This document shows, piece after piece, positions 1-64,000 of a DNA stretch of 64,000 nt. Source of the stretch: a bacterium (GTDB lineage Bacteria; Vulcanimicrobiota; Vulcanimicrobiia; Vulcanimicrobiales; SCRA01); NCBI GenBank assembly GCA_004298675.1, contig SCRI01000010.1:1-64000 (forward strand). The letters are read 5' to 3'. The position numbers and the translations under genes are program-made. The first letter of the stretch is position 1, and every line of letters begins with the position of its first letter. The notes below the pieces were generated by a model that worked only from the letters and a program-made list of their open reading frames with translations, had not been told where the DNA came from and made no database searches.

Positions 1-36
1 AACCCACACCGCCGACACACGTCAATCGGCTTCCTC

Positions 37-405
37 TCACCCATGGACTTCGAGCGCCGCATGAGTCAGCCCGCCTGATGTCCAATCACAAACTCTCCAC
101 GAAACCGGACCAGCTTCATATGCTCCCGCGCTGGAAACTTGGAGCCCTGGAATTCCTCTCGAGTCGGCGTCTTCGTATATCCGCTGTACCCAATCTGGGA
201 TGTCCCTGTGATAGAGGTTTCGGCCAGGCCTCCCTGAAGGATCAGTCGGCCACCAGCCACGCTTGGTAACTACGTACACGACCCAGTGGTAGACGCTGTA
301 ATGCGCCCTTGCAATGGCTTGCCAGTTATGGCCGCCCGTAAGCAGATGCTCGGCCGCTCGGCTAGCGGCTGTCGAGCGGGCATTCGCCTTGGCTAGCTTA
401 CCCAC
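37..405 (-). CDS. HEPN-like small hypothetical protein
   Basis: A 122-residue protein from a GTG start. The segment around residues 30-45 (QAIARAHYSVYHWVVYV) resembles the helix of HEPN-domain proteins, where an [AR]-[AH]-Y-[AS]-x-[FY]-H pattern is common. HEPN proteins are often toxins or RNases, or partners of a minimal nucleotidyltransferase, but the catalytic RxxxxH motif is not obvious here and no nucleotidyltransferase lies next to it. Upstream on the same strand is a decayed response-regulator gene. The region has a mixed, less GC-biased codon pattern than the housekeeping genes to the right, which suggests acquired or decaying DNA. It could also be an unrelated family; the function is not established. 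Confidence 0.4.
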   Translation of the reverse strand: MGKLAKANARSTAASRAAEHLLTGGHNWQAIARAHYSVYHWVVYVVTKRGWWPTDPSGRPGRNLYHRDIPDWVQRIYEDADSRGIPGLQVSSAGAYEAGPVSWRVCDWTSGGLTHAALEVHG

Positions 406-423
406 TTCGCAGCCCGAGTTAGC

Positions 424-832
424 CTATTCCGCGTGCTGGCCCTTCTCCACCGGGCCTAATCCGCGCATAGCAACGTCATCTATTACTTGCTGGCGCCAAG
501 CCGCCCAGCAGCTTCTCGGTCTAGGCACGGTTGGGCGACACCGGCGTATCCTGCTGCTCGAAGCTGGCGGAACACCGGCTCCGGCGCCAACGTCAAGGCG
601 ACGACGACCAACGAAGTCAGCCGCTCGCGGCGATGACCCTGGCCGCCACCAGTCAGCCCATCGCCGGCATCGAAATAGCCAGAGCGTTGCCATCGGGGTG
701 CAGCTTCCGACAGAGTTCCACCGCTTCCAGCCCTATCAAGCCCATAGCCGCAATCACGCTCCCGCCGCGATCGAGGATCGCTCGCTCGATGTCACGGGAG
801 ATCGTGGGATCGTCAGGTACCACGAAGTGCAT
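424..832 (-). pseudogene. Frameshifted response-regulator receiver-domain remnant
   Basis: Reading from 832 leftwards gives a receiver-like N-terminus with an acidic DDP pocket, then GLEAVELCRKLHPDG and ALAISMPAMG, matching the typical 'GLEAV..ARELRPDV..LDISMPxMDG' region of NarL-type receivers. Here the phospho-acceptor position reads Ala-Ile-Ser instead of Asp-Ile-Ser. A TGA stop follows at 653. Homology continues in another frame (LVVVALTLAPEPVFRQLRAA, then AGYAGVAQPCLDRE), and a third frame holds the tail to 424. At least two frameshifts plus in-frame stops mean no intact product. An open frame extends upstream to 973, but ATG 832 fits the domain start. No HTH output domain can be seen. 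Confidence 0.6.
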
Positions 833-1078
833 GGTAATCACCGCTCGAACCACGATCCGACGTCGACGGTACTGGAGGCGGTAACGCGTCCAGCACCCTC
901 GTAAAACTTGTGCCATTGCCCATCTAATCCTCTGGCGGCCCGCGGAAGAAAGAGGCGTCGACTTTGATGCCACCGCCGCGCGGAGTGTGGGGCGGAGTTG
1001 TGAGGATGAATGCTACCCACGATGGGAACACTAGGCAGTGACGCTCGTGATATGAGCGCCTAAGTGCTTGAATATTGA

Positions 1079-1486
1079 GTGGTTATGAACGGTTTAGAGA
1101 TACGCGTCAAAAATCGAATGGGCGAACTGCTCACCGCGAGTCTGCCGCTCTTGGGATTAGAGCATTCTTCTGTGAGCGCTATTATCTCTGGCCTCGACAT
1201 CAGCCACGATCGCGTTAACGGAGGTCGGTGGACGTACCACCTAACGTCCATATTCGGCGGCCCGCTACTCGATCGCGTTTCTATCGCCGTCCAGGCTACT
1301 GGCCGACAAGCACTCCAGGAACTGCTTATGAATGCCCAGACAATCGTAGAAGACACATTCGCGCGGCTGACGGCGGCAAACGACGCCGATCCCAACAGCG
1401 CCTATGTAGAACGATTCAGGCAGCAATATGCTGATGCCGTCAGCAGCAAGAATGAACTAAACCGTCAGATTGGCCAAGGCTTTTAG
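1079..1486 (+). CDS. Hypothetical protein
   Basis: A 135-residue ORF with a GTG at 1079 and an in-frame ATG at 1085 that may be the true start. No recognised domain. The first half is mixed (GLEIRVKNRMGELLTASLPL); the second half is helix-rich and polar (QALQELLMNAQTIVEDTFARL, then a Gln/Asn-rich tail). No signal peptide or membrane segment. It stands alone between the decayed response regulator and the tRNA cluster and ends just before a bidirectional hairpin. Base composition is less GC-rich than the neighbours, so it may be horizontally acquired. It is accepted as coding from its length and amino-acid composition only. Confidence 0.45.
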   Translation: MVMNGLEIRVKNRMGELLTASLPLLGLEHSSVSAIISGLDISHDRVNGGRWTYHLTSIFGGPLLDRVSIAVQATGRQALQELLMNAQTIVEDTFARLTAANDADPNSAYVERFRQQYADAVSSKNELNRQIGQGF

Positions 1487-1533
1487 TGATCCAGGAATGG
1501 GTGGTCCAACGAGCAGCCGCCTGCTCACAAAAG

Positions 1534-1563
1534 AAGCCCGCAGAACCTTAATTCTACGGGCTT
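1534..1563. terminator. Bidirectional Rho-independent terminator
   Basis: Stem AAGCCCG / CGGGCTT, one C-A mismatch, then AGAA / TTCT around a six-base loop. A T-rich run follows on the plus strand (CTTTTA) and another on the minus strand (CTTCTTTTG). It sits between the hypothetical ORF on plus and the last tRNA (Phe) of the minus-strand tRNA operon, so it can end both transcripts. Confidence 0.75.
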
Positions 1564-1569
1564 TTACGA

Positions 1570-1645
1570 TGGTGCCGAGAGCCAGAATCGAACTGGCGAC
1601 ACCAGGTTTTTCAGACCTGTGCTCTACCGACTGAGCTATCTCGGC
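1570..1645 (-). tRNA. tRNA-Phe (GAA), CCA encoded
   Basis: The minus strand reads GCCGAGA ... TCTCGGC with discriminator A and an encoded CCA. D-loop GCTCAGTCGGTAGAGC, anticodon loop CTGAAAA giving GAA, and T-loop TTCGATT fold into a standard cloverleaf of 76 nt. It is the third gene of the minus-strand tRNA set Val-Asp-Phe. Confidence 0.95.
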
Positions 1646-1716
1646 TTAAGAACTCCAGGACTCTCCGTGATGCACCGGTCCCCCGTTTCCCGGGTGACCG
1701 GCGCACATCGGAACGA

Positions 1717-1793
1717 TGGCGACGCTGATGGGGCTCGAACCCACGACCTCCGCCGTGACAGGGCGGCGCTCTAACCAACTGAGCTACAGCGCC
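1717..1793 (-). tRNA. tRNA-Asp (GTC), CCA encoded
   Basis: The minus strand starts GGCGCTG and ends CAGCGTC-G-CCA, with a G-U pair in the acceptor stem. Discriminator G and anticodon loop CTGTCAC (GTC) identify Asp. Length is 77 nt. It lies between tRNA-Val(CAC) and tRNA-Phe and is probably cotranscribed with them. Confidence 0.95.
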
Positions 1794-1794
1794 A

Positions 1795-1869
1795 TGGTGG
1801 GCACAGGTGGGCTCGAACCACCGACCCCTCGCGTGTGAAGCGAGTGCTCTCCCACTGAGCTATGCGCCC
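1795..1869 (-). tRNA. tRNA-Val (CAC), CCA encoded
   Basis: The minus strand starts GGGCGCA and ends TGTGCCC-A-CCA. The anticodon arm CTCGC-TTCACAC-GCGAG gives CAC, reading GUG codons, which are frequent in this GC-rich genome. It is the first gene of the minus-strand tRNA operon, about 20 bases downstream of a strong promoter. Confidence 0.93.
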
Positions 1870-1889
1870 TGGCGCGCGGAACGCACCGT

Positions 1890-1918
1890 ATTATACCGTC
1901 CGTCGCAGTGGCTGGCAA
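1890..1918 (-). promoter_or_regulatory. Sigma70-type promoter for the tRNA Val-Asp-Phe operon
   Basis: On the minus strand TTGCCA (1918-1913), a 17-base spacer and a perfect TATAAT (1895-1890) precede tRNA-Val(CAC). This is the closest match to consensus in the window. Confidence 0.8.
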
Positions 1919-1943
1919 CCCCCTTCCAACACCTCACCACCCT

Positions 1944-1973
1944 TTGACGCGCAAGGGGGCAACCTGTTATACT
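1944..1973 (+). promoter_or_regulatory. Sigma70-type promoter for tRNA-Val(GAC)
   Basis: TTGACG (1944-1949), an 18-base spacer and TATACT (1968-1973), with the tRNA starting 14 bases after the -10 box. It is divergent from the other tRNA promoter, so the two units share about 120 bp of control region. Confidence 0.75.
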
Positions 1974-1986
1974 CACCGTCGCCCAC

Positions 1987-2061
1987 GGGCGCGTAGCTCA
2001 GGGGGAGAGCGCCACATTGACACTGTGGAGGTCAGTGGTTCGATACCACTCGTGCCCACCA
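1987..2061 (+). tRNA. tRNA-Val (GAC), CCA encoded
   Basis: Acceptor GGGCGCG pairs with CGTGCCC, followed by ACCA. Anticodon stem CCACA/TGTGG encloses loop TTGACAC, giving GAC (Val, GUC/GUU codons). T-loop TTCGATA is standard and the length is 75 nt. It lies immediately upstream of thrS, separated by a short hairpin. Confidence 0.94.
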
Positions 2062-2066
2062 TGATT

Positions 2067-2098
2067 GAAGGGAGGAGCCGCATCCGGCGCCTCCCTTC
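2067..2098 (+). terminator. Hairpin between tRNA-Val and thrS (terminator or leader)
   Basis: A perfect 9-bp stem GAAGGGAGG / CCTCCCTTC with a 14-base GC-rich loop, followed by TCTCC rather than a T-run. It most simply trims or terminates the tRNA transcript. Its position 50 bases before the thrS ATG would also allow attenuation of thrS, but no T-box specifier or antiterminator sequence was recognised. Confidence 0.5.
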
Positions 2099-2148
2099 TC
2101 CTTGCCGTCATTCAAGGACGCCCCTGGAACGAGGCGAAGCGTAAACGC

Positions 2149-3882
2149 ATGCCCACCGAGACGACCGCGCACCCGCCGCTCAACGCGATCCGCCACACGG
2201 CCGCGCACCTCTTGGCCCACGCCGTCAAGGATCTCTACCCCGACGCGAAGCTGACGATCGGCCCCGCCACTGAGCAAGGCTTCTACTACGACTTCGATCG
2301 CAAGGAGCCGTTCACGCCCGACGATCTCACGCGTTTGGAAGAGCGGATGAAGGAGCTGATCGCCGCCGATCTGCCGATGACCGGGCGCGAGATATCCCGT
2401 CCCGACGCCATCACGCGCTTCACCGCGGAGGACGAGCCGTACAAGGTGGAGCTCATCCACGGCATCCCGCAGGACGAGCCGCTCTCGCTCTACACCATCG
2501 GCAGCTTCACGGATCTCTGCCGCGGCGGCCACGTCCACTCCAGCGCCGAAGTCGGCGCGGTCAAGCTGCTCAGCGTCGCCGGCGCCTATTGGCGCGGTGA
2601 CGAGCACAACCCGATGCTCCAGCGCATCTACGGCACCGCCTTCCCCACGCAGGGCGAGTTGGATGCCTACCTGCAATTTCTCGAAGAGGCGCAACGCCGG
2701 GACCATCGCAAGCTCGGCAGGGAGTTAGGGCTCTTCTCCATCGAGGAGGACGCCGGCGGCGGCCTCATCTTCTGGCACCCCAAAGGAACGGCCGTCCGCC
2801 AGATCGTGGAGCAGTTCATTCGCGAAGGCCTGGTGGAGCGCGGCTATCTGCCGGTGATCACGCCGCACGTCGTGCACGAACACCTCTACGAGATCTCGGG
2901 ACACCTGGAGAACTTCGCGCAGAACATGTTCGGCCCACTGGAGGTGGAGGGACAACGCTTCCGCCTCAAGCCGATGAACTGCCCGGGCCACATCCTCATC
3001 TACCGGAGCGAGGCGCGCTCCTATCGCGACTTGCCGTTGCGCTACAGCGAGTTCGGCACCGTCTACCGTTTCGAGCGCTCGGGAACGCTGCACGGTTTGA
3101 CGCGCGTGCGCGGCTTCACGCAAGACGACGCCCATCTCTTCTGCGCCCCCGAGCAACTGCAGGGCGAATTCGAGCAGACCGTCGAGGAGGCGCTACGGCT
3201 GCTGCACGCCTTCAACTTCACGGACTTCCAGTTCTTCCTCTCCACGCGCGAGCAGCGCGGCGGCACGGACGAGATCGCCGAAGCCGCAATCCGTAACGCG
3301 CTCGATCGTTTTGGGATGCCCTACGAGCTCGACGAGGGCGGCGGCGCCTTCTACGGTCCGAAGCTGGACATCAACCTCTCCGACGCCATCGGCCGCAAGT
3401 GGCAACTGGGCACGGTGCAGGTCGACTTCGTCCTGCCCGAGCGCTTCGGCTTGAAGTATCGCGGCGCCGACGGCGAGGATCATCGCCCGGTGATGATCCA
3501 CCGCGCGCTAGCGGGCTCCATGGAACGCTTCTTCGGCGTGCTGATCGAGCACTTCGCGGGTGCCTTCCCGGCTTGGCTGGCCCCAGTGCAGGTGGCGATC
3601 GCGCCGATTAGCGAGCATCAGTTGGAGTACGCGCGGCAGACCGCTCGCGCACTGCGCGCGCGCAACTTCCGCGTCGAGGTCGACGAGTCCAACGAGAAGC
3701 TCGGCTACAAGATCCGCCACTGGAAGCTCCAGAAGGTGCCCTACATCCTGGTGGTGGGCAAACAGGAGGCCGCCGACGGGACGGTGGCTGTCAACGAGCG
3801 CGGCATCGAAGAGCGGCGCGCGCCGGTCGCGGTGGAGACCTTCGCGGAGGAACTGGCGCAGCGCGTCGCCGAGAGGCGCTGA
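2149..3882 (+). CDS. thrS: Threonyl-tRNA synthetase, lacking the TGS domain
   Basis: Class II aminoacyl-tRNA synthetase that charges tRNA-Thr in the cytoplasm. At 577 residues it is about 60 shorter than usual because it starts directly at the editing domain: HTAAH at residues 16-20 and CRGGH at 124-128 form the zinc-dependent SAD editing site. The catalytic core follows, with MNCPGH (zinc Cys), motif 2 around YRFERSG...RVRGFTQDDAH, and motif 3 HRALAGSMERF. The C-terminal anticodon-binding domain begins near APVQVAIAPI. The open frame continues upstream to 2065, but that part is within the hairpin and tRNA boundary, so ATG 2149 is preferred. It overlaps tsaD by TGATG. Confidence 0.96.
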   Translation: MPTETTAHPPLNAIRHTAAHLLAHAVKDLYPDAKLTIGPATEQGFYYDFDRKEPFTPDDLTRLEERMKELIAADLPMTGREISRPDAITRFTAEDEPYKVELIHGIPQDEPLSLYTIGSFTDLCRGGHVHSSAEVGAVKLLSVAGAYWRGDEHNPMLQRIYGTAFPTQGELDAYLQFLEEAQRRDHRKLGRELGLFSIEEDAGGGLIFWHPKGTAVRQIVEQFIREGLVERGYLPVITPHVVHEHLYEISGHLENFAQNMFGPLEVEGQRFRLKPMNCPGHILIYRSEARSYRDLPLRYSEFGTVYRFERSGTLHGLTRVRGFTQDDAHLFCAPEQLQGEFEQTVEEALRLLHAFNFTDFQFFLSTREQRGGTDEIAEAAIRNALDRFGMPYELDEGGGAFYGPKLDINLSDAIGRKWQLGTVQVDFVLPERFGLKYRGADGEDHRPVMIHRALAGSMERFFGVLIEHFAGAFPAWLAPVQVAIAPISEHQLEYARQTARALRARNFRVEVDESNEKLGYKIRHWKLQKVPYILVVGKQEAADGTVAVNERGIEERRAPVAVETFAEELAQRVAERR

Positions 3883-4877
3883 TGCTGCTGCTGGGCATCG
3901 AAACCTCCTGCGACGACACCGCGGCGGCCGTCGTAGAGGACGGCCGGCGCGTACGCGCCAGCGTGGCCACCAGTCAAGATGCCTTTCACGCCAAGTACGG
4001 CGGCATCGTCCCCGAGATCGCCGGGCGCCAGCACGTCCAACTGATCTCGGCTACCGTCGAACACGCGCTCCAGACCGCCGCCACCACGCTGGCGGAGCTC
4101 GACGGCGTGGCCGTCACGCAGGGTCCCGGCCTGATCGGCAGTTTGGTCGTGGGCGTTGCCGCGGCCAAGGCTCTGGCGTACGCCACCGGCAAACCGCTCT
4201 ACGCGGTCAACCACCTCCACGGGCACCTCTACGCCGCCTTCCTGGAGCAGGAGACGCCGCCGCAACTCCCCCTGCTCGGGCTGATCGTCTCCGGCGGACA
4301 CACGCAGTTGGTGGACGTGCGCGCACATGGCGATCTACGCATTATCGGGCGCACGCTGGACGACGCCGCCGGTGAGGCCTTCGACAAGACCGCGCGCGTG
4401 CTGGGCTTGGGCTTCCCTGGCGGCCCCGCGCTGGACCGCCTGGCGCAGCAAGGCGACCCCACGGCCATCGACTTCCCGCGCAGCATGCTGGGCAGCCGCT
4501 CGTTGGACTTCTCCTTCTCGGGCCTGAAGACGTCGGCGCGTTACTTCCTGGAATCGAACGAGGGCAAGCGCGCACAGACCGCCGACGTGGCGGCCTCGTT
4601 CCAGGCGGCGGTGGTCGACGTGCTGGTTGCCAAGACGGCGCAGGCGCAGCGGCGTCTGCGGTACGCCACCGTCGTCGTCGCGGGCGGCGTCGCGGCCAAC
4701 TCGCGCCTGCGCGCGCAGATGGCGGCGTGGGCCGAGCGCGCCGGGGTCCGCCTGCTGATCCCGCCGCTGCGCTTCTGCACCGACAACGCGGCGATGGTGG
4801 CGGCGGCCGCCTACCACGAGGCCCAGCCCCCCAGCGATCCGCTGGCCCTGGGCGCCGACCCCAACCTTCCCTTTTAG
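3882..4877 (+). CDS. tsaD: tRNA N6-adenosine threonylcarbamoyltransferase
   Basis: TsaD (Kae1/YgjD) transfers the threonylcarbamoyl group from TC-AMP to A37 of ANN-decoding tRNAs, with TsaB and TsaE. The 331-residue length is typical. The start [13 protein letters not shown] is the conserved N-terminal ASKHA motif. HLHGH at 111-115 supplies two metal ligands, and the C-terminal CTDNAAM carries the third (Asp). GVAANSRLR and VSGGHTQL are further family motifs. Its ATG overlaps the thrS stop, so the two are translationally coupled: one gene consumes threonine for charging, the other uses threonine for tRNA modification. Confidence is very high from motif identity. Confidence 0.97.
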
Positions 4878-5046
4878 AGGTACGCCGTCACCGCCCCGCC
4901 CGTTGCGGAAGTCGCTTTCGCCAATCAAAATCTTCTGTCGACAACGCGCCGCAGCGCAGGCGTGTCCCCTCCGTTCTTCAAAAACGCTTTGCGCAAGTGA
5001 CAACGCCGCCGTCGCAGGCGGCACGATGACGATGAAGGGACAAGAG

Positions 5047-6663
<1,617 letters not shown>

Positions 6664-6689
6664 GGCACCCGCAGGCTTAGTCGCACACC

Positions 6690-6728
6690 GCACGAGCCGG
6701 ACCGTTCGCAAGACGGTCCGGCTCGTGC
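6690..6728 (+). terminator. Strong hairpin terminator after malate synthase
   Basis: A 16-bp perfect inverted repeat (arms GCACGAGCCGGACCGT and its complement) around loop TCGCAAG, 27 bases after the aceB stop. The T-tail is weak, as in many GC-rich genomes. Confidence 0.75.
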
Positions 6729-6750
6729 GTTCGGAGAACGCACCACGACG

Positions 6751-7536
6751 ATGCTCTTGACCTCTCACGTCCTCATCACCGACGCAATCCTGCTGTTGGT
6801 GGCCATCTTCGCCGGCGCGCTCAACTCGGTCGCCGGCGGAGGCTCGTTTCTCTCGTTCCCAGCGCTGCTCTTCGCCGGGCTGCCGCCGATCATGGCCAAC
6901 GCCACCAACAACGCGGCCATGTGGGTGGGCACGGCCTCCAGTGCCGGCGGCTATCGCGAAGAGGTCGCCAAAGCGCGGCGCTATCTGGTTGCCGTCGCCA
7001 TTGTGAGCGCCGTCGGCGGCATCGCCGGGGCCGTGATCCTGCTGCGCACGCCCTCGTCGGTCTTCACGAAGCTGATCCCGTTCCTGCTGCTGACCGCAAC
7101 GATTCTCTTCGTCGTCGGACCACTGCTGCCGCGCTACGCCGGCGGATCCACGGCATCCCACCACGGTGTGCAGCGCCCCTCTCTGCGCGCGATCATCGGG
7201 CAGTTGGCGGTGGGAATTTACGGCGGCTACTTCGGCGCCGGCATGGGCTTCGTGATGCTGGCGATGCTGGTGCTCGAAGGTTTCGAGAACATCCACGACA
7301 TGAACGGCATCAAGACGTTCCTCTCCGCCATCATCAACGGCGTGGCGCTGATCCCGTTCATCCTCGCGCGCGCGATCGCTTGGCCTGAGGCCGTGGTTAT
7401 GAGCCTGGGAGCGATGCTGGGCGGTTATCTCGGGGCCCGCGTCGCACGGCGTCTGCCGGCGCCGGCGGTACGCCGCAGCGTGATCGCCATCGCCTGCGTG
7501 CTCACCGCCTACTTCTTCTACAAGACCTATGCGTAG
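6751..7536 (+). CDS. TSUP-family (TauE/SafE) membrane permease
   Basis: 261 residues with about eight hydrophobic segments and the family's glycine-rich hallmarks: an N-terminal AGALNSVAGGGSFLSFPALLFAG block and a second-half YGGYFGAGMGFVMLAML repeat, as expected for a protein built from two homologous halves. TSUP proteins export or import sulfite, sulfoacetate or other small organic anions across the inner membrane. The substrate cannot be told from the sequence. It starts 20 bases after the aceB terminator, so it probably has its own promoter. The converging gene at 7543 ends seven bases after it. Confidence 0.85.
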   Translation: MLLTSHVLITDAILLLVAIFAGALNSVAGGGSFLSFPALLFAGLPPIMANATNNAAMWVGTASSAGGYREEVAKARRYLVAVAIVSAVGGIAGAVILLRTPSSVFTKLIPFLLLTATILFVVGPLLPRYAGGSTASHHGVQRPSLRAIIGQLAVGIYGGYFGAGMGFVMLAMLVLEGFENIHDMNGIKTFLSAIINGVALIPFILARAIAWPEAVVMSLGAMLGGYLGARVARRLPAPAVRRSVIAIACVLTAYFFYKTYA

Positions 7537-7542
7537 CAGGCC

Positions 7543-8214
7543 CTAGAGCAACTCCATTTGGCGGATCGCCTCGCGGTAGTCGCGCGCGGCCGCCGTGAGC
7601 TCTTGGTCGAGCGTTGCCACCACCTCGGAAAGCTCGCGCAACACGCTGGCGGCACAGCTGGGCGAGATGCCGGAGAGGAACTCCGTGGTGCCATCGCGCT
7701 TGGCGGCAATCAGCGTCGTCCCGGTCATCAACACAACCCCCTCGCGCACCACCACACCATGCGTCGCTCCCCCGGTATCTCCGGGCTGGCGTACGCCGCG
7801 CACCGCATAGCGGGCCCCGCTATGGAGGCGAAACTCAAAGGGAGAGTGCACGGCCGCTGCGATGCCGCGTCCGACGATGAGGCTATCGCTGACGATGGCC
7901 TCGGCATCGACGCGCCGCACGTAGGGAGAGCGCGCGGAGGCCAGGCGCAGGATCGCCGGAGCCAGCGTCGATGGCTCGGCCGGCCACGTCGTGGAGCGCT
8001 GCTGATCGCGATCGATTTCGTGCGCCAAGACGCGGCGGCGCAGCTCCATGGGCGCCCTACCCAGGCGCGAACGGTTCTTCTTGAGCGCCAGATCGAACTC
8101 GCGGCGCGCCAATTCCAGCCGGCTGGCCGCCGGAACGATGCGCTGGACGAAGAGAAAGAGGACCGACTCCTCACCGATCGGGACGTGTGGGCCGCGCGTG
8201 CCGAGGTCTCTCAC
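7543..8214 (-). CDS. Hypothetical soluble protein
   Basis: 223 residues from GTG 8214. No signal peptide or membrane span. The middle and C-terminal half (FEFRLHSGARYAVRGVRQPG, then GVVLMTGTTLIAAKRDG) looks like a beta-rich fold, followed by a C-terminal amphipathic helix (VVATLDQELTAAARDYREA). No family was recognised. A GATACT box ends six bases before the start codon on the minus strand, as in other apparently leaderless genes of this window. It converges on the TSUP gene. Codon use matches its neighbours, so it is probably a resident gene. Confidence 0.65.
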   Translation of the reverse strand: MRDLGTRGPHVPIGEESVLFLFVQRIVPAASRLELARREFDLALKKNRSRLGRAPMELRRRVLAHEIDRDQQRSTTWPAEPSTLAPAILRLASARSPYVRRVDAEAIVSDSLIVGRGIAAAVHSPFEFRLHSGARYAVRGVRQPGDTGGATHGVVVREGVVLMTGTTLIAAKRDGTTEFLSGISPSCAASVLRELSEVVATLDQELTAAARDYREAIRQMELL

Positions 8215-8329
8215 ACTCCGAGTATCGACCAGCCTGGCGCCTGCGATCTAGCCCTTCCCAGGGATTGGGGGCGCCGTCACTCTCCGCTGGAACCGGCGCC
8301 GAAGGTTAAGAAGTGATCAAACTCTATCC

Positions 8330-8356
8330 ACACGACTGTGACTTCAGTGTGTGGAG
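8330..8356 (-). terminator. Imperfect hairpin spanning the purN stop codon
   Basis: CCACA...TGTGG outer pairs and ACTG/CAGT inner pairs around TGACTT overlap the end of purN. On the minus strand it is followed by ATAGAGTTTGATC, a weak T-rich tail. It is a plausible but weak purMN terminator. Confidence 0.35.
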
Positions 8357-9009
8357 AAAGTGGAAAACCCCGGCTTTTGTAGGGCGCACCAGCGCGCGAT
8401 GCCCGCCACCAGCACGCGATGCTCCACGGAGTGCAGGCGCTGGAGCGCCTCGGCCTCCGGCTCCCCCGGGTTCAACGCCATCGGCTCGCGTGCGAGCACG
8501 GGGCCGCGGTCGACTTCAGGGGTAACCAGATGGCAGGTCGCGCCGGCCCAGCCCAGACCGGCCGCGACGGCATCGCGTAGCGCGTGAGCCCCCCGGAAGG
8601 CCGGAATCAGCGCGCCCCCGGGCACGGCCACCACGTCGGCAGCGGGGTCCTCCGGGAGGAGGGCCGGGTGAATGTTGACCACGGCGGCAAAGCTCTTCAC
8701 GAAGGCGGGCGGCAGCACGTGCATCCATCCCAGCAAGAGAACCAGCTCCGCGCCGCTTGCGCGCACCGCACCCAAGACCCGCGCATCGTAGGCGTCGCGC
8801 CCCTGGCCGCCCCGGCGGTCCCACACCTCGACGCGCGCCGCGATGCCGGCGCGCCGTGCGCGCTCTAACCCGAAGGCCCCGGCGCGGTTGGAGAGCACGA
8901 GCCGGAGGTCCAGCGGCAATCGCCCCTGCGCGACGGCATCGATGACCGCCTGCAGGTTGGTGCCCGAGCCGCTGACGAGAACGGCGGTGGCGACGCTCTC
9001 CGTGTTCAC
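8344..9009 (-). CDS. purN: Phosphoribosylglycinamide formyltransferase
   Basis: Transfers formyl from 10-formyl-THF to GAR in the third step of purine synthesis. 221 residues from GTG 9009, which overlaps the purM stop as GTGA. VLVSGSGTNLQA is the phosphate-binding N-terminus. The catalytic Asn112 and His114 lie in VVNIHPALLP, and Asp167 in TPEVDRGPVL. Between NIHPALLP and the conserved FRGAHA an extra segment of about 18 residues (EDPAADVVAVPGGALIP) lengthens the loop next to the active site. That insertion is unusual relative to E. coli PurN. Coupled with purM. Confidence 0.93.
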   Translation of the reverse strand: MNTESVATAVLVSGSGTNLQAVIDAVAQGRLPLDLRLVLSNRAGAFGLERARRAGIAARVEVWDRRGGQGRDAYDARVLGAVRASGAELVLLLGWMHVLPPAFVKSFAAVVNIHPALLPEDPAADVVAVPGGALIPAFRGAHALRDAVAAGLGWAGATCHLVTPEVDRGPVLAREPMALNPGEPEAEALQRLHSVEHRVLVAGIARWCALQKPGFSTFSTH

Positions 9010-10061
9010 GCTGCCGACGGCGGACGCACCACCACCGCCGGCTCGCCGGCTTCGCGGACCTCCACACGCCCGGCCAACACGGCCCCAGGGACGGCGGCGA
9101 GTGCGGCCGCCGCGTCCTGTGCCGGCACGATCAGCGTGAAGCCGATACCCATGTTGAGCGTCCGGTAGCGCTCCTGGTGCGTCAGTTGCGCGCGGGCGGC
9201 CACCTCCGCCACGATCGCCGGCACGCTCCATGCGCTCGCGTCGAAGACCGCCTTCACGCCCTCGCGCAGCGTGCGCGGAACGTTTTCGAGCAGGCCGCCG
9301 CCGGTGATGTGCGCCATCGCCTTCACGCGCGCCACGCGCTGCACGGCGCGCACCGGCTCGAGGAACGAGGGATGGATCGCCAGGAGACGCTCGCCGAAGG
9401 TGGCGCCGTCGAAGGGGTGCGCCCACTCGCTCTCAGCGATCAGCGAGCGCGCTAACGAGTAGCCGTTGGTCTGCAAGCCGTTGGATGGCAAGCCGACGAT
9501 CGCATCGCCCGGGTCCACGCTCTCCACGTGCGGCAGCTCCGCGCGCCGCACGGTGCCGACGATCGTGCCGGCGAGATCGAAGTGCCCCGGCGCGTAGAGG
9601 CCCGGCATTTCGGCCGTCTCGCCGCCCAACAGCGCCACGTTGTTGCGCCGGCAGGCCTCGTGCACCCCCGCCACCACGCTTCCCGCCATCTCCGGATCGA
9701 GCGAGCCGACGGCGAGGTAGTCGAGAAAGAACAGCGGTGTCGCGTTGGTGACCAAAATGTCGTTGACGCAATGGTTGACGAGGTCTTGCCCGACGCTGTC
9801 GTAGCGCCGCAGCGCCGCAGCCACCAGGATCTTCGTGCCCACACCGTCCGCGGAACCCACCAGCACGTTCTCGGCATCGGGCGACGGATACGCGAAGAGG
9901 CCGGCGAAACCGCCCAGCGCGTCGAGCTGATTGGCATGACGCCAACCCGCCGTCCGCATGCGATAGAGCGCGACCGCCGCGTTGCCGGCTCCGATGTCGA
10001 CGCCGGCCCGCGCGTAGGCATCGTCATCGCTCCGCCCGCGTACTTGGAGTTCCTCGTTCAC
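9006..10061 (-). CDS. purM: Phosphoribosylformylglycinamidine cyclo-ligase (AIR synthase)
   Basis: Closes the imidazole ring of FGAM to AIR using ATP. About 351 residues from GTG 10061; a TTG at 10073 is an alternative, but the conserved start YARAGVDIGAGNAAV lies shortly after either. Family motifs seen: GSADGVGTKILVA, VNHCVNDILV, GGETAEMPGLY, and the C-terminal MAHITGGGLLENVPR. All are intact. It forms an operon with purN through a GTGA overlap and is divergent from pepA across about 250 bp that includes a large hairpin. Confidence 0.96.
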   Translation of the reverse strand: MNEELQVRGRSDDDAYARAGVDIGAGNAAVALYRMRTAGWRHANQLDALGGFAGLFAYPSPDAENVLVGSADGVGTKILVAAALRRYDSVGQDLVNHCVNDILVTNATPLFFLDYLAVGSLDPEMAGSVVAGVHEACRRNNVALLGGETAEMPGLYAPGHFDLAGTIVGTVRRAELPHVESVDPGDAIVGLPSNGLQTNGYSLARSLIAESEWAHPFDGATFGERLLAIHPSFLEPVRAVQRVARVKAMAHITGGGLLENVPRTLREGVKAVFDASAWSVPAIVAEVAARAQLTHQERYRTLNMGIGFTLIVPAQDAAAALAAVPGAVLAGRVEVREAGEPAVVVRPPSAA

Positions 10062-10149
10062 TCTCGCCCTCAATACCTGGTTGCAGCATGGGATGAACCC
10101 GGCAGGTGCGGGCTATACCGCCGCCCAACCCCCGAGTCGGCTAGAGCAT

Positions 10150-10197
10150 TTCACCGTGGAGCGGCCGTGCGCCTCGCAAGGCGCGGCTACCGGTGAA
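10150..10197. other. Large imperfect hairpin in the purM-pepA divergent region
   Basis: TTCACCG (10150-10156) pairs with CGGTGAA (10191-10197), and GCGCCT pairs with AGGCGC around a CGCA loop, with a bulged GCC/GGC helix between. It could be part of the purM leader, a terminator or a structured RNA. No known riboswitch consensus (ZTP, glycine, TPP, cobalamin) was recognised on either strand. Confidence 0.4.
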
Positions 10198-10313
10198 GGC
10201 TTCCGGCTCGCTCATCGTGACAACGCCGCGCCTGGTTGATTCGTTACCCCGGCGGCGCATCGTCATGGATGAGCGACACCAGAGTGAAGTTGCGACCGAC
10301 AAGAGGTTCCTGC

Positions 10314-11972
10314 ATGCAGTTTGGAGTTCACACCGGGGAGCTCTCCTCGCTCTCCGCCGACGCGCTGGTCGTTCCCGTTTACAAGGACGGCTCGAGCGAC
10401 CCCGCTACGCGAGCCGCGGACGACTTGCTCGGCGGCGCGATCGCACGCGCCGTGGCCTGCGGTGAAATCACCGGCAAGACCTACGAGCGCACGCTCTTCC
10501 ACGTGACGCAGAACCGCAAGGGAACCCCACGCGCCGTGCTGGCCGTCGGACTGGGCGCGCACAAGGACTTGAATGCCGTCAGCGTGGGGCGCTACGCGGG
10601 CGCGGCGGTCCGCTATCTGGGCAAGCGTAAGTATGCCGCGCTTGCCGTCGCGCTGCCGGCCGCGGCCGCCAAAGCATTCGCAGCGCAGTCCGCGGAACGC
10701 CTCGCGGAGTGCGCCGTCGCCGCTACCTTCGATACCACCACGCATCGCAGCAAACCGCCCGAGGATGCCGTCGTCACCGCGCGCGTGACGTTGTACGCTC
10801 CCGACGGCGACGCGACGGTATTGGCGCGCGCACTGGCGCGCGGACGCGTCATCGGTGACGGCGTGAATTTGGCACGCGTGCTTGCCAACGCTCCGCCGGC
10901 GGAGCTCACTCCGCAGGCGCTGGCCGCAAGCGCGCGCACGGTGGCGCGCCAAGTGGGTCTGACCTACGCCGTCCTGGAACCGGCGCAGATGGCGCGCCTG
11001 GGCATGGGTGCAATTCTAGCCGTCGGCAAAGGCAGCATCCATCCGCCGCGCATGATCGTGCTCTCCTACCGCGGCAACGCCCGCTCCAAAGAGACGCTGG
11101 CGCTGGTCGGCAAGGGCATCACGTTCGACTCCGGCGGAATCTCGCTCAAGCCCGGCGAGCGCATGGACGAGATGAAGATGGACATGTCCGGCGGTGCCGG
11201 CGTCGTCGGCGCGCTGGCGGCCATCGCGCTGCTCAAACCCAAGCTCAACGTGATCGGCGTGATCGCCGCCGCCGAGAACCTGCCCAGCGGCTCCGCTTAC
11301 CGTCCGGGCGACGTGCTGCGCGCTATGAACGGCAAGACCATCGAAGTGCTCAACACCGATGCCGAGGGGCGCCTGGCGCTCTCCGATGCGCTCTCGTATG
11401 CGGTAGCCAAGCTCGGCGCCACGAAGATCGTTGACGCGGCCACGCTCACCGGCGCCTGCGTCGTCGCACTGGGGTACGCCGCCTCCGCAGCCATGACCAA
11501 CGACGAAGCCTGGTGCAAACAGGTGCTCGAGGCTGCGGCCGCAACCGGCGAGCGCTATTGGCATATGCCGCTCTTCGAGGACTACACGACGCAGATCCGC
11601 AGCGAGATCGCCGACATCAAAAATACCGGTGGCCGCCCTGGCGGCGCGCTGACGGCCGGTGCCTTCCTCAAGGAGTTCGCAGGCGAGGTGCCATGGGTGC
11701 ACTTCGATATCGCGGGCACCGCCTACACCGATCGTGAATCCCCCTACCAGGCCAAGGGCCCAGCGGGCGTTCCGGTACGTGCCTTCGTCGCGATCGCCGA
11801 GTACCTGGCCGGCGGCGCAGCCACGCTCAACGGCAAGACCAAAGCTTGGCTTCGGAGCAGCCCGATCGAACCGCAGCGGCATGCGCCACCGTTCAATAAT
11901 GGGGCGCCCTCGATAAACGGCACCACGCGGCGCGCGGCCCCCGCTCGCGCCGGCGCCCGCCGCAGCCGATAA
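10314..11972 (+). CDS. pepA: Leucyl aminopeptidase (M17 family)
   Basis: Cytosolic di-metal aminopeptidase that releases N-terminal residues from peptides. 552 residues from ATG 10314, which has AAGAGG before it. The N-terminal macro-like domain (residues 1-170) is followed by the catalytic domain with GKGITFDSGGISLKP (metal and Lys ligands) and the signature NTDAEGRL. After the catalytic domain there is an unusual basic, low-complexity C-terminal extension of about 50 residues ending [15 protein letters not shown] small ORF follows 12 bases later and may be cotranscribed. Confidence 0.93.
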   Translation: MQFGVHTGELSSLSADALVVPVYKDGSSDPATRAADDLLGGAIARAVACGEITGKTYERTLFHVTQNRKGTPRAVLAVGLGAHKDLNAVSVGRYAGAAVRYLGKRKYAALAVALPAAAAKAFAAQSAERLAECAVAATFDTTTHRSKPPEDAVVTARVTLYAPDGDATVLARALARGRVIGDGVNLARVLANAPPAELTPQALAASARTVARQVGLTYAVLEPAQMARLGMGAILAVGKGSIHPPRMIVLSYRGNARSKETLALVGKGITFDSGGISLKPGERMDEMKMDMSGGAGVVGALAAIALLKPKLNVIGVIAAAENLPSGSAYRPGDVLRAMNGKTIEVLNTDAEGRLALSDALSYAVAKLGATKIVDAATLTGACVVALGYAASAAMTNDEAWCKQVLEAAAATGERYWHMPLFEDYTTQIRSEIADIKNTGGRPGGALTAGAFLKEFAGEVPWVHFDIAGTAYTDRESPYQAKGPAGVPVRAFVAIAEYLAGGAATLNGKTKAWLRSSPIEPQRHAPPFNNGAPSINGTTRRAAPARAGARRSR

Positions 11973-11984
11973 CGTGAGTACACC

Positions 11985-12224
11985 ATGCTGACACCGCCAC
12001 GGAAGAGACCCCGCCGGACGTCGAGCCGAAAGCTCACCAAACGCGAGCACAATCTCTTGCGGCGTATCTCCTCGATGTTGGAGACGCTGGGCAAGCGTGA
12101 GGATTCGGCAAGCGAGGCGGGATCGTTCTTTCGCGACGGAGCCCATCTGCTCAGCGAACTCGCGGCCTGGGGGCGCATCCAGCGCGTGGTCAACTCCCCG
12201 GCGCGCCCCGAGCCTAAGCGCTAA
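11985..12224 (+). CDS. Small basic hypothetical protein
   Basis: 79 residues, strongly basic at the N-terminus (PPRKRPRRTSSRKLTKRE), then a short helical segment and a Pro-rich tail. No known domain. It lies 12 bases after pepA and its 3' end overlaps that of the convergent MFS gene by 11 bases. The basic N-terminus could bind nucleic acid, but that is only a guess. It is accepted as a gene because of its tight spacing to pepA and codon bias. Confidence 0.5.
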   Translation: MLTPPRKRPRRTSSRKLTKREHNLLRRISSMLETLGKREDSASEAGSFFRDGAHLLSELAAWGRIQRVVNSPARPEPKR

Positions 12225-13602
12225 GCGACGGCGCGCGCAGCAGCGTCCAGGAGACGATAGCGGCAGCCAACGCCAGCAGCGCCGCCGCGAGCATGACGAC
12301 GCTGATGCTGGAAGCGTAGCCGATACCCAGCACTGCGATGCCCAGGAGTCCCGCCGCCCGCGCTACGGCGTTGTTGATCCCCGAAGCCACGCCGGCGCGC
12401 TCCGCGGGGAGGGCGCCCAAGACGGCCGCGGTGAGCGGCGCCACCACGATTCCCATGCCCAGCCCCAGCACGCACGCGGCTGGAAAGAACGTGGTCCAGT
12501 AGTCGGCGCCGATCCCAGGTTGCGTGAAGAGCAGGTAGCCTAGAGCCGCGATCGCCGCGCCCGCGGTTAGCGGAATGCGCGCACCGTGACGGTCGGCCAG
12601 CGCACCGGCGGGGCGCGCGATCAACGCCATCAGCGCGATCATCGGCACCAGCGCGGCCCCCGCCGCCGCCGCGCTATAGTGCTGGCGATCGATCAGCTCG
12701 AACGGCACGAAGTAGAGGGCGCCGCTCAAGGCCGCATACAGCAGGAACGTCGCCTCGTTCGTGCCGCGGAAGGTGGAGTTGGCGAAGATGTCCAGCGGCA
12801 TCATCGGTGCACGCGCACCGCGCTCGCGCAGGAGAAACAACGCCAACATATGCAAACCGGCGGCCGCGACGATCCACACGCGCGCGCTGCTCCAGCCCAC
12901 GCCTTGTGCGTCGAGGGCCGCGAACGTCAACAGCCCGAGCGCCAGCGTGGCCAGAAGCGCGCCCAGCCAATCCACGCTACCGCGCGCGGGCTCCCGGCTC
13001 TCTTCGACGGTTCGCAAGAGCAAGAACACGGCGACGGCCAACGGCACGTTGAGGGCGAAGACCCAGCGCCACGAGAGCAACTGCACGATGACCCCGCCGA
13101 TGACCGGCCCGAGCGCCGAGGTCACGGCGGTCGTGGCCGACCACAGCCCGATCGCGCGGCCCCGCGCCGAGGCGTCGAAATTCGCGCCGATCAAGGCCAG
13201 CGACCCTGGAGCCAGCAGCGCCGCGCCAACGCCTTGCACCGCGCGCGCCGCGACGAGCATGGGCAGCGTCGTACTGACCGCACATGCGAGCGAAGCGAGT
13301 GTGAACACGAGCGTACCGCAGGCGAAGATCCGGCGGCGGCCATAGCGGTCACCCAGCGCTCCCCCCACCAGCAGCAGGGCCGAGAAGAGCAGCGCATATG
13401 CCTCAAAGATCCACTGCGTCTGCGCCAGCGTCGTGTGTAGATCGCGCTGCAGCAGGGGTAACGCCAGATTCACCGCGCTGCCGTCGATGAAGACCATCGA
13501 AGACCCGAGGATCGTCGCCCCCAGCAGCGCGCGCTGCGCTTGCGCAACGCCCGCCGGCCGCGTGCCGCGGATGACACCATCGGAACAGGGGTCGCGGATC
13601 AT
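12214..13602 (-). CDS. DHA2-family MFS drug efflux transporter
   Basis: 462 residues with about 12-14 membrane spans. MFS motif A is present as GGALGDRYGRRRIF after TM2, and the antiporter motif C as LGPVIGGVIV in TM5. WIFEAYALLFSALLLVGG and the 'FIDGSAVNLALPLLQRDL' start are typical of EmrB/QacA-type drug:H+ antiporters of the inner membrane. No EmrA-like membrane-fusion partner is adjacent. It is divergent from the acylphosphatase, and the two starts are 54 bases apart. The substrate is unknown. Confidence 0.9.
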   Translation of the reverse strand: MIRDPCSDGVIRGTRPAGVAQAQRALLGATILGSSMVFIDGSAVNLALPLLQRDLHTTLAQTQWIFEAYALLFSALLLVGGALGDRYGRRRIFACGTLVFTLASLACAVSTTLPMLVAARAVQGVGAALLAPGSLALIGANFDASARGRAIGLWSATTAVTSALGPVIGGVIVQLLSWRWVFALNVPLAVAVFLLLRTVEESREPARGSVDWLGALLATLALGLLTFAALDAQGVGWSSARVWIVAAAGLHMLALFLLRERGARAPMMPLDIFANSTFRGTNEATFLLYAALSGALYFVPFELIDRQHYSAAAAGAALVPMIALMALIARPAGALADRHGARIPLTAGAAIAALGYLLFTQPGIGADYWTTFFPAACVLGLGMGIVVAPLTAAVLGALPAERAGVASGINNAVARAAGLLGIAVLGIGYASSISVVMLAAALLALAAAIVSWTLLRAPSLSA

Positions 13603-13644
13603 GGGTGAGGTTTCCCCTTCACGCCCGGAAGCTCCCTAGCCGGG

Positions 13645-13650
13645 TACGAT
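13645..13650 (+). promoter_or_regulatory. Candidate -10 box for a leaderless acyP mRNA
   Basis: TACGAT followed by six bases and then ATG 13657. A start site 6-7 bases after the box would coincide with the start codon. No good -35 at 17-bp spacing. Confidence 0.4.
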
Positions 13651-13656
13651 GCAGGC

Positions 13657-13935
13657 ATGGCTCGCCTCCATCTGATCGTGCGCGGACGCGTGCAAGGCGT
13701 GGGCTTCCGCGCCACCGTCTACGACTGCGCTATCGACCACGGTCTGAAGGGCTGGGTCCGTAACAACGCCGACGGCAGCGTCGAATGCGTGGCCGAGGGC
13801 TCCGGCGAGGCGCTGGCAGCACTGCAGCGGCTCTTTCGCGCGGGCCCGCCGGGAGCGCGCGTGGCCTCTCTGGACGTGCTGACGGAGCCGGAGTCAGGTG
13901 AGTTCCGCGGCTTCCACGTCCACCCGACGCGATAG
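13657..13935 (+). CDS. acyP: Acylphosphatase
   Basis: Hydrolyses carboxyl-phosphate bonds of acyl phosphates. A 92-residue alpha/beta sandwich with the conserved GRVQGVGFR (catalytic Arg) and GWVRNNADGSVE (catalytic Asn) motifs. A TACGAT box ends exactly six bases before the ATG, and no Shine-Dalgarno is visible between them, which suggests a leaderless transcript. It is monocistronic: a 214-bp gap to gdhA follows. Confidence 0.95.
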   Translation: MARLHLIVRGRVQGVGFRATVYDCAIDHGLKGWVRNNADGSVECVAEGSGEALAALQRLFRAGPPGARVASLDVLTEPESGEFRGFHVHPTR

Positions 13936-14002
13936 GGAACGGGCGTCGCCGCGTCTCCATTGGCGGACCAGGCGGCCGCAAGCCTAAACGCCGGGCCGAT
14001 GA

Positions 14003-15553
<1,551 letters not shown>

Positions 15554-15603
15554 GGCACGGTAAATCCGGAGGCATCGCATCGCCATGCCTCCGGAGGAAC
15601 TCC

Positions 15604-15894
15604 ATGCCCAAAGGCTACGTCCTCGCCGAGATCGACGTTACCGATCCGCAAGGCTATGAGGCCTACAAGAAGCTCTCCTCACAGGCCGTCGCCGCCCATG
15701 GCGGCCGCTTCCTCGTGCGGGGCGGCGAAGCCGTACAGCTCGAGGGGACGCGCGGGCCCAACCGCATCGTCATCCTCGAATTCGATTCGCCGCAGCAGGC
15801 TCAGGCGTTCTACGACTCAGCGCAGTATCAGGAGGCCGCAGCGGTGCGGCGCCGCGCGTCCGTCTCGAACTTCTACCGCCTGACGGGCAGCTGA
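15604..15894 (+). CDS. DUF1330 domain protein
   Basis: 96 residues forming one DUF1330 dimeric alpha-beta barrel domain: KGYVLAEIDVTDPQGYEAY at the start, GGRFLVRGG in the centre, and VILEFDSPQQAQAFYDSAQYQ at the end. All are typical of the family, whose biochemical role is unknown. The RBS GGAGG lies seven bases before the ATG. It sits 50 bases downstream of gdhA and may be expressed with it. The gene beyond converges. Confidence 0.9.
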   Translation: MPKGYVLAEIDVTDPQGYEAYKKLSSQAVAAHGGRFLVRGGEAVQLEGTRGPNRIVILEFDSPQQAQAFYDSAQYQEAAAVRRRASVSNFYRLTGS

Positions 15895-15903
15895 CACCGC
15901 AAC

Positions 15904-16728
15904 CTACACCAGCGTCATCTCTTCGAGCCAGTCGAAGACGACCCTGAAGAACGCCTCCGGCTCCTCAACGAACGGGAAGTGTCCGCTGCGCTCGAAGACC
16001 TCGAGCGTGGAGTTGACGATGCCCTCGTAGAGCGCCAGCGACTGCGAGATCGGAAACGCGCTATTGTACTGGCCGGCCAGCAAGAGCGTCGGCACGGCAA
16101 GCTCGGCCAAACGCTGACGCACGTTCCAGCCGTCGAAGATGCGTCGCCATTGCAGCGCCGCCGGGCTCGACCAGAGCACGCGCGAGAACAAGCTGCGGAC
16201 GCGCTCGTCCTCCGCGTCGTAGAAGAGCAGCGGTAGCGACGCGCGGATCGCGTGTTCCAACGACTCGTCGCGCTCCGAGGCGTCGCTGAGCGCGCTGACG
16301 ACGGCATCGATAGCGCCGCGCTGCAACACCGCTTCACGCGGCTCGCCACGCATGGGAAACGATGGGACGCCGCTCACCAAGATCAGAGACTTCACGCGCT
16401 GCGGAAAAGCCAACGCGTATTCGAGCGCCACGCACGAGCCCCAACCGTGCCCGAATAGCGTGATGCTGGCGGCCCCAAGATGCTCGCGCACGGCATCGAG
16501 ATCGTCCCGCAGACGTTCGATCGTGAGCTCGTCCATACCGGCTCGACTCGAGCGTCCACAGCCGCGCTGATCGTAATAGACCACGCGCATGACCTCACCC
16601 AGACGGTCGAGCCACGGAGACAGCGCGGAGTGATCGAAGCCAAAACCGCCGTGAACCGTCACGCAGAGGTCGCCCTTGCCGACGGTTTCAAGATAAAGCT
16701 CGCCACCCTGAACCGCAACCAAAGCCAT
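15904..16728 (-). CDS. Alpha/beta hydrolase, proline-iminopeptidase-like
   Basis: 274 residues of a single alpha/beta-hydrolase fold. The oxyanion-hole motif HGGFGFDH, the YYDQRGCGRSS segment typical of prolyl aminopeptidases, the nucleophile elbow GHGWGS, and a C-terminal His in RSGHFPFVEEPE complete the triad. It may cleave peptides or esters; the substrate is undetermined. ATG 16728 is preceded by AAAGG and by a good promoter at 16770-16799. Confidence 0.85.
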   Translation of the reverse strand: MALVAVQGGELYLETVGKGDLCVTVHGGFGFDHSALSPWLDRLGEVMRVVYYDQRGCGRSSRAGMDELTIERLRDDLDAVREHLGAASITLFGHGWGSCVALEYALAFPQRVKSLILVSGVPSFPMRGEPREAVLQRGAIDAVVSALSDASERDESLEHAIRASLPLLFYDAEDERVRSLFSRVLWSSPAALQWRRIFDGWNVRQRLAELAVPTLLLAGQYNSAFPISQSLALYEGIVNSTLEVFERSGHFPFVEEPEAFFRVVFDWLEEMTLV

Positions 16729-16769
16729 CTCACGGCCTTTCGTATCACGGCTAGTCGTCGATGGCGATC

Positions 16770-16799
16770 ATTGTACCGCGCAACTCGAGCGCATGGCAA
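16770..16799 (-). promoter_or_regulatory. Sigma70-type promoter for the hydrolase at 15904-16728
   Basis: Minus strand TTGCCA (16799-16794), an 18-base spacer and TACAAT (16775-16770), about 40 bases before the gene start. It lies inside a short open frame (16751-16926) that might itself encode a peptide ending CHALELRGTMIAIDD, so this 207-bp gap is not clearly empty. Confidence 0.5.
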
Positions 16800-16935
16800 C
16801 GCACGTAAACCCCCTGATCAGGGGAATCTCGCATGCCGCATGGCGTCGTCCCAAATGTCCCAGGACCGCCGTACTCGGTAGCCGGTGTAAACGGTGGATA
16901 GTCGAACCAGCACCTAGGACCAACGGGCCGTCGCG

Positions 16936-17709
16936 TTAGCGGAGGCGTGCTTGGAGAAACGTCTCCAGTGCGGCATTGAAGGCGGCCGCATTGTCGAGCT
17001 GCGGCAGATGACCCGCCGCTGGAACGACGCTCAAGAGCGCCCCGGGTATGCACTGCGCGAGATGTCTGGAATGTTCCGGGTCGACGCGGTCGTCCAATTC
17101 GCCGGTGACGACGAGCACCGGCACGGTGATCGTGGCGAGCACGTCCTCCGTGTTCGAGCGGTAGCAGGCACGCGCCGTCTGCAGATAGGCTTCCTTGTCG
17201 CACTGCGCCACGGCTTCTTCCAGCCCGCGCCGTGCCGCTGGAGCCGGCGTTCCCCTGAAGACGGCGGCGGCATACTCGCGCGCGAATTCGTCCATGCTCG
17301 TCGCGGCCAAGCGTTGTTCGCGCTCGCGGATCGGGCGCTCCGGGTCGGCCAGCGCGGCGAACGTATCGCACAGCGTCAGCGAGAGCACGCGCCCGGGTGC
17401 GCGGCGCCAGATCTCCATGGCCCAACAGCCGCCCATCGAGACGCCCACCACGTGCGCGCGCTGCACCCCTAGCGCATCAAGTAACGCAAGCTGACACGCC
17501 ACGATCGCGGCGGCGTCGATGGGCCTGCGCCGGCTCGACTCGCCGTGGCCGGGCGTATCGGCAGCGATGCAGCGAAACTGCGGCGAGCAGCGCGCCACCT
17601 GTTCGCTCCAGATGACTTTGGAGGCACCCAGTGAGTGCAGGAACAGAACCGCCTCGCCCGCTCCCGCCTCGTCGTAGGCGATACGCTCTCCCGCGGCCTC
17701 AACGTGCAT
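16936..17709 (-). CDS. Alpha/beta hydrolase, 3-oxoadipate enol-lactonase-like
   Basis: 257 residues. Motifs in order: LFLHSLGASKVIW (oxyanion loop), DTPGHGESS, the nucleophile elbow GVSMGG, and the C-terminal Asp/His pair in GELDDRVDP and AAGHLPQLDN. The layout is close to PcaD-type lactonases, but no beta-ketoadipate pathway gene is nearby, so the substrate is open. Its start overlaps the 3' end of thyX by 11 bases, so the two are probably cotranscribed. Confidence 0.85.
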   Translation of the reverse strand: MHVEAAGERIAYDEAGAGEAVLFLHSLGASKVIWSEQVARCSPQFRCIAADTPGHGESSRRRPIDAAAIVACQLALLDALGVQRAHVVGVSMGGCWAMEIWRRAPGRVLSLTLCDTFAALADPERPIREREQRLAATSMDEFAREYAAAVFRGTPAPAARRGLEEAVAQCDKEAYLQTARACYRSNTEDVLATITVPVLVVTGELDDRVDPEHSRHLAQCIPGALLSVVPAAGHLPQLDNAAAFNAALETFLQARLR

Positions 17710-18520
17710 CGGCTAGCGCTCCCGTCAGTTGCGCCTCGACCGAGCCCCGCATCTGGATCCAGCCGCGGAAATTGCCGTGAAATGCGTCGTCGTCCGCGGG
17801 TGTCGCGATGTGCTCGAAGGGGCTGAGGTGGCGGCTGGCTGCGAGGCGTTCGTACAGCTCGAGGTCGCGCTGACGATCGCGCCGTCCGTCGTGTGTGAGG
17901 TAAGAGACGCGGGCGCAGCGGGCCGCGCTGATCGCCTTCCGTTGCTCGATCTCCACATGGCGCTCGTCCTCTTGAATCAGCGGCAGATGCCAGGCCCCGT
18001 GCTCGACCGGGCGCGGCGTGCTGGCGTCGAGCGCCGCACGCATCAGCAGCGCGGCGCGGCGGATCTCCGGTTGCGCGCTGGGCGCGCAGCGCAGCGCGAA
18101 GAAGTTGTCCCACTCCGTCGCCGTCACGATCACCGTATGCCAGAGGAAGGGCTCGAGGATGCGGTTGAGCACCTGTTTGTGCACGCCGAGACCGGCGAGC
18201 CTGCGCGCATGCTCCACGGCGGCATCCCGCGCCGACAGCCAGATGCGCAGCGCCTCACGTTCCTCCGTTTCCGTCAACACCTCGGAGGCCGACATGCCCG
18301 CTTTGTTGCGCCCCCACTCGACCGGCACGACCGGATCTTCCAGCACGCGCTCGATCAGCTTGGCCGTGGGGATCGCGCGCGAGCTAGCGCTGTTGCGCGA
18401 GAAGACGCGATGCGTATTGAACTCGGCCAGCACGAAGCGCGGAAAGATCACCTCTAGGGTGATCAGGCGCGCCCCGCGCGGGCTGATGCTGTCCAACAGT
18501 ACTCGTGCAGCGAATCCCAT
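17699..18520 (-). CDS. thyX: Flavin-dependent thymidylate synthase with variant signature
   Basis: Makes dTMP from dUMP using methylene-THF and FAD/NADPH. 273 residues. The usual ThyX signature RHRxxSxNExSxR appears as THRVFSRNSASSR at residues 36-48: the first Arg is Thr and the Glu is Ser, while His37, Arg38, Ser41, Asn43, Ser46 and Arg48 are kept. Family features elsewhere include LNRILEPFLWHTVIVTATEW and RQ/RPVEHGAWH-like contacts. The C-terminal half (LSPFEHIATPADD) is also found in long ThyX forms. No thyA is in the window. Upstream of the hydrolase gene in an operon. Confidence 0.88.
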   Translation of the reverse strand: MGFAARVLLDSISPRGARLITLEVIFPRFVLAEFNTHRVFSRNSASSRAIPTAKLIERVLEDPVVPVEWGRNKAGMSASEVLTETEEREALRIWLSARDAAVEHARRLAGLGVHKQVLNRILEPFLWHTVIVTATEWDNFFALRCAPSAQPEIRRAALLMRAALDASTPRPVEHGAWHLPLIQEDERHVEIEQRKAISAARCARVSYLTHDGRRDRQRDLELYERLAASRHLSPFEHIATPADDDAFHGNFRGWIQMRGSVEAQLTGALADAR

Positions 18521-18557
18521 GGCCGCTTCTTATCGCCGGCGCGAGCCCCGCCCTTCG

Positions 18558-20882
18558 TCAGAAGGGTAGGCTCACAGAGAGATCGATGCTCCGCCCAGCG
18601 GCGTACTGGGTGGTGTTGAAGCCGTTGTTCTGCTTGATGATGTAGGCGTCGTTGCTCAGGTTCAAGAGCGAGAGCTTCCAGCCCAGCGCCCCCGGGCCGC
18701 GGCGCTCCGCACGCCGGCCCACGGCCAGGCCGAACGTCAGGTGTGACGGCAGGCGGGCCGGGCCCGACTCGAACTGCACCGGGAAGCCGGTGCCGAAGTC
18801 GGCGGCGAGGCTGACGTAGGATTCGCGCCCCGCTCCGAACAGGTGCGTGAAATCGGCGTTGGCCGCTACGGCCTGATCGTGATCCTCCGGCTGGAAGCTG
18901 GTCGCGCCCGCCACTGTGCCCGGCGGGAAGTTGAAGAGCCCGCCGGAGAGTCCCTCGACCTGCGAGGAGCTCACGGTCGCCGAGAGATTCCAGAAGTCGC
19001 CGTCGGCCAACTGGGACTTCAGCCGCACCTCCACGCCCTGCGCGATCCCCAGATTGGAGTTGTAAAGCGCGAAGATAGGCGTGTTGTTGAGCTGGGTGGT
19101 GTCCAGCACGTTGACGGCGTGCCGGTCGAAGACGTTCACGTAGCCGGTGAGCTGCGGTCCGAAGGTGTGCGCCAACCCCAGCTCCCAGTAGGAGTCGCGC
19201 TCGGGCACCAGGTCGTAAACCGGCTCCGTGAGCGGCGCCGCGGCGTTGAACGCGATCACCGCCTCGCGGCGCGTATCCTCCAGTGCCGGCGCCGCGTAGA
19301 AGCGCCCGTAGTAGGCGTGCAGCACGTTCTTGGGATCGGCTTTGAGGTTGACCTCGACGCGCGGCGAGATCTGGTTACCACTCACGAATCCGGTCGAGGC
19401 GTCGTAGCGCAGCCCCGCGTTGATCGCCAGCGCCGGCGAGGGGTCGTAACGGTCCTCCACGTAGAGGCCAACGCTCGAGCCCGCCCGCTGCGGATTGTCG
19501 GTGAACGGCGGCAACGGCAGACCGCTGGACGGATCGAGCTGGTTGACGGTGAAGGTGGAGCGGAAGGACTCACGGCTTACGGCGAGACCGGCCTTCACGC
19601 CGTGCCGGGGCATCTGACGGAACCAGCTCGTATTCAAGCCTACGTAGTCCGCCACCCGATCCTGATTGGTCGACTGCAGAAAGTTGCCTGGCGCGGGCGT
19701 CCCGACGTACGACGCGAGATCATTGGGCGAATCGCCATGGTAGCGCACGCGACCGTAGCGCACCCACGGAGCCACCTGCACGTAGGCTAAGCCGTCACGC
19801 GAGGTGCGATTCCACGCCAGGCTCATGAAGCGGCTGTACTCCTGCTGGATGTCGTCCGTCTCCGCCGGATTCACGAGCGGATCGGCGGCGCTGAGTGCGG
19901 TATTGATGGGCACCTGGAAGGCCGAGTATGAGTTGACGGCATTGAGCGCGAGCGTGTCGCGCGGCGTCAGGTTGCGGATCACGCGCAGGAACTGGCTGCT
20001 CTGATTGGAGGCGTCGTGGATTGGATCCACGGTGGGCGAATCGATGCCGCGATCGCTGCGGTTGGTGTCGAGCGCGAGGTACGCCGCCGTCCCGCCTTCA
20101 TGGAAGCTATCGCTGAAGGTGCTGCCCGTGCGGCCGTAGCTCCCGGCGGAGAGCGTCAGCACGCCGCGGTTACCCAGCTCCAAGTCGTTGGCGTGCTTGG
20201 TGCTCACGTTGACGACGGCGCCGATCCGCTGCCCGCCGAACTCGGCGGGAATGGCGCCCGTGAAGACCTCCACGGCATCGACGTCGCGCGGATCGATGAC
20301 CTCGGAGAAGTTGGAGCTCGTAGGCTGCGGCAACGGCAGGCCGTCGATCTCGTAGGTCAGGCCGTGAAAGCCGTGCGCCACCGGCTCACCGTACGAGAAC
20401 GAGACGATGCCGGGTAGCGTCTCAACGACCTTGTTGAGGCTGCTGCCTCCCGGCAGCGTCGCGATCTGGCGCTGCCCCAGATCGTTGACCCCGGCAGGGG
20501 TCCCCGTCACGCTCGTTCCGCTGGCGGCGCGCACGGCGATGACCGTGAGTCCGCCGGCGATCAGATGCACCGCGACGCGCGCGCCGCTGGTGACGCTGAC
20601 GTTGGCCTTAGCCTCACCGGCACCGCGCTTCTTAGCAACGACCTGATACTCGCCGAACGGCACACGCACGAAGGCGAAGCCGCCGCGCGCATCGGTGGAC
20701 GCGATCAGCGCGTTGCCGTTGCCGGTCAGCGTCACGGTGGCGCCGGCGATCGGCGTGCCGTCCTTGGCGGCAAAGCTGCCCTGCACCACGCCGACCGTAT
20801 CGGCGCGCGCCGCCAGCGGTACGGCCACGGCTATGAGGAGCACGAGCGGAACGAACAAACACACGCGGATGAATCGCGCCAT
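18558..20882 (-). CDS. TonB-dependent receptor with carboxypeptidase-regulatory N-domain
   Basis: An outer-membrane transporter of 774 residues. A signal peptide (residues 1-27, ...LAARA-DT), a CarboxypepD_reg-like beta-sandwich (about 30-110), a plug domain (about 125-240) with LPGGSSLNKVVETLPGI and VEVFTGAIPAEFGGQ, then a long beta-barrel ending in a terminal aromatic (SVSLPF). ATG 20882 is preceded by a purine-rich GGGGG stretch. The substrate is unknown; the fused regulatory-like domain is seen in SusC-like and other polymer- or siderophore-linked receptors. No TonB/ExbBD genes are nearby. A small membrane protein lies upstream. Confidence 0.9.
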   Translation of the reverse strand: MARFIRVCLFVPLVLLIAVAVPLAARADTVGVVQGSFAAKDGTPIAGATVTLTGNGNALIASTDARGGFAFVRVPFGEYQVVAKKRGAGEAKANVSVTSGARVAVHLIAGGLTVIAVRAASGTSVTGTPAGVNDLGQRQIATLPGGSSLNKVVETLPGIVSFSYGEPVAHGFHGLTYEIDGLPLPQPTSSNFSEVIDPRDVDAVEVFTGAIPAEFGGQRIGAVVNVSTKHANDLELGNRGVLTLSAGSYGRTGSTFSDSFHEGGTAAYLALDTNRSDRGIDSPTVDPIHDASNQSSQFLRVIRNLTPRDTLALNAVNSYSAFQVPINTALSAADPLVNPAETDDIQQEYSRFMSLAWNRTSRDGLAYVQVAPWVRYGRVRYHGDSPNDLASYVGTPAPGNFLQSTNQDRVADYVGLNTSWFRQMPRHGVKAGLAVSRESFRSTFTVNQLDPSSGLPLPPFTDNPQRAGSSVGLYVEDRYDPSPALAINAGLRYDASTGFVSGNQISPRVEVNLKADPKNVLHAYYGRFYAAPALEDTRREAVIAFNAAAPLTEPVYDLVPERDSYWELGLAHTFGPQLTGYVNVFDRHAVNVLDTTQLNNTPIFALYNSNLGIAQGVEVRLKSQLADGDFWNLSATVSSSQVEGLSGGLFNFPPGTVAGATSFQPEDHDQAVAANADFTHLFGAGRESYVSLAADFGTGFPVQFESGPARLPSHLTFGLAVGRRAERRGPGALGWKLSLLNLSNDAYIIKQNNGFNTTQYAAGRSIDLSVSLPF

Positions 20883-20928
20883 GAAGAGAACCCCCTGCGG
20901 AAGCGACGAGTAGCGAGACGAACGGATG

Positions 20929-21450
20929 CTACGGGCGCGTGGGAGGTGCGCGGGGCGCGTGCGGGCTCGTGAGCGGCGCGGATGCCGCCGCAAGCGGCAC
21001 GCCGCCGCAGCGGAGACAGCCGCCTAGCGCCGCAGCGAGATGCTGCGGGGAGAGGCTGATGGCCCGCGCCACGGCGGGCAGCGTGAGCCCCGCCAGCGCC
21101 GCCACGGCCACGAGCAGCAGCAGCGCCAGCAGCAGCCGCCAGACGCCGAGACCGCCAAGGTGCCCCTCGGCCGCCTCGGCTACCAGGAAGACCGGCAACT
21201 GCAGTCCGGTGAGCACCGGAACCGCGGCGGCGCCCAGTGCCGCCAGGCCGTTGCGGCGGCGATCCGCCAGCGCCCAGGCTAATCCGCACAGCGCCGCGAC
21301 GAGCAACGTGCCGTGCCACGCTCCACCGAAGTCGTGGTCCTCGCCGAGCAGCGCATAGAGCAGCCCGTGGGCGAGCATCGCTCCACCCACGGCGACGCCC
21401 AACAGCGCTGCGAGCAAGCGCGGCTTCAGCCGCACGAGGCCGGTGATCAC
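20929..21450 (-). CDS. Small integral membrane protein
   Basis: 173 residues with about four hydrophobic helices (residues 10-35, 45-60, 75-90, 100-130) and a Pro/Ala-rich C-terminal tail of about 40 residues. No family was recognised. It lies 46 bases upstream of the TonB-dependent receptor on the same strand and is probably cotranscribed. Such neighbours often assist uptake, but nothing in the sequence shows the function. Confidence 0.6.
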   Translation of the reverse strand: MITGLVRLKPRLLAALLGVAVGGAMLAHGLLYALLGEDHDFGGAWHGTLLVAALCGLAWALADRRRNGLAALGAAAVPVLTGLQLPVFLVAEAAEGHLGGLGVWRLLLALLLLVAVAALAGLTLPAVARAISLSPQHLAAALGGCLRCGGVPLAAASAPLTSPHAPRAPPTRP

Positions 21451-21501
21451 GCTAACAGTCTACCATCCGTGGGCGCAACGAACAAGCGCGCTCGCGGTAC
21501 C

Positions 21502-22521
21502 TCAGCCGATCTCCGCCGCCTCGCCGTCGCGCAGCCCCTGCTCGAACGCGGCGTCGATGGCCGCCTGATCGTTGAATCCGAGAATGGGCAGCCCTAACCG
21601 CTGCGTGGGGCGCACGGTGTGCAGCGAGACCACGCGTTTCCCCCGCACGGAATCGGCGCGGATCGCCTCGTTGACCATCTGCGCGAGTTTGAGGTCGAGC
21701 GTGAGCATACGGTCCTGAAAGACGTCGTAGGTCACCAGCGCCAACTCCGCCATCGATACGGGTATTTCACGTGGCCGGTGATCGTCGGCCGGCTCCATGG
21801 CCACGACCGTGACGTCGCTGGCGCCGGCGTCGATCGCTAAGCCGATCGGCGAGTTGTTGGCGACGCCGCCATCGACGTAGAGGCAGCGCTCTCCACCCGT
21901 CTCGATCACCATCGGCTCGAAGGCACCCGGCGTTGCGGACGAGGCCAATACCGCGGGAAAGAAGTTCACGCCATCCAGTTGATAACACGCCCCCTTACGC
22001 TTCTGGCAAAAGGCGCGCTCGTACCCGGCGTGCGTGCCCACGAACGCGTAGAAACACTCCGATGCGGCGTGGCTGACGTTGGTCGCGCTCACGACCAGCG
22101 TGTGTCGCAGCGAGGCGAAGTCCATCGCGCCGGCCAAGGCCTCGATCACCGGCTCGCGAGCGAGCGTCCCCATCTGGCGGTAGATCGCGGAGGGCGGACC
22201 CAACTCCAAATACCGCGTGATCAAGCGCAGCAGATCGGCCGGGCGCATGTACAGTGGATCGTTGTTGAGCGCCTCGACGTCACCGATCAACTGCAGCAGC
22301 CGTTGCACTTGCGGTACGTAGCGAATGATGCGCTTGGAGGCGATAGCGTGCCAGATGCCCGCCATCTCGTCGATCTTCCCCTGCGCGACCAGCGCGCCGT
22401 TGATGGCGCCGATCGAGGTTCCGCACACGATATCGTAGGTCGCGCGGCGCGTCAGCGCCGCGACCACCCCGGCTTGATAGGCGCCCGCTGCGCCGCCACC
22501 GCTTAATACCAATGCACGCAT
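21502..22521 (-). CDS. Patatin-like phospholipase
   Basis: 339 residues of the RssA/patatin family. The oxyanion-hole Gly-rich loop is LVLSGGGAAGAYQAG at the N-terminus, the nucleophile Ser36 lies in GTSIG, and the catalytic Asp in VDGGVANNSPIG. Ser-Asp dyad enzymes of this group hydrolyse phospholipids or acyl glycerols. No signal peptide, so it is cytoplasmic or peripheral to the inner membrane. It is divergent from the MFS gene at 22593. Confidence 0.9.
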   Translation of the reverse strand: MRALVLSGGGAAGAYQAGVVAALTRRATYDIVCGTSIGAINGALVAQGKIDEMAGIWHAIASKRIIRYVPQVQRLLQLIGDVEALNNDPLYMRPADLLRLITRYLELGPPSAIYRQMGTLAREPVIEALAGAMDFASLRHTLVVSATNVSHAASECFYAFVGTHAGYERAFCQKRKGACYQLDGVNFFPAVLASSATPGAFEPMVIETGGERCLYVDGGVANNSPIGLAIDAGASDVTVVAMEPADDHRPREIPVSMAELALVTYDVFQDRMLTLDLKLAQMVNEAIRADSVRGKRVVSLHTVRPTQRLGLPILGFNDQAAIDAAFEQGLRDGEAAEIG

Positions 22522-22592
22522 CGTCGCTCTCCCTTTTCGCGACGGGAAATCAGCGGGCCTCGCGAGCCCGGCATGCTATACTCGTGAAACCG

Positions 22593-23798
22593 ATGCGAAC
22601 GTATTCGCGCTACACCGTCCTGGCGCTGACGGTGATCGTGCAAGCCGCAATTTCCCTGGTGCAACAAGGTTTCGGTTCCATCGTGCCCTTCATCGCCGTC
22701 GCGCTCGCGCTGGATCACGCGCACGTCGGGCTCGCCGTCGCGGCGACCTCGGCAGGCTCCGCGGCTTTCACCGCGCTCTCGGGCGTGGCCGTCGATTACT
22801 TCGGCGAACGGGCGATCATCCTGTCCACGGGCCTGTGCTCGGGCCTCGCGCTGATCGCGGCCGCGGCGTTTGCCAACTTCGAGTGGCTAGTCCTGTGTCT
22901 CTTTCTCTTCGGCGTGGCCTATGGCGCTTCAACGCCCGCGGGCGGACGCGCGATCCTGCTGTGGTTCACACACAATCGCGGCTTCGCGATGGGCATCCGT
23001 CAAACCGGTGTTCCCATCGGTGGTCTGTGCGGCGCATTGCTGCTGCCGTTGATCGCGGCGCACGCGGGCTACCGCTGGTCGCTGGCCGCCGGCGGGCTCA
23101 TCTGCATCGGGCTCTCCACCGCCGCCGCGCTGGCCTATCGCAGTCCGGATGGTGCGGATGCGGCGGCCTCTCCGCACTTGCGCGCGCTGCTACGCGGCAT
23201 GCTGCGCATCGCGCGCAGCCCGCGCAGCATCTACGTCAACCTCACCTGCGGCGTACTGGTCAGCGCGCAATACGCTGTACTCTCGTTCCTCGTACTCTCG
23301 CTCATCGCGCGTGCCCACACCGGCATCGCACTGGCAGCGGCGGCGCTGGCCGTGGCACAAGCCGGCGCCGCCGGTGGGCGGCTGCTGTGGGGAGCGCTCA
23401 GCGACAAGCTCTTCGACGGTGACCGCATGCTGCCAATGGCGCTGATCTGCGTCCTCTCGGCGGTCACGCTGTGGTGGCTAGCCGCCCTCACAGGCGGCTC
23501 GACGGCGCTAATCCTCTCCGTAGCGCTGCTGCTCGGCCTCACCACGGCGGCCTGGAACGGCCTCTTCGCCGCCGTTCAAGCAGAGATCGGTGGCGCGGAT
23601 CTCGCGGGAAGCTCGCTGGGCGTGGGTCTCACCGCCATCTACGGCGCCGGCGCAATCGCGCCGCCGCTCTTCGGCTTGCTGGTAGACCACGCGGGCTTCT
23701 CCTTTGCCTGGCACGTGCTCGCGGTCGTGACGCTGCTTGGTATCGCGCCGGCCTTGGCGGCGCGGCGCCTCCTGCGGGCCCAGGTCAGCGCAGCGTAG
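22593..23798 (+). CDS. MFS transporter (NNP/OFA-like)
   Basis: 401 residues with 12 predicted membrane spans and a charged loop after TM2 (VDYFGERAI). The RAILLWFTHNRGFAMGIRQTG segment in TM4-TM5 is typical of MFS permeases that carry organic anions or cyanate. Start 22593 is chosen because a TATACT box ends ten bases before it; an in-frame ATG 22512 exists but would overlap the divergent patatin. The 3' end overlaps the pseudopilin gene by 14 bases (convergent). Substrate unknown. Confidence 0.85.
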   Translation: MRTYSRYTVLALTVIVQAAISLVQQGFGSIVPFIAVALALDHAHVGLAVAATSAGSAAFTALSGVAVDYFGERAIILSTGLCSGLALIAAAAFANFEWLVLCLFLFGVAYGASTPAGGRAILLWFTHNRGFAMGIRQTGVPIGGLCGALLLPLIAAHAGYRWSLAAGGLICIGLSTAAALAYRSPDGADAAASPHLRALLRGMLRIARSPRSIYVNLTCGVLVSAQYAVLSFLVLSLIARAHTGIALAAAALAVAQAGAAGGRLLWGALSDKLFDGDRMLPMALICVLSAVTLWWLAALTGGSTALILSVALLLGLTTAAWNGLFAAVQAEIGGADLAGSSLGVGLTAIYGAGAIAPPLFGLLVDHAGFSFAWHVLAVVTLLGIAPALAARRLLRAQVSAA

Positions 23799-24309
23799 CC
23801 TGCGCGCAAGGCAGCGAACGCCGTATGAGGCCGCCGCCGTCCGCGATCGTGAGCTGTAGCTCCGTCGTGCAAACCGGTTCGGCCGGCAGCGCCCCCTGAC
23901 TGGGCTCCCACGCCGCGGCGGTAACGCTCCCCGTGCTATCGACGAAGAGCGCAAACGGAGGTTGCGGTGCGATCCCCGCGAGTGCGACGTGAGCCTCGGA
24001 CCAATACGGCTCGGCGCCGCCGGGAACCAGCGTGACGCCGGGCCGCGGCCGGTTGCGATAGAGCGTGGCGATGAAGCCTTCGCCGCTCGCCGGCAGCGCG
24101 AAGACGAGCGTGGCGCCGTCTCCACCGGCCGCGGCCTGGACACGCGCCGCGTCGACCAACTGTGCCAGGCGCGCGGCGGCGGTGGCGGCGCCGAGCGGGT
24201 GACTCGAGAGTGCCGGCGCCAAGGCCGCCAACGCCAGCAGCGCCGCTAGCCCCGCCGCCACCACCAGCTCGGCAAGGGTAAAGCCCGCACCGCGCCCGCG
24301 CCGCCTCAC
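23785..24309 (-). CDS. Type II/IV pseudopilin
   Basis: 174 residues from GTG 24309, which overlaps the upstream stop as GTGA. Short basic leader RRRGRGAG, then the prepilin peptidase site G|FTLAEL with Glu at +5, then a hydrophobic N-terminal helix (VVAAGLAALLALAALAPAL). The C-terminal domain has a Cys pair (PVCTTEL... SLPCAQ) that may form a disulfide like minor pilins. Third gene of a three-gene pseudopilin operon. Probably a minor pilin/GspH-like subunit in an inner-membrane pilus or secretion pseudopilus. Confidence 0.75.
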   Translation of the reverse strand: MRRRGRGAGFTLAELVVAAGLAALLALAALAPALSSHPLGAATAAARLAQLVDAARVQAAAGGDGATLVFALPASGEGFIATLYRNRPRPGVTLVPGGAEPYWSEAHVALAGIAPQPPFALFVDSTGSVTAAAWEPSQGALPAEPVCTTELQLTIADGGGLIRRSLPCAQATLR

Positions 24310-24983
24310 CGCGCCCAGCCCTGCGGCGGCTGGGTTCCGGCATCCCACGACTGGTCGGCGAAACGATCCGCAGGGCGCGGGGTGGCACCGTTGCAGGCGC
24401 CGCTGCCGCCGTCCGCGCAGAGCAGCACGGCATGGACGCGCGTGTCGTCCCCGGCACTCGCACCGCCGCTATCGCCTTGCTCGTCAATGGAGAGGGCGGC
24501 GGCGTCGAGCACGCCCGTTACCACGGCGTAGGGTGGCGCCGCGAGCACCCGCAGCGTCAACATCCGCGCGCGCGTAGCCAAAGGCGTACCATCCGCCCCC
24601 CGCACCACAGCGGTCACACGCGCCGCGATGCGCCCCTCCGCGACGCCGGGGGATTGCTGCAACGACGGCGCAACCAAGACTCCGCCCTGCGTCCCGCTCG
24701 CGCCGGTCTGCGCAACGCTGGTCTCGACGCGCCAGAGGTTCGCCGCGTACGAAACCAACCCGGTCGAGGGAGCGGGCAGCGGGACCGGCGTCACACCTCC
24801 ACCTGCGCGCACGGCGGAGGCGATCGCGTCGATCAACTGCTGCTGCGCGTGCTCCAACGCTCCGGCCGCGATGCTCGAGGCCGTGCGCGCAACGGAGGCA
24901 TGCGCCGTTGCGATCGTTCCCGTGGCCAGCGCTGCTACCAAGAGCGCTAGGCCGAGCAGCGGCACCAACACCTGCGCGAGCAC
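24306..24983 (-). CDS. Pilus-associated membrane-anchored protein
   Basis: 225 residues from GTG 24983. One N-terminal hydrophobic helix (VLVPLLGLALLVAALATGT) with no prepilin Gly/Glu+5 site, then a soluble domain with VARTASSIAAGALEHAQQQ helix and beta-rich repeats. The position between two pseudopilin genes suggests a PilX/GspK-like minor component of the same assembly. The Cys residues in LLCADGGSGACNG near the C-terminus may be disulfide-bonded. It overlaps the downstream pseudopilin by four bases. No close family was recognised. Confidence 0.6.
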   Translation of the reverse strand: MLAQVLVPLLGLALLVAALATGTIATAHASVARTASSIAAGALEHAQQQLIDAIASAVRAGGGVTPVPLPAPSTGLVSYAANLWRVETSVAQTGASGTQGGVLVAPSLQQSPGVAEGRIAARVTAVVRGADGTPLATRARMLTLRVLAAPPYAVVTGVLDAAALSIDEQGDSGGASAGDDTRVHAVLLCADGGSGACNGATPRPADRFADQSWDAGTQPPQGWAR

Positions 24984-24991
24984 GCCGGACG

Positions 24992-25417
24992 CTACGGCCC
25001 CACCGGCCCGAGCAGGGAGTTCGGCAGCGGCGCGCGCGCTTGCAACGGCTCGTGGAGTGCGACGAGCGCATCTTCGAGCGTTACGGTTACGGTAACGCCG
25101 GCGGTGCCGCCCGTTAGGGTGATGCGCGCTTGCGCCGTGCCGGCATCCCGCAGGCAGCGCGCCGGCAGCGTCCAGGTAGCCGGCAGCGCGGCGGCCACGG
25201 CGCCGGATGCCTGCGCGTCGTAGGCACCGGCGGCACGCACGCGCGCCAAGACGTTACGCGCGAGACGGCGCGCCTGGTCCCGGCATGCGGCACGCCGCGG
25301 GGAGGCGGCGAGCTGCAGCGCGGGGACCAGCATGACCAGGCTCAGCGTGGCGATACCAAGTACCACGATTGCCTCCACCAAACCAAAGCCGCGGGCGCGC
25401 GGCGCGAGCATGCTCAT
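24992..25417 (-). CDS. Type II/IV pseudopilin, first of operon
   Basis: 141 residues. Leader MSMLAPRARG, cleavage site G|FGLVEA with Glu at +5, then helix IVVLGIATLSLVMLVPAL and a globular domain with a Cys pair (RRAACRDQ and PARCLRD). It opens the minus-strand operon of two pseudopilins and one pilus-associated protein. The prepilin peptidase, ATPase and secretin are not in the window, so the assembly machine must be encoded elsewhere. Confidence 0.75.
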   Translation of the reverse strand: MSMLAPRARGFGLVEAIVVLGIATLSLVMLVPALQLAASPRRAACRDQARRLARNVLARVRAAGAYDAQASGAVAAALPATWTLPARCLRDAGTAQARITLTGGTAGVTVTVTLEDALVALHEPLQARAPLPNSLLGPVGP

Positions 25418-25535
25418 GGCATTAGCATGAGTGCCGCTGCAAGGGCCGGACTAGACGCGACCCGGCATGCAACCATGGTCGTAGCGGCGGTGGTCAGAAG
25501 AGGCGCAGCATACACGTGACGAGAGGGAGGACACG

Positions 25536-26306
25536 GTGGAACGCGATCGTTATCTCGAGCAGTGGGCGGCATGGCTCCCCGCGGCGTTGGTATGGCTGGC
25601 ACAGGATCCGCCAAACTACCGCGATTCCGAAGGAACCATACCGAAGCCGGCGCGCCCGGTACTCGGCATCCAACGCGTCGACGGCCCCTTGCGCGTGGCG
25701 CTGCTCTCATCTTCGGCGGCGTACGACACGGCGACGCAGCCGGCGTACAACGAGCACTGCGTGATCGGGGATTCGTCCTGGCGAGTCTTCCCATACGATC
25801 TGCCCGACGAGCGCATCGACTTCGCCCACGAGCACTTCGATCGCGCTCCGGCGCGCCGAGATCCGGAGCTCGTCCTGCCGCGCCGCGCCTTGCGCGCGAC
25901 CGGCGTCGAAACCACCGCGCACGCGATCTCGTGGAGCGGCTATTCGATGGACTGGCCCGGCCTGCTGCATCAGACGATTCCGCAGATGGTGGCGCAGGTC
26001 AAGGCGGACAACGCCAACGCGGCGCTCTTAGTCCCAGTCTGACCACTTTGCCACATGACGGCCGGTCTGGTCGTCGACGCCTTGGAAACCGCCGGTATCC
26101 CCACGGTCGTGGTCGGCAATCAGCGCGTACCGCTGAAGGGACTGCCGCGCGTGATCCTCACCCGCTACGAGCGCGGCAAGAACTTCGGCGAGCCCGGCGA
26201 TATCGGGGAACACGAGCACATCGCCGCGGCAGCCGTAGACCTGCTACGCAACGCCACGGAGCCGACGCTACTGGATCTGCGCGCGGAGGCTACGCCGGTA
26301 CGCTGA
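25536..26306 (+). CDS. GrdB-family selenoprotein-like protein with in-frame UGA (Sec169)
   Basis: One continuous frame of 256 residues from GTG 25536 (RBS GGGAGG five bases upstream), interrupted only by TGA at 26040-26042. The residues around it read LLVPV-U-PLCHMTAGLVV: the U-x-x-C redox motif of the glycine/sarcosine/betaine/D-proline reductase selenoprotein B family, where this position is Sec or Cys (for example LVPxCPxCHQTVG). Cys172 is the partner. The N-terminal half shows the family's FAHEHFDRAPARRDPELVLP stretch, and after the TGA AGIPTVVVGNQRVPLKGLP continues at normal coding quality. A SECIS-like hairpin lies 21 bases downstream. The reaction in this short, stand-alone form is unknown. 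If Sec is not made, the gene is broken. Confidence 0.7.
26057..26075 (+). promoter_or_regulatory. Candidate bacterial SECIS element
   Basis: The seven-pair stem GACGGCC / GGTCGTC (one G-U pair; an eighth U-G pair can extend it) closes the loop GGUCU, which starts with two Gs as in the E. coli fdhF SECIS loop. The loop begins 22 bases after the UGA, within the 16-37 range known for SelB recognition. Confidence 0.6.
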
Positions 26307-27615
26307 GCGCGGCGAAGGCTGCGTCGAGGGCACGTAAGCCTTCGTCGAGCTCGGCCCGCGTCACCGTCAGCGGCGGGGCGACCATCACCACGTTGTAACG
26401 GCCAAAGGTGTAGGCGCCCCGCTTGCGCAGCTCGCTGAAGAACGCGGGCATCGGCCCCGGGTTCTTTCCCTGCCACTCTACCAGCGGCTCGCGCGTCGCG
26501 CGATCCTTGACCAGCTCGAGCGCGAAGAACGAACCGATACCGCGCACCTCGCCGATCACCGGGTGCTTGCGCTGCAGTTCTTCCAGGCCGCTGCGCAGCC
26601 AGGTCTCGATCTCGCGGCCGCGCTCGTAGAGGCCCTCCTCACGATAGACGCGCAGCGTCGCGAGGCCGGCGGCCACGCTCATCGGATGTCCCGAATAGGT
26701 ATGGCCACACATCAGCGCGTGGTCGTCGAAGTACGCCGCCAACGACTCGCGCACCATCACGCCGCCCAACGGCAGATACGACGAGGTCACGCCCTTCGCA
26801 AACGTGACGAGGTCGGGCACGAAGCCAATGCGTGTATGCGCGAAGGTCGCGCCGGTGCGCCCGAAGCCCGTCATCACCTCGTCGGCGATCAGCATGATGC
26901 CGTAGCGGTCGCACAGCGCGCGCACCCCTTGCAGATAACCCTCGGGATAGACGATCACGCCGTTCGAGCCCACCACCGGCTCCAGCAGGATCGCCGCGAT
27001 GCTGGCCGCGTTCTCATAGGTGATGACCAGCTCCAGGTGCACCAGAGCCCGCTCCACTTCAACCTTCGGGTCATTGGTATTGAAGGGACTGCGATAGGGA
27101 TAGGGCGTCCAGAAGTGCACGACGCCGGGAATGCCCGGCTCCGTGGCCCAGCGGCGGTTCTCGCCGGTGAAGGTTCCCGCGCCCGGCGACGATCCGTGGA
27201 ACGAGCGGTAGGCCGTGAGCACCTTGCTGCGCCCGGTGGCCATGCGCACCATCTTGACCGCATCCTCGTTGGCTTCGGCGCCACCGGTCGTGAAGAAGAC
27301 GCGCCCGCTTTCACTCCAGGGCATCAACTTCGCCAGCTCCGTGGCCAGCTCGGCTCGCGCATCGTTGAAGAACGAAGGCGCCGCGTAGCAGAGGCGCGAC
27401 GCCTGCTCGGCGATGGCATTGACGACCGCGGGATGGCTGTGCCCGAGGTTCACCGAGACCAATCCCGATGCAAGATCGAGATAGCGGTTACCCTCGGCGT
27501 CGTAGAGGAACGAACCCGCGCCGCGAACGATCATCGGCGGATTCAGCGCGCCTTGCACACCCCACGGGGTGAGGACGTGGCGGGCATGTGCCTCTCGCAA
27601 CTCGTTCGCGTTCAT
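26290..27615 (-). CDS. Class III (omega) aminotransferase, taurine/beta-alanine-pyruvate-like
   Basis: PLP enzyme of 441 residues moving an omega-amino group to pyruvate or 2-oxoglutarate. Seen: RYLDLASGLVSVNLGHSHP at the start, FFTTGGAEANEDAVKM (phosphate loop), LLEPVVGSNGVIVYPEGYL, LIADEVMTGFGRTG (Asp over the PLP ring), and FAKGVTSSYLPLGGVMV (Schiff-base Lys). The sequence resembles taurine-pyruvate or diamine aminotransferases; the actual donor is not known. Its 3' end overlaps the convergent GrdB-like gene by 17 bases. It lies 28 bases downstream of sdhB and may be cotranscribed with sdhCAB. Confidence 0.88.
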   Translation of the reverse strand: MNANELREAHARHVLTPWGVQGALNPPMIVRGAGSFLYDAEGNRYLDLASGLVSVNLGHSHPAVVNAIAEQASRLCYAAPSFFNDARAELATELAKLMPWSESGRVFFTTGGAEANEDAVKMVRMATGRSKVLTAYRSFHGSSPGAGTFTGENRRWATEPGIPGVVHFWTPYPYRSPFNTNDPKVEVERALVHLELVITYENAASIAAILLEPVVGSNGVIVYPEGYLQGVRALCDRYGIMLIADEVMTGFGRTGATFAHTRIGFVPDLVTFAKGVTSSYLPLGGVMVRESLAAYFDDHALMCGHTYSGHPMSVAAGLATLRVYREEGLYERGREIETWLRSGLEELQRKHPVIGEVRGIGSFFALELVKDRATREPLVEWQGKNPGPMPAFFSELRKRGAYTFGRYNVVMVAPPLTVTRAELDEGLRALDAAFAALSVPA

Positions 27616-27642
27616 GGGCAGCTTACGACCTTTCGAAGATGG

Positions 27643-28398
27643 TTACGTTCCCTTGACCGCCTTCTTGACGGGATCGTGGAACTGATCGACGATACGCTCC
27701 TTGGCGGGGATGATCGCATTGTCGGTGATCTGAATGTGCTCCGGGCAGACGTCGGTGCAGCAACGCGTCACGTTGCACATCTCGATACCGGCCTCTTTCT
27801 TCAGGAACTCGGCCCGGTCGAGGGCGTCCATGGGATGGTAGTCCAGGCCCGCCGTGCGCACGAAGAAGCGGGGACCGGCAAACTTCGGCTTATTGCTGCG
27901 CTGATACCGGATGACGTGACAGACATCCTGGCAGAGGAAGCACTCGATGCACTTGCGCATCTCCTGCGCCCGTTCCACATCGCGCTGCTGCCAGCGCCAC
28001 TCCTTGTCCTCGCGCGGCGTGAACGGCGGAATCTGTTTGTTCATCTCGTAGTTCCACGAGACGTCGGTCACCAGGTCCTTGATGCGCGTGAACGTCTGCA
28101 TCGGCTGCACGCGCACGGGCTTGTCGGCCGGCAGATCCTCGACGCGCGTCTTGCAGAGCAGACGCGGATAGCCGTTGATCTCCGCGGCGCACGAGCCGCA
28201 TTTCCCAGCCTTACAGTTCCAGCGCACGGCCAGGTCTTGATCTTGATGACCCTGTGCGTAGAGCACCGCATCGAGCACGACCATGCCCTTGACGCGGGGA
28301 ATCTCGTAGGTGACGTCCTGGCCGCGCTCGTCGCCGGCCTCGCCACGGTTGACGACGAGCTGGAGGACCTTCTCGTCGGTTGTCGTTGAATCAGACAT
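27643..28398 (-). CDS. sdhB: Succinate dehydrogenase iron-sulfur subunit
   Basis: Carries electrons from SdhA to quinone through three Fe-S clusters. 251 residues. The [2Fe-2S] site is CKAGKCGSC...C, the [4Fe-4S] and [3Fe-4S] sites CIECFLCQDVC and CNVTRCCTDVCPEH. All Cys groups are complete. Its ATG overlaps the sdhA stop (TAATG). The gene order C-A-B is the one used by mycobacterial Sdh1-type complexes. Confidence 0.95.
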   Translation of the reverse strand: MSDSTTTDEKVLQLVVNRGEAGDERGQDVTYEIPRVKGMVVLDAVLYAQGHQDQDLAVRWNCKAGKCGSCAAEINGYPRLLCKTRVEDLPADKPVRVQPMQTFTRIKDLVTDVSWNYEMNKQIPPFTPREDKEWRWQQRDVERAQEMRKCIECFLCQDVCHVIRYQRSNKPKFAGPRFFVRTAGLDYHPMDALDRAEFLKKEAGIEMCNVTRCCTDVCPEHIQITDNAIIPAKERIVDQFHDPVKKAVKGT

Positions 28399-30116
28399 TA
28401 CGCTGGTACCTTCTCGATCAGTTCAGCGAGGTGCTCCGGCAGCGGAGCGCGCTCGCGAAATTCGACATGCAGCCCGCTGCCGTCGTCGTGCGAGACCGTG
28501 TTGACGCGCTGCAGGTTGTCGTCGTATTTGGGGTAGTCGACGCGGGTATGCGCGCCCCGGCTCTCGGTCCGCATGAGGGCGCTCGCGGCGATCGCCTGCG
28601 CCAACGCCACCATGCCCTCGATCTGGATCGCCGCATGCCAGCCCGGATTGTAGGTGCGCGTTCCGGAGGCGCGCACGTTGCGGGCGCGTTCGCGCAGCGC
28701 CGCCAGACGCTCCTTGGCGCGGCCCAAACTCTCGGCGGTCCGGAAGACGCCGACCTCCTCCATCATCAGGCTGCCCAGCTCCTCGAGCACTTCGAAGGCC
28801 GTCTCGCCCGACTGACGCTGCAGCGGGGCATTCATCTCTTGCTCCGCGGCGGCGATGGCTTCGTCCGTGAGCGGGCCCGCCTGATTGGCGTTGGCATAGG
28901 CGACGGCGGACACCCCGGCGCGCCGTCCGAAGACGAGCAGATCGGAGAGCGAGTTGCCGCCCAAACGGTTGGCGCCGTGCAGACCGGTCGCCGCCTCACC
29001 CGCAGCGTAGAGACCGGGGATGCGCGTCGCGCAGGTCTCGGCATCGACGCGGATACCGCCCATCGCGTAGTGCGTGGTCGGGAAGACCTCCATCGGCTCC
29101 TTGGTGATGTCGACGTCGGCGAACGCCATGAACTGCGTGTACATCGACGGGAGCTTCTGCCGTACGAAGTTAGCCGGCTTGTGGTTGATGGCCAGGAAGG
29201 CGCCGCCGTGTGGTGAGCCGCGTCCCTCGCGCACCTCGGTGAAGATGGCGCGAGCCACGACGTCGCGTGTGGAGAGCTCCATGCGCTCGGGATCGTAGCG
29301 CTGCATGAAGCGCTCGCCCTTGCTGTTCGTCAGCAAACCACCCTCGCCGCGCACCGCTTCCGTAACCAGGATGCCGCGCACGCTGAGCGGCCAAACCATC
29401 CCCGTGGGATGGAACTGCACGAACTCCATGTCGGACAGCTCGGCGCCGGCGCGCAGCGCCAGCACCTGACCGTCTCCGGTGCCCTCCCACGAGTTCGAGT
29501 TCACGGTGTAGATCTTGCCGGCGCCGCCGGTGGCGATGATCACCGCGGGAGCGCGGAAGGCGACCGTCTCGCCGTTGTCACGTTTGTAACCGACGGCGCC
29601 CACGACGCGGCCGTTGTCGATCACGAGACGCGTGATCGTGTACTCCATGTACACGTCGACCTTCTTCGAGACCGCGGTATCTTCAAGCGTGCGAATCAGC
29701 TCCAGGCCGGTCCGGTCGCCGACGTGCGCCAAGCGCGGGTAGGTATGTCCGCCGAAACGCCGCTGCAAGATCTTGCCATCGTCGGTGCGGTCGAAGAGCG
29801 CGCCCCAACGCTCTAGCTGGATCACCTCGGCGGCCGCCTCTTTGGCATGCAGCTCGGCCGCGCGCCAGTCATTGACGTACTTGCCGCCGAACATCGTGTC
29901 CTTGAAGTGCGTCTTCCAATCGTCGCGCGCATCGACGTTCCCGAGCGAGGCGGCGATGCCGCCCTCCGCCATCACGGTGTGCGCCTTGCCCAACAGCGAC
30001 TTGCAGACGACGGCGACACGCGCGCCGGCCTCCTTCGCCGCGATCGCCGCGCGCAGCCCGGCACCGCCGGCGCCGATGATGAGGACGTCCGCCTCGTGTA
30101 CTTGTGTGCGTTCCAT
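28398..30116 (-). CDS. sdhA: Succinate dehydrogenase flavoprotein subunit
   Basis: Oxidises succinate to fumarate, 572 residues from ATG 30116. N-terminal FAD motif IIGAGGAGLRAAIAAKEAG; the covalent FAD-histidine region is GKAHTVMAEGGIAAS; catalytic and substrate-binding segments include RGEGGLLTNSKGERFM and the Arg/His-rich active site; the C-terminal domain ends in the helical cap. Sits in the middle of sdhC-sdhA-sdhB with four bases between sdhC and sdhA. Confidence 0.96.
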   Translation of the reverse strand: MERTQVHEADVLIIGAGGAGLRAAIAAKEAGARVAVVCKSLLGKAHTVMAEGGIAASLGNVDARDDWKTHFKDTMFGGKYVNDWRAAELHAKEAAAEVIQLERWGALFDRTDDGKILQRRFGGHTYPRLAHVGDRTGLELIRTLEDTAVSKKVDVYMEYTITRLVIDNGRVVGAVGYKRDNGETVAFRAPAVIIATGGAGKIYTVNSNSWEGTGDGQVLALRAGAELSDMEFVQFHPTGMVWPLSVRGILVTEAVRGEGGLLTNSKGERFMQRYDPERMELSTRDVVARAIFTEVREGRGSPHGGAFLAINHKPANFVRQKLPSMYTQFMAFADVDITKEPMEVFPTTHYAMGGIRVDAETCATRIPGLYAAGEAATGLHGANRLGGNSLSDLLVFGRRAGVSAVAYANANQAGPLTDEAIAAAEQEMNAPLQRQSGETAFEVLEELGSLMMEEVGVFRTAESLGRAKERLAALRERARNVRASGTRTYNPGWHAAIQIEGMVALAQAIAASALMRTESRGAHTRVDYPKYDDNLQRVNTVSHDDGSGLHVEFRERAPLPEHLAELIEKVPA

Positions 30117-30120
30117 GTCG

Positions 30121-30906
30121 TTAGAAGATCCTCGGATCTTGCAGCACGCCCGCCGCAAGCAGACGCACGTACAGATCGGCGATGGCGACCATGTAGAGGC
30201 TGAGCCAGGCCCACATCGGATGCTGGCGGGTCAGAACGCTGACGATCTTCCAGGAGTTGTAGCGGATGTCACCGCCCATGCCGCAGGAGAAGCACTTCTG
30301 ATTGCCGCCCACGAGGCTGCGCAGTGCGTGACAACCGAAGGTGAAGAACGTCAACATCGCCGCGTTGACCAGCAGGACGATCGTCCCGAGCCCGATTCCG
30401 AAGTGGCCGTCGAAATCGAAGGCGCGAATGGCATCGTACCAGAGGATCGCGAGCACGATGATCGACAGGTAGAGGAACCAGCGGTGCACGATGGGGAGCC
30501 AGCGCAAGACGCCTGCCCGCTCACCCTGGTACTCCTTGGGCCGCTCGCTGACCGCGCAGGCCGGCGGGCTCCAGAAGAACGCCCGGTAGTACGCCTTGCG
30601 GTAGTAGTAGCACGATCCACGGAAGCCGAGCGGCACCCACAGCACGAAGATCGCGGGCGAGATCCATTCTAGTCCCGGGATCTTGATCAGCGGCGAGTAG
30701 AACGGCGAGATGTACGGGCCCGACGCATAGTTATTGCCCACCAGCGCAGCCCACGTCGAGTAGATGATAAAAATCACCAACCCGACCGCGACTAACGTAG
30801 GCTCGACCCACCAGTCATCCGTGCGAGCGGTACGACCTGCAGCGCCCTCACCGACATGTGCGACAAAAGTTTGATTCCGCGTCTGTAAATCTTGCATAGT
30901 TTGCAA
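30121..30906 (-). CDS. sdhC: Succinate dehydrogenase membrane anchor, Sdh1 (Rieske-like) type
   Basis: 261 residues with about five membrane helices (35-58, 80-95, 138-158, 172-195, 230-252). This is the large single-subunit anchor of the Sdh1 type, as in mycobacterial Sdh1, rather than the SdhC/SdhD heme b pair. Potential metal ligands lie at helix ends: Cys99 (GFRGSCYYYRKAYYR), His141 (PIVHRWFLYL), Cys192-His193 (FTFGCHALRSLVGG), and Cys205/Cys208 (KCFSCG). In Sdh1, Cys and His residues hold a membrane-embedded Rieske [2Fe-2S] cluster; that assignment here is inferred from family resemblance. First gene of the sdhCAB operon. Confidence 0.85.
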   Translation of the reverse strand: MQTMQDLQTRNQTFVAHVGEGAAGRTARTDDWWVEPTLVAVGLVIFIIYSTWAALVGNNYASGPYISPFYSPLIKIPGLEWISPAIFVLWVPLGFRGSCYYYRKAYYRAFFWSPPACAVSERPKEYQGERAGVLRWLPIVHRWFLYLSIIVLAILWYDAIRAFDFDGHFGIGLGTIVLLVNAAMLTFFTFGCHALRSLVGGNQKCFSCGMGGDIRYNSWKIVSVLTRQHPMWAWLSLYMVAIADLYVRLLAAGVLQDPRIF

Positions 30907-30980
30907 CGCCTCTGCCTAAAGTAACAGCCCTAATCCATCGCGGATACGACCTCTGTCGCTCCCTTGCTCTAGCAACGCGC

Positions 30981-32015
30981 TCACGCCCGCAGCACGTCGG
31001 CGAGGGTGTAGTTATTGCCCCATCCGCCCGGGTCTATCCTCCGCATGAGCGGGCGATAGGAGGCTAAAAGTTCCTCCACGCTCGTTGAGTCCACGGCGAG
31101 CAGCGGCTTGAGGCGCGCCGCGAACCACGGCCAGCTATCCGTGAGGTCACCGTCGACCTCCAAGCATCCGGGCCGCCCCACGAGCGCTGCGTCGGCCGCC
31201 CGCAGCAGACGCTCGACGTACGCGGCCACCGCCGCCATCTTGCTTGGCCGCAAACGGCTCACCGTATCGCTCGCGCGGTGATAGTGGCTCCAGCGCCCGC
31301 ACGTCAGAAACGCAAAGGGATAGCCCGCAACGCGAAAGGCATGGTAGTCGCTGACGTCACCGGTGACACCGTTGGGGACCGGGATCGGATGCAGCGGCAG
31401 CCCGGATTCGAGGCGGCGGTCGAAGAGCGCGCGCAGCGTACGCGAACGCTCCAACCCCATCAGCATGATCGAGTCCGCCAGTGCCTCGTCCTCCACGTCG
31501 TGGCCGCAGAGATCCAGCACCACCGGGAGCGCCACGCGTTCCGCGCGCGCGGCCAACACCTCGCGATAGAAGCGCAACGAACCCATATCCGCGGTGCGAA
31601 AATAATGCGGCTCCTCGGCGTCGTACAACACGATCGCCACGTCGTGAGCCGGCGGCTGCGCGCGCAGCTCCCGCGCCACCTCGAGCACGATGGCGACGGC
31701 GGCGGCATTGTCGTCCGCCCCCGGCGAGCTGGAGAGATGGTCGAAGTGCGCGCCCAGCAGGAGCAACGGTTCCGCGGCGCGGCCCCCGCGCACGCGCGCC
31801 GCGAGATTGGTCAAGGCGGCACCATCCCGTTGCGCCACGTACGCATACCGGTACGAGACGCCGTCGAAGGGCGCGATGCCCTCGGATCGCAGCACCGCCT
31901 CCAGGTAGGCGATGGCCGCGGCGTGGCCTGGTGAGCCGGGATTACGGCGCACGCTGGGCGGGTCGGCCAAGGCGCGCGCATGCCCCAGCAGCCGTCCGCA
32001 GTCGTAGCCGTTCAC
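30981..32015 (-). CDS. M28-family zinc aminopeptidase
   Basis: 344 residues from GTG 32015, overlapping the thiolase stop as GTGA. Two-zinc site: GAHFDH (His, Asp), SSPGADDNAAAVA (bridging Asp), YDAEEPHYF (Glu-Glu catalytic and ligand), a later Asp, and HYHRASDT (His). The family removes N-terminal residues or glutamine-cyclises peptides. No signal peptide is seen with this start. Co-translated with the thiolase, although no functional link is obvious. Confidence 0.85.
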   Translation of the reverse strand: MNGYDCGRLLGHARALADPPSVRRNPGSPGHAAAIAYLEAVLRSEGIAPFDGVSYRYAYVAQRDGAALTNLAARVRGGRAAEPLLLLGAHFDHLSSSPGADDNAAAVAIVLEVARELRAQPPAHDVAIVLYDAEEPHYFRTADMGSLRFYREVLAARAERVALPVVLDLCGHDVEDEALADSIMLMGLERSRTLRALFDRRLESGLPLHPIPVPNGVTGDVSDYHAFRVAGYPFAFLTCGRWSHYHRASDTVSRLRPSKMAAVAAYVERLLRAADAALVGRPGCLEVDGDLTDSWPWFAARLKPLLAVDSTSVEELLASYRPLMRRIDPGGWGNNYTLADVLRA

Positions 32016-33154
32016 ATGCGCTCGATGATCGTGGCCGTGGCCATGCCGTGGCCGATGCACATCACCTGCAGGCCATAGCGCCCTTCCCGCCGCTCCAACT
32101 CGTACAGCAGTTTGGTCATCAAGATGGCTCCGGTGGCGCCGAGCGGGTGACCGTGCGCGATCGCGCCGCCGTTGGGATTGACGCGCTCCATGTCGAGGGG
32201 TCCGTAGGCGCGCTCCATCTCGCGCGCCCACGCCAGCACCACGCAGGCAAAGGCTTCGTTGATTTCGATCGCATCGATCTCGCGCAGGCTCAGCCCCGCT
32301 TGCGCCAGCGCCCGGTGTGTGGCCGGGATCACCTCGAGCAGCTGCAGGGTGGGATCTCCCGCTACCACCACGCGCGCACGAAAGCGAGCTCGCGCGCGCA
32401 ACCCCAGCCCGGCGGCGCGCTCGCGCTCGGCGATCAGTACCGCCGCGGCCCCGTCTGAGATCTGACTGGAGTTACCCGCAGTGACGACACCGTCGGCGCG
32501 AAAGGCGGGCGGCAACGCCAGCATCCGTTCCAGACTCGGTTCGAGGCGCACCCCTTCGTCATGATCGAGTTCCGCGAAGGGCGCGATCTCGTGGCGCTGG
32601 CGCCCCTCGCGTTGTGCGCGTGCTGCGCGCACGTGACTCTCGTAACCGAAGGCGTCGAGCGCGCGGCGCGAGAGCCCATAGCGCGCGGCGATGCGCTCGG
32701 CCGATTCGCCTTGATGAATCAACTCGTGACGCGCGCGCAACGCGGGGTCGAGACGCTCGAAGCCGCCGCCGATGTCGCTGAACATCGGCGCGCGCGTCAT
32801 CGACTCGACACCGCCGGCGATCGCCACGCTTTGATCGCCGGCGGCGATCGCCTGCGCCGCAAAGTGGACAGCCTGCTGGGACGAGCCGCACATGCGATCG
32901 AGCGTCACCGCGGGCACGCTCACGGGAAGGCGCGACAGCAGCACCCCCAACCGCCCTACGTTCGCCCCCTGCTCGCCGGCCTGCGTCACGCAACCCGTCA
33001 CGACGTCCTCGACGGCGGCGGGGTCCACGCCGCTGCGCTCCAGCAACGCGTCGAGCACGTGGGCGAAGAGCGCAGCGGGCGTCACGCCTCGCAAGGCTCC
33101 CCCAACTTTGCCGATCGGCGTACGCACGGCCGCGACGATGACGGGCTCACCCAT
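32012..33154 (-). CDS. Acetyl-CoA C-acyltransferase (thiolase)
   Basis: 380 residues from ATG 33154, which has AAGGAGG nine bases upstream. Thiolase features: [15 protein letters not shown] with the acylated Cys, [28 protein letters not shown] (His), and [12 protein letters not shown] with the second catalytic Cys. It cleaves or forms 3-ketoacyl-CoA. It is divergent from the type-II hydroxyacyl-CoA dehydrogenase across 99 bp, so fatty- or branched-acid oxidation is a likely shared role. Confidence 0.93.
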
Positions 33155-33253
33155 CGTATCCTCCTTCTCTGGGCCCGGCAGCCTTCGACGCAGGTATCGC
33201 CTACGACATTTTGCAATTCCGGGGCAGCACATGCCGCAGACGAAAGGAGCACC

Positions 33254-34018
33254 ATGCGGATCGAGGGCCTAAGCGCGATCGTCACCGGAGGGGCCTCGGG
33301 GCTGGGGGCGGCCACCGCCCGCAAACTCCACGCACAAGGGGCGCACGTAATCATCGCCGACGTCAACGCCGAAGCCGGCGCAGCGACCGCGCGATCCCTG
33401 GGTGCACGAGCCACCTTCGTGCGCACGGACGTCACTGCAGAGGCCTCCGTTCAAGCCGCCGTCGACGCCGCGCGCGCCGCTGCGCCGCTGGGTGTCGTCG
33501 CCAACTGCGCCGGCATCGCCATCGCCGAAAAAGTACTCGGGCGCGAGGGCGTGCATAGCCTGGAACGCTTCACCAAGGTCATCCAGGTGAACCTGATCGG
33601 AACCTTCAACGTGACGCGCTTGGCCGCCGCCGCCATGAAGGACAACACGCCCAATGCGGAAGGCGAGCGCGGCGTCGTGATCTGCACGGCGTCGGTGGCC
33701 GCGTTCGAAGGACAGGTCGGCCAGACCGCCTACAGCGCCTCCAAGGGCGGCGTGGTGGCGATGGTTCTGCCGCTCGCGCGCGAGTTCGCCGCCTTCGGGG
33801 TCCGCGTCTGCGCCATCGCCCCGGGCATCTTCGACACCCCGATGCTGGCCGGGCTGCCGGAGCCGGCGCGCATCTCACTCGGGCAGCAGGTCCCCTTCCC
33901 CTCGCGCCTGGGGCGGCCCGAAGAGTACGCGGAGCTCGTGGCGGCCATCGTGGGCAACCCCATGCTCAACGGCACGGTGATCCGGCTCGACGGCGCCATC
34001 CGCATGGCGCCGCGCTGA
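33254..34018 (+). CDS. 3-Hydroxyacyl-CoA dehydrogenase type II (HSD10-like SDR)
   Basis: 254 residues. NAD-binding [14 protein letters not shown]-equivalent ANCAGIA, catalytic Ser in [16 protein letters not shown] for Tyr/Lys, and the diagnostic [19 protein letters not shown] and [15 protein letters not shown] tails that separate HSD10-type enzymes from ordinary reductases. Oxidises 3-hydroxyacyl-CoA, including 2-methyl-branched ones, to 3-ketoacyl-CoA. RBS AAAGGAG is six bases before the ATG. An open frame continues far upstream but is non-homologous. A 16-base gap leads to the acyl-CoA synthetase gene. Confidence 0.93.
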
Positions 34019-34034
34019 GCGCCCCCGCAGCGCG

Positions 34035-36719
34035 ATGGTGAAGACACGCCCGCGCGGGCTGGACGCGATCTTCGCACCACACACGGTAGCGGTGATCGGC
34101 GCTACCGAACGGCCGCGCAGCGTGGGGCGCGCCGCGCTCTGGAACCTGGTGGGCCATCCGTTCGGGGGCACGGTCTATCCCGTGACGCCCGCGCACCCCA
34201 GCGTCATGGGGATCAAAGCCTATCCCACCATCGGCGACGTGCCCGAGCCGGTGGACCTGGCGATTATCGTCACCCCGGCTAAGGGCGTTCCGGACCTGAT
34301 CGGCGCCTGCGCCCAAGCCGGTGTGCGCGGCGCCATCGTCATCTCGGCCGGCTTTCGCGAGATCGGGGCCGCCGGCGCGGAGCTGGAGCGGCGCATCGTC
34401 GAACAGGCCGCGTGCGGCGACATGCGCATCGTCGGGCCCAACTGTTTGGGCGTGCTGCGCCCTGCCAGCAACTTTCACGCCAGTTTCGTGGGCGAGGCGG
34501 CGCAGCCCGGCAACGTCGCCTTCATCACGCAGAGCGGCGCCGTGGGGGCCGCGATTCTCGATTGGTCCACCGAGCGCCACATCGGCTTCAGCGCCTTCGT
34601 CTCGATCGGCTCGATGCTCGACGTGGGCTGGGGCGACCTGATCTCCTACTTCGGCGAAGATCCGCATACCGGCGCGATCCTGCTGGCGATGGAGTCGATC
34701 GGCGACGCACGCGCCTTCGTCTCGGCGGCCCGCGAGACGGCGCGCGGCAAGCCCATCATCGTGCTCAAGGCCGGGCGGACGAGAGAGGCCGCACGCGCCG
34801 CCGGCGCCCATATCGGCGCGCTCGTCGGCAGCGACGAGGCGCTGGACGCCACCTTCCGGCGCTGCGGCCTGCTGCGGGTAGACACGATCGCGGACCTCTT
34901 CTACATCGCCGACGTGCTCGCCAAGCAGCCGCGTCCGCGCGGCAACCGCCTTGCGGTCCTCACCAACGCTGGGGGTCCCGGCGTTCTCGCTACCGACGCC
35001 CTCATCGCCGGCGGCGGTAAGCTGGCCGCGCTCTCCGAGGAGACGCTGGCGGCGCTCGGACACATGCTCCCCGAAGCGTGGAGCCGCAACAATCCTGTCG
35101 ACGTGCTCGGCGACGCCGACGCGGCGCGCTACAGCGCAGCTTTCGAAGCACTCTGCCGCGATCCCGCGGCCGACGGCGTGCTGGTGATCATGGCCCCGCA
35201 GGGGCTAGCCGAATCGACGAGCATCGCGCAGCGCTTGGCCCCCTTCGCGCACTCCACCGGCAAACCGCTGCTAGCGAGTTGGATGGGCGGTGTGGAGGTC
35301 GAAGAGGGGAGCGCCGTCCTGCGGCGCGCCGGGATTCCCTCGTTTGCCTACGCCGACACCGCGGCGCGCATGTTCAACTACCTGTGGCGTTACGACGAGA
35401 ATCTGCGGGCACTCTACGAGACGCCGCTGCCCCCCGACGACGTGATCTCGGATGCCGCCACCCACGCGCAGGCCGGCGAATTGCTCGACGCCAGCGGCCG
35501 GGCCGGTCACACCCTGCTGGCGGAGGCGGAGTCCAAACGCCTGCTGGAACTCTATCGCATCCCCACCGTTCCCACGCGCATCGCGACGACGTCCGCGCAG
35601 GCCGAGGCACTGGCCGCGCAGATCGGGTATCCGGTCGCACTCAAGGTCAACTCGCATACCATCGCGCACAAGCGCGCCGCCGGTGGCGTGCGGCTCGACC
35701 TGCGCGGCGCGGCGGAGGTGCGCGCCGCCTTCGAGCACATTCGCAGCGCCGTGCCCGCGGCGGACTTCGAGGGCGTCAGCGTACAGCCGATGGTGGGCGA
35801 AGACGGCTTCGAGCTCTTCTTGGGCGCGACGCTCGACGCGCAACTCGGTCCGGTGCTGGCATTCGGCCACGGCGGCCGGCTGGTGGAGACGATCGCCGAC
35901 CGCAGCCTGGGCATCCCGCCGCTCAACACGACGCTCGCGCGGCGCATGCTCGAGCGCACGCGCATCTTCCACGCGCTCTGCGATGCCGACGGCACCGAGG
36001 CCGTCGATTTGGCCGAGCTCGAGCAGTTGGTCGTACGCTTCAGCTACCTGGTCGCGGAGCAGCGCCAGGTGCGCAGCATCGAGATCAATCCGCTCTTCGC
36101 CTCGCGCGGACGCATCGCCGCGCTCGACGCCCGTGTGGAGCTGCACGCGCCCGGCACGCCCGTCGAGTCGATTCCGCCGCTGGCGATCCGGCCCTATCCC
36201 GCGCAGTACGTCGACATCTGGTACATGCCCGACGGTCCCGCCGTCGTCATACGTCCCGTGCGACCGGAAGACGAGCCGTTGATGCGTGCGTTCCACGACA
36301 CGGTCTCCGAGCAGAGCGTCTACATGCGTTACGCACATGTTCTCTCGCTACGCGAGCGCATCACCCACGAGCGCCTTAGCCGCGTCTGCTTCATCGACTA
36401 CGACCGCGAGATGGCATTGGTGGCTATCGCCGGCGGTCCGATTCCCGCCATCATCGGCGTCGGGCGGCTGGTGCGGCTGCGCAACAAACGCAGCGCGGAG
36501 TTCGCGGTCATCGTGAGCGATCTCTACCAACAGCGCGGGTTGGGTACCGAGCTGCTGCGGCGCTTGGTGGCACTGGCGCCTCGCGAAGGCATCCAGCGCG
36601 TCGTTGGCTATATCCTGCGTGAGAACACCGGCATGCAGGAGGTGGCGCGGCGTATAGGATTCACGCTGCGGTATTCCGACGAGTACGGGATGATGGAGGC
36701 GGATATCCAGACCTCATGA
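34035..36719 (+). CDS. ADP-forming acyl-CoA synthetase fused to GNAT domain (Pat-like)
   Basis: 894 residues. Domain order: CoA-binding Rossmann (1-140), succinyl-CoA-ligase-like (150-460), ATP-grasp (about 480-710), then a GNAT acetyltransferase (about 735-890) with the acetyl-CoA loop QQRGLGTE. The layout matches bacterial Pat/YfiQ protein acetyltransferases. His259 in [14 protein letters not shown] aligns with the phospho-His of true ADP-forming acetyl-CoA synthetases (SHTGAL...). That residue is reported missing from the pseudo-enzyme domain of Salmonella Pat, so this copy may still make acyl-CoA. Likely coupled to the HSD10/thiolase genes for acyl-CoA metabolism and lysine acylation control. 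Confidence 0.88.
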
Positions 36720-36823
36720 ACGAATGGTGTCCGCGTGACGACACCGAATCCAGCAGCGGCGTAGCGCGCACGTTCGCGTTTGAGCGAGCCTGAGACGCTC
36801 GCCTTGGGGGCATCTAAGGGGCA

Positions 36824-37225
36824 ATGACGAACAGCGGACGCTTCGACGGCGCCGCGCCGATGCCGGCGCGCTGCCTCGGCCTAACCACCATGCACGTCGA
36901 GCCGGGCTCCGTGGCCATCAGCGGCCGCGTCGATCCGGAGTACGACGACGATCCCGAGTGCATTCATTCCTTGACCTCCGCCACGCTCGACGTCGCGCTG
37001 GACCGCGCCGTGCGCAGCACGCTGGATGAAAGCCACGCCTCTGCGGTCATCGAGCTGACGGTCCGCTATGCGCGCTCCTTCAACAGCGCCAACGGCAATC
37101 TGATCTGCCGTGCCTCGGTGACGCAACTGAGCGAGCACCTAGGAACCGCCAGCGCGCACATCGTCGACGCGGACGAGAACCGCTTCGTCGAGGCCGACGC
37201 CACCTGCATGATCCGGCGGATCTGA
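36824..37225 (+). CDS. Hotdog-fold thioesterase-like protein
   Basis: 133 residues, PaaI/4HBT-like: VHP-type start replaced by ECIHSLTSATLDVALDRAVRSTLD, then VIELTVRYARSFNSANGNLICRASVTQLSEHLGTASAHIVDADENRFVEADAT, written here in parts because the C-terminal strand pattern 'G.L.CRA.V...EHLGTA.A.I.D.D.....A..T' is the family hallmark. Thioesterases of this type hydrolyse acyl-CoAs. AAGGGG precedes the ATG. It follows the acyl-CoA synthetase by 104 bases and precedes the M16 peptidase by 13. Confidence 0.7.
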   Translation: MTNSGRFDGAAPMPARCLGLTTMHVEPGSVAISGRVDPEYDDDPECIHSLTSATLDVALDRAVRSTLDESHASAVIELTVRYARSFNSANGNLICRASVTQLSEHLGTASAHIVDADENRFVEADATCMIRRI

Positions 37226-37238
37226 GAACCAGCCGCCG

Positions 37239-39905
37239 ATGCGCCTGTCCGCCCTCGTCCTCGCACTCACCCTGCTCGCCACGGCCGCCCCGGGCCGCGT
37301 CCCCGCGGCCACCGCGGACGTGGGCCTGCTGCGCGCCACGCTCCCTAACGGTCTGCGCGTGTTGATCGTGCGCGATACGTTGGCGCCGGTCGTCTCGACT
37401 GAGGTTTCGTACCTCGTCGGCTCCAGTGACGACCCCGCCGCGTTTCCGGGCTTGGCACACGCTCAAGAGCACATGCTCTTCCGCGGCACGCCCAACGTCT
37501 CGACCGATCAGCTCAACACCATCGCCACGGCGCTGGGCGGCGACTACAACGCCTTTACCCGGCCCACCGTGACGCAGTTCCTCTTCACCGTACCGGCCAA
37601 CGATCTAGGCATCGCGCTGCATCTGGAGGCGGACCGCATGCGCGACGTGTTGGACGCGCAGGCCCAGTGGCAAGACGAACGTGGCGCGATCGAGCAAGAG
37701 GTTGCGATGGACGAGTCGGCGCCGGGCTCCGACTTCTTCAACGACATGCGCGCGCGGGTGTATGCCGGTACCCGCTACGCGCGCGATCCGGTCGGCACCA
37801 AAGCCTCGTTCGACCATCTGACCGGCACGGAGCTGAAGCGCTTCTACCGCACCTGGTACGCCCCCAATAACGCCATCCTCGTGGTTGCGGGCGCGCTCGA
37901 CCCCAACCAAACGCTGGCGCAGATCACGGCGCTCTTCGCGGGGCTACCGCGGCGAGCCGTGCCCGCGCGCGCCCCCGTCCACATCCTGCCCGTCCGCCGC
38001 ATGGTGGTGCGCCGCACCACGACGCTGCCCTACCCGCTGGCGGCTGTGGGATACGTGCTGCCCGGCGTTAACAGTAAGGATTACGTCACCTCGTTCCTGC
38101 TCCAGGCAGTGCTCAACGGAGAGCGCGGTCCGCTACGGGCGCTGACCACGCAGGGCCTGGCCATCGGGTCGGGTTTTCAGGCCGAGCCGGCGCTCCCGGA
38201 GAGCCAACTTGGCTACGCCGTCGCCGCCGTCGCACCGGGACAGAATCCCTGGGTGATGACTGAACGGCTGGAGGCGATCACGGCGCGCTATGCGCGCGAA
38301 GGGGTCCCCGCCGATCTCTTCGAGGCCACCAAACGCCGCGTCATCGCCGATCAATTACTCAGCCGCAACTCCATCACCGACCTCGCGACCGACTGGTCCG
38401 ACGTGCTCGCCGTCGACAAGGAGCCCTCGATCGAGCACGAGATCGAACTCCTGCGCGGCGTCACCCTAGCCGACGTCGACCGTCTGGCCAAACTCTACTT
38501 CCAACCTGCGCACGCGATCGTCGGCGCGCTCACGCCAACCTACCGCGCGGGCGCGGAGCAGCAGCACGAGAAACCCTCGGAGACGCTGCTGCCGCAACGC
38601 CCCGCCGGCAACGTCATGCTGCCGGTCTGGGCCCAGCCGGCGCTGAGCGACGCGGACGTCCCGCAGCCCTCACTGCGCCCCACAGTAAGCGACCTCCCCA
38701 ATGGTATCCGCCTGATCGTGCAGCCCGAGTCGATCTCGCATTCGGTCTTTCTCTTCGGCGGCATCGATAGTGAGCCGCCGCTGCAGGAACCGCGCGGCAG
38801 CGACGGCATCTCCGCCGTCCTCGAAGGCATCTTCGACTACGGCACCGCCACGCAGACCCGCGACCAGTTTCAGCGCGGTTTGGAGGAGATCGCCGCGCGC
38901 GAAGACGCAGGCTCGCACTTCTCGCTGCAGGTCACGAGCGATGCCTTCGATCGCGGCGTGCAGTTGCTGGCGGACAACGAACTGCACCCCCGCTTCGACG
39001 AGGAGAGCTTTCGCGCGGCCCAACGCCAAGCCGCGGGCAACGCCGCTGCCTCGCTCTCGGGCTCGCACGTGATCGCCCTCCACAAACTGGATGCGAAACT
39101 GCTGCCCGCGAACGATCCGGGTCTACGCGTCGCCACGCCGCCAAGCATCGAAGCGCTCGCGCTCGATCAGGTACGAAGCTACTACGCAGCGGCCTTCCGC
39201 CCCGATCTCACGACCATCGTAGTCATCGGTGACGTCACGCCGGAGCACGCCCGCCGTGTGATCGAGCATGACTTTGGCGCGTGGAAAGCAACGGGACCAA
39301 AGCCCGATCTTACCTATCCAGCCGTCGCGCTCAACGCCCCGGGCGAGATCAAGCTCACACCGCAAACGATGCAGCAGGATGCGGTAACGTTAGCGGAGCT
39401 GATCGCGATCAAGCGCGACGATCCGTCGCGCTACGCGCTGACGTTGGGCAACGCCGTGCTGGGCGGCGGCGCCGCGGGTCCGCTGACGAGTCTGCTCTTT
39501 CGCGACCTGCGCATGAACACAGGCCTGGTCTATCAGGTGAACACCGCGCTCTCGATCGGACCCACGCGCTCGCGCTTCGAGATCACCTATGCGTCGGCGC
39601 CGGACAACGCCGCCCAGGCTCGCATGCTGGTGGATCGCGACCTGCGCCGGATGCAGCAGACGCCGATCGCGCAAGCAGAGCTCGCGCTGACGAAAGCGGC
39701 ACTGCTGCGGCGCACCCTCGTCGATGCCTCCGCTGAGGATGCCATCGCCGGAGGCCTGCTGCGGCGTTCGATCGAGGGTCTGCCGCTGGACGAGCCGGCC
39801 GTTGCCGCACAGCGCATCAAAGCCACCACCGCCGAGCAGATTCGCGACGCGTTCGCGCGCTGGATCCGCCCCGGCGGCTTCGTCCAGCTCACCGAGGGAC
39901 CCTAA
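37239..39905 (+). CDS. Secreted M16-family zinc peptidase (two-domain)
   Basis: 888 residues with a signal peptide (MRLSALVLALTLLATAAPG). First M16 domain with the inverted zinc motif HAQEH at 74-78 (AHAQEHMLFRGTPN) and downstream Glu in IEQEVAMDE; the second, inactive-looking domain begins near residue 485 (LPNGIRLIVQPES) and has lost HxxEH. This arrangement is that of periplasmic M16B/pitrilysin-like proteases that degrade peptides. The 3' end overlaps pxpA by four bases (convergent). Spacing of 13 bases to the hotdog gene suggests an operon. Confidence 0.92.
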   Translation: MRLSALVLALTLLATAAPGRVPAATADVGLLRATLPNGLRVLIVRDTLAPVVSTEVSYLVGSSDDPAAFPGLAHAQEHMLFRGTPNVSTDQLNTIATALGGDYNAFTRPTVTQFLFTVPANDLGIALHLEADRMRDVLDAQAQWQDERGAIEQEVAMDESAPGSDFFNDMRARVYAGTRYARDPVGTKASFDHLTGTELKRFYRTWYAPNNAILVVAGALDPNQTLAQITALFAGLPRRAVPARAPVHILPVRRMVVRRTTTLPYPLAAVGYVLPGVNSKDYVTSFLLQAVLNGERGPLRALTTQGLAIGSGFQAEPALPESQLGYAVAAVAPGQNPWVMTERLEAITARYAREGVPADLFEATKRRVIADQLLSRNSITDLATDWSDVLAVDKEPSIEHEIELLRGVTLADVDRLAKLYFQPAHAIVGALTPTYRAGAEQQHEKPSETLLPQRPAGNVMLPVWAQPALSDADVPQPSLRPTVSDLPNGIRLIVQPESISHSVFLFGGIDSEPPLQEPRGSDGISAVLEGIFDYGTATQTRDQFQRGLEEIAAREDAGSHFSLQVTSDAFDRGVQLLADNELHPRFDEESFRAAQRQAAGNAAASLSGSHVIALHKLDAKLLPANDPGLRVATPPSIEALALDQVRSYYAAAFRPDLTTIVVIGDVTPEHARRVIEHDFGAWKATGPKPDLTYPAVALNAPGEIKLTPQTMQQDAVTLAELIAIKRDDPSRYALTLGNAVLGGGAAGPLTSLLFRDLRMNTGLVYQVNTALSIGPTRSRFEITYASAPDNAAQARMLVDRDLRRMQQTPIAQAELALTKAALLRRTLVDASAEDAIAGGLLRRSIEGLPLDEPAVAAQRIKATTAEQIRDAFARWIRPGGFVQLTEGP

Positions 39906-40690
39906 GCAACAGCCGCCTGCCGGACGACCTCCGCCATCGTCGCGATGCGCACGCCGGCCTGCTCCAAGCCCGCCCGCAGGCGCGCCGCCAGATCGGCCGC
40001 GCCGGGCGTATCGCCGTGCGTGCAGATCGTATGCACCGGAATCTCCAGCACCGTGCCGTCGACCGCGCGCACGTGCCCGTCGAGCACCATCGCTACGGCA
40101 CGCTCCACGACGCGCACGGGATCGGTGATCACGGCACCCGCAACGCGGCGCGAGACCAGCGTGCCGTCGGCGTTGTACTCGCGGTCGGCAAAAACTTCGT
40201 AGGCCACGCGCATCCCCGCGGCGCGCGCGGCTTTGGCGAACTCTCCGCCGTACGCCACCACCAGCAACTCGGGGTCGAAATCCTTGACACCAGCCACGAT
40301 GGCGTCCGCCAGCACGCGATTCGTCATCGCGAGGTTGTTGAGCTGCCCGTGCGGCTTCACGTGTGCAAGCGCAACGCCGGCACGGCGGCAGAAGCCCCAC
40401 AGCGCACCGATCTGATAGAGTACGTCGGTGCGTGCCTCGTCGGGCGTCACGTCCAAGTTGCGCCGGCCGAAGCCAACCAGATCGGGGAAGGCCGGATGCG
40501 CGCCCACCGCCACGCCGTGGCGCTTAGCCAACTCTACCGTGCGCGCCATGACGCGGGGATCCCCGCCGTGGAAGCCACAGGCTACATTGGCCGAAGAGAT
40601 CGAGGGAAACATGCGCTCGTCGTCGCCCATCTTCCAGGCGCCGAAGCTCTCGCCCATGTCACAGTTGAGATCTACCACTCGCTGGCCCAT
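39902..40690 (-). CDS. pxpA: 5-Oxoprolinase subunit A (LamB/YcsF family)
   Basis: With PxpB and PxpC, hydrolyses 5-oxoproline (pyroglutamate) to glutamate using ATP. 262 residues. The start VDLNCDMGESFG, ANVACGFHGGDP, GAHPAFPDLVGFGRR, KPHGQLNN and ICTHGDTPGA are all family signatures with metal and substrate residues. RBS GAAGGAG precedes the ATG. It lies 48 bases downstream of pxpC on the same strand. A metabolite-damage repair role is expected since pyroglutamate forms spontaneously from glutamine. Confidence 0.95.
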   Translation of the reverse strand: MGQRVVDLNCDMGESFGAWKMGDDERMFPSISSANVACGFHGGDPRVMARTVELAKRHGVAVGAHPAFPDLVGFGRRNLDVTPDEARTDVLYQIGALWGFCRRAGVALAHVKPHGQLNNLAMTNRVLADAIVAGVKDFDPELLVVAYGGEFAKAARAAGMRVAYEVFADREYNADGTLVSRRVAGAVITDPVRVVERAVAMVLDGHVRAVDGTVLEIPVHTICTHGDTPGAADLAARLRAGLEQAGVRIATMAEVVRQAAVA

Positions 40691-40738
40691 CGCAGTGCTC
40701 CTTCTCTAACGCGAGCGCCTTCGACGGCGCACGCGATT

Positions 40739-41878
40739 CTACTCGTCGGCGAGGATCGCGCAGACGGGCGCGTCCGCGCGCACCTCGCCGCCCTCCTCCA
40801 CGCTCGCACGCAGCATACGCCCGGCGATCGGAGCTAGCAGCGGACGGCGCTCACCCATCACTTCCAACTCCGCCAACGGCTCGCCGCACTCCACCCGCTC
40901 ACCCGCCGGGCGCACGGCACGCGCAACGGCCCAGCGCGGTGAGCGCAGCGTGACCGTGCGCTGCGCACGCCACGCCTCCAGCGCCTCACGTTCGTCCACG
41001 AGGCGCAGGCGCAGGCGATCCCCGGGCTTGCGTTGCGCGAGCGCGGGAAGATCGGCGGAGATCACGACGGCTACGGTGGGATAACCGCCGATCGAGCCGC
41101 GACCGCGCAGCAGCAGCAGCGGCTCCCCGCTCGAGGTGATCTCCACCGCGCCGATGGCCATGCCCTCGGAGATCTCACGTCCGGTGACCTCGGCCTCGAC
41201 GCGTGGGCCTCGCAGGCGCAGGCCTACACGATCGGAACGCGGGTCGACACGATACCACGTGTCGACCAAGCGGCGCAGCCCCGCGCTCTGCACGCCCCCA
41301 GCACGATGACCGGGGAGCACGCGTACCACCTCGCGCTCGAGCAGGGTCTGCGGCGGATCGAAACGCGCGTACTCCCCCAGCCGCGGGCGGGACGGCGGCG
41401 GCCCCAGCGCCAGCACGTCACCGGCGCGTAGCGCCCGCCCCGCCAGCCCGCCGATGCCCGCTAAGAGGTCGGTGGCGCGGCTGCCCAAGACCGTTGGCAC
41501 GTCGATGCCTCCGCTCACGGCGAGATAGGCCCGCACGCCGTGCCGCGCCGCCGCGCCGGCGATCCGGTCGCCCGCGCGCAGCAGGCGCTGCTCACCAGGT
41601 GACCACGCCACGCCGTTCAGCGTGCAAGAGAGATCGGCTCCGGCCAAGGCCGCCGGCCGCGCCCCCTCATCGCCGTCACCCACCACTTCCAGCGCCGGGG
41701 CCAGTAGCGTCAGCTCCAGCACGGCCGCGCCGTCGGAATTGCCGGCGATACGGTTGGCCCAGGCGGCGGCGCGTGTATCGAGCGCGCCGTTGATCATCAC
41801 GCCCAGATGCTCGTAGCCCAGCCGGCCGCGATCTTGAACGGTGGGGGCCAGCCCCGGTGCGATCACGCGGAGGCGCAT
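40739..41878 (-). CDS. pxpC: 5-Oxoprolinase subunit C fused to a lysine-less biotinyl-like domain
   Basis: 379 residues from ATG 41878. Residues 1-300 are PxpC/KipA-like: LAPTVQDRGRLGYEHLGV, ANRIAGNSDGAAVLE, LAVSGGIDVP, and SIGGYPTVAVV. Residues 321-379 add a biotinyl/lipoyl-type beta-barrel: GERVECGEPLAELEV, LLAPIAGRML and EEGGEVRADAPVCAI. At the hairpin where carrier proteins have the modified lysine (EAMKM) it reads EVMGE (339-343), so it cannot be biotinylated there. In urea carboxylase the KipI-KipA-like region is followed by such a carrier domain, so this looks like a degraded or repurposed fusion. It overlaps pxpB by 16 bases. Confidence 0.88.
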   Translation of the reverse strand: MRLRVIAPGLAPTVQDRGRLGYEHLGVMINGALDTRAAAWANRIAGNSDGAAVLELTLLAPALEVVGDGDEGARPAALAGADLSCTLNGVAWSPGEQRLLRAGDRIAGAAARHGVRAYLAVSGGIDVPTVLGSRATDLLAGIGGLAGRALRAGDVLALGPPPSRPRLGEYARFDPPQTLLEREVVRVLPGHRAGGVQSAGLRRLVDTWYRVDPRSDRVGLRLRGPRVEAEVTGREISEGMAIGAVEITSSGEPLLLLRGRGSIGGYPTVAVVISADLPALAQRKPGDRLRLRLVDEREALEAWRAQRTVTLRSPRWAVARAVRPAGERVECGEPLAELEVMGERRPLLAPIAGRMLRASVEEGGEVRADAPVCAILADE

Positions 41879-42588
41879 AGCCACTCCTCGCCGCGGGCCG
41901 ACGCGGCTTGCAATCTCTCGAAGTGCGCCTGATCGACGGCGTAAAAGCGCAGCAAGTCGCCGGGGGCCCACAGCACCGGAGGCTGCCGCTGCGCGCGAAA
42001 CGGAATGGCCGGCGTCAGCCCCAGCAGATGCCAACCGCCGGGACTAGCCGTTGGATAGACCGTGACCTGCTGTCCGGCGATCGCCACTGAACCCGGCGGC
42101 ACCGCGGCGCGGGGGGCGCCCCGGCGCGGCAGACGCAGCGGCTCCGGGAGGATACCGCAGAGCGGCTGGCCGGGGGTAAAGCCCACCGTGAAGATACGAA
42201 AGTCGAGCGAGGTGTGCAGCTCCACCACGCGCTCCACGCTCAAGCCGGTACGCTCGGCAACCGCCGCGAGGTCCTCCCCGGCATACCACACCGGCACCCG
42301 GAAGCGCCGTGCAGGCAAGACCTCGGACTCGCTCCGCGCCAGGCCGCGGCGCAAGCGGACGAGGATCTCGCCCCGCTCGATCGTCAGCGGATCGAACTCG
42401 ATCAGCAGTGTCGTGTACGAAGGGATCACGCCCCACACCCCCGGCAGCTCACCGCAACCAAGTAATGCATCCGCGGCGCGCGCGACGCGATGGACGCGCT
42501 CGTTGACGGCGGCATCCACCCGCTCGCCGAACTGCAGCAAGAGCGCGGCATCCCCTACGGCAAACTCATCCTGCCACGGCTTCTCCAA
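41863..42588 (-). CDS. pxpB: 5-Oxoprolinase subunit B (KipI-like)
   Basis: 241 residues from TTG 42588 with GGAGG seven bases upstream. Family motifs: GDAALLLQFGERVD, WGVIPSYTTLLIEFDPL, VPVWYAGEDLAAVA, VGFTPGQPLCGILPEPLRLPRR, and SPGGWHLLGLTP at the end. Together with PxpA and PxpC it forms the ATP-dependent oxoprolinase complex. First gene of the pxpB-pxpC-pxpA operon and divergent from the chemoreceptor. The 220-bp gap between them shows no clear element besides the start signals. Confidence 0.93.
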   Translation of the reverse strand: MEKPWQDEFAVGDAALLLQFGERVDAAVNERVHRVARAADALLGCGELPGVWGVIPSYTTLLIEFDPLTIERGEILVRLRRGLARSESEVLPARRFRVPVWYAGEDLAAVAERTGLSVERVVELHTSLDFRIFTVGFTPGQPLCGILPEPLRLPRRGAPRAAVPPGSVAIAGQQVTVYPTASPGGWHLLGLTPAIPFRAQRQPPVLWAPGDLLRFYAVDQAHFERLQAASARGEEWLCASA

Positions 42589-42808
42589 GCGCCTACCTCC
42601 GCCGCCCCACTCCCCCGCGCTTTCCTCACCATCCTGCCGGCCGCCAGCTTATCCGGGCGGGCACGGAGGTCACGCGAGTCTTAACACAAGCGCCAAGGGG
42701 CGGCTTGCGTGGAGGTGGTAGATAGCGGGTGAACGCCAGCAGTCGCGCCGCTCTCGGCACGATGGCGTTCTCATTGGTTCGGTCGAGCCGCCGGAGGACA
42801 ACTGAGCA

Positions 42809-44860
42809 ATGGAGCGCATGAGCTTGGAACGGGGACTCGTTATCGCCTTCGGCGTGGTACTCGCCGTGGTGGTAGCGATCGCGCCGCTGGCGATCTGGGC
42901 GGTGCTCTCGATCTCGTCGCGAGCGCAGGTGCTTCACACCACCATCATCCGCGCGCAGGTCGCCTACGCGCAGGTGGCCTCAGACGCCGATCTGCTGCGC
43001 GCCGCGCTGCTGGAGGCGGCCACGACGCCGGACAAGACGCGCGCCGCCGGCTCCGCGCGCGTGGTCAGCGAGATGCTCAAGCAGTTCCCGGACGATGCGC
43101 GCAAACTGCAGGAGGTCGCGAAGAGCGATCCCGACGTCGCCAAGCTCTTGGAGACGTTCCGCACCTCTGCCAGCGCCTACGACTTCGCTTCGCTGCCCGC
43201 GCTCTCGATGCTCGCAGCGGGGCAGCGCAGACAGGCGCAGCAGCTCATCGACGGTGCCTCCTATACGGCCTACCAGCAACAGAAGAGTGACGGCGATGCG
43301 CTGTTGACGGCCTTCAACTCCACGTCGGACACGCTCTGGGCCCAGCTCCTGCGGGCGCGTGCGATCGCCGTAGCCGTGCTCGTGGCGGGCGTCGCGCTGG
43401 CGTTCTTGGTAGCCTTACTGGTGAGCGCCTGGGTGCGGCGCATCGTGCTGCAAGGGATCGGACGCTGCTTGGAGACGTTCGAGGCGATGGAGCGCGGCGA
43501 TCTCACGCAGCGCATCGGCTGGGAAGGCGCCGACGTGCTGGGGCGTTTGGCTACCGCGGTCGACTCGCTGGCGGATCGCTTGAGCGCAATGATCGGCGCG
43601 ATCCAAAACGGCTCGACGACCGTGCTTCAGGCCAGTACCGAGGAGCGGCGCATTTCGCGCGAGCTCGACGAGCGCGTGCGCGAGGAGCTGCGGGCGCTAG
43701 AAGAGGCCAGCGGCATCTCCGCCGACGTCGGACGGAGCGCCGCCGGCGTCGCCGAGAGCGCCGGCCGCGTGGCCGGACGCGTGGCCGACGTCTCCGCGGC
43801 CGTGTCGGAGTTCGCCACCTCGATCAAGCAGATCGACTCGAACGTCTCCAGCCTCACCGCCGTCGTCCAACAGACCATCGTCGCCACGCAGGAGATGGCC
43901 GCGACCATCGTTCAGGTCGCCGGCAACGCCGACCGCGTGCGCGGCGAATCCGCCCAGACCGACCGTGAATTTCTCCAGGGGCGCGACGAAGTCGCGGCAC
44001 TCTCCGAGCGCGTGGGAAGCGTGCGTTCGACCGTCGCGGGCGTCATGAGCGAGATGGACGGACTCGACTCCGCCTCACGTCAAATCGGCGAGATACTCAA
44101 CCTCATCGAAGAGATCGCCGACCAAACGAATCTGCTCGCGCTCAACGCGGCCATCGAGGCCGCACGGGCCGGCGAGCACGGACGCGGCTTCGCCGTCGTG
44201 GCCGAAGAGGTGCGCAAACTGGCGGAGAAATCGTCGACGTCGACGCGCGAGATCGGCGCGCTGGTCACCGATATCAAGCGCCGCACTCACGCCGTGTTGG
44301 AGCGTGCCTCCACCGCCAACAAGGACGTACAGGCCAGCGCCGATTCAGCCGCCTCTGTCAATCGGACGATCGAGGCCATCGCCCAGCGCGTCTCGCAGAT
44401 GGCGCACCTGGTGGGCGAAATCAGCGTCGCCACTGCGCAGCAGGCGCAGGCCTCCGAGGAACTGGCAAAAGCCAGCGGCCAGATGGGCAAGATGGCGGAG
44501 GAGGCGACCAGCGCGGTCAGCCGGCAGACGGCGACGTCGAATCAGATTCTCGACGCCGTGACCGAGATCGAGCAGCGCACCGCCGAGACGGCGCGCGCCA
44601 GCGGCCAGCAGCGCAGCGCCGTCGAGGCGTTGATCGCGCGCGTCGAGCAGACCGCCGAGCTGAGCAAACAGAACGCGCTCGCGGTCACGGGCATGCGCCG
44701 CGCCAGCGAGCGAATGGAGGCGACGGCGGGGTCGCTCGGCGAGATGATCGAGCGTTTCACGGTCGCGTCGAACGCCGGCGCGAGCGACGCCATCGCGCTC
44801 GAGCGAACCATGGCGGTCCCGCCGCTAGGACCCGCGCCGCTGCAGGAACTGAAAGGCTGA
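42809..44860 (+). CDS. Methyl-accepting chemotaxis protein
   Basis: 683 residues. TM1 (residues 9-33), a periplasmic helical ligand domain (35-185), TM2 (about 185-212), a HAMP-like segment ([10 protein letters not shown]), then a long coiled coil with the hyperconserved tip [16 protein letters not shown]. The tip binds CheA and CheW. No consensus pentapeptide for CheR is seen at the C-terminus. No other chemotaxis gene is adjacent, so this is an orphan receptor. The ligand is unknown. The unusually long cytoplasmic signalling helix suggests one of the longer MCP classes. Confidence 0.92.
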
Positions 44861-44902
44861 CGCCGTATCCACCGCACACCACTTGACACGGAGCCATTTT
44901 CA

Positions 44903-45211
44903 ATGCGCCGTCTGTTTGTCGCACTTGTCACCGCACTCTCGATCCTCTCGTACGCCGCGGGCGCAAGCGCGGCCCCTGCTCCCGACGCAACGGTGGATCC
45001 CGCGCTCATTCCCGACGGCACGTACACCGTGACGGTGTCCAAGGTCGTCGATCCGCAACACGTGCTCGTGGTCATGCCCGGCAACATGAAGACCGAGCTC
45101 GCAGCGGCGCGCTCGTCGATCTCATTCGCGAAAGTGAAGGACGGCGACAGCCTCAAGATCTCGACGGGGAAGGGTAAGGTCCTCGTCTTCATGGACATGA
45201 CGCAGAAGTAG
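44903..45211 (+). CDS. Small secreted hypothetical protein
   Basis: 102 residues with a clear signal peptide (MRRLFVALVTALSILSYAAGASA-AP). The mature part is about 78 residues and beta-rich (GTYTVTVSKVVDPQHVLVVM, SLKISTGKGKVLVFMDM), perhaps an OB- or SH3-like fold. No family was recognised. TTGACA (44884) is near but no suitable -10 follows. It lies 42 bases downstream of the MCP gene. Export to the periplasm is the only inference. Confidence 0.6.
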   Translation: MRRLFVALVTALSILSYAAGASAAPAPDATVDPALIPDGTYTVTVSKVVDPQHVLVVMPGNMKTELAAARSSISFAKVKDGDSLKISTGKGKVLVFMDMTQK

Positions 45212-45223
45212 GTCCTTGCGGGT

Positions 45224-45820
45224 CTAGTACCAGCCGTCGGCGAGCGCCGCTAGTTCACCCGCGGCGCGACGGCGCTCGCGCTCGTCGGAGGTCAGAACGC
45301 CGACGCGTGAGCCCAACGCGCGCTCGAAGGCCGCGCGCCGTTCCTGCTTGGCGGCGGTCAAGGCTTCGATCTCGCTGCGCGTGAGTTGAGCCACCAGCGT
45401 CGTGTTGACCTCCCCGCGCAACCGCGCAATCTCCCGCCGTCCCCGGTCGGCGGCGTCGGCACAGCGGATACCATCGGCATGCGAGAGACCATCGGCGGGC
45501 GGCACGTAGGTGTCGAGCGGATCGAAGTTCCCGAACTCTCTAGCGAAGCGCCGGTAGATCGCGTCGATCTCGCGCCGTACGTGCTCGCGAACCTCGTGTG
45601 CGCTGGCGCGGAAACCCGCCATCAGACGCAGCATCTCCTCGGCCTTGGCCGCGGGCAGCGTGGAGCGCACGGCGGCGCGATAGCGCCGGTCGGCACCGTC
45701 CAGATCGGCCACGATCGGTGCGAACGACTGCGCGAGCGCCGGCTCTTCCTCCGGCGCGAGGTCGAGACGGGCGCAGGCGGCCGCCGCCAGGGCGGCCGCG
45801 AGGTGAAGCTCGGTATTCAT
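45224..45820 (-). CDS. Helical hypothetical protein
   Basis: 198 residues from ATG 45820; an upstream in-frame ATG at 45895 would overlap the divergent gene, so the shorter form is preferred. An Ala-rich N-terminal segment may be a weak signal or helix (LHLAAALAAAACARLDL). The rest is charged and strongly helical (EEMLRLMAGFRASAHEVREHVRREIDA split across helices; then RGEVNTTLVAQLTRSEIEALTAAKQ). It resembles generic periplasmic 'LTxxQ-like' coiled proteins but no family can be claimed. Confidence 0.5.
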   Translation of the reverse strand: MNTELHLAAALAAAACARLDLAPEEEPALAQSFAPIVADLDGADRRYRAAVRSTLPAAKAEEMLRLMAGFRASAHEVREHVRREIDAIYRRFAREFGNFDPLDTYVPPADGLSHADGIRCADAADRGRREIARLRGEVNTTLVAQLTRSEIEALTAAKQERRAAFERALGSRVGVLTSDERERRRAAGELAALADGWY

Positions 45821-45865
45821 CGCGCGCGCCTTCGCTGCCGGGTTGCCCTTCCCATCGCGGGCCGC

Positions 45866-45871
45866 TAGACT
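45866..45871 (+). promoter_or_regulatory. Candidate -10 box for a leaderless mRNA
   Basis: TAGACT, six bases, then ATG 45878. No Shine-Dalgarno is visible and the start site would fall on or beside the ATG. Confidence 0.4.
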
Positions 45872-45877
45872 GTGCTC

Positions 45878-46333
45878 ATGAGCAGTGAGAGGCAACTGCG
45901 CGAAGCCGCCAGCGCGGCGTTGCGGTACCTCGAAAACCTCGCTGCGCCGTCCGGCGAGGAGGATGCGCTCCGCACCGCAATCTCCCTGTTGCGTGCCGCG
46001 CTTGCGCCGCCGGTGTCCCCCGCCGAGCCGCCCGCGACGAAAGCCGCGGTGCCGGCGGAGGAGGATGCCCGCTACGCCGCGGTGCGCGACGCCTTGGGTC
46101 CGGATCTGCTGCGGCTAGCCGAACGGGCGAATCTCGACGAGACGTTCATTGCCGGCCGGCTCCTGGGCGCACGCGCCCCGTTTACCGCGACCGAAGTGGC
46201 GCTGGAATGCTTCGGCATGCCCAACAAACACGAGCGGGAGCGGATGGAGCAGGTGATCGAGGCCCTGGAGCGGGCGGGGCTGCTCGAGCGGCTGGACCCG
46301 GCCGGGACGCGCTGGCGCCCGCGCGCAGACTAG
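45878..46333 (+). CDS. Hypothetical protein with C-terminal winged-helix-like segment
   Basis: 151 residues from ATG 45878; a GTG at 45872 would add two residues but lies on the candidate -10 box spacer. Residues 1-50 form helices, a Pro/Ala linker follows, and residues 95-148 (FTATEVALECFGMPNKHERERM...ALERAGLLERLDPAGTRWR) look like a winged helix with the end 'GLLER...TRWRP'. That is typical of transcriptional regulators or DNA-binding accessory proteins. The family is not known. Divergent from the helical protein and convergent with the LolA-like gene. Confidence 0.5.
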   Translation: MSSERQLREAASAALRYLENLAAPSGEEDALRTAISLLRAALAPPVSPAEPPATKAAVPAEEDARYAAVRDALGPDLLRLAERANLDETFIAGRLLGARAPFTATEVALECFGMPNKHERERMEQVIEALERAGLLERLDPAGTRWRPRAD

Positions 46334-47038
46334 CTACGGCGCCCCGCTGCGCACGACGTGATCGCCGGCAGGCGCCGCGCTATCGATGCTCAAGCGGTAG
46401 CCGCTGAAGGTCGCGTGCGCGGTAGCCTTGATGCCGGGCATGGCGATCTCGGCTTCCTGCGAAAGCGGCAGCACGAACCCTTGCACCACCGCCGTGTGCT
46501 GCACGATATCGATGACGCCTCCGTGCTCGTAGCGAAAGCGCATGCGCGTGACGCTGCCGGTCGACGTGTCGATCGTCGCACGCGCCTCCGTGATCTCGCC
46601 CTTGATGCGCTCGTGCAGCAGCAGCTGCACGCTGTTGCCATCCTCCCCCACGACGGCGACAGCGTACTTCTGGGGCCAACTCGCGGGATCGAGCATCTCG
46701 CCCGTGACCTTTTGGTAGTTCTTCGCCAACGAGGGAACTTGCCGGAACGCGATCGTGTAGCGCCCCGGCCGCTCGTAGGTGCCGTTCCCGATCAAGTACG
46801 GCTGCAGCCACGGGAACGTGTGCATCGCGATCTTCACGCGCAGCTCGAAGGAGTAGCCCTCGAGCGCGGCGTTGCGCGCCGCCAGCAGCGCGAGCACGCG
46901 TGCAGCCTCAGGCGTCACCGGATCGGCGGGCGCCGCGCTCGCCGGCGGCGCAGGGGTGGGGGTGATCGCCTGCGCAGGGAGCAGGGTGCCCACCAGCGCC
47001 GCGACAAGGACAAAGAATCTCAACCAGCCTCTTGACAT
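46334..47038 (-). CDS. Secreted LolA/outer-membrane lipoprotein-sorting-like protein
   Basis: 234 residues. Signal peptide (LRFFVLVAALVGTLLPAQA-IT), a Pro/Ala spacer, then a beta-rich domain with ARNAALEGYSFELRVKIAMHTFPW and a TGSVTRMRFRYEHGGV repeat that fits the open-barrel LolA/LppX fold. A lipid-binding or lipoprotein-carrier role is possible. Its start codon is only about 30 bases from the palindromic operator shared with the MarR gene, so it is likely part of that regulon. The family name is uncertain. Confidence 0.6.
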   Translation of the reverse strand: MSRGWLRFFVLVAALVGTLLPAQAITPTPAPPASAAPADPVTPEAARVLALLAARNAALEGYSFELRVKIAMHTFPWLQPYLIGNGTYERPGRYTIAFRQVPSLAKNYQKVTGEMLDPASWPQKYAVAVVGEDGNSVQLLLHERIKGEITEARATIDTSTGSVTRMRFRYEHGGVIDIVQHTAVVQGFVLPLSQEAEIAMPGIKATAHATFSGYRLSIDSAAPAGDHVVRSGAP

Positions 47039-47069
47039 CGTCGCTTTCGTTTCTTAAACTTAACCCATT

Positions 47070-47091
47070 GAAAGTTTAGCACTAAACTTTC
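47070..47091. promoter_or_regulatory. Perfect 22-bp palindrome, MarR operator candidate
   Basis: Arms GAAAGTTTAG and CTAAACTTTC separated by CA. A third half-site, TAAACTT, lies at 47055-47061. The site sits between the divergent LolA-like gene and marR, and overlaps the promoter at 47073-47101, so binding would block transcription. Confidence 0.75.
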
Positions 47092-47101
47092 TCACTGTAA
47101 A
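47073..47101 (-). promoter_or_regulatory. Promoter for the LolA-like gene, overlapped by the operator
   Basis: Minus strand TTTACA (47101-47096), a 17-base spacer and TAAACT (47078-47073). The palindrome covers the -10 box and the spacer. Confidence 0.5.
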
Positions 47102-47134
47102 CCACCCAAACGGGGGCGAAAGACGAAAGGAGCC

Positions 47135-47692
47135 GTGGCCAAACCCGCCCAGGAGAACCATCGCCGGCCTACGAGCGGCTGCGCGATGCGGGTTCCCATA
47201 CCAGACGAGATCTTCGACGGCGGTCTCGAGGAATACCAGGGATTCGACCGCCTGGCGATTCAGACGATCCTCGCGCTCAAAGTCACGGCTCACCGTCTGG
47301 AGAACTGTGCCGGCGAGTGGTTCGACGAGTACGGCTTGACGCCGGCGAAGCTCAACGTCTTGATCTGCTTGCGAGCGCACGGCGAGCGCGCCATGCGTCT
47401 CTCGGAGGTCGGCGACTACCTCTTCTCCACGCGGGCGAACGTCACGGGACTCGTCGACGGGCTCGAGCGCGACGGCTTGGTTCAACGTTCCGCCAACCCT
47501 GGCGACCGCCGCTCGACGCTGGTCACGCTCACCGCGAAGGGGCTGGACCTGATGGCCCAAATGCTCCCCAAACATTTTTCGCGCGTCCGCCGCATCACGT
47601 CCGGCCTTCCGCCCGCGGAGCAGCGCCAACTCATCGCACTGCTGGCCAAGCTCTTCGACGCGCTCGCTACGCTCGACGAATCCAACGGATAA
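47135..47692 (+). CDS. MarR-family transcriptional regulator
   Basis: 185 residues with a central winged helix (ARNVTGLVDGLERDGLVQRS-like, in TRANVTGLVDGLERDGLV; wing NPGDRRSTLVTLTAKG). Dimerisation helices flank it. MarR proteins repress divergent genes and are released by phenolic or other ligands. The GTG start is unusual: AAGGAG ends two bases before it, so a later start may be used. The gene heads a three-gene run with a TolC-type channel and a SCO-type lipoprotein. Its likely operator is the palindrome immediately upstream, giving autorepression. Confidence 0.9.
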   Translation: MAKPAQENHRRPTSGCAMRVPIPDEIFDGGLEEYQGFDRLAIQTILALKVTAHRLENCAGEWFDEYGLTPAKLNVLICLRAHGERAMRLSEVGDYLFSTRANVTGLVDGLERDGLVQRSANPGDRRSTLVTLTAKGLDLMAQMLPKHFSRVRRITSGLPPAEQRQLIALLAKLFDALATLDESNG

Positions 47693-47709
47693 AAGCATAG
47701 AGGAAGCCG

Positions 47710-49026
47710 ATGCTCACCGCACTGCTCGCGGCGACGATCGTCGCCGCCGCGCCCGCTCCCACTCCCACCCCCGCGATTTCACAAACGATCACGCTCTCGC
47801 TCACGCAAGCCGTGGAGCGTGGGCTGAGCGAGAACCTCTCCTATCTGCGCGCACATGAGAGCGTGGCGACGGCCGTGGCACGCCTGCGGCAGGCGCGCGC
47901 GCCCGAGCTCCCGTTCCTGGTGCTCAAAGATGCGTATACGCACACGGACCCGCTCGCCGCGCTGACGCTTCATCTTCCGCCGCCCCTGGGGCCGGTCACC
48001 GTCAAGCAGGGTCTCGAGAACGCCAACGACCCCCGTATCGCGCTCCAGTACACGCTCTTCGACGGTGGCAAGACCACGTCGCAAGCCGGGCAAGCCGCCG
48101 CCGGACTCGCCGCGGTCGAGTCGCAGTTGCGCGCCGCGGCGGGCACGACCGTGCAGACCGTCTCCGATGGCTACTATCGCCTGCTGGAGGCCCGGCAACT
48201 CGCCGAGGTCGCGGACGAAGCCGTCCGCGTCGACCAGGCGCATGTGAAGCAGGCACAGCAATTCTTGCAGGCGGGCACCGTGGCCCGCTCCGACGTGTTG
48301 CGCGCCGAGACTACGCTGGGCAACGACCAAGTCGCCGCGATCCGCACACACAATGCCGCCGACGTCGCGGAATCCGCCCTCGACGATGCCTTGGCGTATC
48401 CGGTGACCACGCACCTCGTGCTCACGGACACGATCTCGGAGAGCGTCCCGCAGATCGCGCTGGAGACGCTGCAGCAGGCGGCACAGGCCAATCGCGGTGA
48501 GCTGCAGGCGGCGCGCTATGCCATCGCCGCCGCGCATGCTGCGCTCGGCGTCGCACGCTCGAGCACGGTGCCCTCGCTTTCGCTGCAAGCCTCGGAGGGT
48601 AACGCCCAACCGCAGATCGTGAGCGGATACCACGCACAGTTCCTGCTCCAGCTCGACGCGGTCTGGACGCTCTTCGATCACGGCCTCACCGCGGGTAGGA
48701 TTCAAGAAGCACAGTCACAGCTCGGAGACGCCGAGCTCGCCTATCGTCAAGCGGTTCAAAGCGTCGATTTGCAAGTAGAGCAGGCTTACCTCGACCTGCA
48801 GGCAGCGCGCGCCGGCGTCGACGCGGCACAACGCCTGGTAGCCTTCGCCGACGAGAACCGCAGGCTCGCCGAGGAGCGCTACAAAGCCGGCGTCGGAACG
48901 GCCGTGGAGCTGGCCGACGCACAACTCAACGCCACCTCGGCGCAGCAGTCCTTGGTCAAGGCGTTGGGTGACCAGCAGACCGCACTCGTCGACGCGCGGT
49001 ACGCCGCCGGGCTCTTGGGGCGCTGA
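47710..49026 (+). CDS. TolC-family outer-membrane efflux protein
   Basis: 438 residues with an N-terminal signal (LTALLAATIVAAAPA). Two internally homologous halves, each rich in Ala/Gln heptads: AVERGLSENLSYLRAHESV, then QLAEVADEAVRVDQAHVKQAQQ, and again LQQAAQANRGELQAARYAIAAA and LDLQAARAGVDAAQRLVAFADENR. The conserved 'RYKAGVGTAVELADAQ' tail is present. The trimer forms a tunnel through the outer membrane. No RND pump or membrane fusion gene is adjacent, so the inner-membrane partner is elsewhere. Downstream of marR by 17 bases with RBS GAGGAAG. Confidence 0.9.
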   Translation: MLTALLAATIVAAAPAPTPTPAISQTITLSLTQAVERGLSENLSYLRAHESVATAVARLRQARAPELPFLVLKDAYTHTDPLAALTLHLPPPLGPVTVKQGLENANDPRIALQYTLFDGGKTTSQAGQAAAGLAAVESQLRAAAGTTVQTVSDGYYRLLEARQLAEVADEAVRVDQAHVKQAQQFLQAGTVARSDVLRAETTLGNDQVAAIRTHNAADVAESALDDALAYPVTTHLVLTDTISESVPQIALETLQQAAQANRGELQAARYAIAAAHAALGVARSSTVPSLSLQASEGNAQPQIVSGYHAQFLLQLDAVWTLFDHGLTAGRIQEAQSQLGDAELAYRQAVQSVDLQVEQAYLDLQAARAGVDAAQRLVAFADENRRLAEERYKAGVGTAVELADAQLNATSAQQSLVKALGDQQTALVDARYAAGLLGR

Positions 49027-49027
49027 C

Positions 49028-49633
49028 GTGCCCGGATTGCGTGCGAGCCTGCTGGTTCTCGCCGCTACCGCCGCGCTAAGCGCCTGCGCTCCCCACACCG
49101 CCGCCAACGCACAAGCGAGCGGCTACGGTCCGGCACCGGACTTCACCCTCCCCAACGTCGCCGGAGGAGACTTCACGCTCGGCGCGCAGCGCGGCAGCGT
49201 CGTCGTGCTCAGCTTCACTGCCGCCAATTGCACCGAGGAGTGCCCGGTCTTGGAGGCGGTCCTCCAGCGCGCGGCGCGCGCGTGGAAGGCGCAGGGAATC
49301 CTCGCCCGGCGCGTCACGATCGCGACCGTGGAGATCGATCCCAAGACCAACGGCGCGGCAGCGGTGGCGAAGCTGCGCGCGAAGTGGTGGCCGCAGCCGG
49401 GCTGGGCCTTCCTGCGCTCGGACGCCGCGGCCACCGCACCGGTTTTGAAGGCCTACAACATCCTGGTGCTGCCCCCGCCGAAAGGACACGCCGACGTCGA
49501 ACACACGGTAGAGGTCTACGTCATCGACCCGCACGGTAACGAAAGCGACATTCTCGCGCCGGGCGCCAACCTCTCCGTACCTGCGCTCGAACGCGCGGTC
49601 AAGCGCGCCTACACGCCCTCGGGGAAGGCGTAG
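49028..49633 (+). CDS. SCO1/SenC-like thioredoxin-fold lipoprotein
   Basis: 201 residues from GTG 49028, one base after the TolC stop. Lipobox LSAC with the acylated Cys20, so it is a periplasm-facing lipoprotein. The Sco copper site CxxxC is present as Cys68 and Cys72 (NCTEECPVLEAV), and His159 in DVEHTVEVYVID matches the distal His ligand. Sco proteins deliver copper to cytochrome oxidase CuA or act as disulfide reductases. The partner terminal oxidase is not in the window. It overlaps the convergent gene at 49609 by 25 bases. Confidence 0.88.
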   Translation: MPGLRASLLVLAATAALSACAPHTAANAQASGYGPAPDFTLPNVAGGDFTLGAQRGSVVVLSFTAANCTEECPVLEAVLQRAARAWKAQGILARRVTIATVEIDPKTNGAAAVAKLRAKWWPQPGWAFLRSDAAATAPVLKAYNILVLPPPKGHADVEHTVEVYVIDPHGNESDILAPGANLSVPALERAVKRAYTPSGKA

Positions 49634-50244
49634 AGCGGCGGCGTCACCACCGGCGCACCGACTTCCAGCGTGATCTCCGAGTGCGCCGCCAACGGAATCG
49701 CACGCAGGTCGCCGTTGTACGCCATCCCGTTCACGTAGGTGTGAACCGTGCCCACGTGACCCGCGACATCGTCGGAAGCGAGCTCCTGTCCCCAGATGGC
49801 AAAGAACTGTCCGAGGGTATAGGCTCCGCCCGGCTGCGGCGACTCGATGTGAATCAAACCCGTCGCATCGTGGGTGTGCAGCCAGTAGATGCAGCCCTGG
49901 TTGTTCGGCTTGGCGATGATGCCGATGTACTTGGGCAGCGCCGCCTGCACGCCGTTGAAGAACAGCGAGAGGTGGACGTGCTGATGCTTGGCGAGCATCT
50001 CCTGGAGATTGCACTCGATGCCGGCCACGGTCTGGCCGTGGCCGCCGCCGGCAACGTCACCGTCCCGGAACACGCTCTTACCGATCTGCGTGCCCTGAAC
50101 GATCGGCGTACCCTGCGGGGCCGGCGTGGCCGCGGCAATGGACGGCGCCGAGGCGCTGTACGAGTGGCGAATGCCTAGTGCCGCGCCCACCACGATCAAC
50201 ACGCTGATGGCGGCGACGGCGAGCGCCGGTCCCGAAAGCTTCAT
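49609..50244 (-). CDS. Membrane-anchored His-rich hypothetical protein
   Basis: 211 residues. One N-terminal membrane helix (ALAVAAISVLIVVGAALGI), a Pro/Ala linker, then a domain rich in His near conserved-looking segments: KHQHVHLSLFFNGVQ, CIYWLHTHDATGLIHIE and YTLGQFFAIWG. The His clusters suggest metal binding. No family name was recognised. Its ATG overlaps the stop of the quinone-oxidoreductase-like gene by four bases, so the two are cotranscribed, and its 3' end overlaps the SCO gene, so copper is a reasonable guess for the metal. Confidence 0.6.
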   Translation of the reverse strand: MKLSGPALAVAAISVLIVVGAALGIRHSYSASAPSIAAATPAPQGTPIVQGTQIGKSVFRDGDVAGGGHGQTVAGIECNLQEMLAKHQHVHLSLFFNGVQAALPKYIGIIAKPNNQGCIYWLHTHDATGLIHIESPQPGGAYTLGQFFAIWGQELASDDVAGHVGTVHTYVNGMAYNGDLRAIPLAAHSEITLEVGAPVVTPPLYAFPEGV

Positions 50245-51248
50245 GCGATGCGCACGACGATCTTACCGAACTGCTCCGAGCGCTCCAACAGCGCGAAGCC
50301 CTCGGCCGCGGACTCCATCGGCAGCACGCGATCGACGGCGGGGACGATCTTGGCGCGCTCGACCAGCGCCAGCATCTGCGCGAAGTCGCGCGGGCTACCC
50401 ATGGTCGATCCCTCGATGCGGATCTGACGGAAGAACACCAGCGCCGCCGGCACCGTCCAATTGCCCAGCGTGGAGCCGTAGGCTACGATCCGGCCGGCAT
50501 TGCCCACCGACTTGACGACTTCGGCGAAGGTCTCGCCGCCAACGGAGTCGATCGCGAGCGCAACGCCCGCGCCGCCGGTGGCTTCACGCACCGCCTTGGA
50601 CCAGTCGCCGCCCGAGACGTTCACGGTCACGTCGGCACCGAGACGCTTGGCCTGTGCCAACTTCTCGTCACTGCGCGATGTCGCTACGACCTTCGCGCCC
50701 AGCGCCTTCGCGAACTCCAAGACATACGTCTGGACGCCGCCGCCGATGCCGGTGGCCAAGAGCCACTCACCCGCCTGCAGGCGGCCTTTGGAGACCACCG
50801 AGCGATAGGCGGTCAGGCCCGCGAGCGGGAGCGCCGCCGCCTGTTCGAAGTCCAGGTGCGCGGGCAGCGCGAAGACGCACTCCTGCGGAACCACGATGCG
50901 CTCGGCCAGTGTGCCTTGGTCGGGCATGCCGAGAATCCGGAACGCCGGTGCGGGGAAGTCCTCGGCGTCGCCCCAGCCGCTCTCCGGCAAAATGACGACG
51001 CGATCGCCAGGCTTCCAGCGCGTGACGCCGGCACCCACGGCCTCGACTTCGCCGGCACCATCGGAGCCGGTGACGCACGGAAACTGAATCTTCGGGTAGA
51101 GCCCCACGGTAATGAAGTAGTCGCGGCGGTTGAGGGCTGCCGCACGCAGACGGATCGACACCTGACCAGCTCCGGGCTGGGGATCCGGCCACTCCTGCAC
51201 GGTAACGCCGGCGGGGCCGGATTTCTCGCTAATGACGACTGCACGCAT
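50241..51248 (-). CDS. Zinc-less MDR alcohol dehydrogenase / quinone oxidoreductase
   Basis: 335 residues from ATG 51248. Medium-chain dehydrogenase fold: the GroES-like N-domain (LRAAALNRRDYFITVG, FPCVTGSDGAGEVEAVGAG, WKPGDRV), then the Rossmann domain with LATGIGGGVQTYVLEFAKALGAKVVAT. The catalytic zinc ligands (GHE, C...) are missing, so it is of the quinone-reductase/enoyl reductase type using NADPH. The true substrate is unknown. The downstream His-rich gene is translationally coupled. Confidence 0.88.
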   Translation of the reverse strand: MRAVVISEKSGPAGVTVQEWPDPQPGAGQVSIRLRAAALNRRDYFITVGLYPKIQFPCVTGSDGAGEVEAVGAGVTRWKPGDRVVILPESGWGDAEDFPAPAFRILGMPDQGTLAERIVVPQECVFALPAHLDFEQAAALPLAGLTAYRSVVSKGRLQAGEWLLATGIGGGVQTYVLEFAKALGAKVVATSRSDEKLAQAKRLGADVTVNVSGGDWSKAVREATGGAGVALAIDSVGGETFAEVVKSVGNAGRIVAYGSTLGNWTVPAALVFFRQIRIEGSTMGSPRDFAQMLALVERAKIVPAVDRVLPMESAAEGFALLERSEQFGKIVVRIA

Positions 51249-51297
51249 GGCCCGGTTGTTTGCGAGCCTCGCCGCGACGCTCCTGCTCGCGCCGCCG

Positions 51298-52068
51298 TCA
51301 CGCGAAGCGCGCGAGCATCTCGGCGAGCTCGGCGGGCGCTTCAACGGGAATGTTGTGGCCCGTGCCGCGCAGCGTCACGAAGAGGCTTCCGGCAATCACC
51401 TGCGCCACGTCGCGCTTGGCACGGCTGGCAGGCACCAGCGGATCGTGCTCGGCGGCCACCACCAGCGCCGGCAGCGCGATCTCGCCGACGCGGTCGAAGA
51501 AATCGGCGCCGCGCCCGTGATCGTACCACCCGAACCACGCCTCTCGCTGCGCGATCAGGGCATCGTCGACGAGGCGCTCGAGCACCGCCGGCGCCAGCTC
51601 CCGCGCCATGGCCGCGCGTTGGAAGCGCTCGATGCGCCGGCGCGATCCGAACGTTTCCAGCGTCATGCGGCGGTGGCGCGCGCTGGCACCGTAGCTGCGT
51701 GCGGTGCCGGGTGCGATCAGCGCCAGCTTTGCGAGGTTGGGCGGCGGCTCCAGCGCCACGTATTGCGCTACTTTACCGCCCATGGAATGTGCCACCAGCG
51801 TGAGCGGCTCGCCGATCGCGGCAATGGCGGCGCGCAAGTCGGAGGCATAGCCTTCGAGATCGTGGCCCTCGTCCGGCCGATCGCTGCGCCCGGCGCCGCG
51901 GAAGTCGAGCAGATGCAGTGTGAACGCCGCCGGGTCAAGGTGTTCGGCTACCTCGTACCACATGCGCCGCGAGCTGATCCAGCCGTGCGCGAAGAGCACG
52001 TGGCGCGGTCCGCTGCCCCGCGTCTCGAGATGCAAGCTCACGCCGGCATTATCGACAAAACGGTTCAC
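51298..52068 (-). CDS. Alpha/beta hydrolase
   Basis: 256 residues from GTG 52068, which overlaps the RES-toxin stop as GTGA. Oxyanion region FAHGWISSRRMWYEV, DFRGAGRSDRP, nucleophile elbow AHSMGG, Asp in VAAEHDPLVP, and His in GTGHNIPVEAP. The triad is complete. The substrate is unknown. Coupling to the toxin gene is by position only. The start is not preceded by a clear Shine-Dalgarno. Confidence 0.85.
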   Translation of the reverse strand: MNRFVDNAGVSLHLETRGSGPRHVLFAHGWISSRRMWYEVAEHLDPAAFTLHLLDFRGAGRSDRPDEGHDLEGYASDLRAAIAAIGEPLTLVAHSMGGKVAQYVALEPPPNLAKLALIAPGTARSYGASARHRRMTLETFGSRRRIERFQRAAMARELAPAVLERLVDDALIAQREAWFGWYDHGRGADFFDRVGEIALPALVVAAEHDPLVPASRAKRDVAQVIAGSLFVTLRGTGHNIPVEAPAELAEMLARFA

Positions 52069-52646
52069 GAGGAAGACTTCTTGCTCGACTTCTTCTTCAC
52101 TCCCACGCGGCCGGCACGCCACTGCCGGAGAGTCCGTCGAGCGCCTCGCATATGGGCGATCTTGCTCGCACACGAATCGAAGATGGCCAACTCTTCGCCA
52201 TCGCGTTGGACCGCGCTGATGCTGGCAATTCCGTTCTCTCCGCCCTTGTATGCTGCGCGCCCAATGGCGCGCGTGAGGGCGTACCTCTTGCCCTTACCGC
52301 AGCGCGCGGGAAGCGCCAGCTCAGCGCGGCCGTTCTTCGTCACGGCGTCGACAAACTCGCTTTCGTCCACGAGGAACTCTTGCACCTCGAAGAGCGACTC
52401 CGGATCCAACAAGTCATCCACCGTGGCGGCGGGAGCCAGGAGGCCGTTCAATATCTCTCTGCCGTTTGCATATGCGACGTCGGCGCTACCACTGAGATAG
52501 AGGACTCCAAACTCGCCCGGCGGATTCCAGCGGCCTCCGCTGATCTTTGAGTAGGCCGTATCGTCAGGGCTGCCAGACCACTTCTTTTTCGGACCCAGGG
52601 CGCGCAGATACGAACCGCCGCGCTTAACGTGCCTCAATGAGCGCAT
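52065..52646 (-). CDS. RES-domain toxin (NAD+-degrading type)
   Basis: 193 residues. RES motif: SYLRALG...KISGGRWNPPGEFGVLYLSGSADVAYA (residues 12-60), which carries the Arg and GRWNPPG hallmark; later FEVQEFLVDESEFVDAV and a 'GVKKKSSKKSSS' basic tail. RES toxins such as MbcT degrade or ADP-ribosylate with NAD+ and are held by a Xre/MbcA antitoxin. Here the gene overlaps the antitoxin gene by 23 bases. ATG 52646 is chosen because the longer frame has no homology. The C-terminal Lys/Ser tail is unusual. Confidence 0.78.
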   Translation of the reverse strand: MRSLRHVKRGGSYLRALGPKKKWSGSPDDTAYSKISGGRWNPPGEFGVLYLSGSADVAYANGREILNGLLAPAATVDDLLDPESLFEVQEFLVDESEFVDAVTKNGRAELALPARCGKGKRYALTRAIGRAAYKGGENGIASISAVQRDGEELAIFDSCASKIAHMRGARRTLRQWRAGRVGVKKKSSKKSSS

Positions 52647-53181
52647 CCTTGCGCTTCGCGTGCTTCCCTGCCCGAATCGGGTCTGAACCTGGGACCAATG
52701 CCTCCCAACGGCGGAAGAACTCGTAGATCGGTGGGGCGCCCTCCGCCCGCAGCACATCGTAGATGCTGCGATTGTCGAGCACCGCCATAGGCGTACGAAC
52801 GATGGTAGGCAGCCTCTGCGGCTTGAAACGCTTGGTAAGCTCCGTCGCAATTTCCGCAACGCGATCTACATCGGCGATGCGGTTCGCCGGTACACCGCGT
52901 TCCAGCCATTTTTCAATTGCCTGCCGGGTGACGCCGCCGAAGAGCCGGCCAAGATCCGCCGACGAAAGCTGGAAGGCCTTCTTGACGATAAGCAACGCAC
53001 GCGAGCCGCGAGTGCGAAAGGTCCGCTCCATCGCGTTCGCGACGGCGCGGGCGCTGTACGTCACCCCAAACGGCGGACTCGCAACATGCACCACCCGCCG
53101 CGAGGGCGCAGCAGCAAGCGCAGCCGACTTGCGCGCGCGTGGCTTGCGTCGCTTTGAATCGGTATGTTGGCTCGTCCCCAT
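52624..53181 (-). CDS. Xre/MbcA/ParS-family antitoxin with HTH
   Basis: 185 residues from ATG 53181. Basic N-terminal arm, then helix-turn-helix FQLSSADLGRLFGGVTRQAIEKWLERG with the WLERGVPANRI extension, and a C-terminal domain (IYDVLRAEGAPPIYEFFRRWEALVPGSDP) that would bind the RES toxin as in ParS/MbcA antitoxins. The promoter immediately upstream has TATACT six bases before the ATG, so this mRNA is probably leaderless and can be self-repressed by the protein. Operon: antitoxin-toxin-hydrolase. Confidence 0.75.
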   Translation of the reverse strand: MGTSQHTDSKRRKPRARKSAALAAAPSRRVVHVASPPFGVTYSARAVANAMERTFRTRGSRALLIVKKAFQLSSADLGRLFGGVTRQAIEKWLERGVPANRIADVDRVAEIATELTKRFKPQRLPTIVRTPMAVLDNRSIYDVLRAEGAPPIYEFFRRWEALVPGSDPIRAGKHAKRKDALIEAR

Positions 53182-53187
53182 GTCGTA

Positions 53188-53217
53188 AGTATAAGTGAAA
53201 GACCCTCCAGAACGCAA
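53188..53217 (-). promoter_or_regulatory. Promoter of the Xre/RES operon, leaderless type
   Basis: Minus strand TTGCGT (53217-53212), an 18-base spacer and TATACT (53193-53188), then six bases and ATG 53181. No Shine-Dalgarno lies between. Confidence 0.55.
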
Positions 53218-53298
53218 CCACTTGACAACCTCGGCGGCCGACATTCCGGTTGCTGGGTTGCTACAATGCGTGGGTCAGGTAGGCGGCCCACCGCGCCG

Positions 53299-55215
53299 TC
53301 ACGCTCCGGAGACGAGGTCAACCAACTCACCCCAGCGCTCCTCCAGACTCTCCAGTTCCTCACGCGCCGCGCTCAGATCGCGCCGCAACGCGCGCACGCG
53401 CTCGCCGTCGCGATGGATCTCGGGGTCGCACAAGCTGCGTTCGCATGACGCAACCTCACGCTCTAACGTCTCGATCCGCTGCTCGACGTCCTGCAGTTGC
53501 CGCTTAGGGCTCGCGCCGCGCGCCGCCTGCGCGCCGCGGCGCTCCGTCTTGCGCCGCTCGCGCTCGGTCTTGCCCGCGCGTACCGGCTCGGACGACGTGC
53601 CGGCGGGAGCGTGCGCGGCGGCAAGCTCCGCATAACCGCCCTCGTAAAGCGTGGCCGAGCCATCGGATATCTCCACGACGCGGTCGCAGAGACGTCCCAG
53701 CAGAAAGCGATCGTGACTGACCAAGACTACCGTGCCGTCGAAGGCCCCCAGCACCTCCTCCAACACCTCGCGCGAGGCGATATCGAGATCGTTGGTAGGC
53801 TCGTCCAACAGCAGCACGTTGGCCGGACGCGCCACCAGCTTGGCGAGCATTACACGCCGTTTCTCGCCGCCGGAGAGCAGCGCGATATGCTTGTCGGCCT
53901 CGTCGCCTGAGAAGAGCAGCGCCCCCAGCAAGGCGCGCGCCTGCTCCGGGGTACCCAGCCAGCCGCGCAGCACTTCGTCGAGCACGCTGGCGGTAGGCTC
54001 CAACTCCCCGACCTCCTGTGCGTAGACGCCGCGCTGCACGCCTTCGCTCCAGCGTACCTCGCCGCTATCAGGGATGACCTCGCCCGTCAACATCTTCAGC
54101 AGCGTCGACTTCCCGGCACCGTTGGCGCCCACGATGCCCAAGCACTCACCGGCGCGCAGCGTCAACGTGAACGGTGCGAAGAGGACGCGGCCGCCGTACG
54201 CTTTGGAGACGCCGCGCAGCTCCGCCGCCGGGTCCTGCAGCGGTCGCGCGCGGCGAAAGCTCACGCGTAAAGCGCGCACGCGCGCCGCCGGCACGACCCG
54301 CTCCAGACGCTCGAGACGGCGCGATCGTGCCTTCAACTGGACGTAGTTGTGCGAACCGTGCGTCGCCAGCTCCGCGATCACCCGCCGCTCGTGGGCCACC
54401 CGCCGCTCCTGCGCCGCGACCCGCCGCTCGCGCTCCTGCTCGGCCTCGGCCCGCAGCTCCAAAAAGCGCGAATAGTTGCCTTCCCATGCCGTCAGCTCGC
54501 CGTTCTCGAGCAGCCACACCGCCTGCACCACGCGATCGAGAAACCAGCGGTCGTGGGAGACGACGATCACGCCGCCGCCGTAGCGCGAGAGGAAGCCCTC
54601 CAGCCACTCCACGCCGGCGATGTCCAGATGGTTGGTGGGCTCGTCCAACAACAGCAAGTCGGGGGCATCCAACAGCACGCGCGCGAGCGCCGCACGCGTC
54701 TTCTCACCGCCGGAGAAGCTACACAGCGGGCGCGCTGCCGCGGCCTCGTCGAAGCCCACGCCGCGCAGCACCGCGTCGATGCGATACGCGTACTCGTGGC
54801 CGCCGGCGCGCTCGAAGCGCTCCCGCAACCACGCATAGCGGTCCATGACCCGCGTCAGCTCCGCGCCGGTCACGCGCCCCATCTCGCGTTCCAAACGCTC
54901 GAGTTCACGGGCGTCGCTCTCCACGCGCGCGAAAGCCTCCTGGACGTACGCGCGCAGCGTGCGTTCGTCGGCGGCGCCGAAGAACTCACCGGAGGCTTGG
55001 CGGAACCAGCCCACCTGCACGGAACGCCCGCGCGCCACCGTACCGCCGTCGGGCTCGAGCTCACCCGTCAGCAGCGAGAAGAGCGTCGATTTGCCGGCGC
55101 CGTTGCGCCCCACCAACGCCACATGCTCGCCCTGCCGTACCACGCCGCCGGCGTTGCGCAGCACGCAGCGTGCGCCGTACCAGCGCTCGAGCTCGCGGAA
55201 ACGCAGCAGCTCCAT
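53299..55215 (-). CDS. ABC-F family ATPase
   Basis: 638 residues, two ABC domains in one chain with no membrane part. First Walker A GRNGAGKSTLFS, signature FSGGEKTR, Walker B LLLDEPTNHLD; second Walker A GANGAGKSTLLKM, signature LSGGEKRR, Walker B LLLDEPTNDLD. A linker of about 80 residues separates them, and a C-terminal coiled coil (EQRIETLEREVASCERSL...LESLEERWG) resembles Uup. ABC-F proteins act on the ribosome E-site or in antibiotic resistance. It follows the IclR gene by overlap (TGATG). Function among Uup/EttA/ARE types is not resolved. Confidence 0.92.
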   Translation of the reverse strand: MELLRFRELERWYGARCVLRNAGGVVRQGEHVALVGRNGAGKSTLFSLLTGELEPDGGTVARGRSVQVGWFRQASGEFFGAADERTLRAYVQEAFARVESDARELERLEREMGRVTGAELTRVMDRYAWLRERFERAGGHEYAYRIDAVLRGVGFDEAAAARPLCSFSGGEKTRAALARVLLDAPDLLLLDEPTNHLDIAGVEWLEGFLSRYGGGVIVVSHDRWFLDRVVQAVWLLENGELTAWEGNYSRFLELRAEAEQERERRVAAQERRVAHERRVIAELATHGSHNYVQLKARSRRLERLERVVPAARVRALRVSFRRARPLQDPAAELRGVSKAYGGRVLFAPFTLTLRAGECLGIVGANGAGKSTLLKMLTGEVIPDSGEVRWSEGVQRGVYAQEVGELEPTASVLDEVLRGWLGTPEQARALLGALLFSGDEADKHIALLSGGEKRRVMLAKLVARPANVLLLDEPTNDLDIASREVLEEVLGAFDGTVVLVSHDRFLLGRLCDRVVEISDGSATLYEGGYAELAAAHAPAGTSSEPVRAGKTERERRKTERRGAQAARGASPKRQLQDVEQRIETLEREVASCERSLCDPEIHRDGERVRALRRDLSAAREELESLEERWGELVDLVSGA

Positions 55216-55907
55216 CAGGCCGGGCGGTAGCCTAGCGCAACGGATATCTCCGCCGCAGCCGCGGCCACGCGCGCCGCATAGTGCGCCGCCCGGCCCTTGT
55301 CGATGCGGTCGAGCGGACCCGAGACGCCCAACGCGGCGACGAGATGAAAACCGGCATCGAAGATGGCCGCCGCGATGCCACAGGCGTTGGGTACGCGCTC
55401 GGCGCGCGAGATCAGTGCGCCGGTACTGCGCGCCTGCGCCGGCGTCATCGAGAGAATCCTCCCAGCGGCCCCGCGATCCAGCGGCATGCGCTGCCCCACA
55501 CGCACCACCAGACGCATGTCGTGCGACGAGTCCAGGTGCTCGATGCAGTAGCGTGCGTCGCCCTCGCGCACGTAGAGCGCCACCGTTTCGTTCACCTCGT
55601 TACGCAACCGCTCCATGATGGGGCGCGCCAACCGCGGCACGTGCTGATCCTCGTTATAGGCCCGTGCCAGCATCAGCACTTTCGCACCCAAGGCATAGCG
55701 CCCGGAGCGCTGATCCTGGCGCAGATAGCCGCTGTCGCGCAGCGTAGCCAGCAGGCGGTGCGCCGTGGATTTCGCCAGTCCCAGCGCGGCTGCGGCCTCA
55801 CCGACGCTCACCTCGCGGCGTTCGGGCGTATAGAGATCGAGCAGTGCCGCCGCACGCGCCACCGTCTGAGCCCCTTCGCTGCTCGAACGCTCCATAGGCG
55901 CGGTCAT
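55215..55907 (-). CDS. IclR-family transcriptional regulator
   Basis: 230 residues from ATG 55907 (ATG 55895 also possible). N-terminal winged helix (GAQTVARAAALLDLYTPERREVSVGEAAAALGLAKSTAHRLLATLRDSGYL) with the ligand domain after residue 85 (RPIMERLRNEVNETVALYVREGDA and the PLDRGAAGRILSM signature). A TTCC-N7-GGGA site covers the start codon, so it is likely autoregulated. Divergent from the decarboxylase and probably the regulator of the CoA-transferase operon. The stop overlaps the ABC-F start. Confidence 0.9.
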   Translation of the reverse strand: MTAPMERSSSEGAQTVARAAALLDLYTPERREVSVGEAAAALGLAKSTAHRLLATLRDSGYLRQDQRSGRYALGAKVLMLARAYNEDQHVPRLARPIMERLRNEVNETVALYVREGDARYCIEHLDSSHDMRLVVRVGQRMPLDRGAAGRILSMTPAQARSTGALISRAERVPNACGIAAAIFDAGFHLVAALGVSGPLDRIDKGRAAHYAARVAAAAAEISVALGYRPA

Positions 55908-55922
55908 TCCGCTAAGTGGGAC
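55906..55922. promoter_or_regulatory. IclR-type operator at the iclR start
   Basis: ATTCC, GCTAAGT, GGGAC: inverted repeat of five-base arms with a seven-base centre, one mismatch. Same architecture as 57469-57485. Confidence 0.45.
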
Positions 55923-55989
55923 ATACCCCCTGCGCCGTCCCCGTGCCGTCGAGGAGCAGCCTCGACGCTGCGCGAAGCCGCGCCACCCC

Positions 55990-57447
55990 ATGCCGAACGA
56001 GAATCGAGACTTTTCCCGCGCGCTCGAGCGCGCGAGCACTTGGGTGGCACGCTATCTACAAGACGTGACGAACCTGCCGGTGCTCGCGCGCGTGCGCCCA
56101 GGTGAGATCCGGGCCCAACTGCCCGACGCGATGCCCGAGGAGGGCGAGCCGTTCGACGCCCTGCTCGACGACTTCGAGCGCATCGTGCTCCCGGGCATCA
56201 CGCACTGGAATCACCCGCGCTTCTTTGCCTACTTCGCGATCACGGGCTCGGAGCCGGGCGTCTTGGGCGAGCTACTCAGCGCCGCCCTCAACGTCAACGC
56301 GATGCTTTGGCGCGCCTCGCCCGCCGCCACCGAAATCGAGGAGGTGGCGCTGGGCTGGCTGCGCCGGGCGCTGGGCATTCCCGAGCGCTTCTTCGGCGTC
56401 GTCTACGACACCGCCAGCGTCTCCGGGCTGCATGCGCTGGCAGCGGCGCGCGAGTCGCTCGATCTGGACATTCGCAACCGTGGCACCAGCGGACGCGATC
56501 TGCCCGCGCTGCGCGTCTACTGCACGGAGCAGACGCACTCGCACGTCGAGAAAGACGCCATCCTCCTTGGAATCGGGCGCGAGAACGTCGTCAAAGTACC
56601 CACCGACGACGCCTTCCGCATGGATCCGCGCGCGCTGGCGCGCCTCATCGCCGCGGACCGCGCCGCCGGACGTCTGCCGATGTGCGTGGCCGCCACCATC
56701 GGCACCACCTCTACCACCTCGGTCGATCCCGTGCCGGAGATCGCGCGCGTCTGCCAAGACGCAGGCGTCTGGCTGCACGTCGACGCGGCGTACGCGGGGC
56801 CCGCTTCGATCGTGCCCGAGTTGCGCCACCTCATGGACGGTATCGAGTACGCCGACTCGCTCGTGGTCAATCCGCACAAGTGGATGTTCGTTCCCGTCGA
56901 TCTCTCGGTGCTCTACACGCCGCACGAGGATCTGCTGCGGCGCGCTTTCAGTTTGGTGCCGGCCTATCTCGAAACGCCCGAGAGCGACGTGCGCAACTAC
57001 ATGGACTACGGCGTGCAGTTGGGGCGGCGCTTCCGCGGGCTCAAGCTCTGGTTCGTGCTGCGCGCCTACGGCCGCCGCCGCTTGATCGAGCTGCTGCGCG
57101 GTCACGTCGCGATGGCGCAGGCGCTGGCGGGTTGGGTGGAGGCCGAGCCCGGCTTCGAAATCCTTGCACCGCACCCGCTCTCCGTGGTCTGCTTCCGGCA
57201 TGTGCCGCCGCACCTGCGCGACGACGCCGCGGCGCTGGATGCCCACAACGCGGAGCTGGCCGAGCGCGTGAACGCTACCGGCTACGCCTTCATCTCCACG
57301 ACACGGCTGCGTGGGGTAACGACGCTGCGCATCGCCATCGGCAACGCCCGCACGACCCCGGAAGACGTGCGGCAAACGTGGGAGCTCATCGCGAGCACGG
57401 CGCGCGCCAGCCTGCGAGGAGACGGTTGCACGATCGCCGAACGCTGA
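55990..57447 (+). CDS. PLP-dependent aromatic L-amino acid decarboxylase
   Basis: 485 residues, group II decarboxylase fold. THWNHPRFFAYFAITGSEPGVLGE is the conserved N-terminal substrate region; TASVSGLHALAAARE binds PLP phosphate; LHVDAAYAGPA has the Asp; NPHKWMFVPVD carries the Schiff-base lysine. Likely substrates are Phe/Tyr/Trp or DOPA; the specific one is not known. The start is divergent from iclR by 82 bases. The next gene starts 16 bases after its stop. Confidence 0.92.
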   Translation: MPNENRDFSRALERASTWVARYLQDVTNLPVLARVRPGEIRAQLPDAMPEEGEPFDALLDDFERIVLPGITHWNHPRFFAYFAITGSEPGVLGELLSAALNVNAMLWRASPAATEIEEVALGWLRRALGIPERFFGVVYDTASVSGLHALAAARESLDLDIRNRGTSGRDLPALRVYCTEQTHSHVEKDAILLGIGRENVVKVPTDDAFRMDPRALARLIAADRAAGRLPMCVAATIGTTSTTSVDPVPEIARVCQDAGVWLHVDAAYAGPASIVPELRHLMDGIEYADSLVVNPHKWMFVPVDLSVLYTPHEDLLRRAFSLVPAYLETPESDVRNYMDYGVQLGRRFRGLKLWFVLRAYGRRRLIELLRGHVAMAQALAGWVEAEPGFEILAPHPLSVVCFRHVPPHLRDDAAALDAHNAELAERVNATGYAFISTTRLRGVTTLRIAIGNARTTPEDVRQTWELIASTARASLRGDGCTIAER

Positions 57448-57463
57448 TCCAGCACGTTGTGGA

Positions 57464-58657
57464 ATGGAGTTCCGTTTTTTGGAACATTCTGGCCCCCGTC
57501 CACCACTAGCCGGAATCCGCGTCCTCGAACTCGGGAGCTCGGTCTCCGGTCCTTTCGCGGGGCGTCTCCTGGCCGACCTCGGTGCCGAGGTATTCAAGGT
57601 CGAGCCGCCCGGAGGTGAGCAGCTCCGCACCTGGGGGACGCCAGCTCCCGGCGGCAGCTCGTGGTGGTTCAAATCGCACAATCGCGGCAAGAAGTTCCTA
57701 GCCTTCGACTTGCGCGACCCCGGCGCCGCACAGACGGTCAAAGCGATCGCGTTGCGCTGCGACGTCGTCCTGGAGAACTTTCGGCCAGGGCGGCTTGCGG
57801 CGTGGGGTTTGGGCTACGAACAACTGCGCGCCGAGCACCCCGGCCTCATCTACGTCTCCATCAGCGGCTACGGTCAAGACGGCCCCTACGCCGATCGCGC
57901 TGGGTATGGCAACGTGGCCGAGTCGATGGCGGGATTACGCTACGTCACCGGATATCCCGATCGCCCGCCGGTGCGCATGGGCATCAGCCTCGGCGATCAC
58001 GTCACCGCACTCTACGCCGTCGTCGGAACGCTGGCAGCGCTGCAGGCGCGCGAGCGCGACGGCACGGGCGACTTCGTGGACGTGGCATTGGCGGAGTCGT
58101 GCTTCAGCTTGACGGAAGCGGCGCTGCCGGAGTACGTGCATGCCGGTATCGTGCGCGAGCGCGGCGGTAATCGCTATCTGCGCGCCGCGCCGAGTAACGT
58201 CTACGTCACCAGCGACGGGCGCTGGATGGCGATCGGCGGTAACGGCCAAGGGATCTTCCGCCGGCTCGTCGAGGTGATGGGGCGGCCCGAGTTGGCGGGC
58301 GATCCGCACTTCGCCGACAATGCCGCTCGCGTAGCCAACGCCGCCGAGCTCGACACGATCATCGAGGATTGGACCCGCACGCAAGAGAGCGCCGCGCTGA
58401 ACGGCCTGCTGGCCGCGGCCGGCGTACCTGCCGGACTGGTCATGTCGATCGCGGACATCGCGCACGACCCGCACTTTCAGGCGCGCGGCATGATCGCCTC
58501 GATCGAAGACGAGCACGGTCAAGCGGTCGCGACACCGGGCATCGTGCCAAAGTTCCGGCAGCACGGCGCCAACCTCACGACCGCCGCCGGCGCGGTCGGC
58601 CGCGATACCGAAGCGGTGCTGCGCGAACTGGGGCTGCTGCAGGAAGCGCCGCACTGA
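57464..58657 (+). CDS. Family III (CaiB/BaiF) CoA-transferase
   Basis: 397 residues. Family start PPLAGIRVLELGSSVSGPFAGRLLADLGAEVFKVEPPGG, then NFRPGRLAAWGL and the YVSISGYGQDGPYADR block. At the usual catalytic Asp position (GYD/GFD) it reads AGYGNVAE, so Gly replaces Asp and a Glu lies three residues on, a variation seen in part of this family; activity is therefore uncertain. ATG 57464 is preceded by GGA; a TTG at 57479 is an alternative. Operator-like TTCC-N7-GGAA covers the start region. First gene of CoA-transferase, HMG-CoA lyase, MFS operon. Confidence 0.88.
   Translation: MEFRFLEHSGPRPPLAGIRVLELGSSVSGPFAGRLLADLGAEVFKVEPPGGEQLRTWGTPAPGGSSWWFKSHNRGKKFLAFDLRDPGAAQTVKAIALRCDVVLENFRPGRLAAWGLGYEQLRAEHPGLIYVSISGYGQDGPYADRAGYGNVAESMAGLRYVTGYPDRPPVRMGISLGDHVTALYAVVGTLAALQARERDGTGDFVDVALAESCFSLTEAALPEYVHAGIVRERGGNRYLRAAPSNVYVTSDGRWMAIGGNGQGIFRRLVEVMGRPELAGDPHFADNAARVANAAELDTIIEDWTRTQESAALNGLLAAAGVPAGLVMSIADIAHDPHFQARGMIASIEDEHGQAVATPGIVPKFRQHGANLTTAAGAVGRDTEAVLRELGLLQEAPH
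57469..57485. promoter_or_regulatory. IclR-type operator at the CoA-transferase start
   Basis: GTTCC, GTTTTTT, GGAAC: perfect five-base arms with a seven-base centre, just inside the CoA-transferase start. An additional GGAA half-site precedes it at 57461-57464. Confidence 0.5.
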
Positions 58658-58659
58658 CG

Positions 58660-59571
58660 ATGGCGGAGCACGTCAGCTTGCTCGACGTCAGCGCCCGCGA
58701 CGGCCTGCAGGACGAACCATGCGTTGTCGCCTCGGGCGACAAACTCGAGGTGGCCCAAGCACTGCTCGCTGCCGGCGTCGCCGAGATCGAGATCACCTCG
58801 TTCGTGCACCCGCGCTGGGTGCCGCAACTGGCCGACGCCGACGTGCTCGTTCCGCAACTGCCGCACGGCCCTCACTACTCCGCGTTGGTCATGAACGCAA
58901 GAGGTTACGAACGCGCGTGCGCGGCGTTCACCGGGCACGCACCCGGCACCTGGACGCTCGTCTTCGTGGCCTCCGCCAGTCCCCGTCACAATCAGAGCAA
59001 CAACAACCGTAGCATCGAGCAGACGCTGGAAATCTTCGACGCGCTCGCCGCGCGTGCGCGTCACGACGGCGTCACGCTGCACGGCGCCATCGCATGCTCG
59101 TTCGTCTCACCCTACGCCGGCGAACCTATCGATCCCGCGCTCGTCGCGCAGATCGCGCGCCGCTACGAACGCGGCGGCTGTACGCTCATCACGCTCGCCG
59201 ACACGGTCGGCCGTGCCGATCCCTACGGCGTGGCCCGCCGTGTCGACGAGATCGCCGCCGTCACGCGCGTCCCGCTTTCGCTGCACCTGCACGATTCGCA
59301 CGGCTACGCGTTGGCCAACGTCTACGCCGGGCTGACCGGCGGGGTGCGGCGGTTCGAAGGTGCGCTGGCGGGGCTGGGCGGCTGCCCCTTCGCCCCCGGC
59401 TCGCCGGGGAATCTGGACCTCGAGCGCCTCAACCGCTTTATCATCGACTGCGGCTTCGAGACCGGCATCGAACCCGCGGCTCTCACGTGCGCCAGCGAGC
59501 GCATCCGCGCGGCGCTGCGCACGGCGCAACCTATCCCGGAAAGGACGACCACCGCAACGGCACACGAATAG
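58660..59571 (+). CDS. Hydroxymethylglutaryl-CoA lyase-like
   Basis: 303 residues from ATG 58660, two bases after the upstream stop. HMGL-type TIM barrel: [13 protein letters not shown] (Arg/Asp), [19 protein letters not shown], the metal motif [17 protein letters not shown], and the Cys loop [18 protein letters not shown] cleaves HMG-CoA to acetyl-CoA and acetoacetate; a homologous enzyme could act on citramalyl-CoA or a related 3-hydroxyacid CoA ester. It fits after a CoA-transferase that makes the CoA ester of an imported acid. Confidence 0.9.
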
Positions 59572-59582
59572 AAAGGACGAGC

Positions 59583-60974
59583 ATGGCTACGGCTACCATG
59601 AGTACCCCCACCATCGCAGCTCGACTCGACCGGCTCCCGGAATCCAGTTATATCCGCGGATTCATCACGCTGCTCTCACTAGGCGGCGTCTTCGAGTTCT
59701 ACGACCTCTTCTTGATGGCATACATCGCGGCTGGGTTCTTCAAATCCGGCCTCTTCACGCCCACGACCCAGGGCTTCTTCGACCTGCACGGCTTTGCCAG
59801 CTTCATCGCCTCGACGTTCGCCGGCCTCTTCGTAGGAACGCTGCTCTTTAGCTGGGTCTCGGACCACTACGGGCGACGCTCGATCTTCACGTTCTCCCTG
59901 CTCTGGTACTCCGTCTGCACGTTCATCATGGCCTTTCAGCAGACGTCTCACACCATCGACCTGTGGCGCTTCATCGCGAGCGTCGGCATCGGCGTCGAGC
60001 TCGTGAACATCGACACCTACATCGCGGAGCTGGTACCCAAAGCCACGCGCGGCAAAGCCTTCGCTTACAACCAGTTCATCATGTTCCTGGTCGTGCCGGT
60101 GGTGGCGTTTCTCGCCTTCCTCATCGTTCCGCGTACGCTGGCGGGACTGGACGGCTGGCGCTGGATCGTGATCATCGGCTCGATCGGTGCGATCTTCATC
60201 TGGTGGATCCGTCTGGGTCTGCCGGAGTCGCCGCGCTGGTTGGCGATGCACGGACGCAACGCCGATGCCGACCGCGTGATGAGCGCCATCGAGAAACGCG
60301 TTCAGGCGGAGACCGGCAAGGCGCTGCCTGAGCCCGAAGTGCTGACGGGCGAGGCCGAAGTGGCCCACGGCTCCTGGATGGAGATTTGGGGGCCACCGTA
60401 CGCCTCGCGTACGATCATGCTGGTGATCTACAATTTCTTCCAGACCATCGGCTACTACGGCTTCGCCAGTTGGGTGCCCACGTTGCTGATCAAGCACGGC
60501 ATCACCATCACCCACTCACTGGAGTACACCTTTATCATCGCGCTGGCCAATCCGTTCGGCCCGCTCATCGGCATGGCCATAGCGGACCGCATGGAGCGCA
60601 AGTGGCAGATCTGCGTCTCGGCGGCTCTAATCGCCATCTTCGGCATCATCTTCGCGCAGATGACCAGCCCCGCGGGCATCATCGTGCTCGGCATTCTGAT
60701 CACGCTCTCCAATAACTGGCTCTCGTTCGCCTTCCACACCTACCAGGCCGAGCTCTATCCCACGCGCATTCGCGCGCAGGCAGTGGGCTTCGTCTACTCG
60801 TGGAGCCGCTTCAGCACGATCTTCACCGCCTTCTGGATCGCAGCGATCCTGGGCGGCTACGGCGTCAGCGGTGTCTTTCTCTTCATCGCCATAGCCATGC
60901 TCGTGGTGATCGTGGTCATCGGTGGTATTGGACCAAAGACGGCGGGCCAGCGCTTGGAGGCGCTCAACGCGTAG
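59583..60974 (+). CDS. MFS sugar/acid:H+ symporter
   Basis: 463 residues, 12 membrane spans. The '[28 protein letters not shown]' start, the DHYGRRSIF loop (motif A), the [24 protein letters not shown] loop, and LPESPRWLA are of the sugar-porter/aromatic or dicarboxylate symporter class. RBS AAAGGACGAG eight bases before the ATG. Last gene of the operon, so likely the inner-membrane importer of the acid used by the CoA-transferase and lyase. The substrate is not proved. Confidence 0.88.
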
Positions 60975-61011
60975 GAACTAGCGTGCACGCGGGGGGAAAT
61001 CACCGGCCATC

Positions 61012-61773
61012 ATGGTGCTCTCCCCCGCGCTGCTCCTGGTCGCCGCTGCCGCATCGGTAGGCGTGCTGCATACGGCGGCCCCCGACCACTGGGCCCCCAT
61101 CGCGCTCTTGGCGCGACAACGGGGCTGGTCGCCAGCGCAGACCGCTCGTGCAGCGGCTGGCGCGGGCTTGGGACACACCCTTTCGACGCTGGCGATCGGC
61201 GTCGTGATCTGGCTCGCGAGCGCCGCCGTGGCCGCGCGCTTTGCGCGCTCGCTCAATCTAGCCGCCGGCATCGCGTTGATTGCGTTCGGACTGTGGATCG
61301 CGCTGGCCGCCCTGCACGAGTTGCAGGAGGGCCATGAAAGCCACGAGCACGGTCACGCGCACTTGGGTCACAGTCATCTCCATCGTCATGCCGATGGCGT
61401 CATTCACCTGCACTGGCACGAGCACCATGCCGAGGATTGGCATGTCGTGGACGGGACGGCCGCCATCGCGCACGAGCACGAACACCGCACCTCGACGCGG
61501 ATGGCGCTGATGCTCATCCTCGGCTCCTCCCCGAGCGTGGAGGTGCTGCCGGCCTTCTCCGCCGCCGCCCCGCAGGGCGCCGGCTTGCTGGCGGCCATGG
61601 CAACGGTCTTCGGCATCACGACGATCGGCACGTACGTCGCGCTCTGCGCACTCTCGAGCGCGAGCATTCAGCGCCTACGCCTGGGGCCGCTGGAGCGGTA
61701 CGGCGAAGTGCTCAGCGGGGTCGTGATCGCGCTAGTGGGCGCCGTCTTTCTCTTGCTGGAGGGTTCGATCTAA
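61012..61773 (+). CDS. NicO/UreH-type metal permease with His-rich loop
   Basis: 253 residues, about six spans. The family motif HxxxxDH occurs as HTAAPDHWAPI (residues 20-26 region), with GLGHTLSTLAIGV as the second. A cytoplasmic or periplasmic loop of about 60 residues is extraordinarily His-rich (HESHEHGHAHLGHSHLHRH, then HLHWHEHHAEDWHVV). NicO proteins carry Ni2+ or Co2+; members next to CcdA genes have been linked to copper or heme maturation. Substrate not shown. The permuted ccdA follows after two bases. Confidence 0.82.
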   Translation: MVLSPALLLVAAAASVGVLHTAAPDHWAPIALLARQRGWSPAQTARAAAGAGLGHTLSTLAIGVVIWLASAAVAARFARSLNLAAGIALIAFGLWIALAALHELQEGHESHEHGHAHLGHSHLHRHADGVIHLHWHEHHAEDWHVVDGTAAIAHEHEHRTSTRMALMLILGSSPSVEVLPAFSAAAPQGAGLLAAMATVFGITTIGTYVALCALSSASIQRLRLGPLERYGEVLSGVVIALVGAVFLLLEGSI

Positions 61774-61775
61774 CC

Positions 61776-62564
61776 GTGATCACCGGGCGCTCGACACCGC
61801 AAACGTTCTCCGCGGCCAGGCGGCGCGACGTCCTCGTGCACGCGCTGACGTTTATCGCGGGCTTCACCGCGGTCTTCGTCGCGGCGGGTGCGACGGCCAG
61901 CGCTCTGGGCCAACTCTTCGCCGAGTACCGCGACGTTCTCACACGCGTCCTGGGCGTGATCGTGATCCTCTTGGGCCTGAACATGCTAGGACTCTTCCGT
62001 CTGAGATTCCTGGCGATGGACAAGCGTCCGCATTTTCAGCGCAACGGAATCTCGCTGGTGGGCTCGCTGCTGGCCGGCGTCGGCTTCGCCGCCGGCTGGA
62101 CGCCCTGCATCGGCCCGATCCTCGCGGGCGTGCTGGCGCTGGCAAGCGCCGAGCACAGCGTGGGCGCGGGTGTCTTGCTGCTCTTCATCTACTCGATGGG
62201 CATGGCGCTGCCGTTCTTCCTGATGGCGGTGGGCCTGCACTATGCCCTGCCGGTGCTTGCCCGCATCAAGCGCTTCTTGCCGGTGATCGACGTCGTGGCC
62301 GGCCTCATCGTGCTGGCGGTGGGCCTGGTGCTCTTCACCAACTCGTTCCTGCGCTTCACCGCCTGGCTCTATCAGACGTTTCCCGCCGCGGCGACGCTGG
62401 GCACGGGGCCTACGCTGAGCGGCACCGCGATCACGGCCGGCGCGGCGTTCGTCGCGGGCCTGGTCTCCTGCATCTCGCCGTGCGTCCTGCCGCTGCTCCC
62501 GGCCTACCTCTCGCTGCTGACCGGGCAGAGCGTGGAGAGCCTGGTCGCATCCTACGAGACTTAG
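61776..62564 (+). CDS. ccdA: CcdA/DsbD-family thiol transporter, circularly permuted
   Basis: 262 residues from GTG 61776, two bases after the permease stop; GGAGGG is 12 bases upstream. Canonical CcdA starts with the helix that ends SPCVLPLLPAYLSLLTG and then continues RRR..LVHAL.F..GF. Here that first helix is last: residues 223-250 (AAFVAGLVSCISPCVLPLLPAYLSLLTG), while the chain begins with the segment that normally follows it (ITGRS...RRRDVLVHALTFIAGFTAVFV). The second redox Cys, GWTPCIGPILAG (Cys111), is present. Cys236 and Cys111 would be the redox pair. Linker-like ITG/LTG is duplicated at both ends, as expected if the gene arose by tandem duplication and trimming. Function: moving reductant across the membrane for cytochrome c or copper-protein maturation. 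Confidence 0.8.
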   Translation: MITGRSTPQTFSAARRRDVLVHALTFIAGFTAVFVAAGATASALGQLFAEYRDVLTRVLGVIVILLGLNMLGLFRLRFLAMDKRPHFQRNGISLVGSLLAGVGFAAGWTPCIGPILAGVLALASAEHSVGAGVLLLFIYSMGMALPFFLMAVGLHYALPVLARIKRFLPVIDVVAGLIVLAVGLVLFTNSFLRFTAWLYQTFPAAATLGTGPTLSGTAITAGAAFVAGLVSCISPCVLPLLPAYLSLLTGQSVESLVASYET

Positions 62565-63838
62565 CGCAGCGTGGCTTCGCTCGCGATGTCGGAGCGGAAG
62601 GTGAGTTTGTCGCCGAGCACGGGTCCGAGGCCGCGCACGGCGCCGTAGACGCGCCGGCGCGCCGACTCGATATCTTCTCCCAGAGCCGTCACGGTCAGCA
62701 CCCGCCCGCCGGGCGAGCTCACGCGGCCATCGCTTACCTGCGAGGTTCCCCAGAACGCCGCACACTCCGCCGGCAGGGCGATCTCGGCAGGTAGTCCGCC
62801 TACGGGAGCCGAGCGCACCGGATATTCGCGCGTCGCCAGCACGACGCCCACGCACGCCAGCCGGCTCATCGAGATCGTCGACGGATCGAGGGCGCCGTCG
62901 GCGCACGATTTCAGCAGCAGCGGTAAGTCCCCGGTGAAGCGCGGCATCAACACCTGCGTCTCGGGATCGCCGAAGCGCGCGTTGAACTCCAGCACCGAGG
63001 CACCCTCTTCTTCATTCCACATCAGACCGAGGTAGAGCGCGCCGCGATACTCCTCACCCTCGGCGTCCAAGCCCGCCATGACCGGTGCGAGAATCCGCTC
63101 GCGCACGGAGTCGAGGAGGTCGTGGGGCAGGGCCGCCGGCGGCGAGTACGCCCCCATGCCCCCGGTGTTCGGTCCGGTATCGCCGTCGCCGGCGCGCTTG
63201 TAGTCGCAGGCGGCGCCGAACATCACGCCGGCGCGTCCATCGAGCAGCGCGAAGACGGAGACTTCGACGCCCTCCAGTTTCGCCTCCAGCACGACGTCCA
63301 TACCACCGCCGGGGACACCGCCGCCGCCGTACCAGTCGCGCAAGACCACGCGCGCATCGGCGGGCGAGTTGCAGACCACAACGCCCTTTCCAGCCGCCAA
63401 ACCGTCGGCCTTGACGACGACGCTGCCGCGCCAATCCGCCAGCGCCTTCTCGCCCTGCTCTAGCGAATGGACCACGCGAAAGTACGCGGTGGGAATCTCG
63501 TGGCGCTCCATGAAGCGCTTGGCGAAGATCTTGCTGGACTCCAGGCGCGCCGCGCTGCGTGCGGCGCCGAACGTGGAGATGCCGGCCTCACGCATCTTGT
63601 CCGCCACGCCGGCTGCCAGCGCCGTCTCCGGGCCGATCACGCAGAGGTCAACGTGCTCCGCACGCGCGCGCTCCACCAAACGCTTGGCATCCGTGACCGC
63701 GATGCCCCAATTGACTCCGCGCGCCGCCGTGCCCGCGTTGCCCGGCGAGGCGAAAAGTGCCTCGCACTGCGGTGACTGCGCCAGCTTCCACGAAAGCGCA
63801 TCCTCGCGCGCACCGTTGCCGACGACCAGGATCCTCAT
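62561..63838 (-). CDS. purD: Phosphoribosylamine-glycine ligase (GAR synthetase)
   Basis: Second step of purine synthesis, ATP-dependent. 425 residues. ATP-grasp enzyme: MRILVVGNGAREDALSW start, SPGNAGTA, VKADGLAAGKGVVV (ATP binding), GPNTGGMGAYSP and EFNARFGDPETQ (Mg ligands). The ATG follows the guaA stop by one base, so the two are an operon. The 3' end overlaps ccdA by four bases. Complements purM and purN at 8-10 kb. Confidence 0.96.
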   Translation of the reverse strand: MRILVVGNGAREDALSWKLAQSPQCEALFASPGNAGTAARGVNWGIAVTDAKRLVERARAEHVDLCVIGPETALAAGVADKMREAGISTFGAARSAARLESSKIFAKRFMERHEIPTAYFRVVHSLEQGEKALADWRGSVVVKADGLAAGKGVVVCNSPADARVVLRDWYGGGGVPGGGMDVVLEAKLEGVEVSVFALLDGRAGVMFGAACDYKRAGDGDTGPNTGGMGAYSPPAALPHDLLDSVRERILAPVMAGLDAEGEEYRGALYLGLMWNEEEGASVLEFNARFGDPETQVLMPRFTGDLPLLLKSCADGALDPSTISMSRLACVGVVLATREYPVRSAPVGGLPAEIALPAECAAFWGTSQVSDGRVSSPGGRVLTVTALGEDIESARRRVYGAVRGLGPVLGDKLTFRSDIASEATLR

Positions 63839-63839
63839 G

Positions 63840-64000
63840 CTACTCCCACTCCACCGTGGCCGGCGGCTTCGAGGTGATGTCGTAGACGACGCGGTTGACG
63901 CCCTCCACCTCGTTGACGATGCGCGTAGACATCCGCGCTAGCAGATCGAAGGGCAGCCGCGCCCAATCGGCGGTCATCCCGTCTTCGCTGGTAATGGCAC
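63840..64000 (-). CDS. guaA: GMP synthase (glutamine-hydrolysing), C-terminal part
   Basis: The window ends inside the gene; 53 C-terminal codons are visible. They read [17 protein letters not shown], then [19 protein letters not shown] and PPATVEWE*, which is the conserved dimerisation-domain end of GuaA (the family end is '...[18 protein letters not shown]'). Stop TAG at 63842-63840, one base before purD. GuaA converts XMP to GMP using ATP and glutamine. Confidence 0.93.

Follow-up and report, generated by a model that had tools for sequence, protein, structure and literature searches.

A predicted PrdB-like selenoprotein of Candidatus Eremiobacterota, encoded with an in-frame UGA codon in a genome in which glycine and proline reductase partner proteins were not found

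The gene at positions 25536-26306 of the window (i.e., the whole stretch of 64,000 nucleotides analysed here, taken from a 3.03-Mb draft genome that is 98.5% complete) very probably encodes a PrdB-like protein whose in-frame UGA codon is decoded as selenocysteine (Sec). The gene itself, the conservation of its UGA codon, a complete Sec machinery in the same genome, and selection on both the downstream protein and the codons of a hairpin are established at the level of sequence. The coordinates of the gene and its elements are collected in Table 1.

Table 1. Features of the predicted selenoprotein gene in the window.
Feature	Positions	Strand	Remarks
PrdB-like selenoprotein gene (predicted)	25536..26306	+	GTG start; 256 aa plus stop; Sec169-x-x-Cys172; start, length and UGA position shared with homologues
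Likely ribosome-binding site GGGAGG	25525..25530	+	5 bases 5′ of GTG 25536; sequence and inference
In-frame UGA, codon 169, probably read as Sec	26040..26042	+	UGA in all full-length members of the window subfamily
TGC, Cys172 of U-x-x-C, putative resolving residue	26049..26051	+	Invariant in 15/15 aligned members
Coding sequence 3′ of the UGA	26043..26306	+	dN/dS values; truncated ORF from ATG 26055 if annotated conventionally
SECIS-like hairpin GACGGCC-GGUCU-GGUCGUC	26057..26075	+	Inside the coding sequence; fold, and peak of synonymous-codon conservation at codons 26058-26072

The segments 25536-26042 and 26055-26306, which conventional annotation would split into two genes and by which the protein could be missed, form one frame with a single internal UGA and the motif U-P-L-C-H; the initial annotation had correctly read them as sharing a frame, and it is the UGA that joins them. 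The GC content of the window is 67.5%, and the open extension of 87 codons past the UGA is equalled or exceeded in 7 of the 33 other TGA-ended coding-like ORFs of the window. That is to say, such an extension is not rare here, and the argument must therefore rest on conservation. The coding signal (GC3-GC2) is 0.34 after the UGA vs 0.31 before it. Two other long TGA extensions with a coding signal, those concerning ORFs 6661 and 44858, were rejected because they are separate downstream genes and not read-through: at 4762-7533 of the window, a TauE/SafE transporter gene lies in frame behind a malate synthase gene (ORF 6661), giving a false UGA read-through candidate, and the extension at ORF 44858 is a small protein gene 3′ of a chemotaxis receptor.

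Homologues were searched for in 61 genomes and then in all 149 genomes of the phylum, and matches were found in 24 of the 149, two of them being weak fragments (G043, G137). The hosts are Candidatus Eremiobacterota (Vulcanimicrobiota) and metagenome-assembled genomes (MAGs) of the same group, together with one relative of 34% identity in a Chloroflexi MAG. The identity to the window protein is about 85% in two congeneric genomes, 46-57% in several order-mates and 44% in a paralogue of the same genome; the paralogues of the window genome are three, namely the window gene (A), C46:129537 (B) and C18:47271 (C). In the window subfamily and the 44% paralogue group, all full-length members carry exactly one UGA, at the homologous codon, and the protein after it is conserved; the motif variants are U-P-L-C-H, U-P-M-C-H, U-P-V-C-H and U-N-M-C-H, and Cys takes this position in distant members only (G115, G116, Haematobacter and Roseomonas). 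Comparison with the two congeneric genes gives a dN/dS of 0.07-0.09 upstream of the UGA and of 0.11-0.15 downstream, at dS of 0.6-1.0, and to judge from these ratios the protein downstream of the UGA is under purifying selection. The earlier statements that the UGA sits at the Sec/Cys position of the family and that protein-like codons follow it are both borne out, the former by the alignment with homologues, the latter by the coding signal, these ratios and the conserved homologues; homologues that end or lose conservation after the UGA, which had been named as a possible refutation, were looked for, and the homologues continue and are conserved.

Decayed window-type copies occur in two genomes of a related genus, which shows that loss of the gene does happen: one (L094:1004-1495, G102:C228) lacks about 91 residues, the Sec codon among them, through an in-frame deletion, and shifts and deletions disrupt the other (L095:2824-3247, G103:C9). 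The Cys relatives of G115 and G116 (motif CPACH; L091:6800-7678 and L093:6193-7071) lie close to uptake-like (TctC-like or ABC) and dihydrodipicolinate-synthase-like genes, identities judged by eye from the first residues, and these neighbourhoods are perhaps catabolic clusters; G116 additionally carries a separate Sec form.

The hairpin downstream of the UGA has its stem at 26057-26063/26069-26075 and its loop GGUCU, presumably matching that of E. coli fdhF, at 26064-26068. The initial annotation recognised this hairpin and loop but placed the stem 22 bases downstream, which is where the loop starts; the stem starts 15 bases 3′ of the UGA. RNA folding, proposed at the same time as a check, does form the hairpin (-11.6 kcal/mol), although the energy is unremarkable (z -1.1, with 23 of 200 shuffles as stable); by itself, the folding energy is not significant in most members. 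A SECIS match was not found in the Rfam scan. Folding energy was accordingly dropped as too weak, and synonymous-codon conservation was used instead. Among eight members, 113 of the 125 same-residue pairs at codons +6 to +10 after the UGA share the codon (0.90, vs 0.46 gene-wide), and the only five-codon windows with codon sharing above 0.75 are those overlapping this stretch. None of 5000 synonymous shuffles reached this conservation, relatedness among the sequences being uncorrected, though dS is high. The frozen codons form the hairpin ACGGCC-(G/A)GU(C/U)U-GGUCG, in which Gly is always GGT (11% usage elsewhere in these genes), Ser is always AGT (7%), and Leu alternates between CTG and TTG with the variable base in the loop; GGT, AGT and TTG are uncommon elsewhere in the gene. 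The stem is nearly invariant within the window subfamily, the group C paralogues have a different one (GCAC-GGUC-GUGC) and their top synonymous conservation at +5 to +9 (0.89 vs 0.53), and other distant members have different stems around a GU-containing loop. The decisive evidence for the putative hairpin is this synonymous-codon conservation, and the codon pattern is as would be expected of a SelB-recognised element within a coding sequence.

As for the decoding apparatus, the genome holds all four of selA, selB, selC and selD, whose presence had been suggested as a check. The tRNA-Sec scores 71.7 bits (cut-off 47) and has the anticodon UCA, SelA scores 542.9 bits, SelB is above its cut-off, and selB adjoins selA, both lying about 10-13 kb from the tRNA-Sec gene. 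SelD scores 380 bits, and its gene (G000:C43:69356-70279, minus strand; L018/L087) has an in-frame UGA in the active site (SCAGU), so the selenophosphate synthetase is itself likely a selenoprotein. SelA was found in 121 of the 149 genomes of the phylum, and the Sec trait therefore looks nearly phylum-wide in Eremiobacterota/Vulcanimicrobiota; it was not found in any listed genome of genus g18, and every genome with full-length family members also has SelA.

That the UGA is a real stop, the two segments being a pseudogene or else a truncated gene next to a chance ORF, is very improbable: open extensions of 87 codons do arise by chance in so GC-rich a window, and the copies in G102 and G103 are decayed, but homologues whose dS from the window gene reaches about 0.9 still have the UGA at this codon, the downstream protein is under purifying selection, the hairpin codons are frozen and the Sec machinery is complete. 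A sequencing or assembly error for TGC or TGT (Cys) is scarcely credible; although the distant relatives named above do have Cys there, different genomes, assembled separately, share the TGA codon at this place, and Cys is absent from all full-length window-type members. The same negligible weight falls to a general recoding of UGA to another amino acid such as Trp, with which the open frame would agree, whereas UGA terminates many other genes of the window, in some cases shortly before a separate gene, the genome holds tRNA-Sec, SelA, SelB and SelD, and in the alignment the residue falls on the catalytic Sec/Cys of PrdB.

Decoding as Sec being thus by far the most probable reading, the protein can be placed among known families. 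Its best curated model is TIGR04483 (PrdB), at 48.9 bits (E 5.5e-13), the cut-off of 300 not being reached; any GrdB-type model gives at most 23.5 bits, the cut-offs of TIGR01917/01918 (GrdB) are missed (11.7 bits vs 602.2; 17 vs 65.45), and a Pfam scan found no real match. The homologous core with U/C-x-x-C in register points to membership of the PrdB/GrdB superfamily, and by these scores the protein appears nearer to PrdB (the D-proline reductase 26-kDa subunit) than to GrdB, far below either family's cut-off. The initial designation as a GrdB-family gene was right as to the superfamily, but the length and architecture are PrdB-like. In the tree, the window subfamily falls in a clade of 12 rows with strong support (100/99), separate from clostridial PrdB and from the Cys forms, and several long branches limit deeper inference. 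The structure model (pLDDT 92.2, pTM 0.91) sets Sec between strand 162-166 and helix 170-185, and the conserved residues outside U-x-x-C are G78, D79, R83, H100, D109 and E111. Among solved structures, the best match by sequence was no better than E 0.7, and a fold search of PDB and viral libraries gave none at E <= 0.001, with weak Rossmann/B12-domain-like matches only, so the structure gives no function.

GrdB and PrdB are textbook selenoenzymes of fermentation, and both need a pyruvoyl subunit. A search for PF09338 (GrdE, PrdA, PrdD) covered the window genome and the 149 genomes of the phylum and gave no match, whereas three clostridial/lactobacillar control records did match; GrdA was not found in four carrier genomes, and two control records matched. 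The window genome has seven homologues of haem-copper oxidase subunit I. Since these partners were not found and the oxidase homologues are present, the known fermentative reactions of PrdB/GrdB are unlikely here, and the evidence supports a role of the window protein outside glycine/proline fermentation, in agreement with the earlier suggestion of a selenoprotein outside anaerobic glycine reduction. Genes for respiration are not proof of aerobic life.

The window gene has no conserved neighbours across genera, its flanks being shared only within its own genus. A gene for FeS assembly (DUF59) lies directly upstream of the window-type gene in one genus only, and in G022 (L044) a homologue of YqjG-type glutathionyl-hydroquinone reductase ends 5 bp before it. 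The group C paralogue, which is 46% identical to Acetoanaerobium (clostridial) PrdB and about 31% identical to the window protein, is followed in 6/6 genomes examined, from two families, by a same-strand peroxiredoxin gene with a UGA-encoded peroxidatic residue (G000:C18:46540-47763, minus strand, L085; likewise L088, L099, L029, L033 and L097). The gap is about 49 bp in G000, and the motif is FTPVUTSQMP (FTAVU in G005, where a frameshift follows directly). The closest solved relative of this Sec-peroxiredoxin is M. tuberculosis Rv2238c, which we take to be AhpE, so that the peroxiredoxin would be AhpE-like. The pair is likely a two-selenoprotein operon, to judge from gene order, and the adjacency suggests a redox or peroxide role. 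The operon section of a 2026 review (PMC13188914) gives operons of Prx with SelW-like and of Prx-like with AhpD-like proteins, and the PrdB-like/Prx pair is absent from that section. As the window gene has no conserved neighbour, the evidence for a peroxide role comes from a paralogue that is about 31% identical to it.

In the mechanism proposed here, SelB carrying selenocysteinyl-tRNA(UCA) would bind the hairpin 15-33 bases 3′ of the UGA, and Sec would be inserted at the UGA to give a stand-alone 256-aa selenoprotein of the PrdB/GrdB superfamily. The Sec169-x-x-Cys172 pair would sit at a helix start in an alpha/beta (Rossmann-like) fold, where Sec169 may be the catalytic nucleophile and form a selenenylsulfide with Cys172. 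Two weak clues, i.e., the peroxiredoxin neighbour of group C and the YqjG-type neighbour in G022, speak for a selenol reductase that would handle oxidants or electrophiles. The function may tentatively be given, with somewhat less than even confidence, as that of a selenol/thiol reductase which works in respiring cells without a pyruvoyl subunit and whose substrate would be a small oxidant or electrophile, such as a peroxide or a quinone.

A less likely but possible role is that of a general thiol-redox electron carrier rather than a small-molecule enzyme: a U-x-x-C that begins a helix is reminiscent of thioredoxin-type redox motifs, and the Sec-peroxiredoxin adjoining group C needs a reductant, but the protein is large, and its many conserved residues outside the motif suggest a substrate pocket. 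A true subunit of a D-proline or amino-acid reductase, with an unrelated partner supplying the carbonyl group, is unlikely; the PrdB homology, the Sec in register and the closeness of group C to clostridial PrdB agree with it, whereas the failure to find PF09338 across the phylum (with matching controls) or GrdA, the lack of a conserved partner gene, and a score so far under the PrdB cut-off speak against it. Returning to the favoured reductase, it may be speculated, doubtful as it is, that the PrdB-derived selenoenzymes of Eremiobacterota, freed from the pyruvoyl subunit, serve oxidant/electrophile defence in respiring cells, one paralogue forming a two-selenoprotein unit with Sec-peroxiredoxin. 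If true, this would be a new activity for the PrdB/GrdB superfamily.

A selenoprotein paper on Eremiobacterota was not found in the open-access literature searched, most subscription journals being outside that coverage. The novelty lies in a subfamily that reaches none of the curated cut-offs, occurs in Eremiobacterota and has a genomic setting in which the partners were not found. Three paralogous selenoproteins of the superfamily are encoded alongside haem-copper oxidases in a genome where the partner proteins were not found, and this offers a testable case for the role of the many PrdB-type selenoproteins of oxic environments.

Compared with known systems, the window protein shares with PrdB (TIGR04483) a length of about 240-256 aa, the U-x-x-C Sec/Cys in register and an alignable core; on the other side, it is 24-29% identical to annotated PrdBs, has UPLC vs UGTC and extra N-terminal helices, and a PrdA partner was not found in its genome. 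With GrdB and GrdF/GrdH (PF07355, TIGR01917/01918) it has the C-terminal core with U-x-x-C in common, but those models span about 430 positions vs its 256 aa, and GrdE/GrdA were not found in its genome. The alphaproteobacterial "glycine/sarcosine/betaine reductase selenoprotein B family protein" of Haematobacter and Roseomonas belongs to the same superfamily, likewise with no reductase operon around, but has Cys in place of Sec and forms a separate long-branch clade. It has been reported since 2005 that PrdB-type UxxC selenoproteins occur in oxic sea water and are among the commonest there (42 genes, PMC1088965; 235 genes, PMC2398784), and by the descriptions given these "PrdB" selenoproteins are alike in being of U-x-x-C PrdB type outside fermenting clostridia. 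The window protein is a lineage-specific variant of such PrdB-type UxxC selenoproteins and not a new kind.
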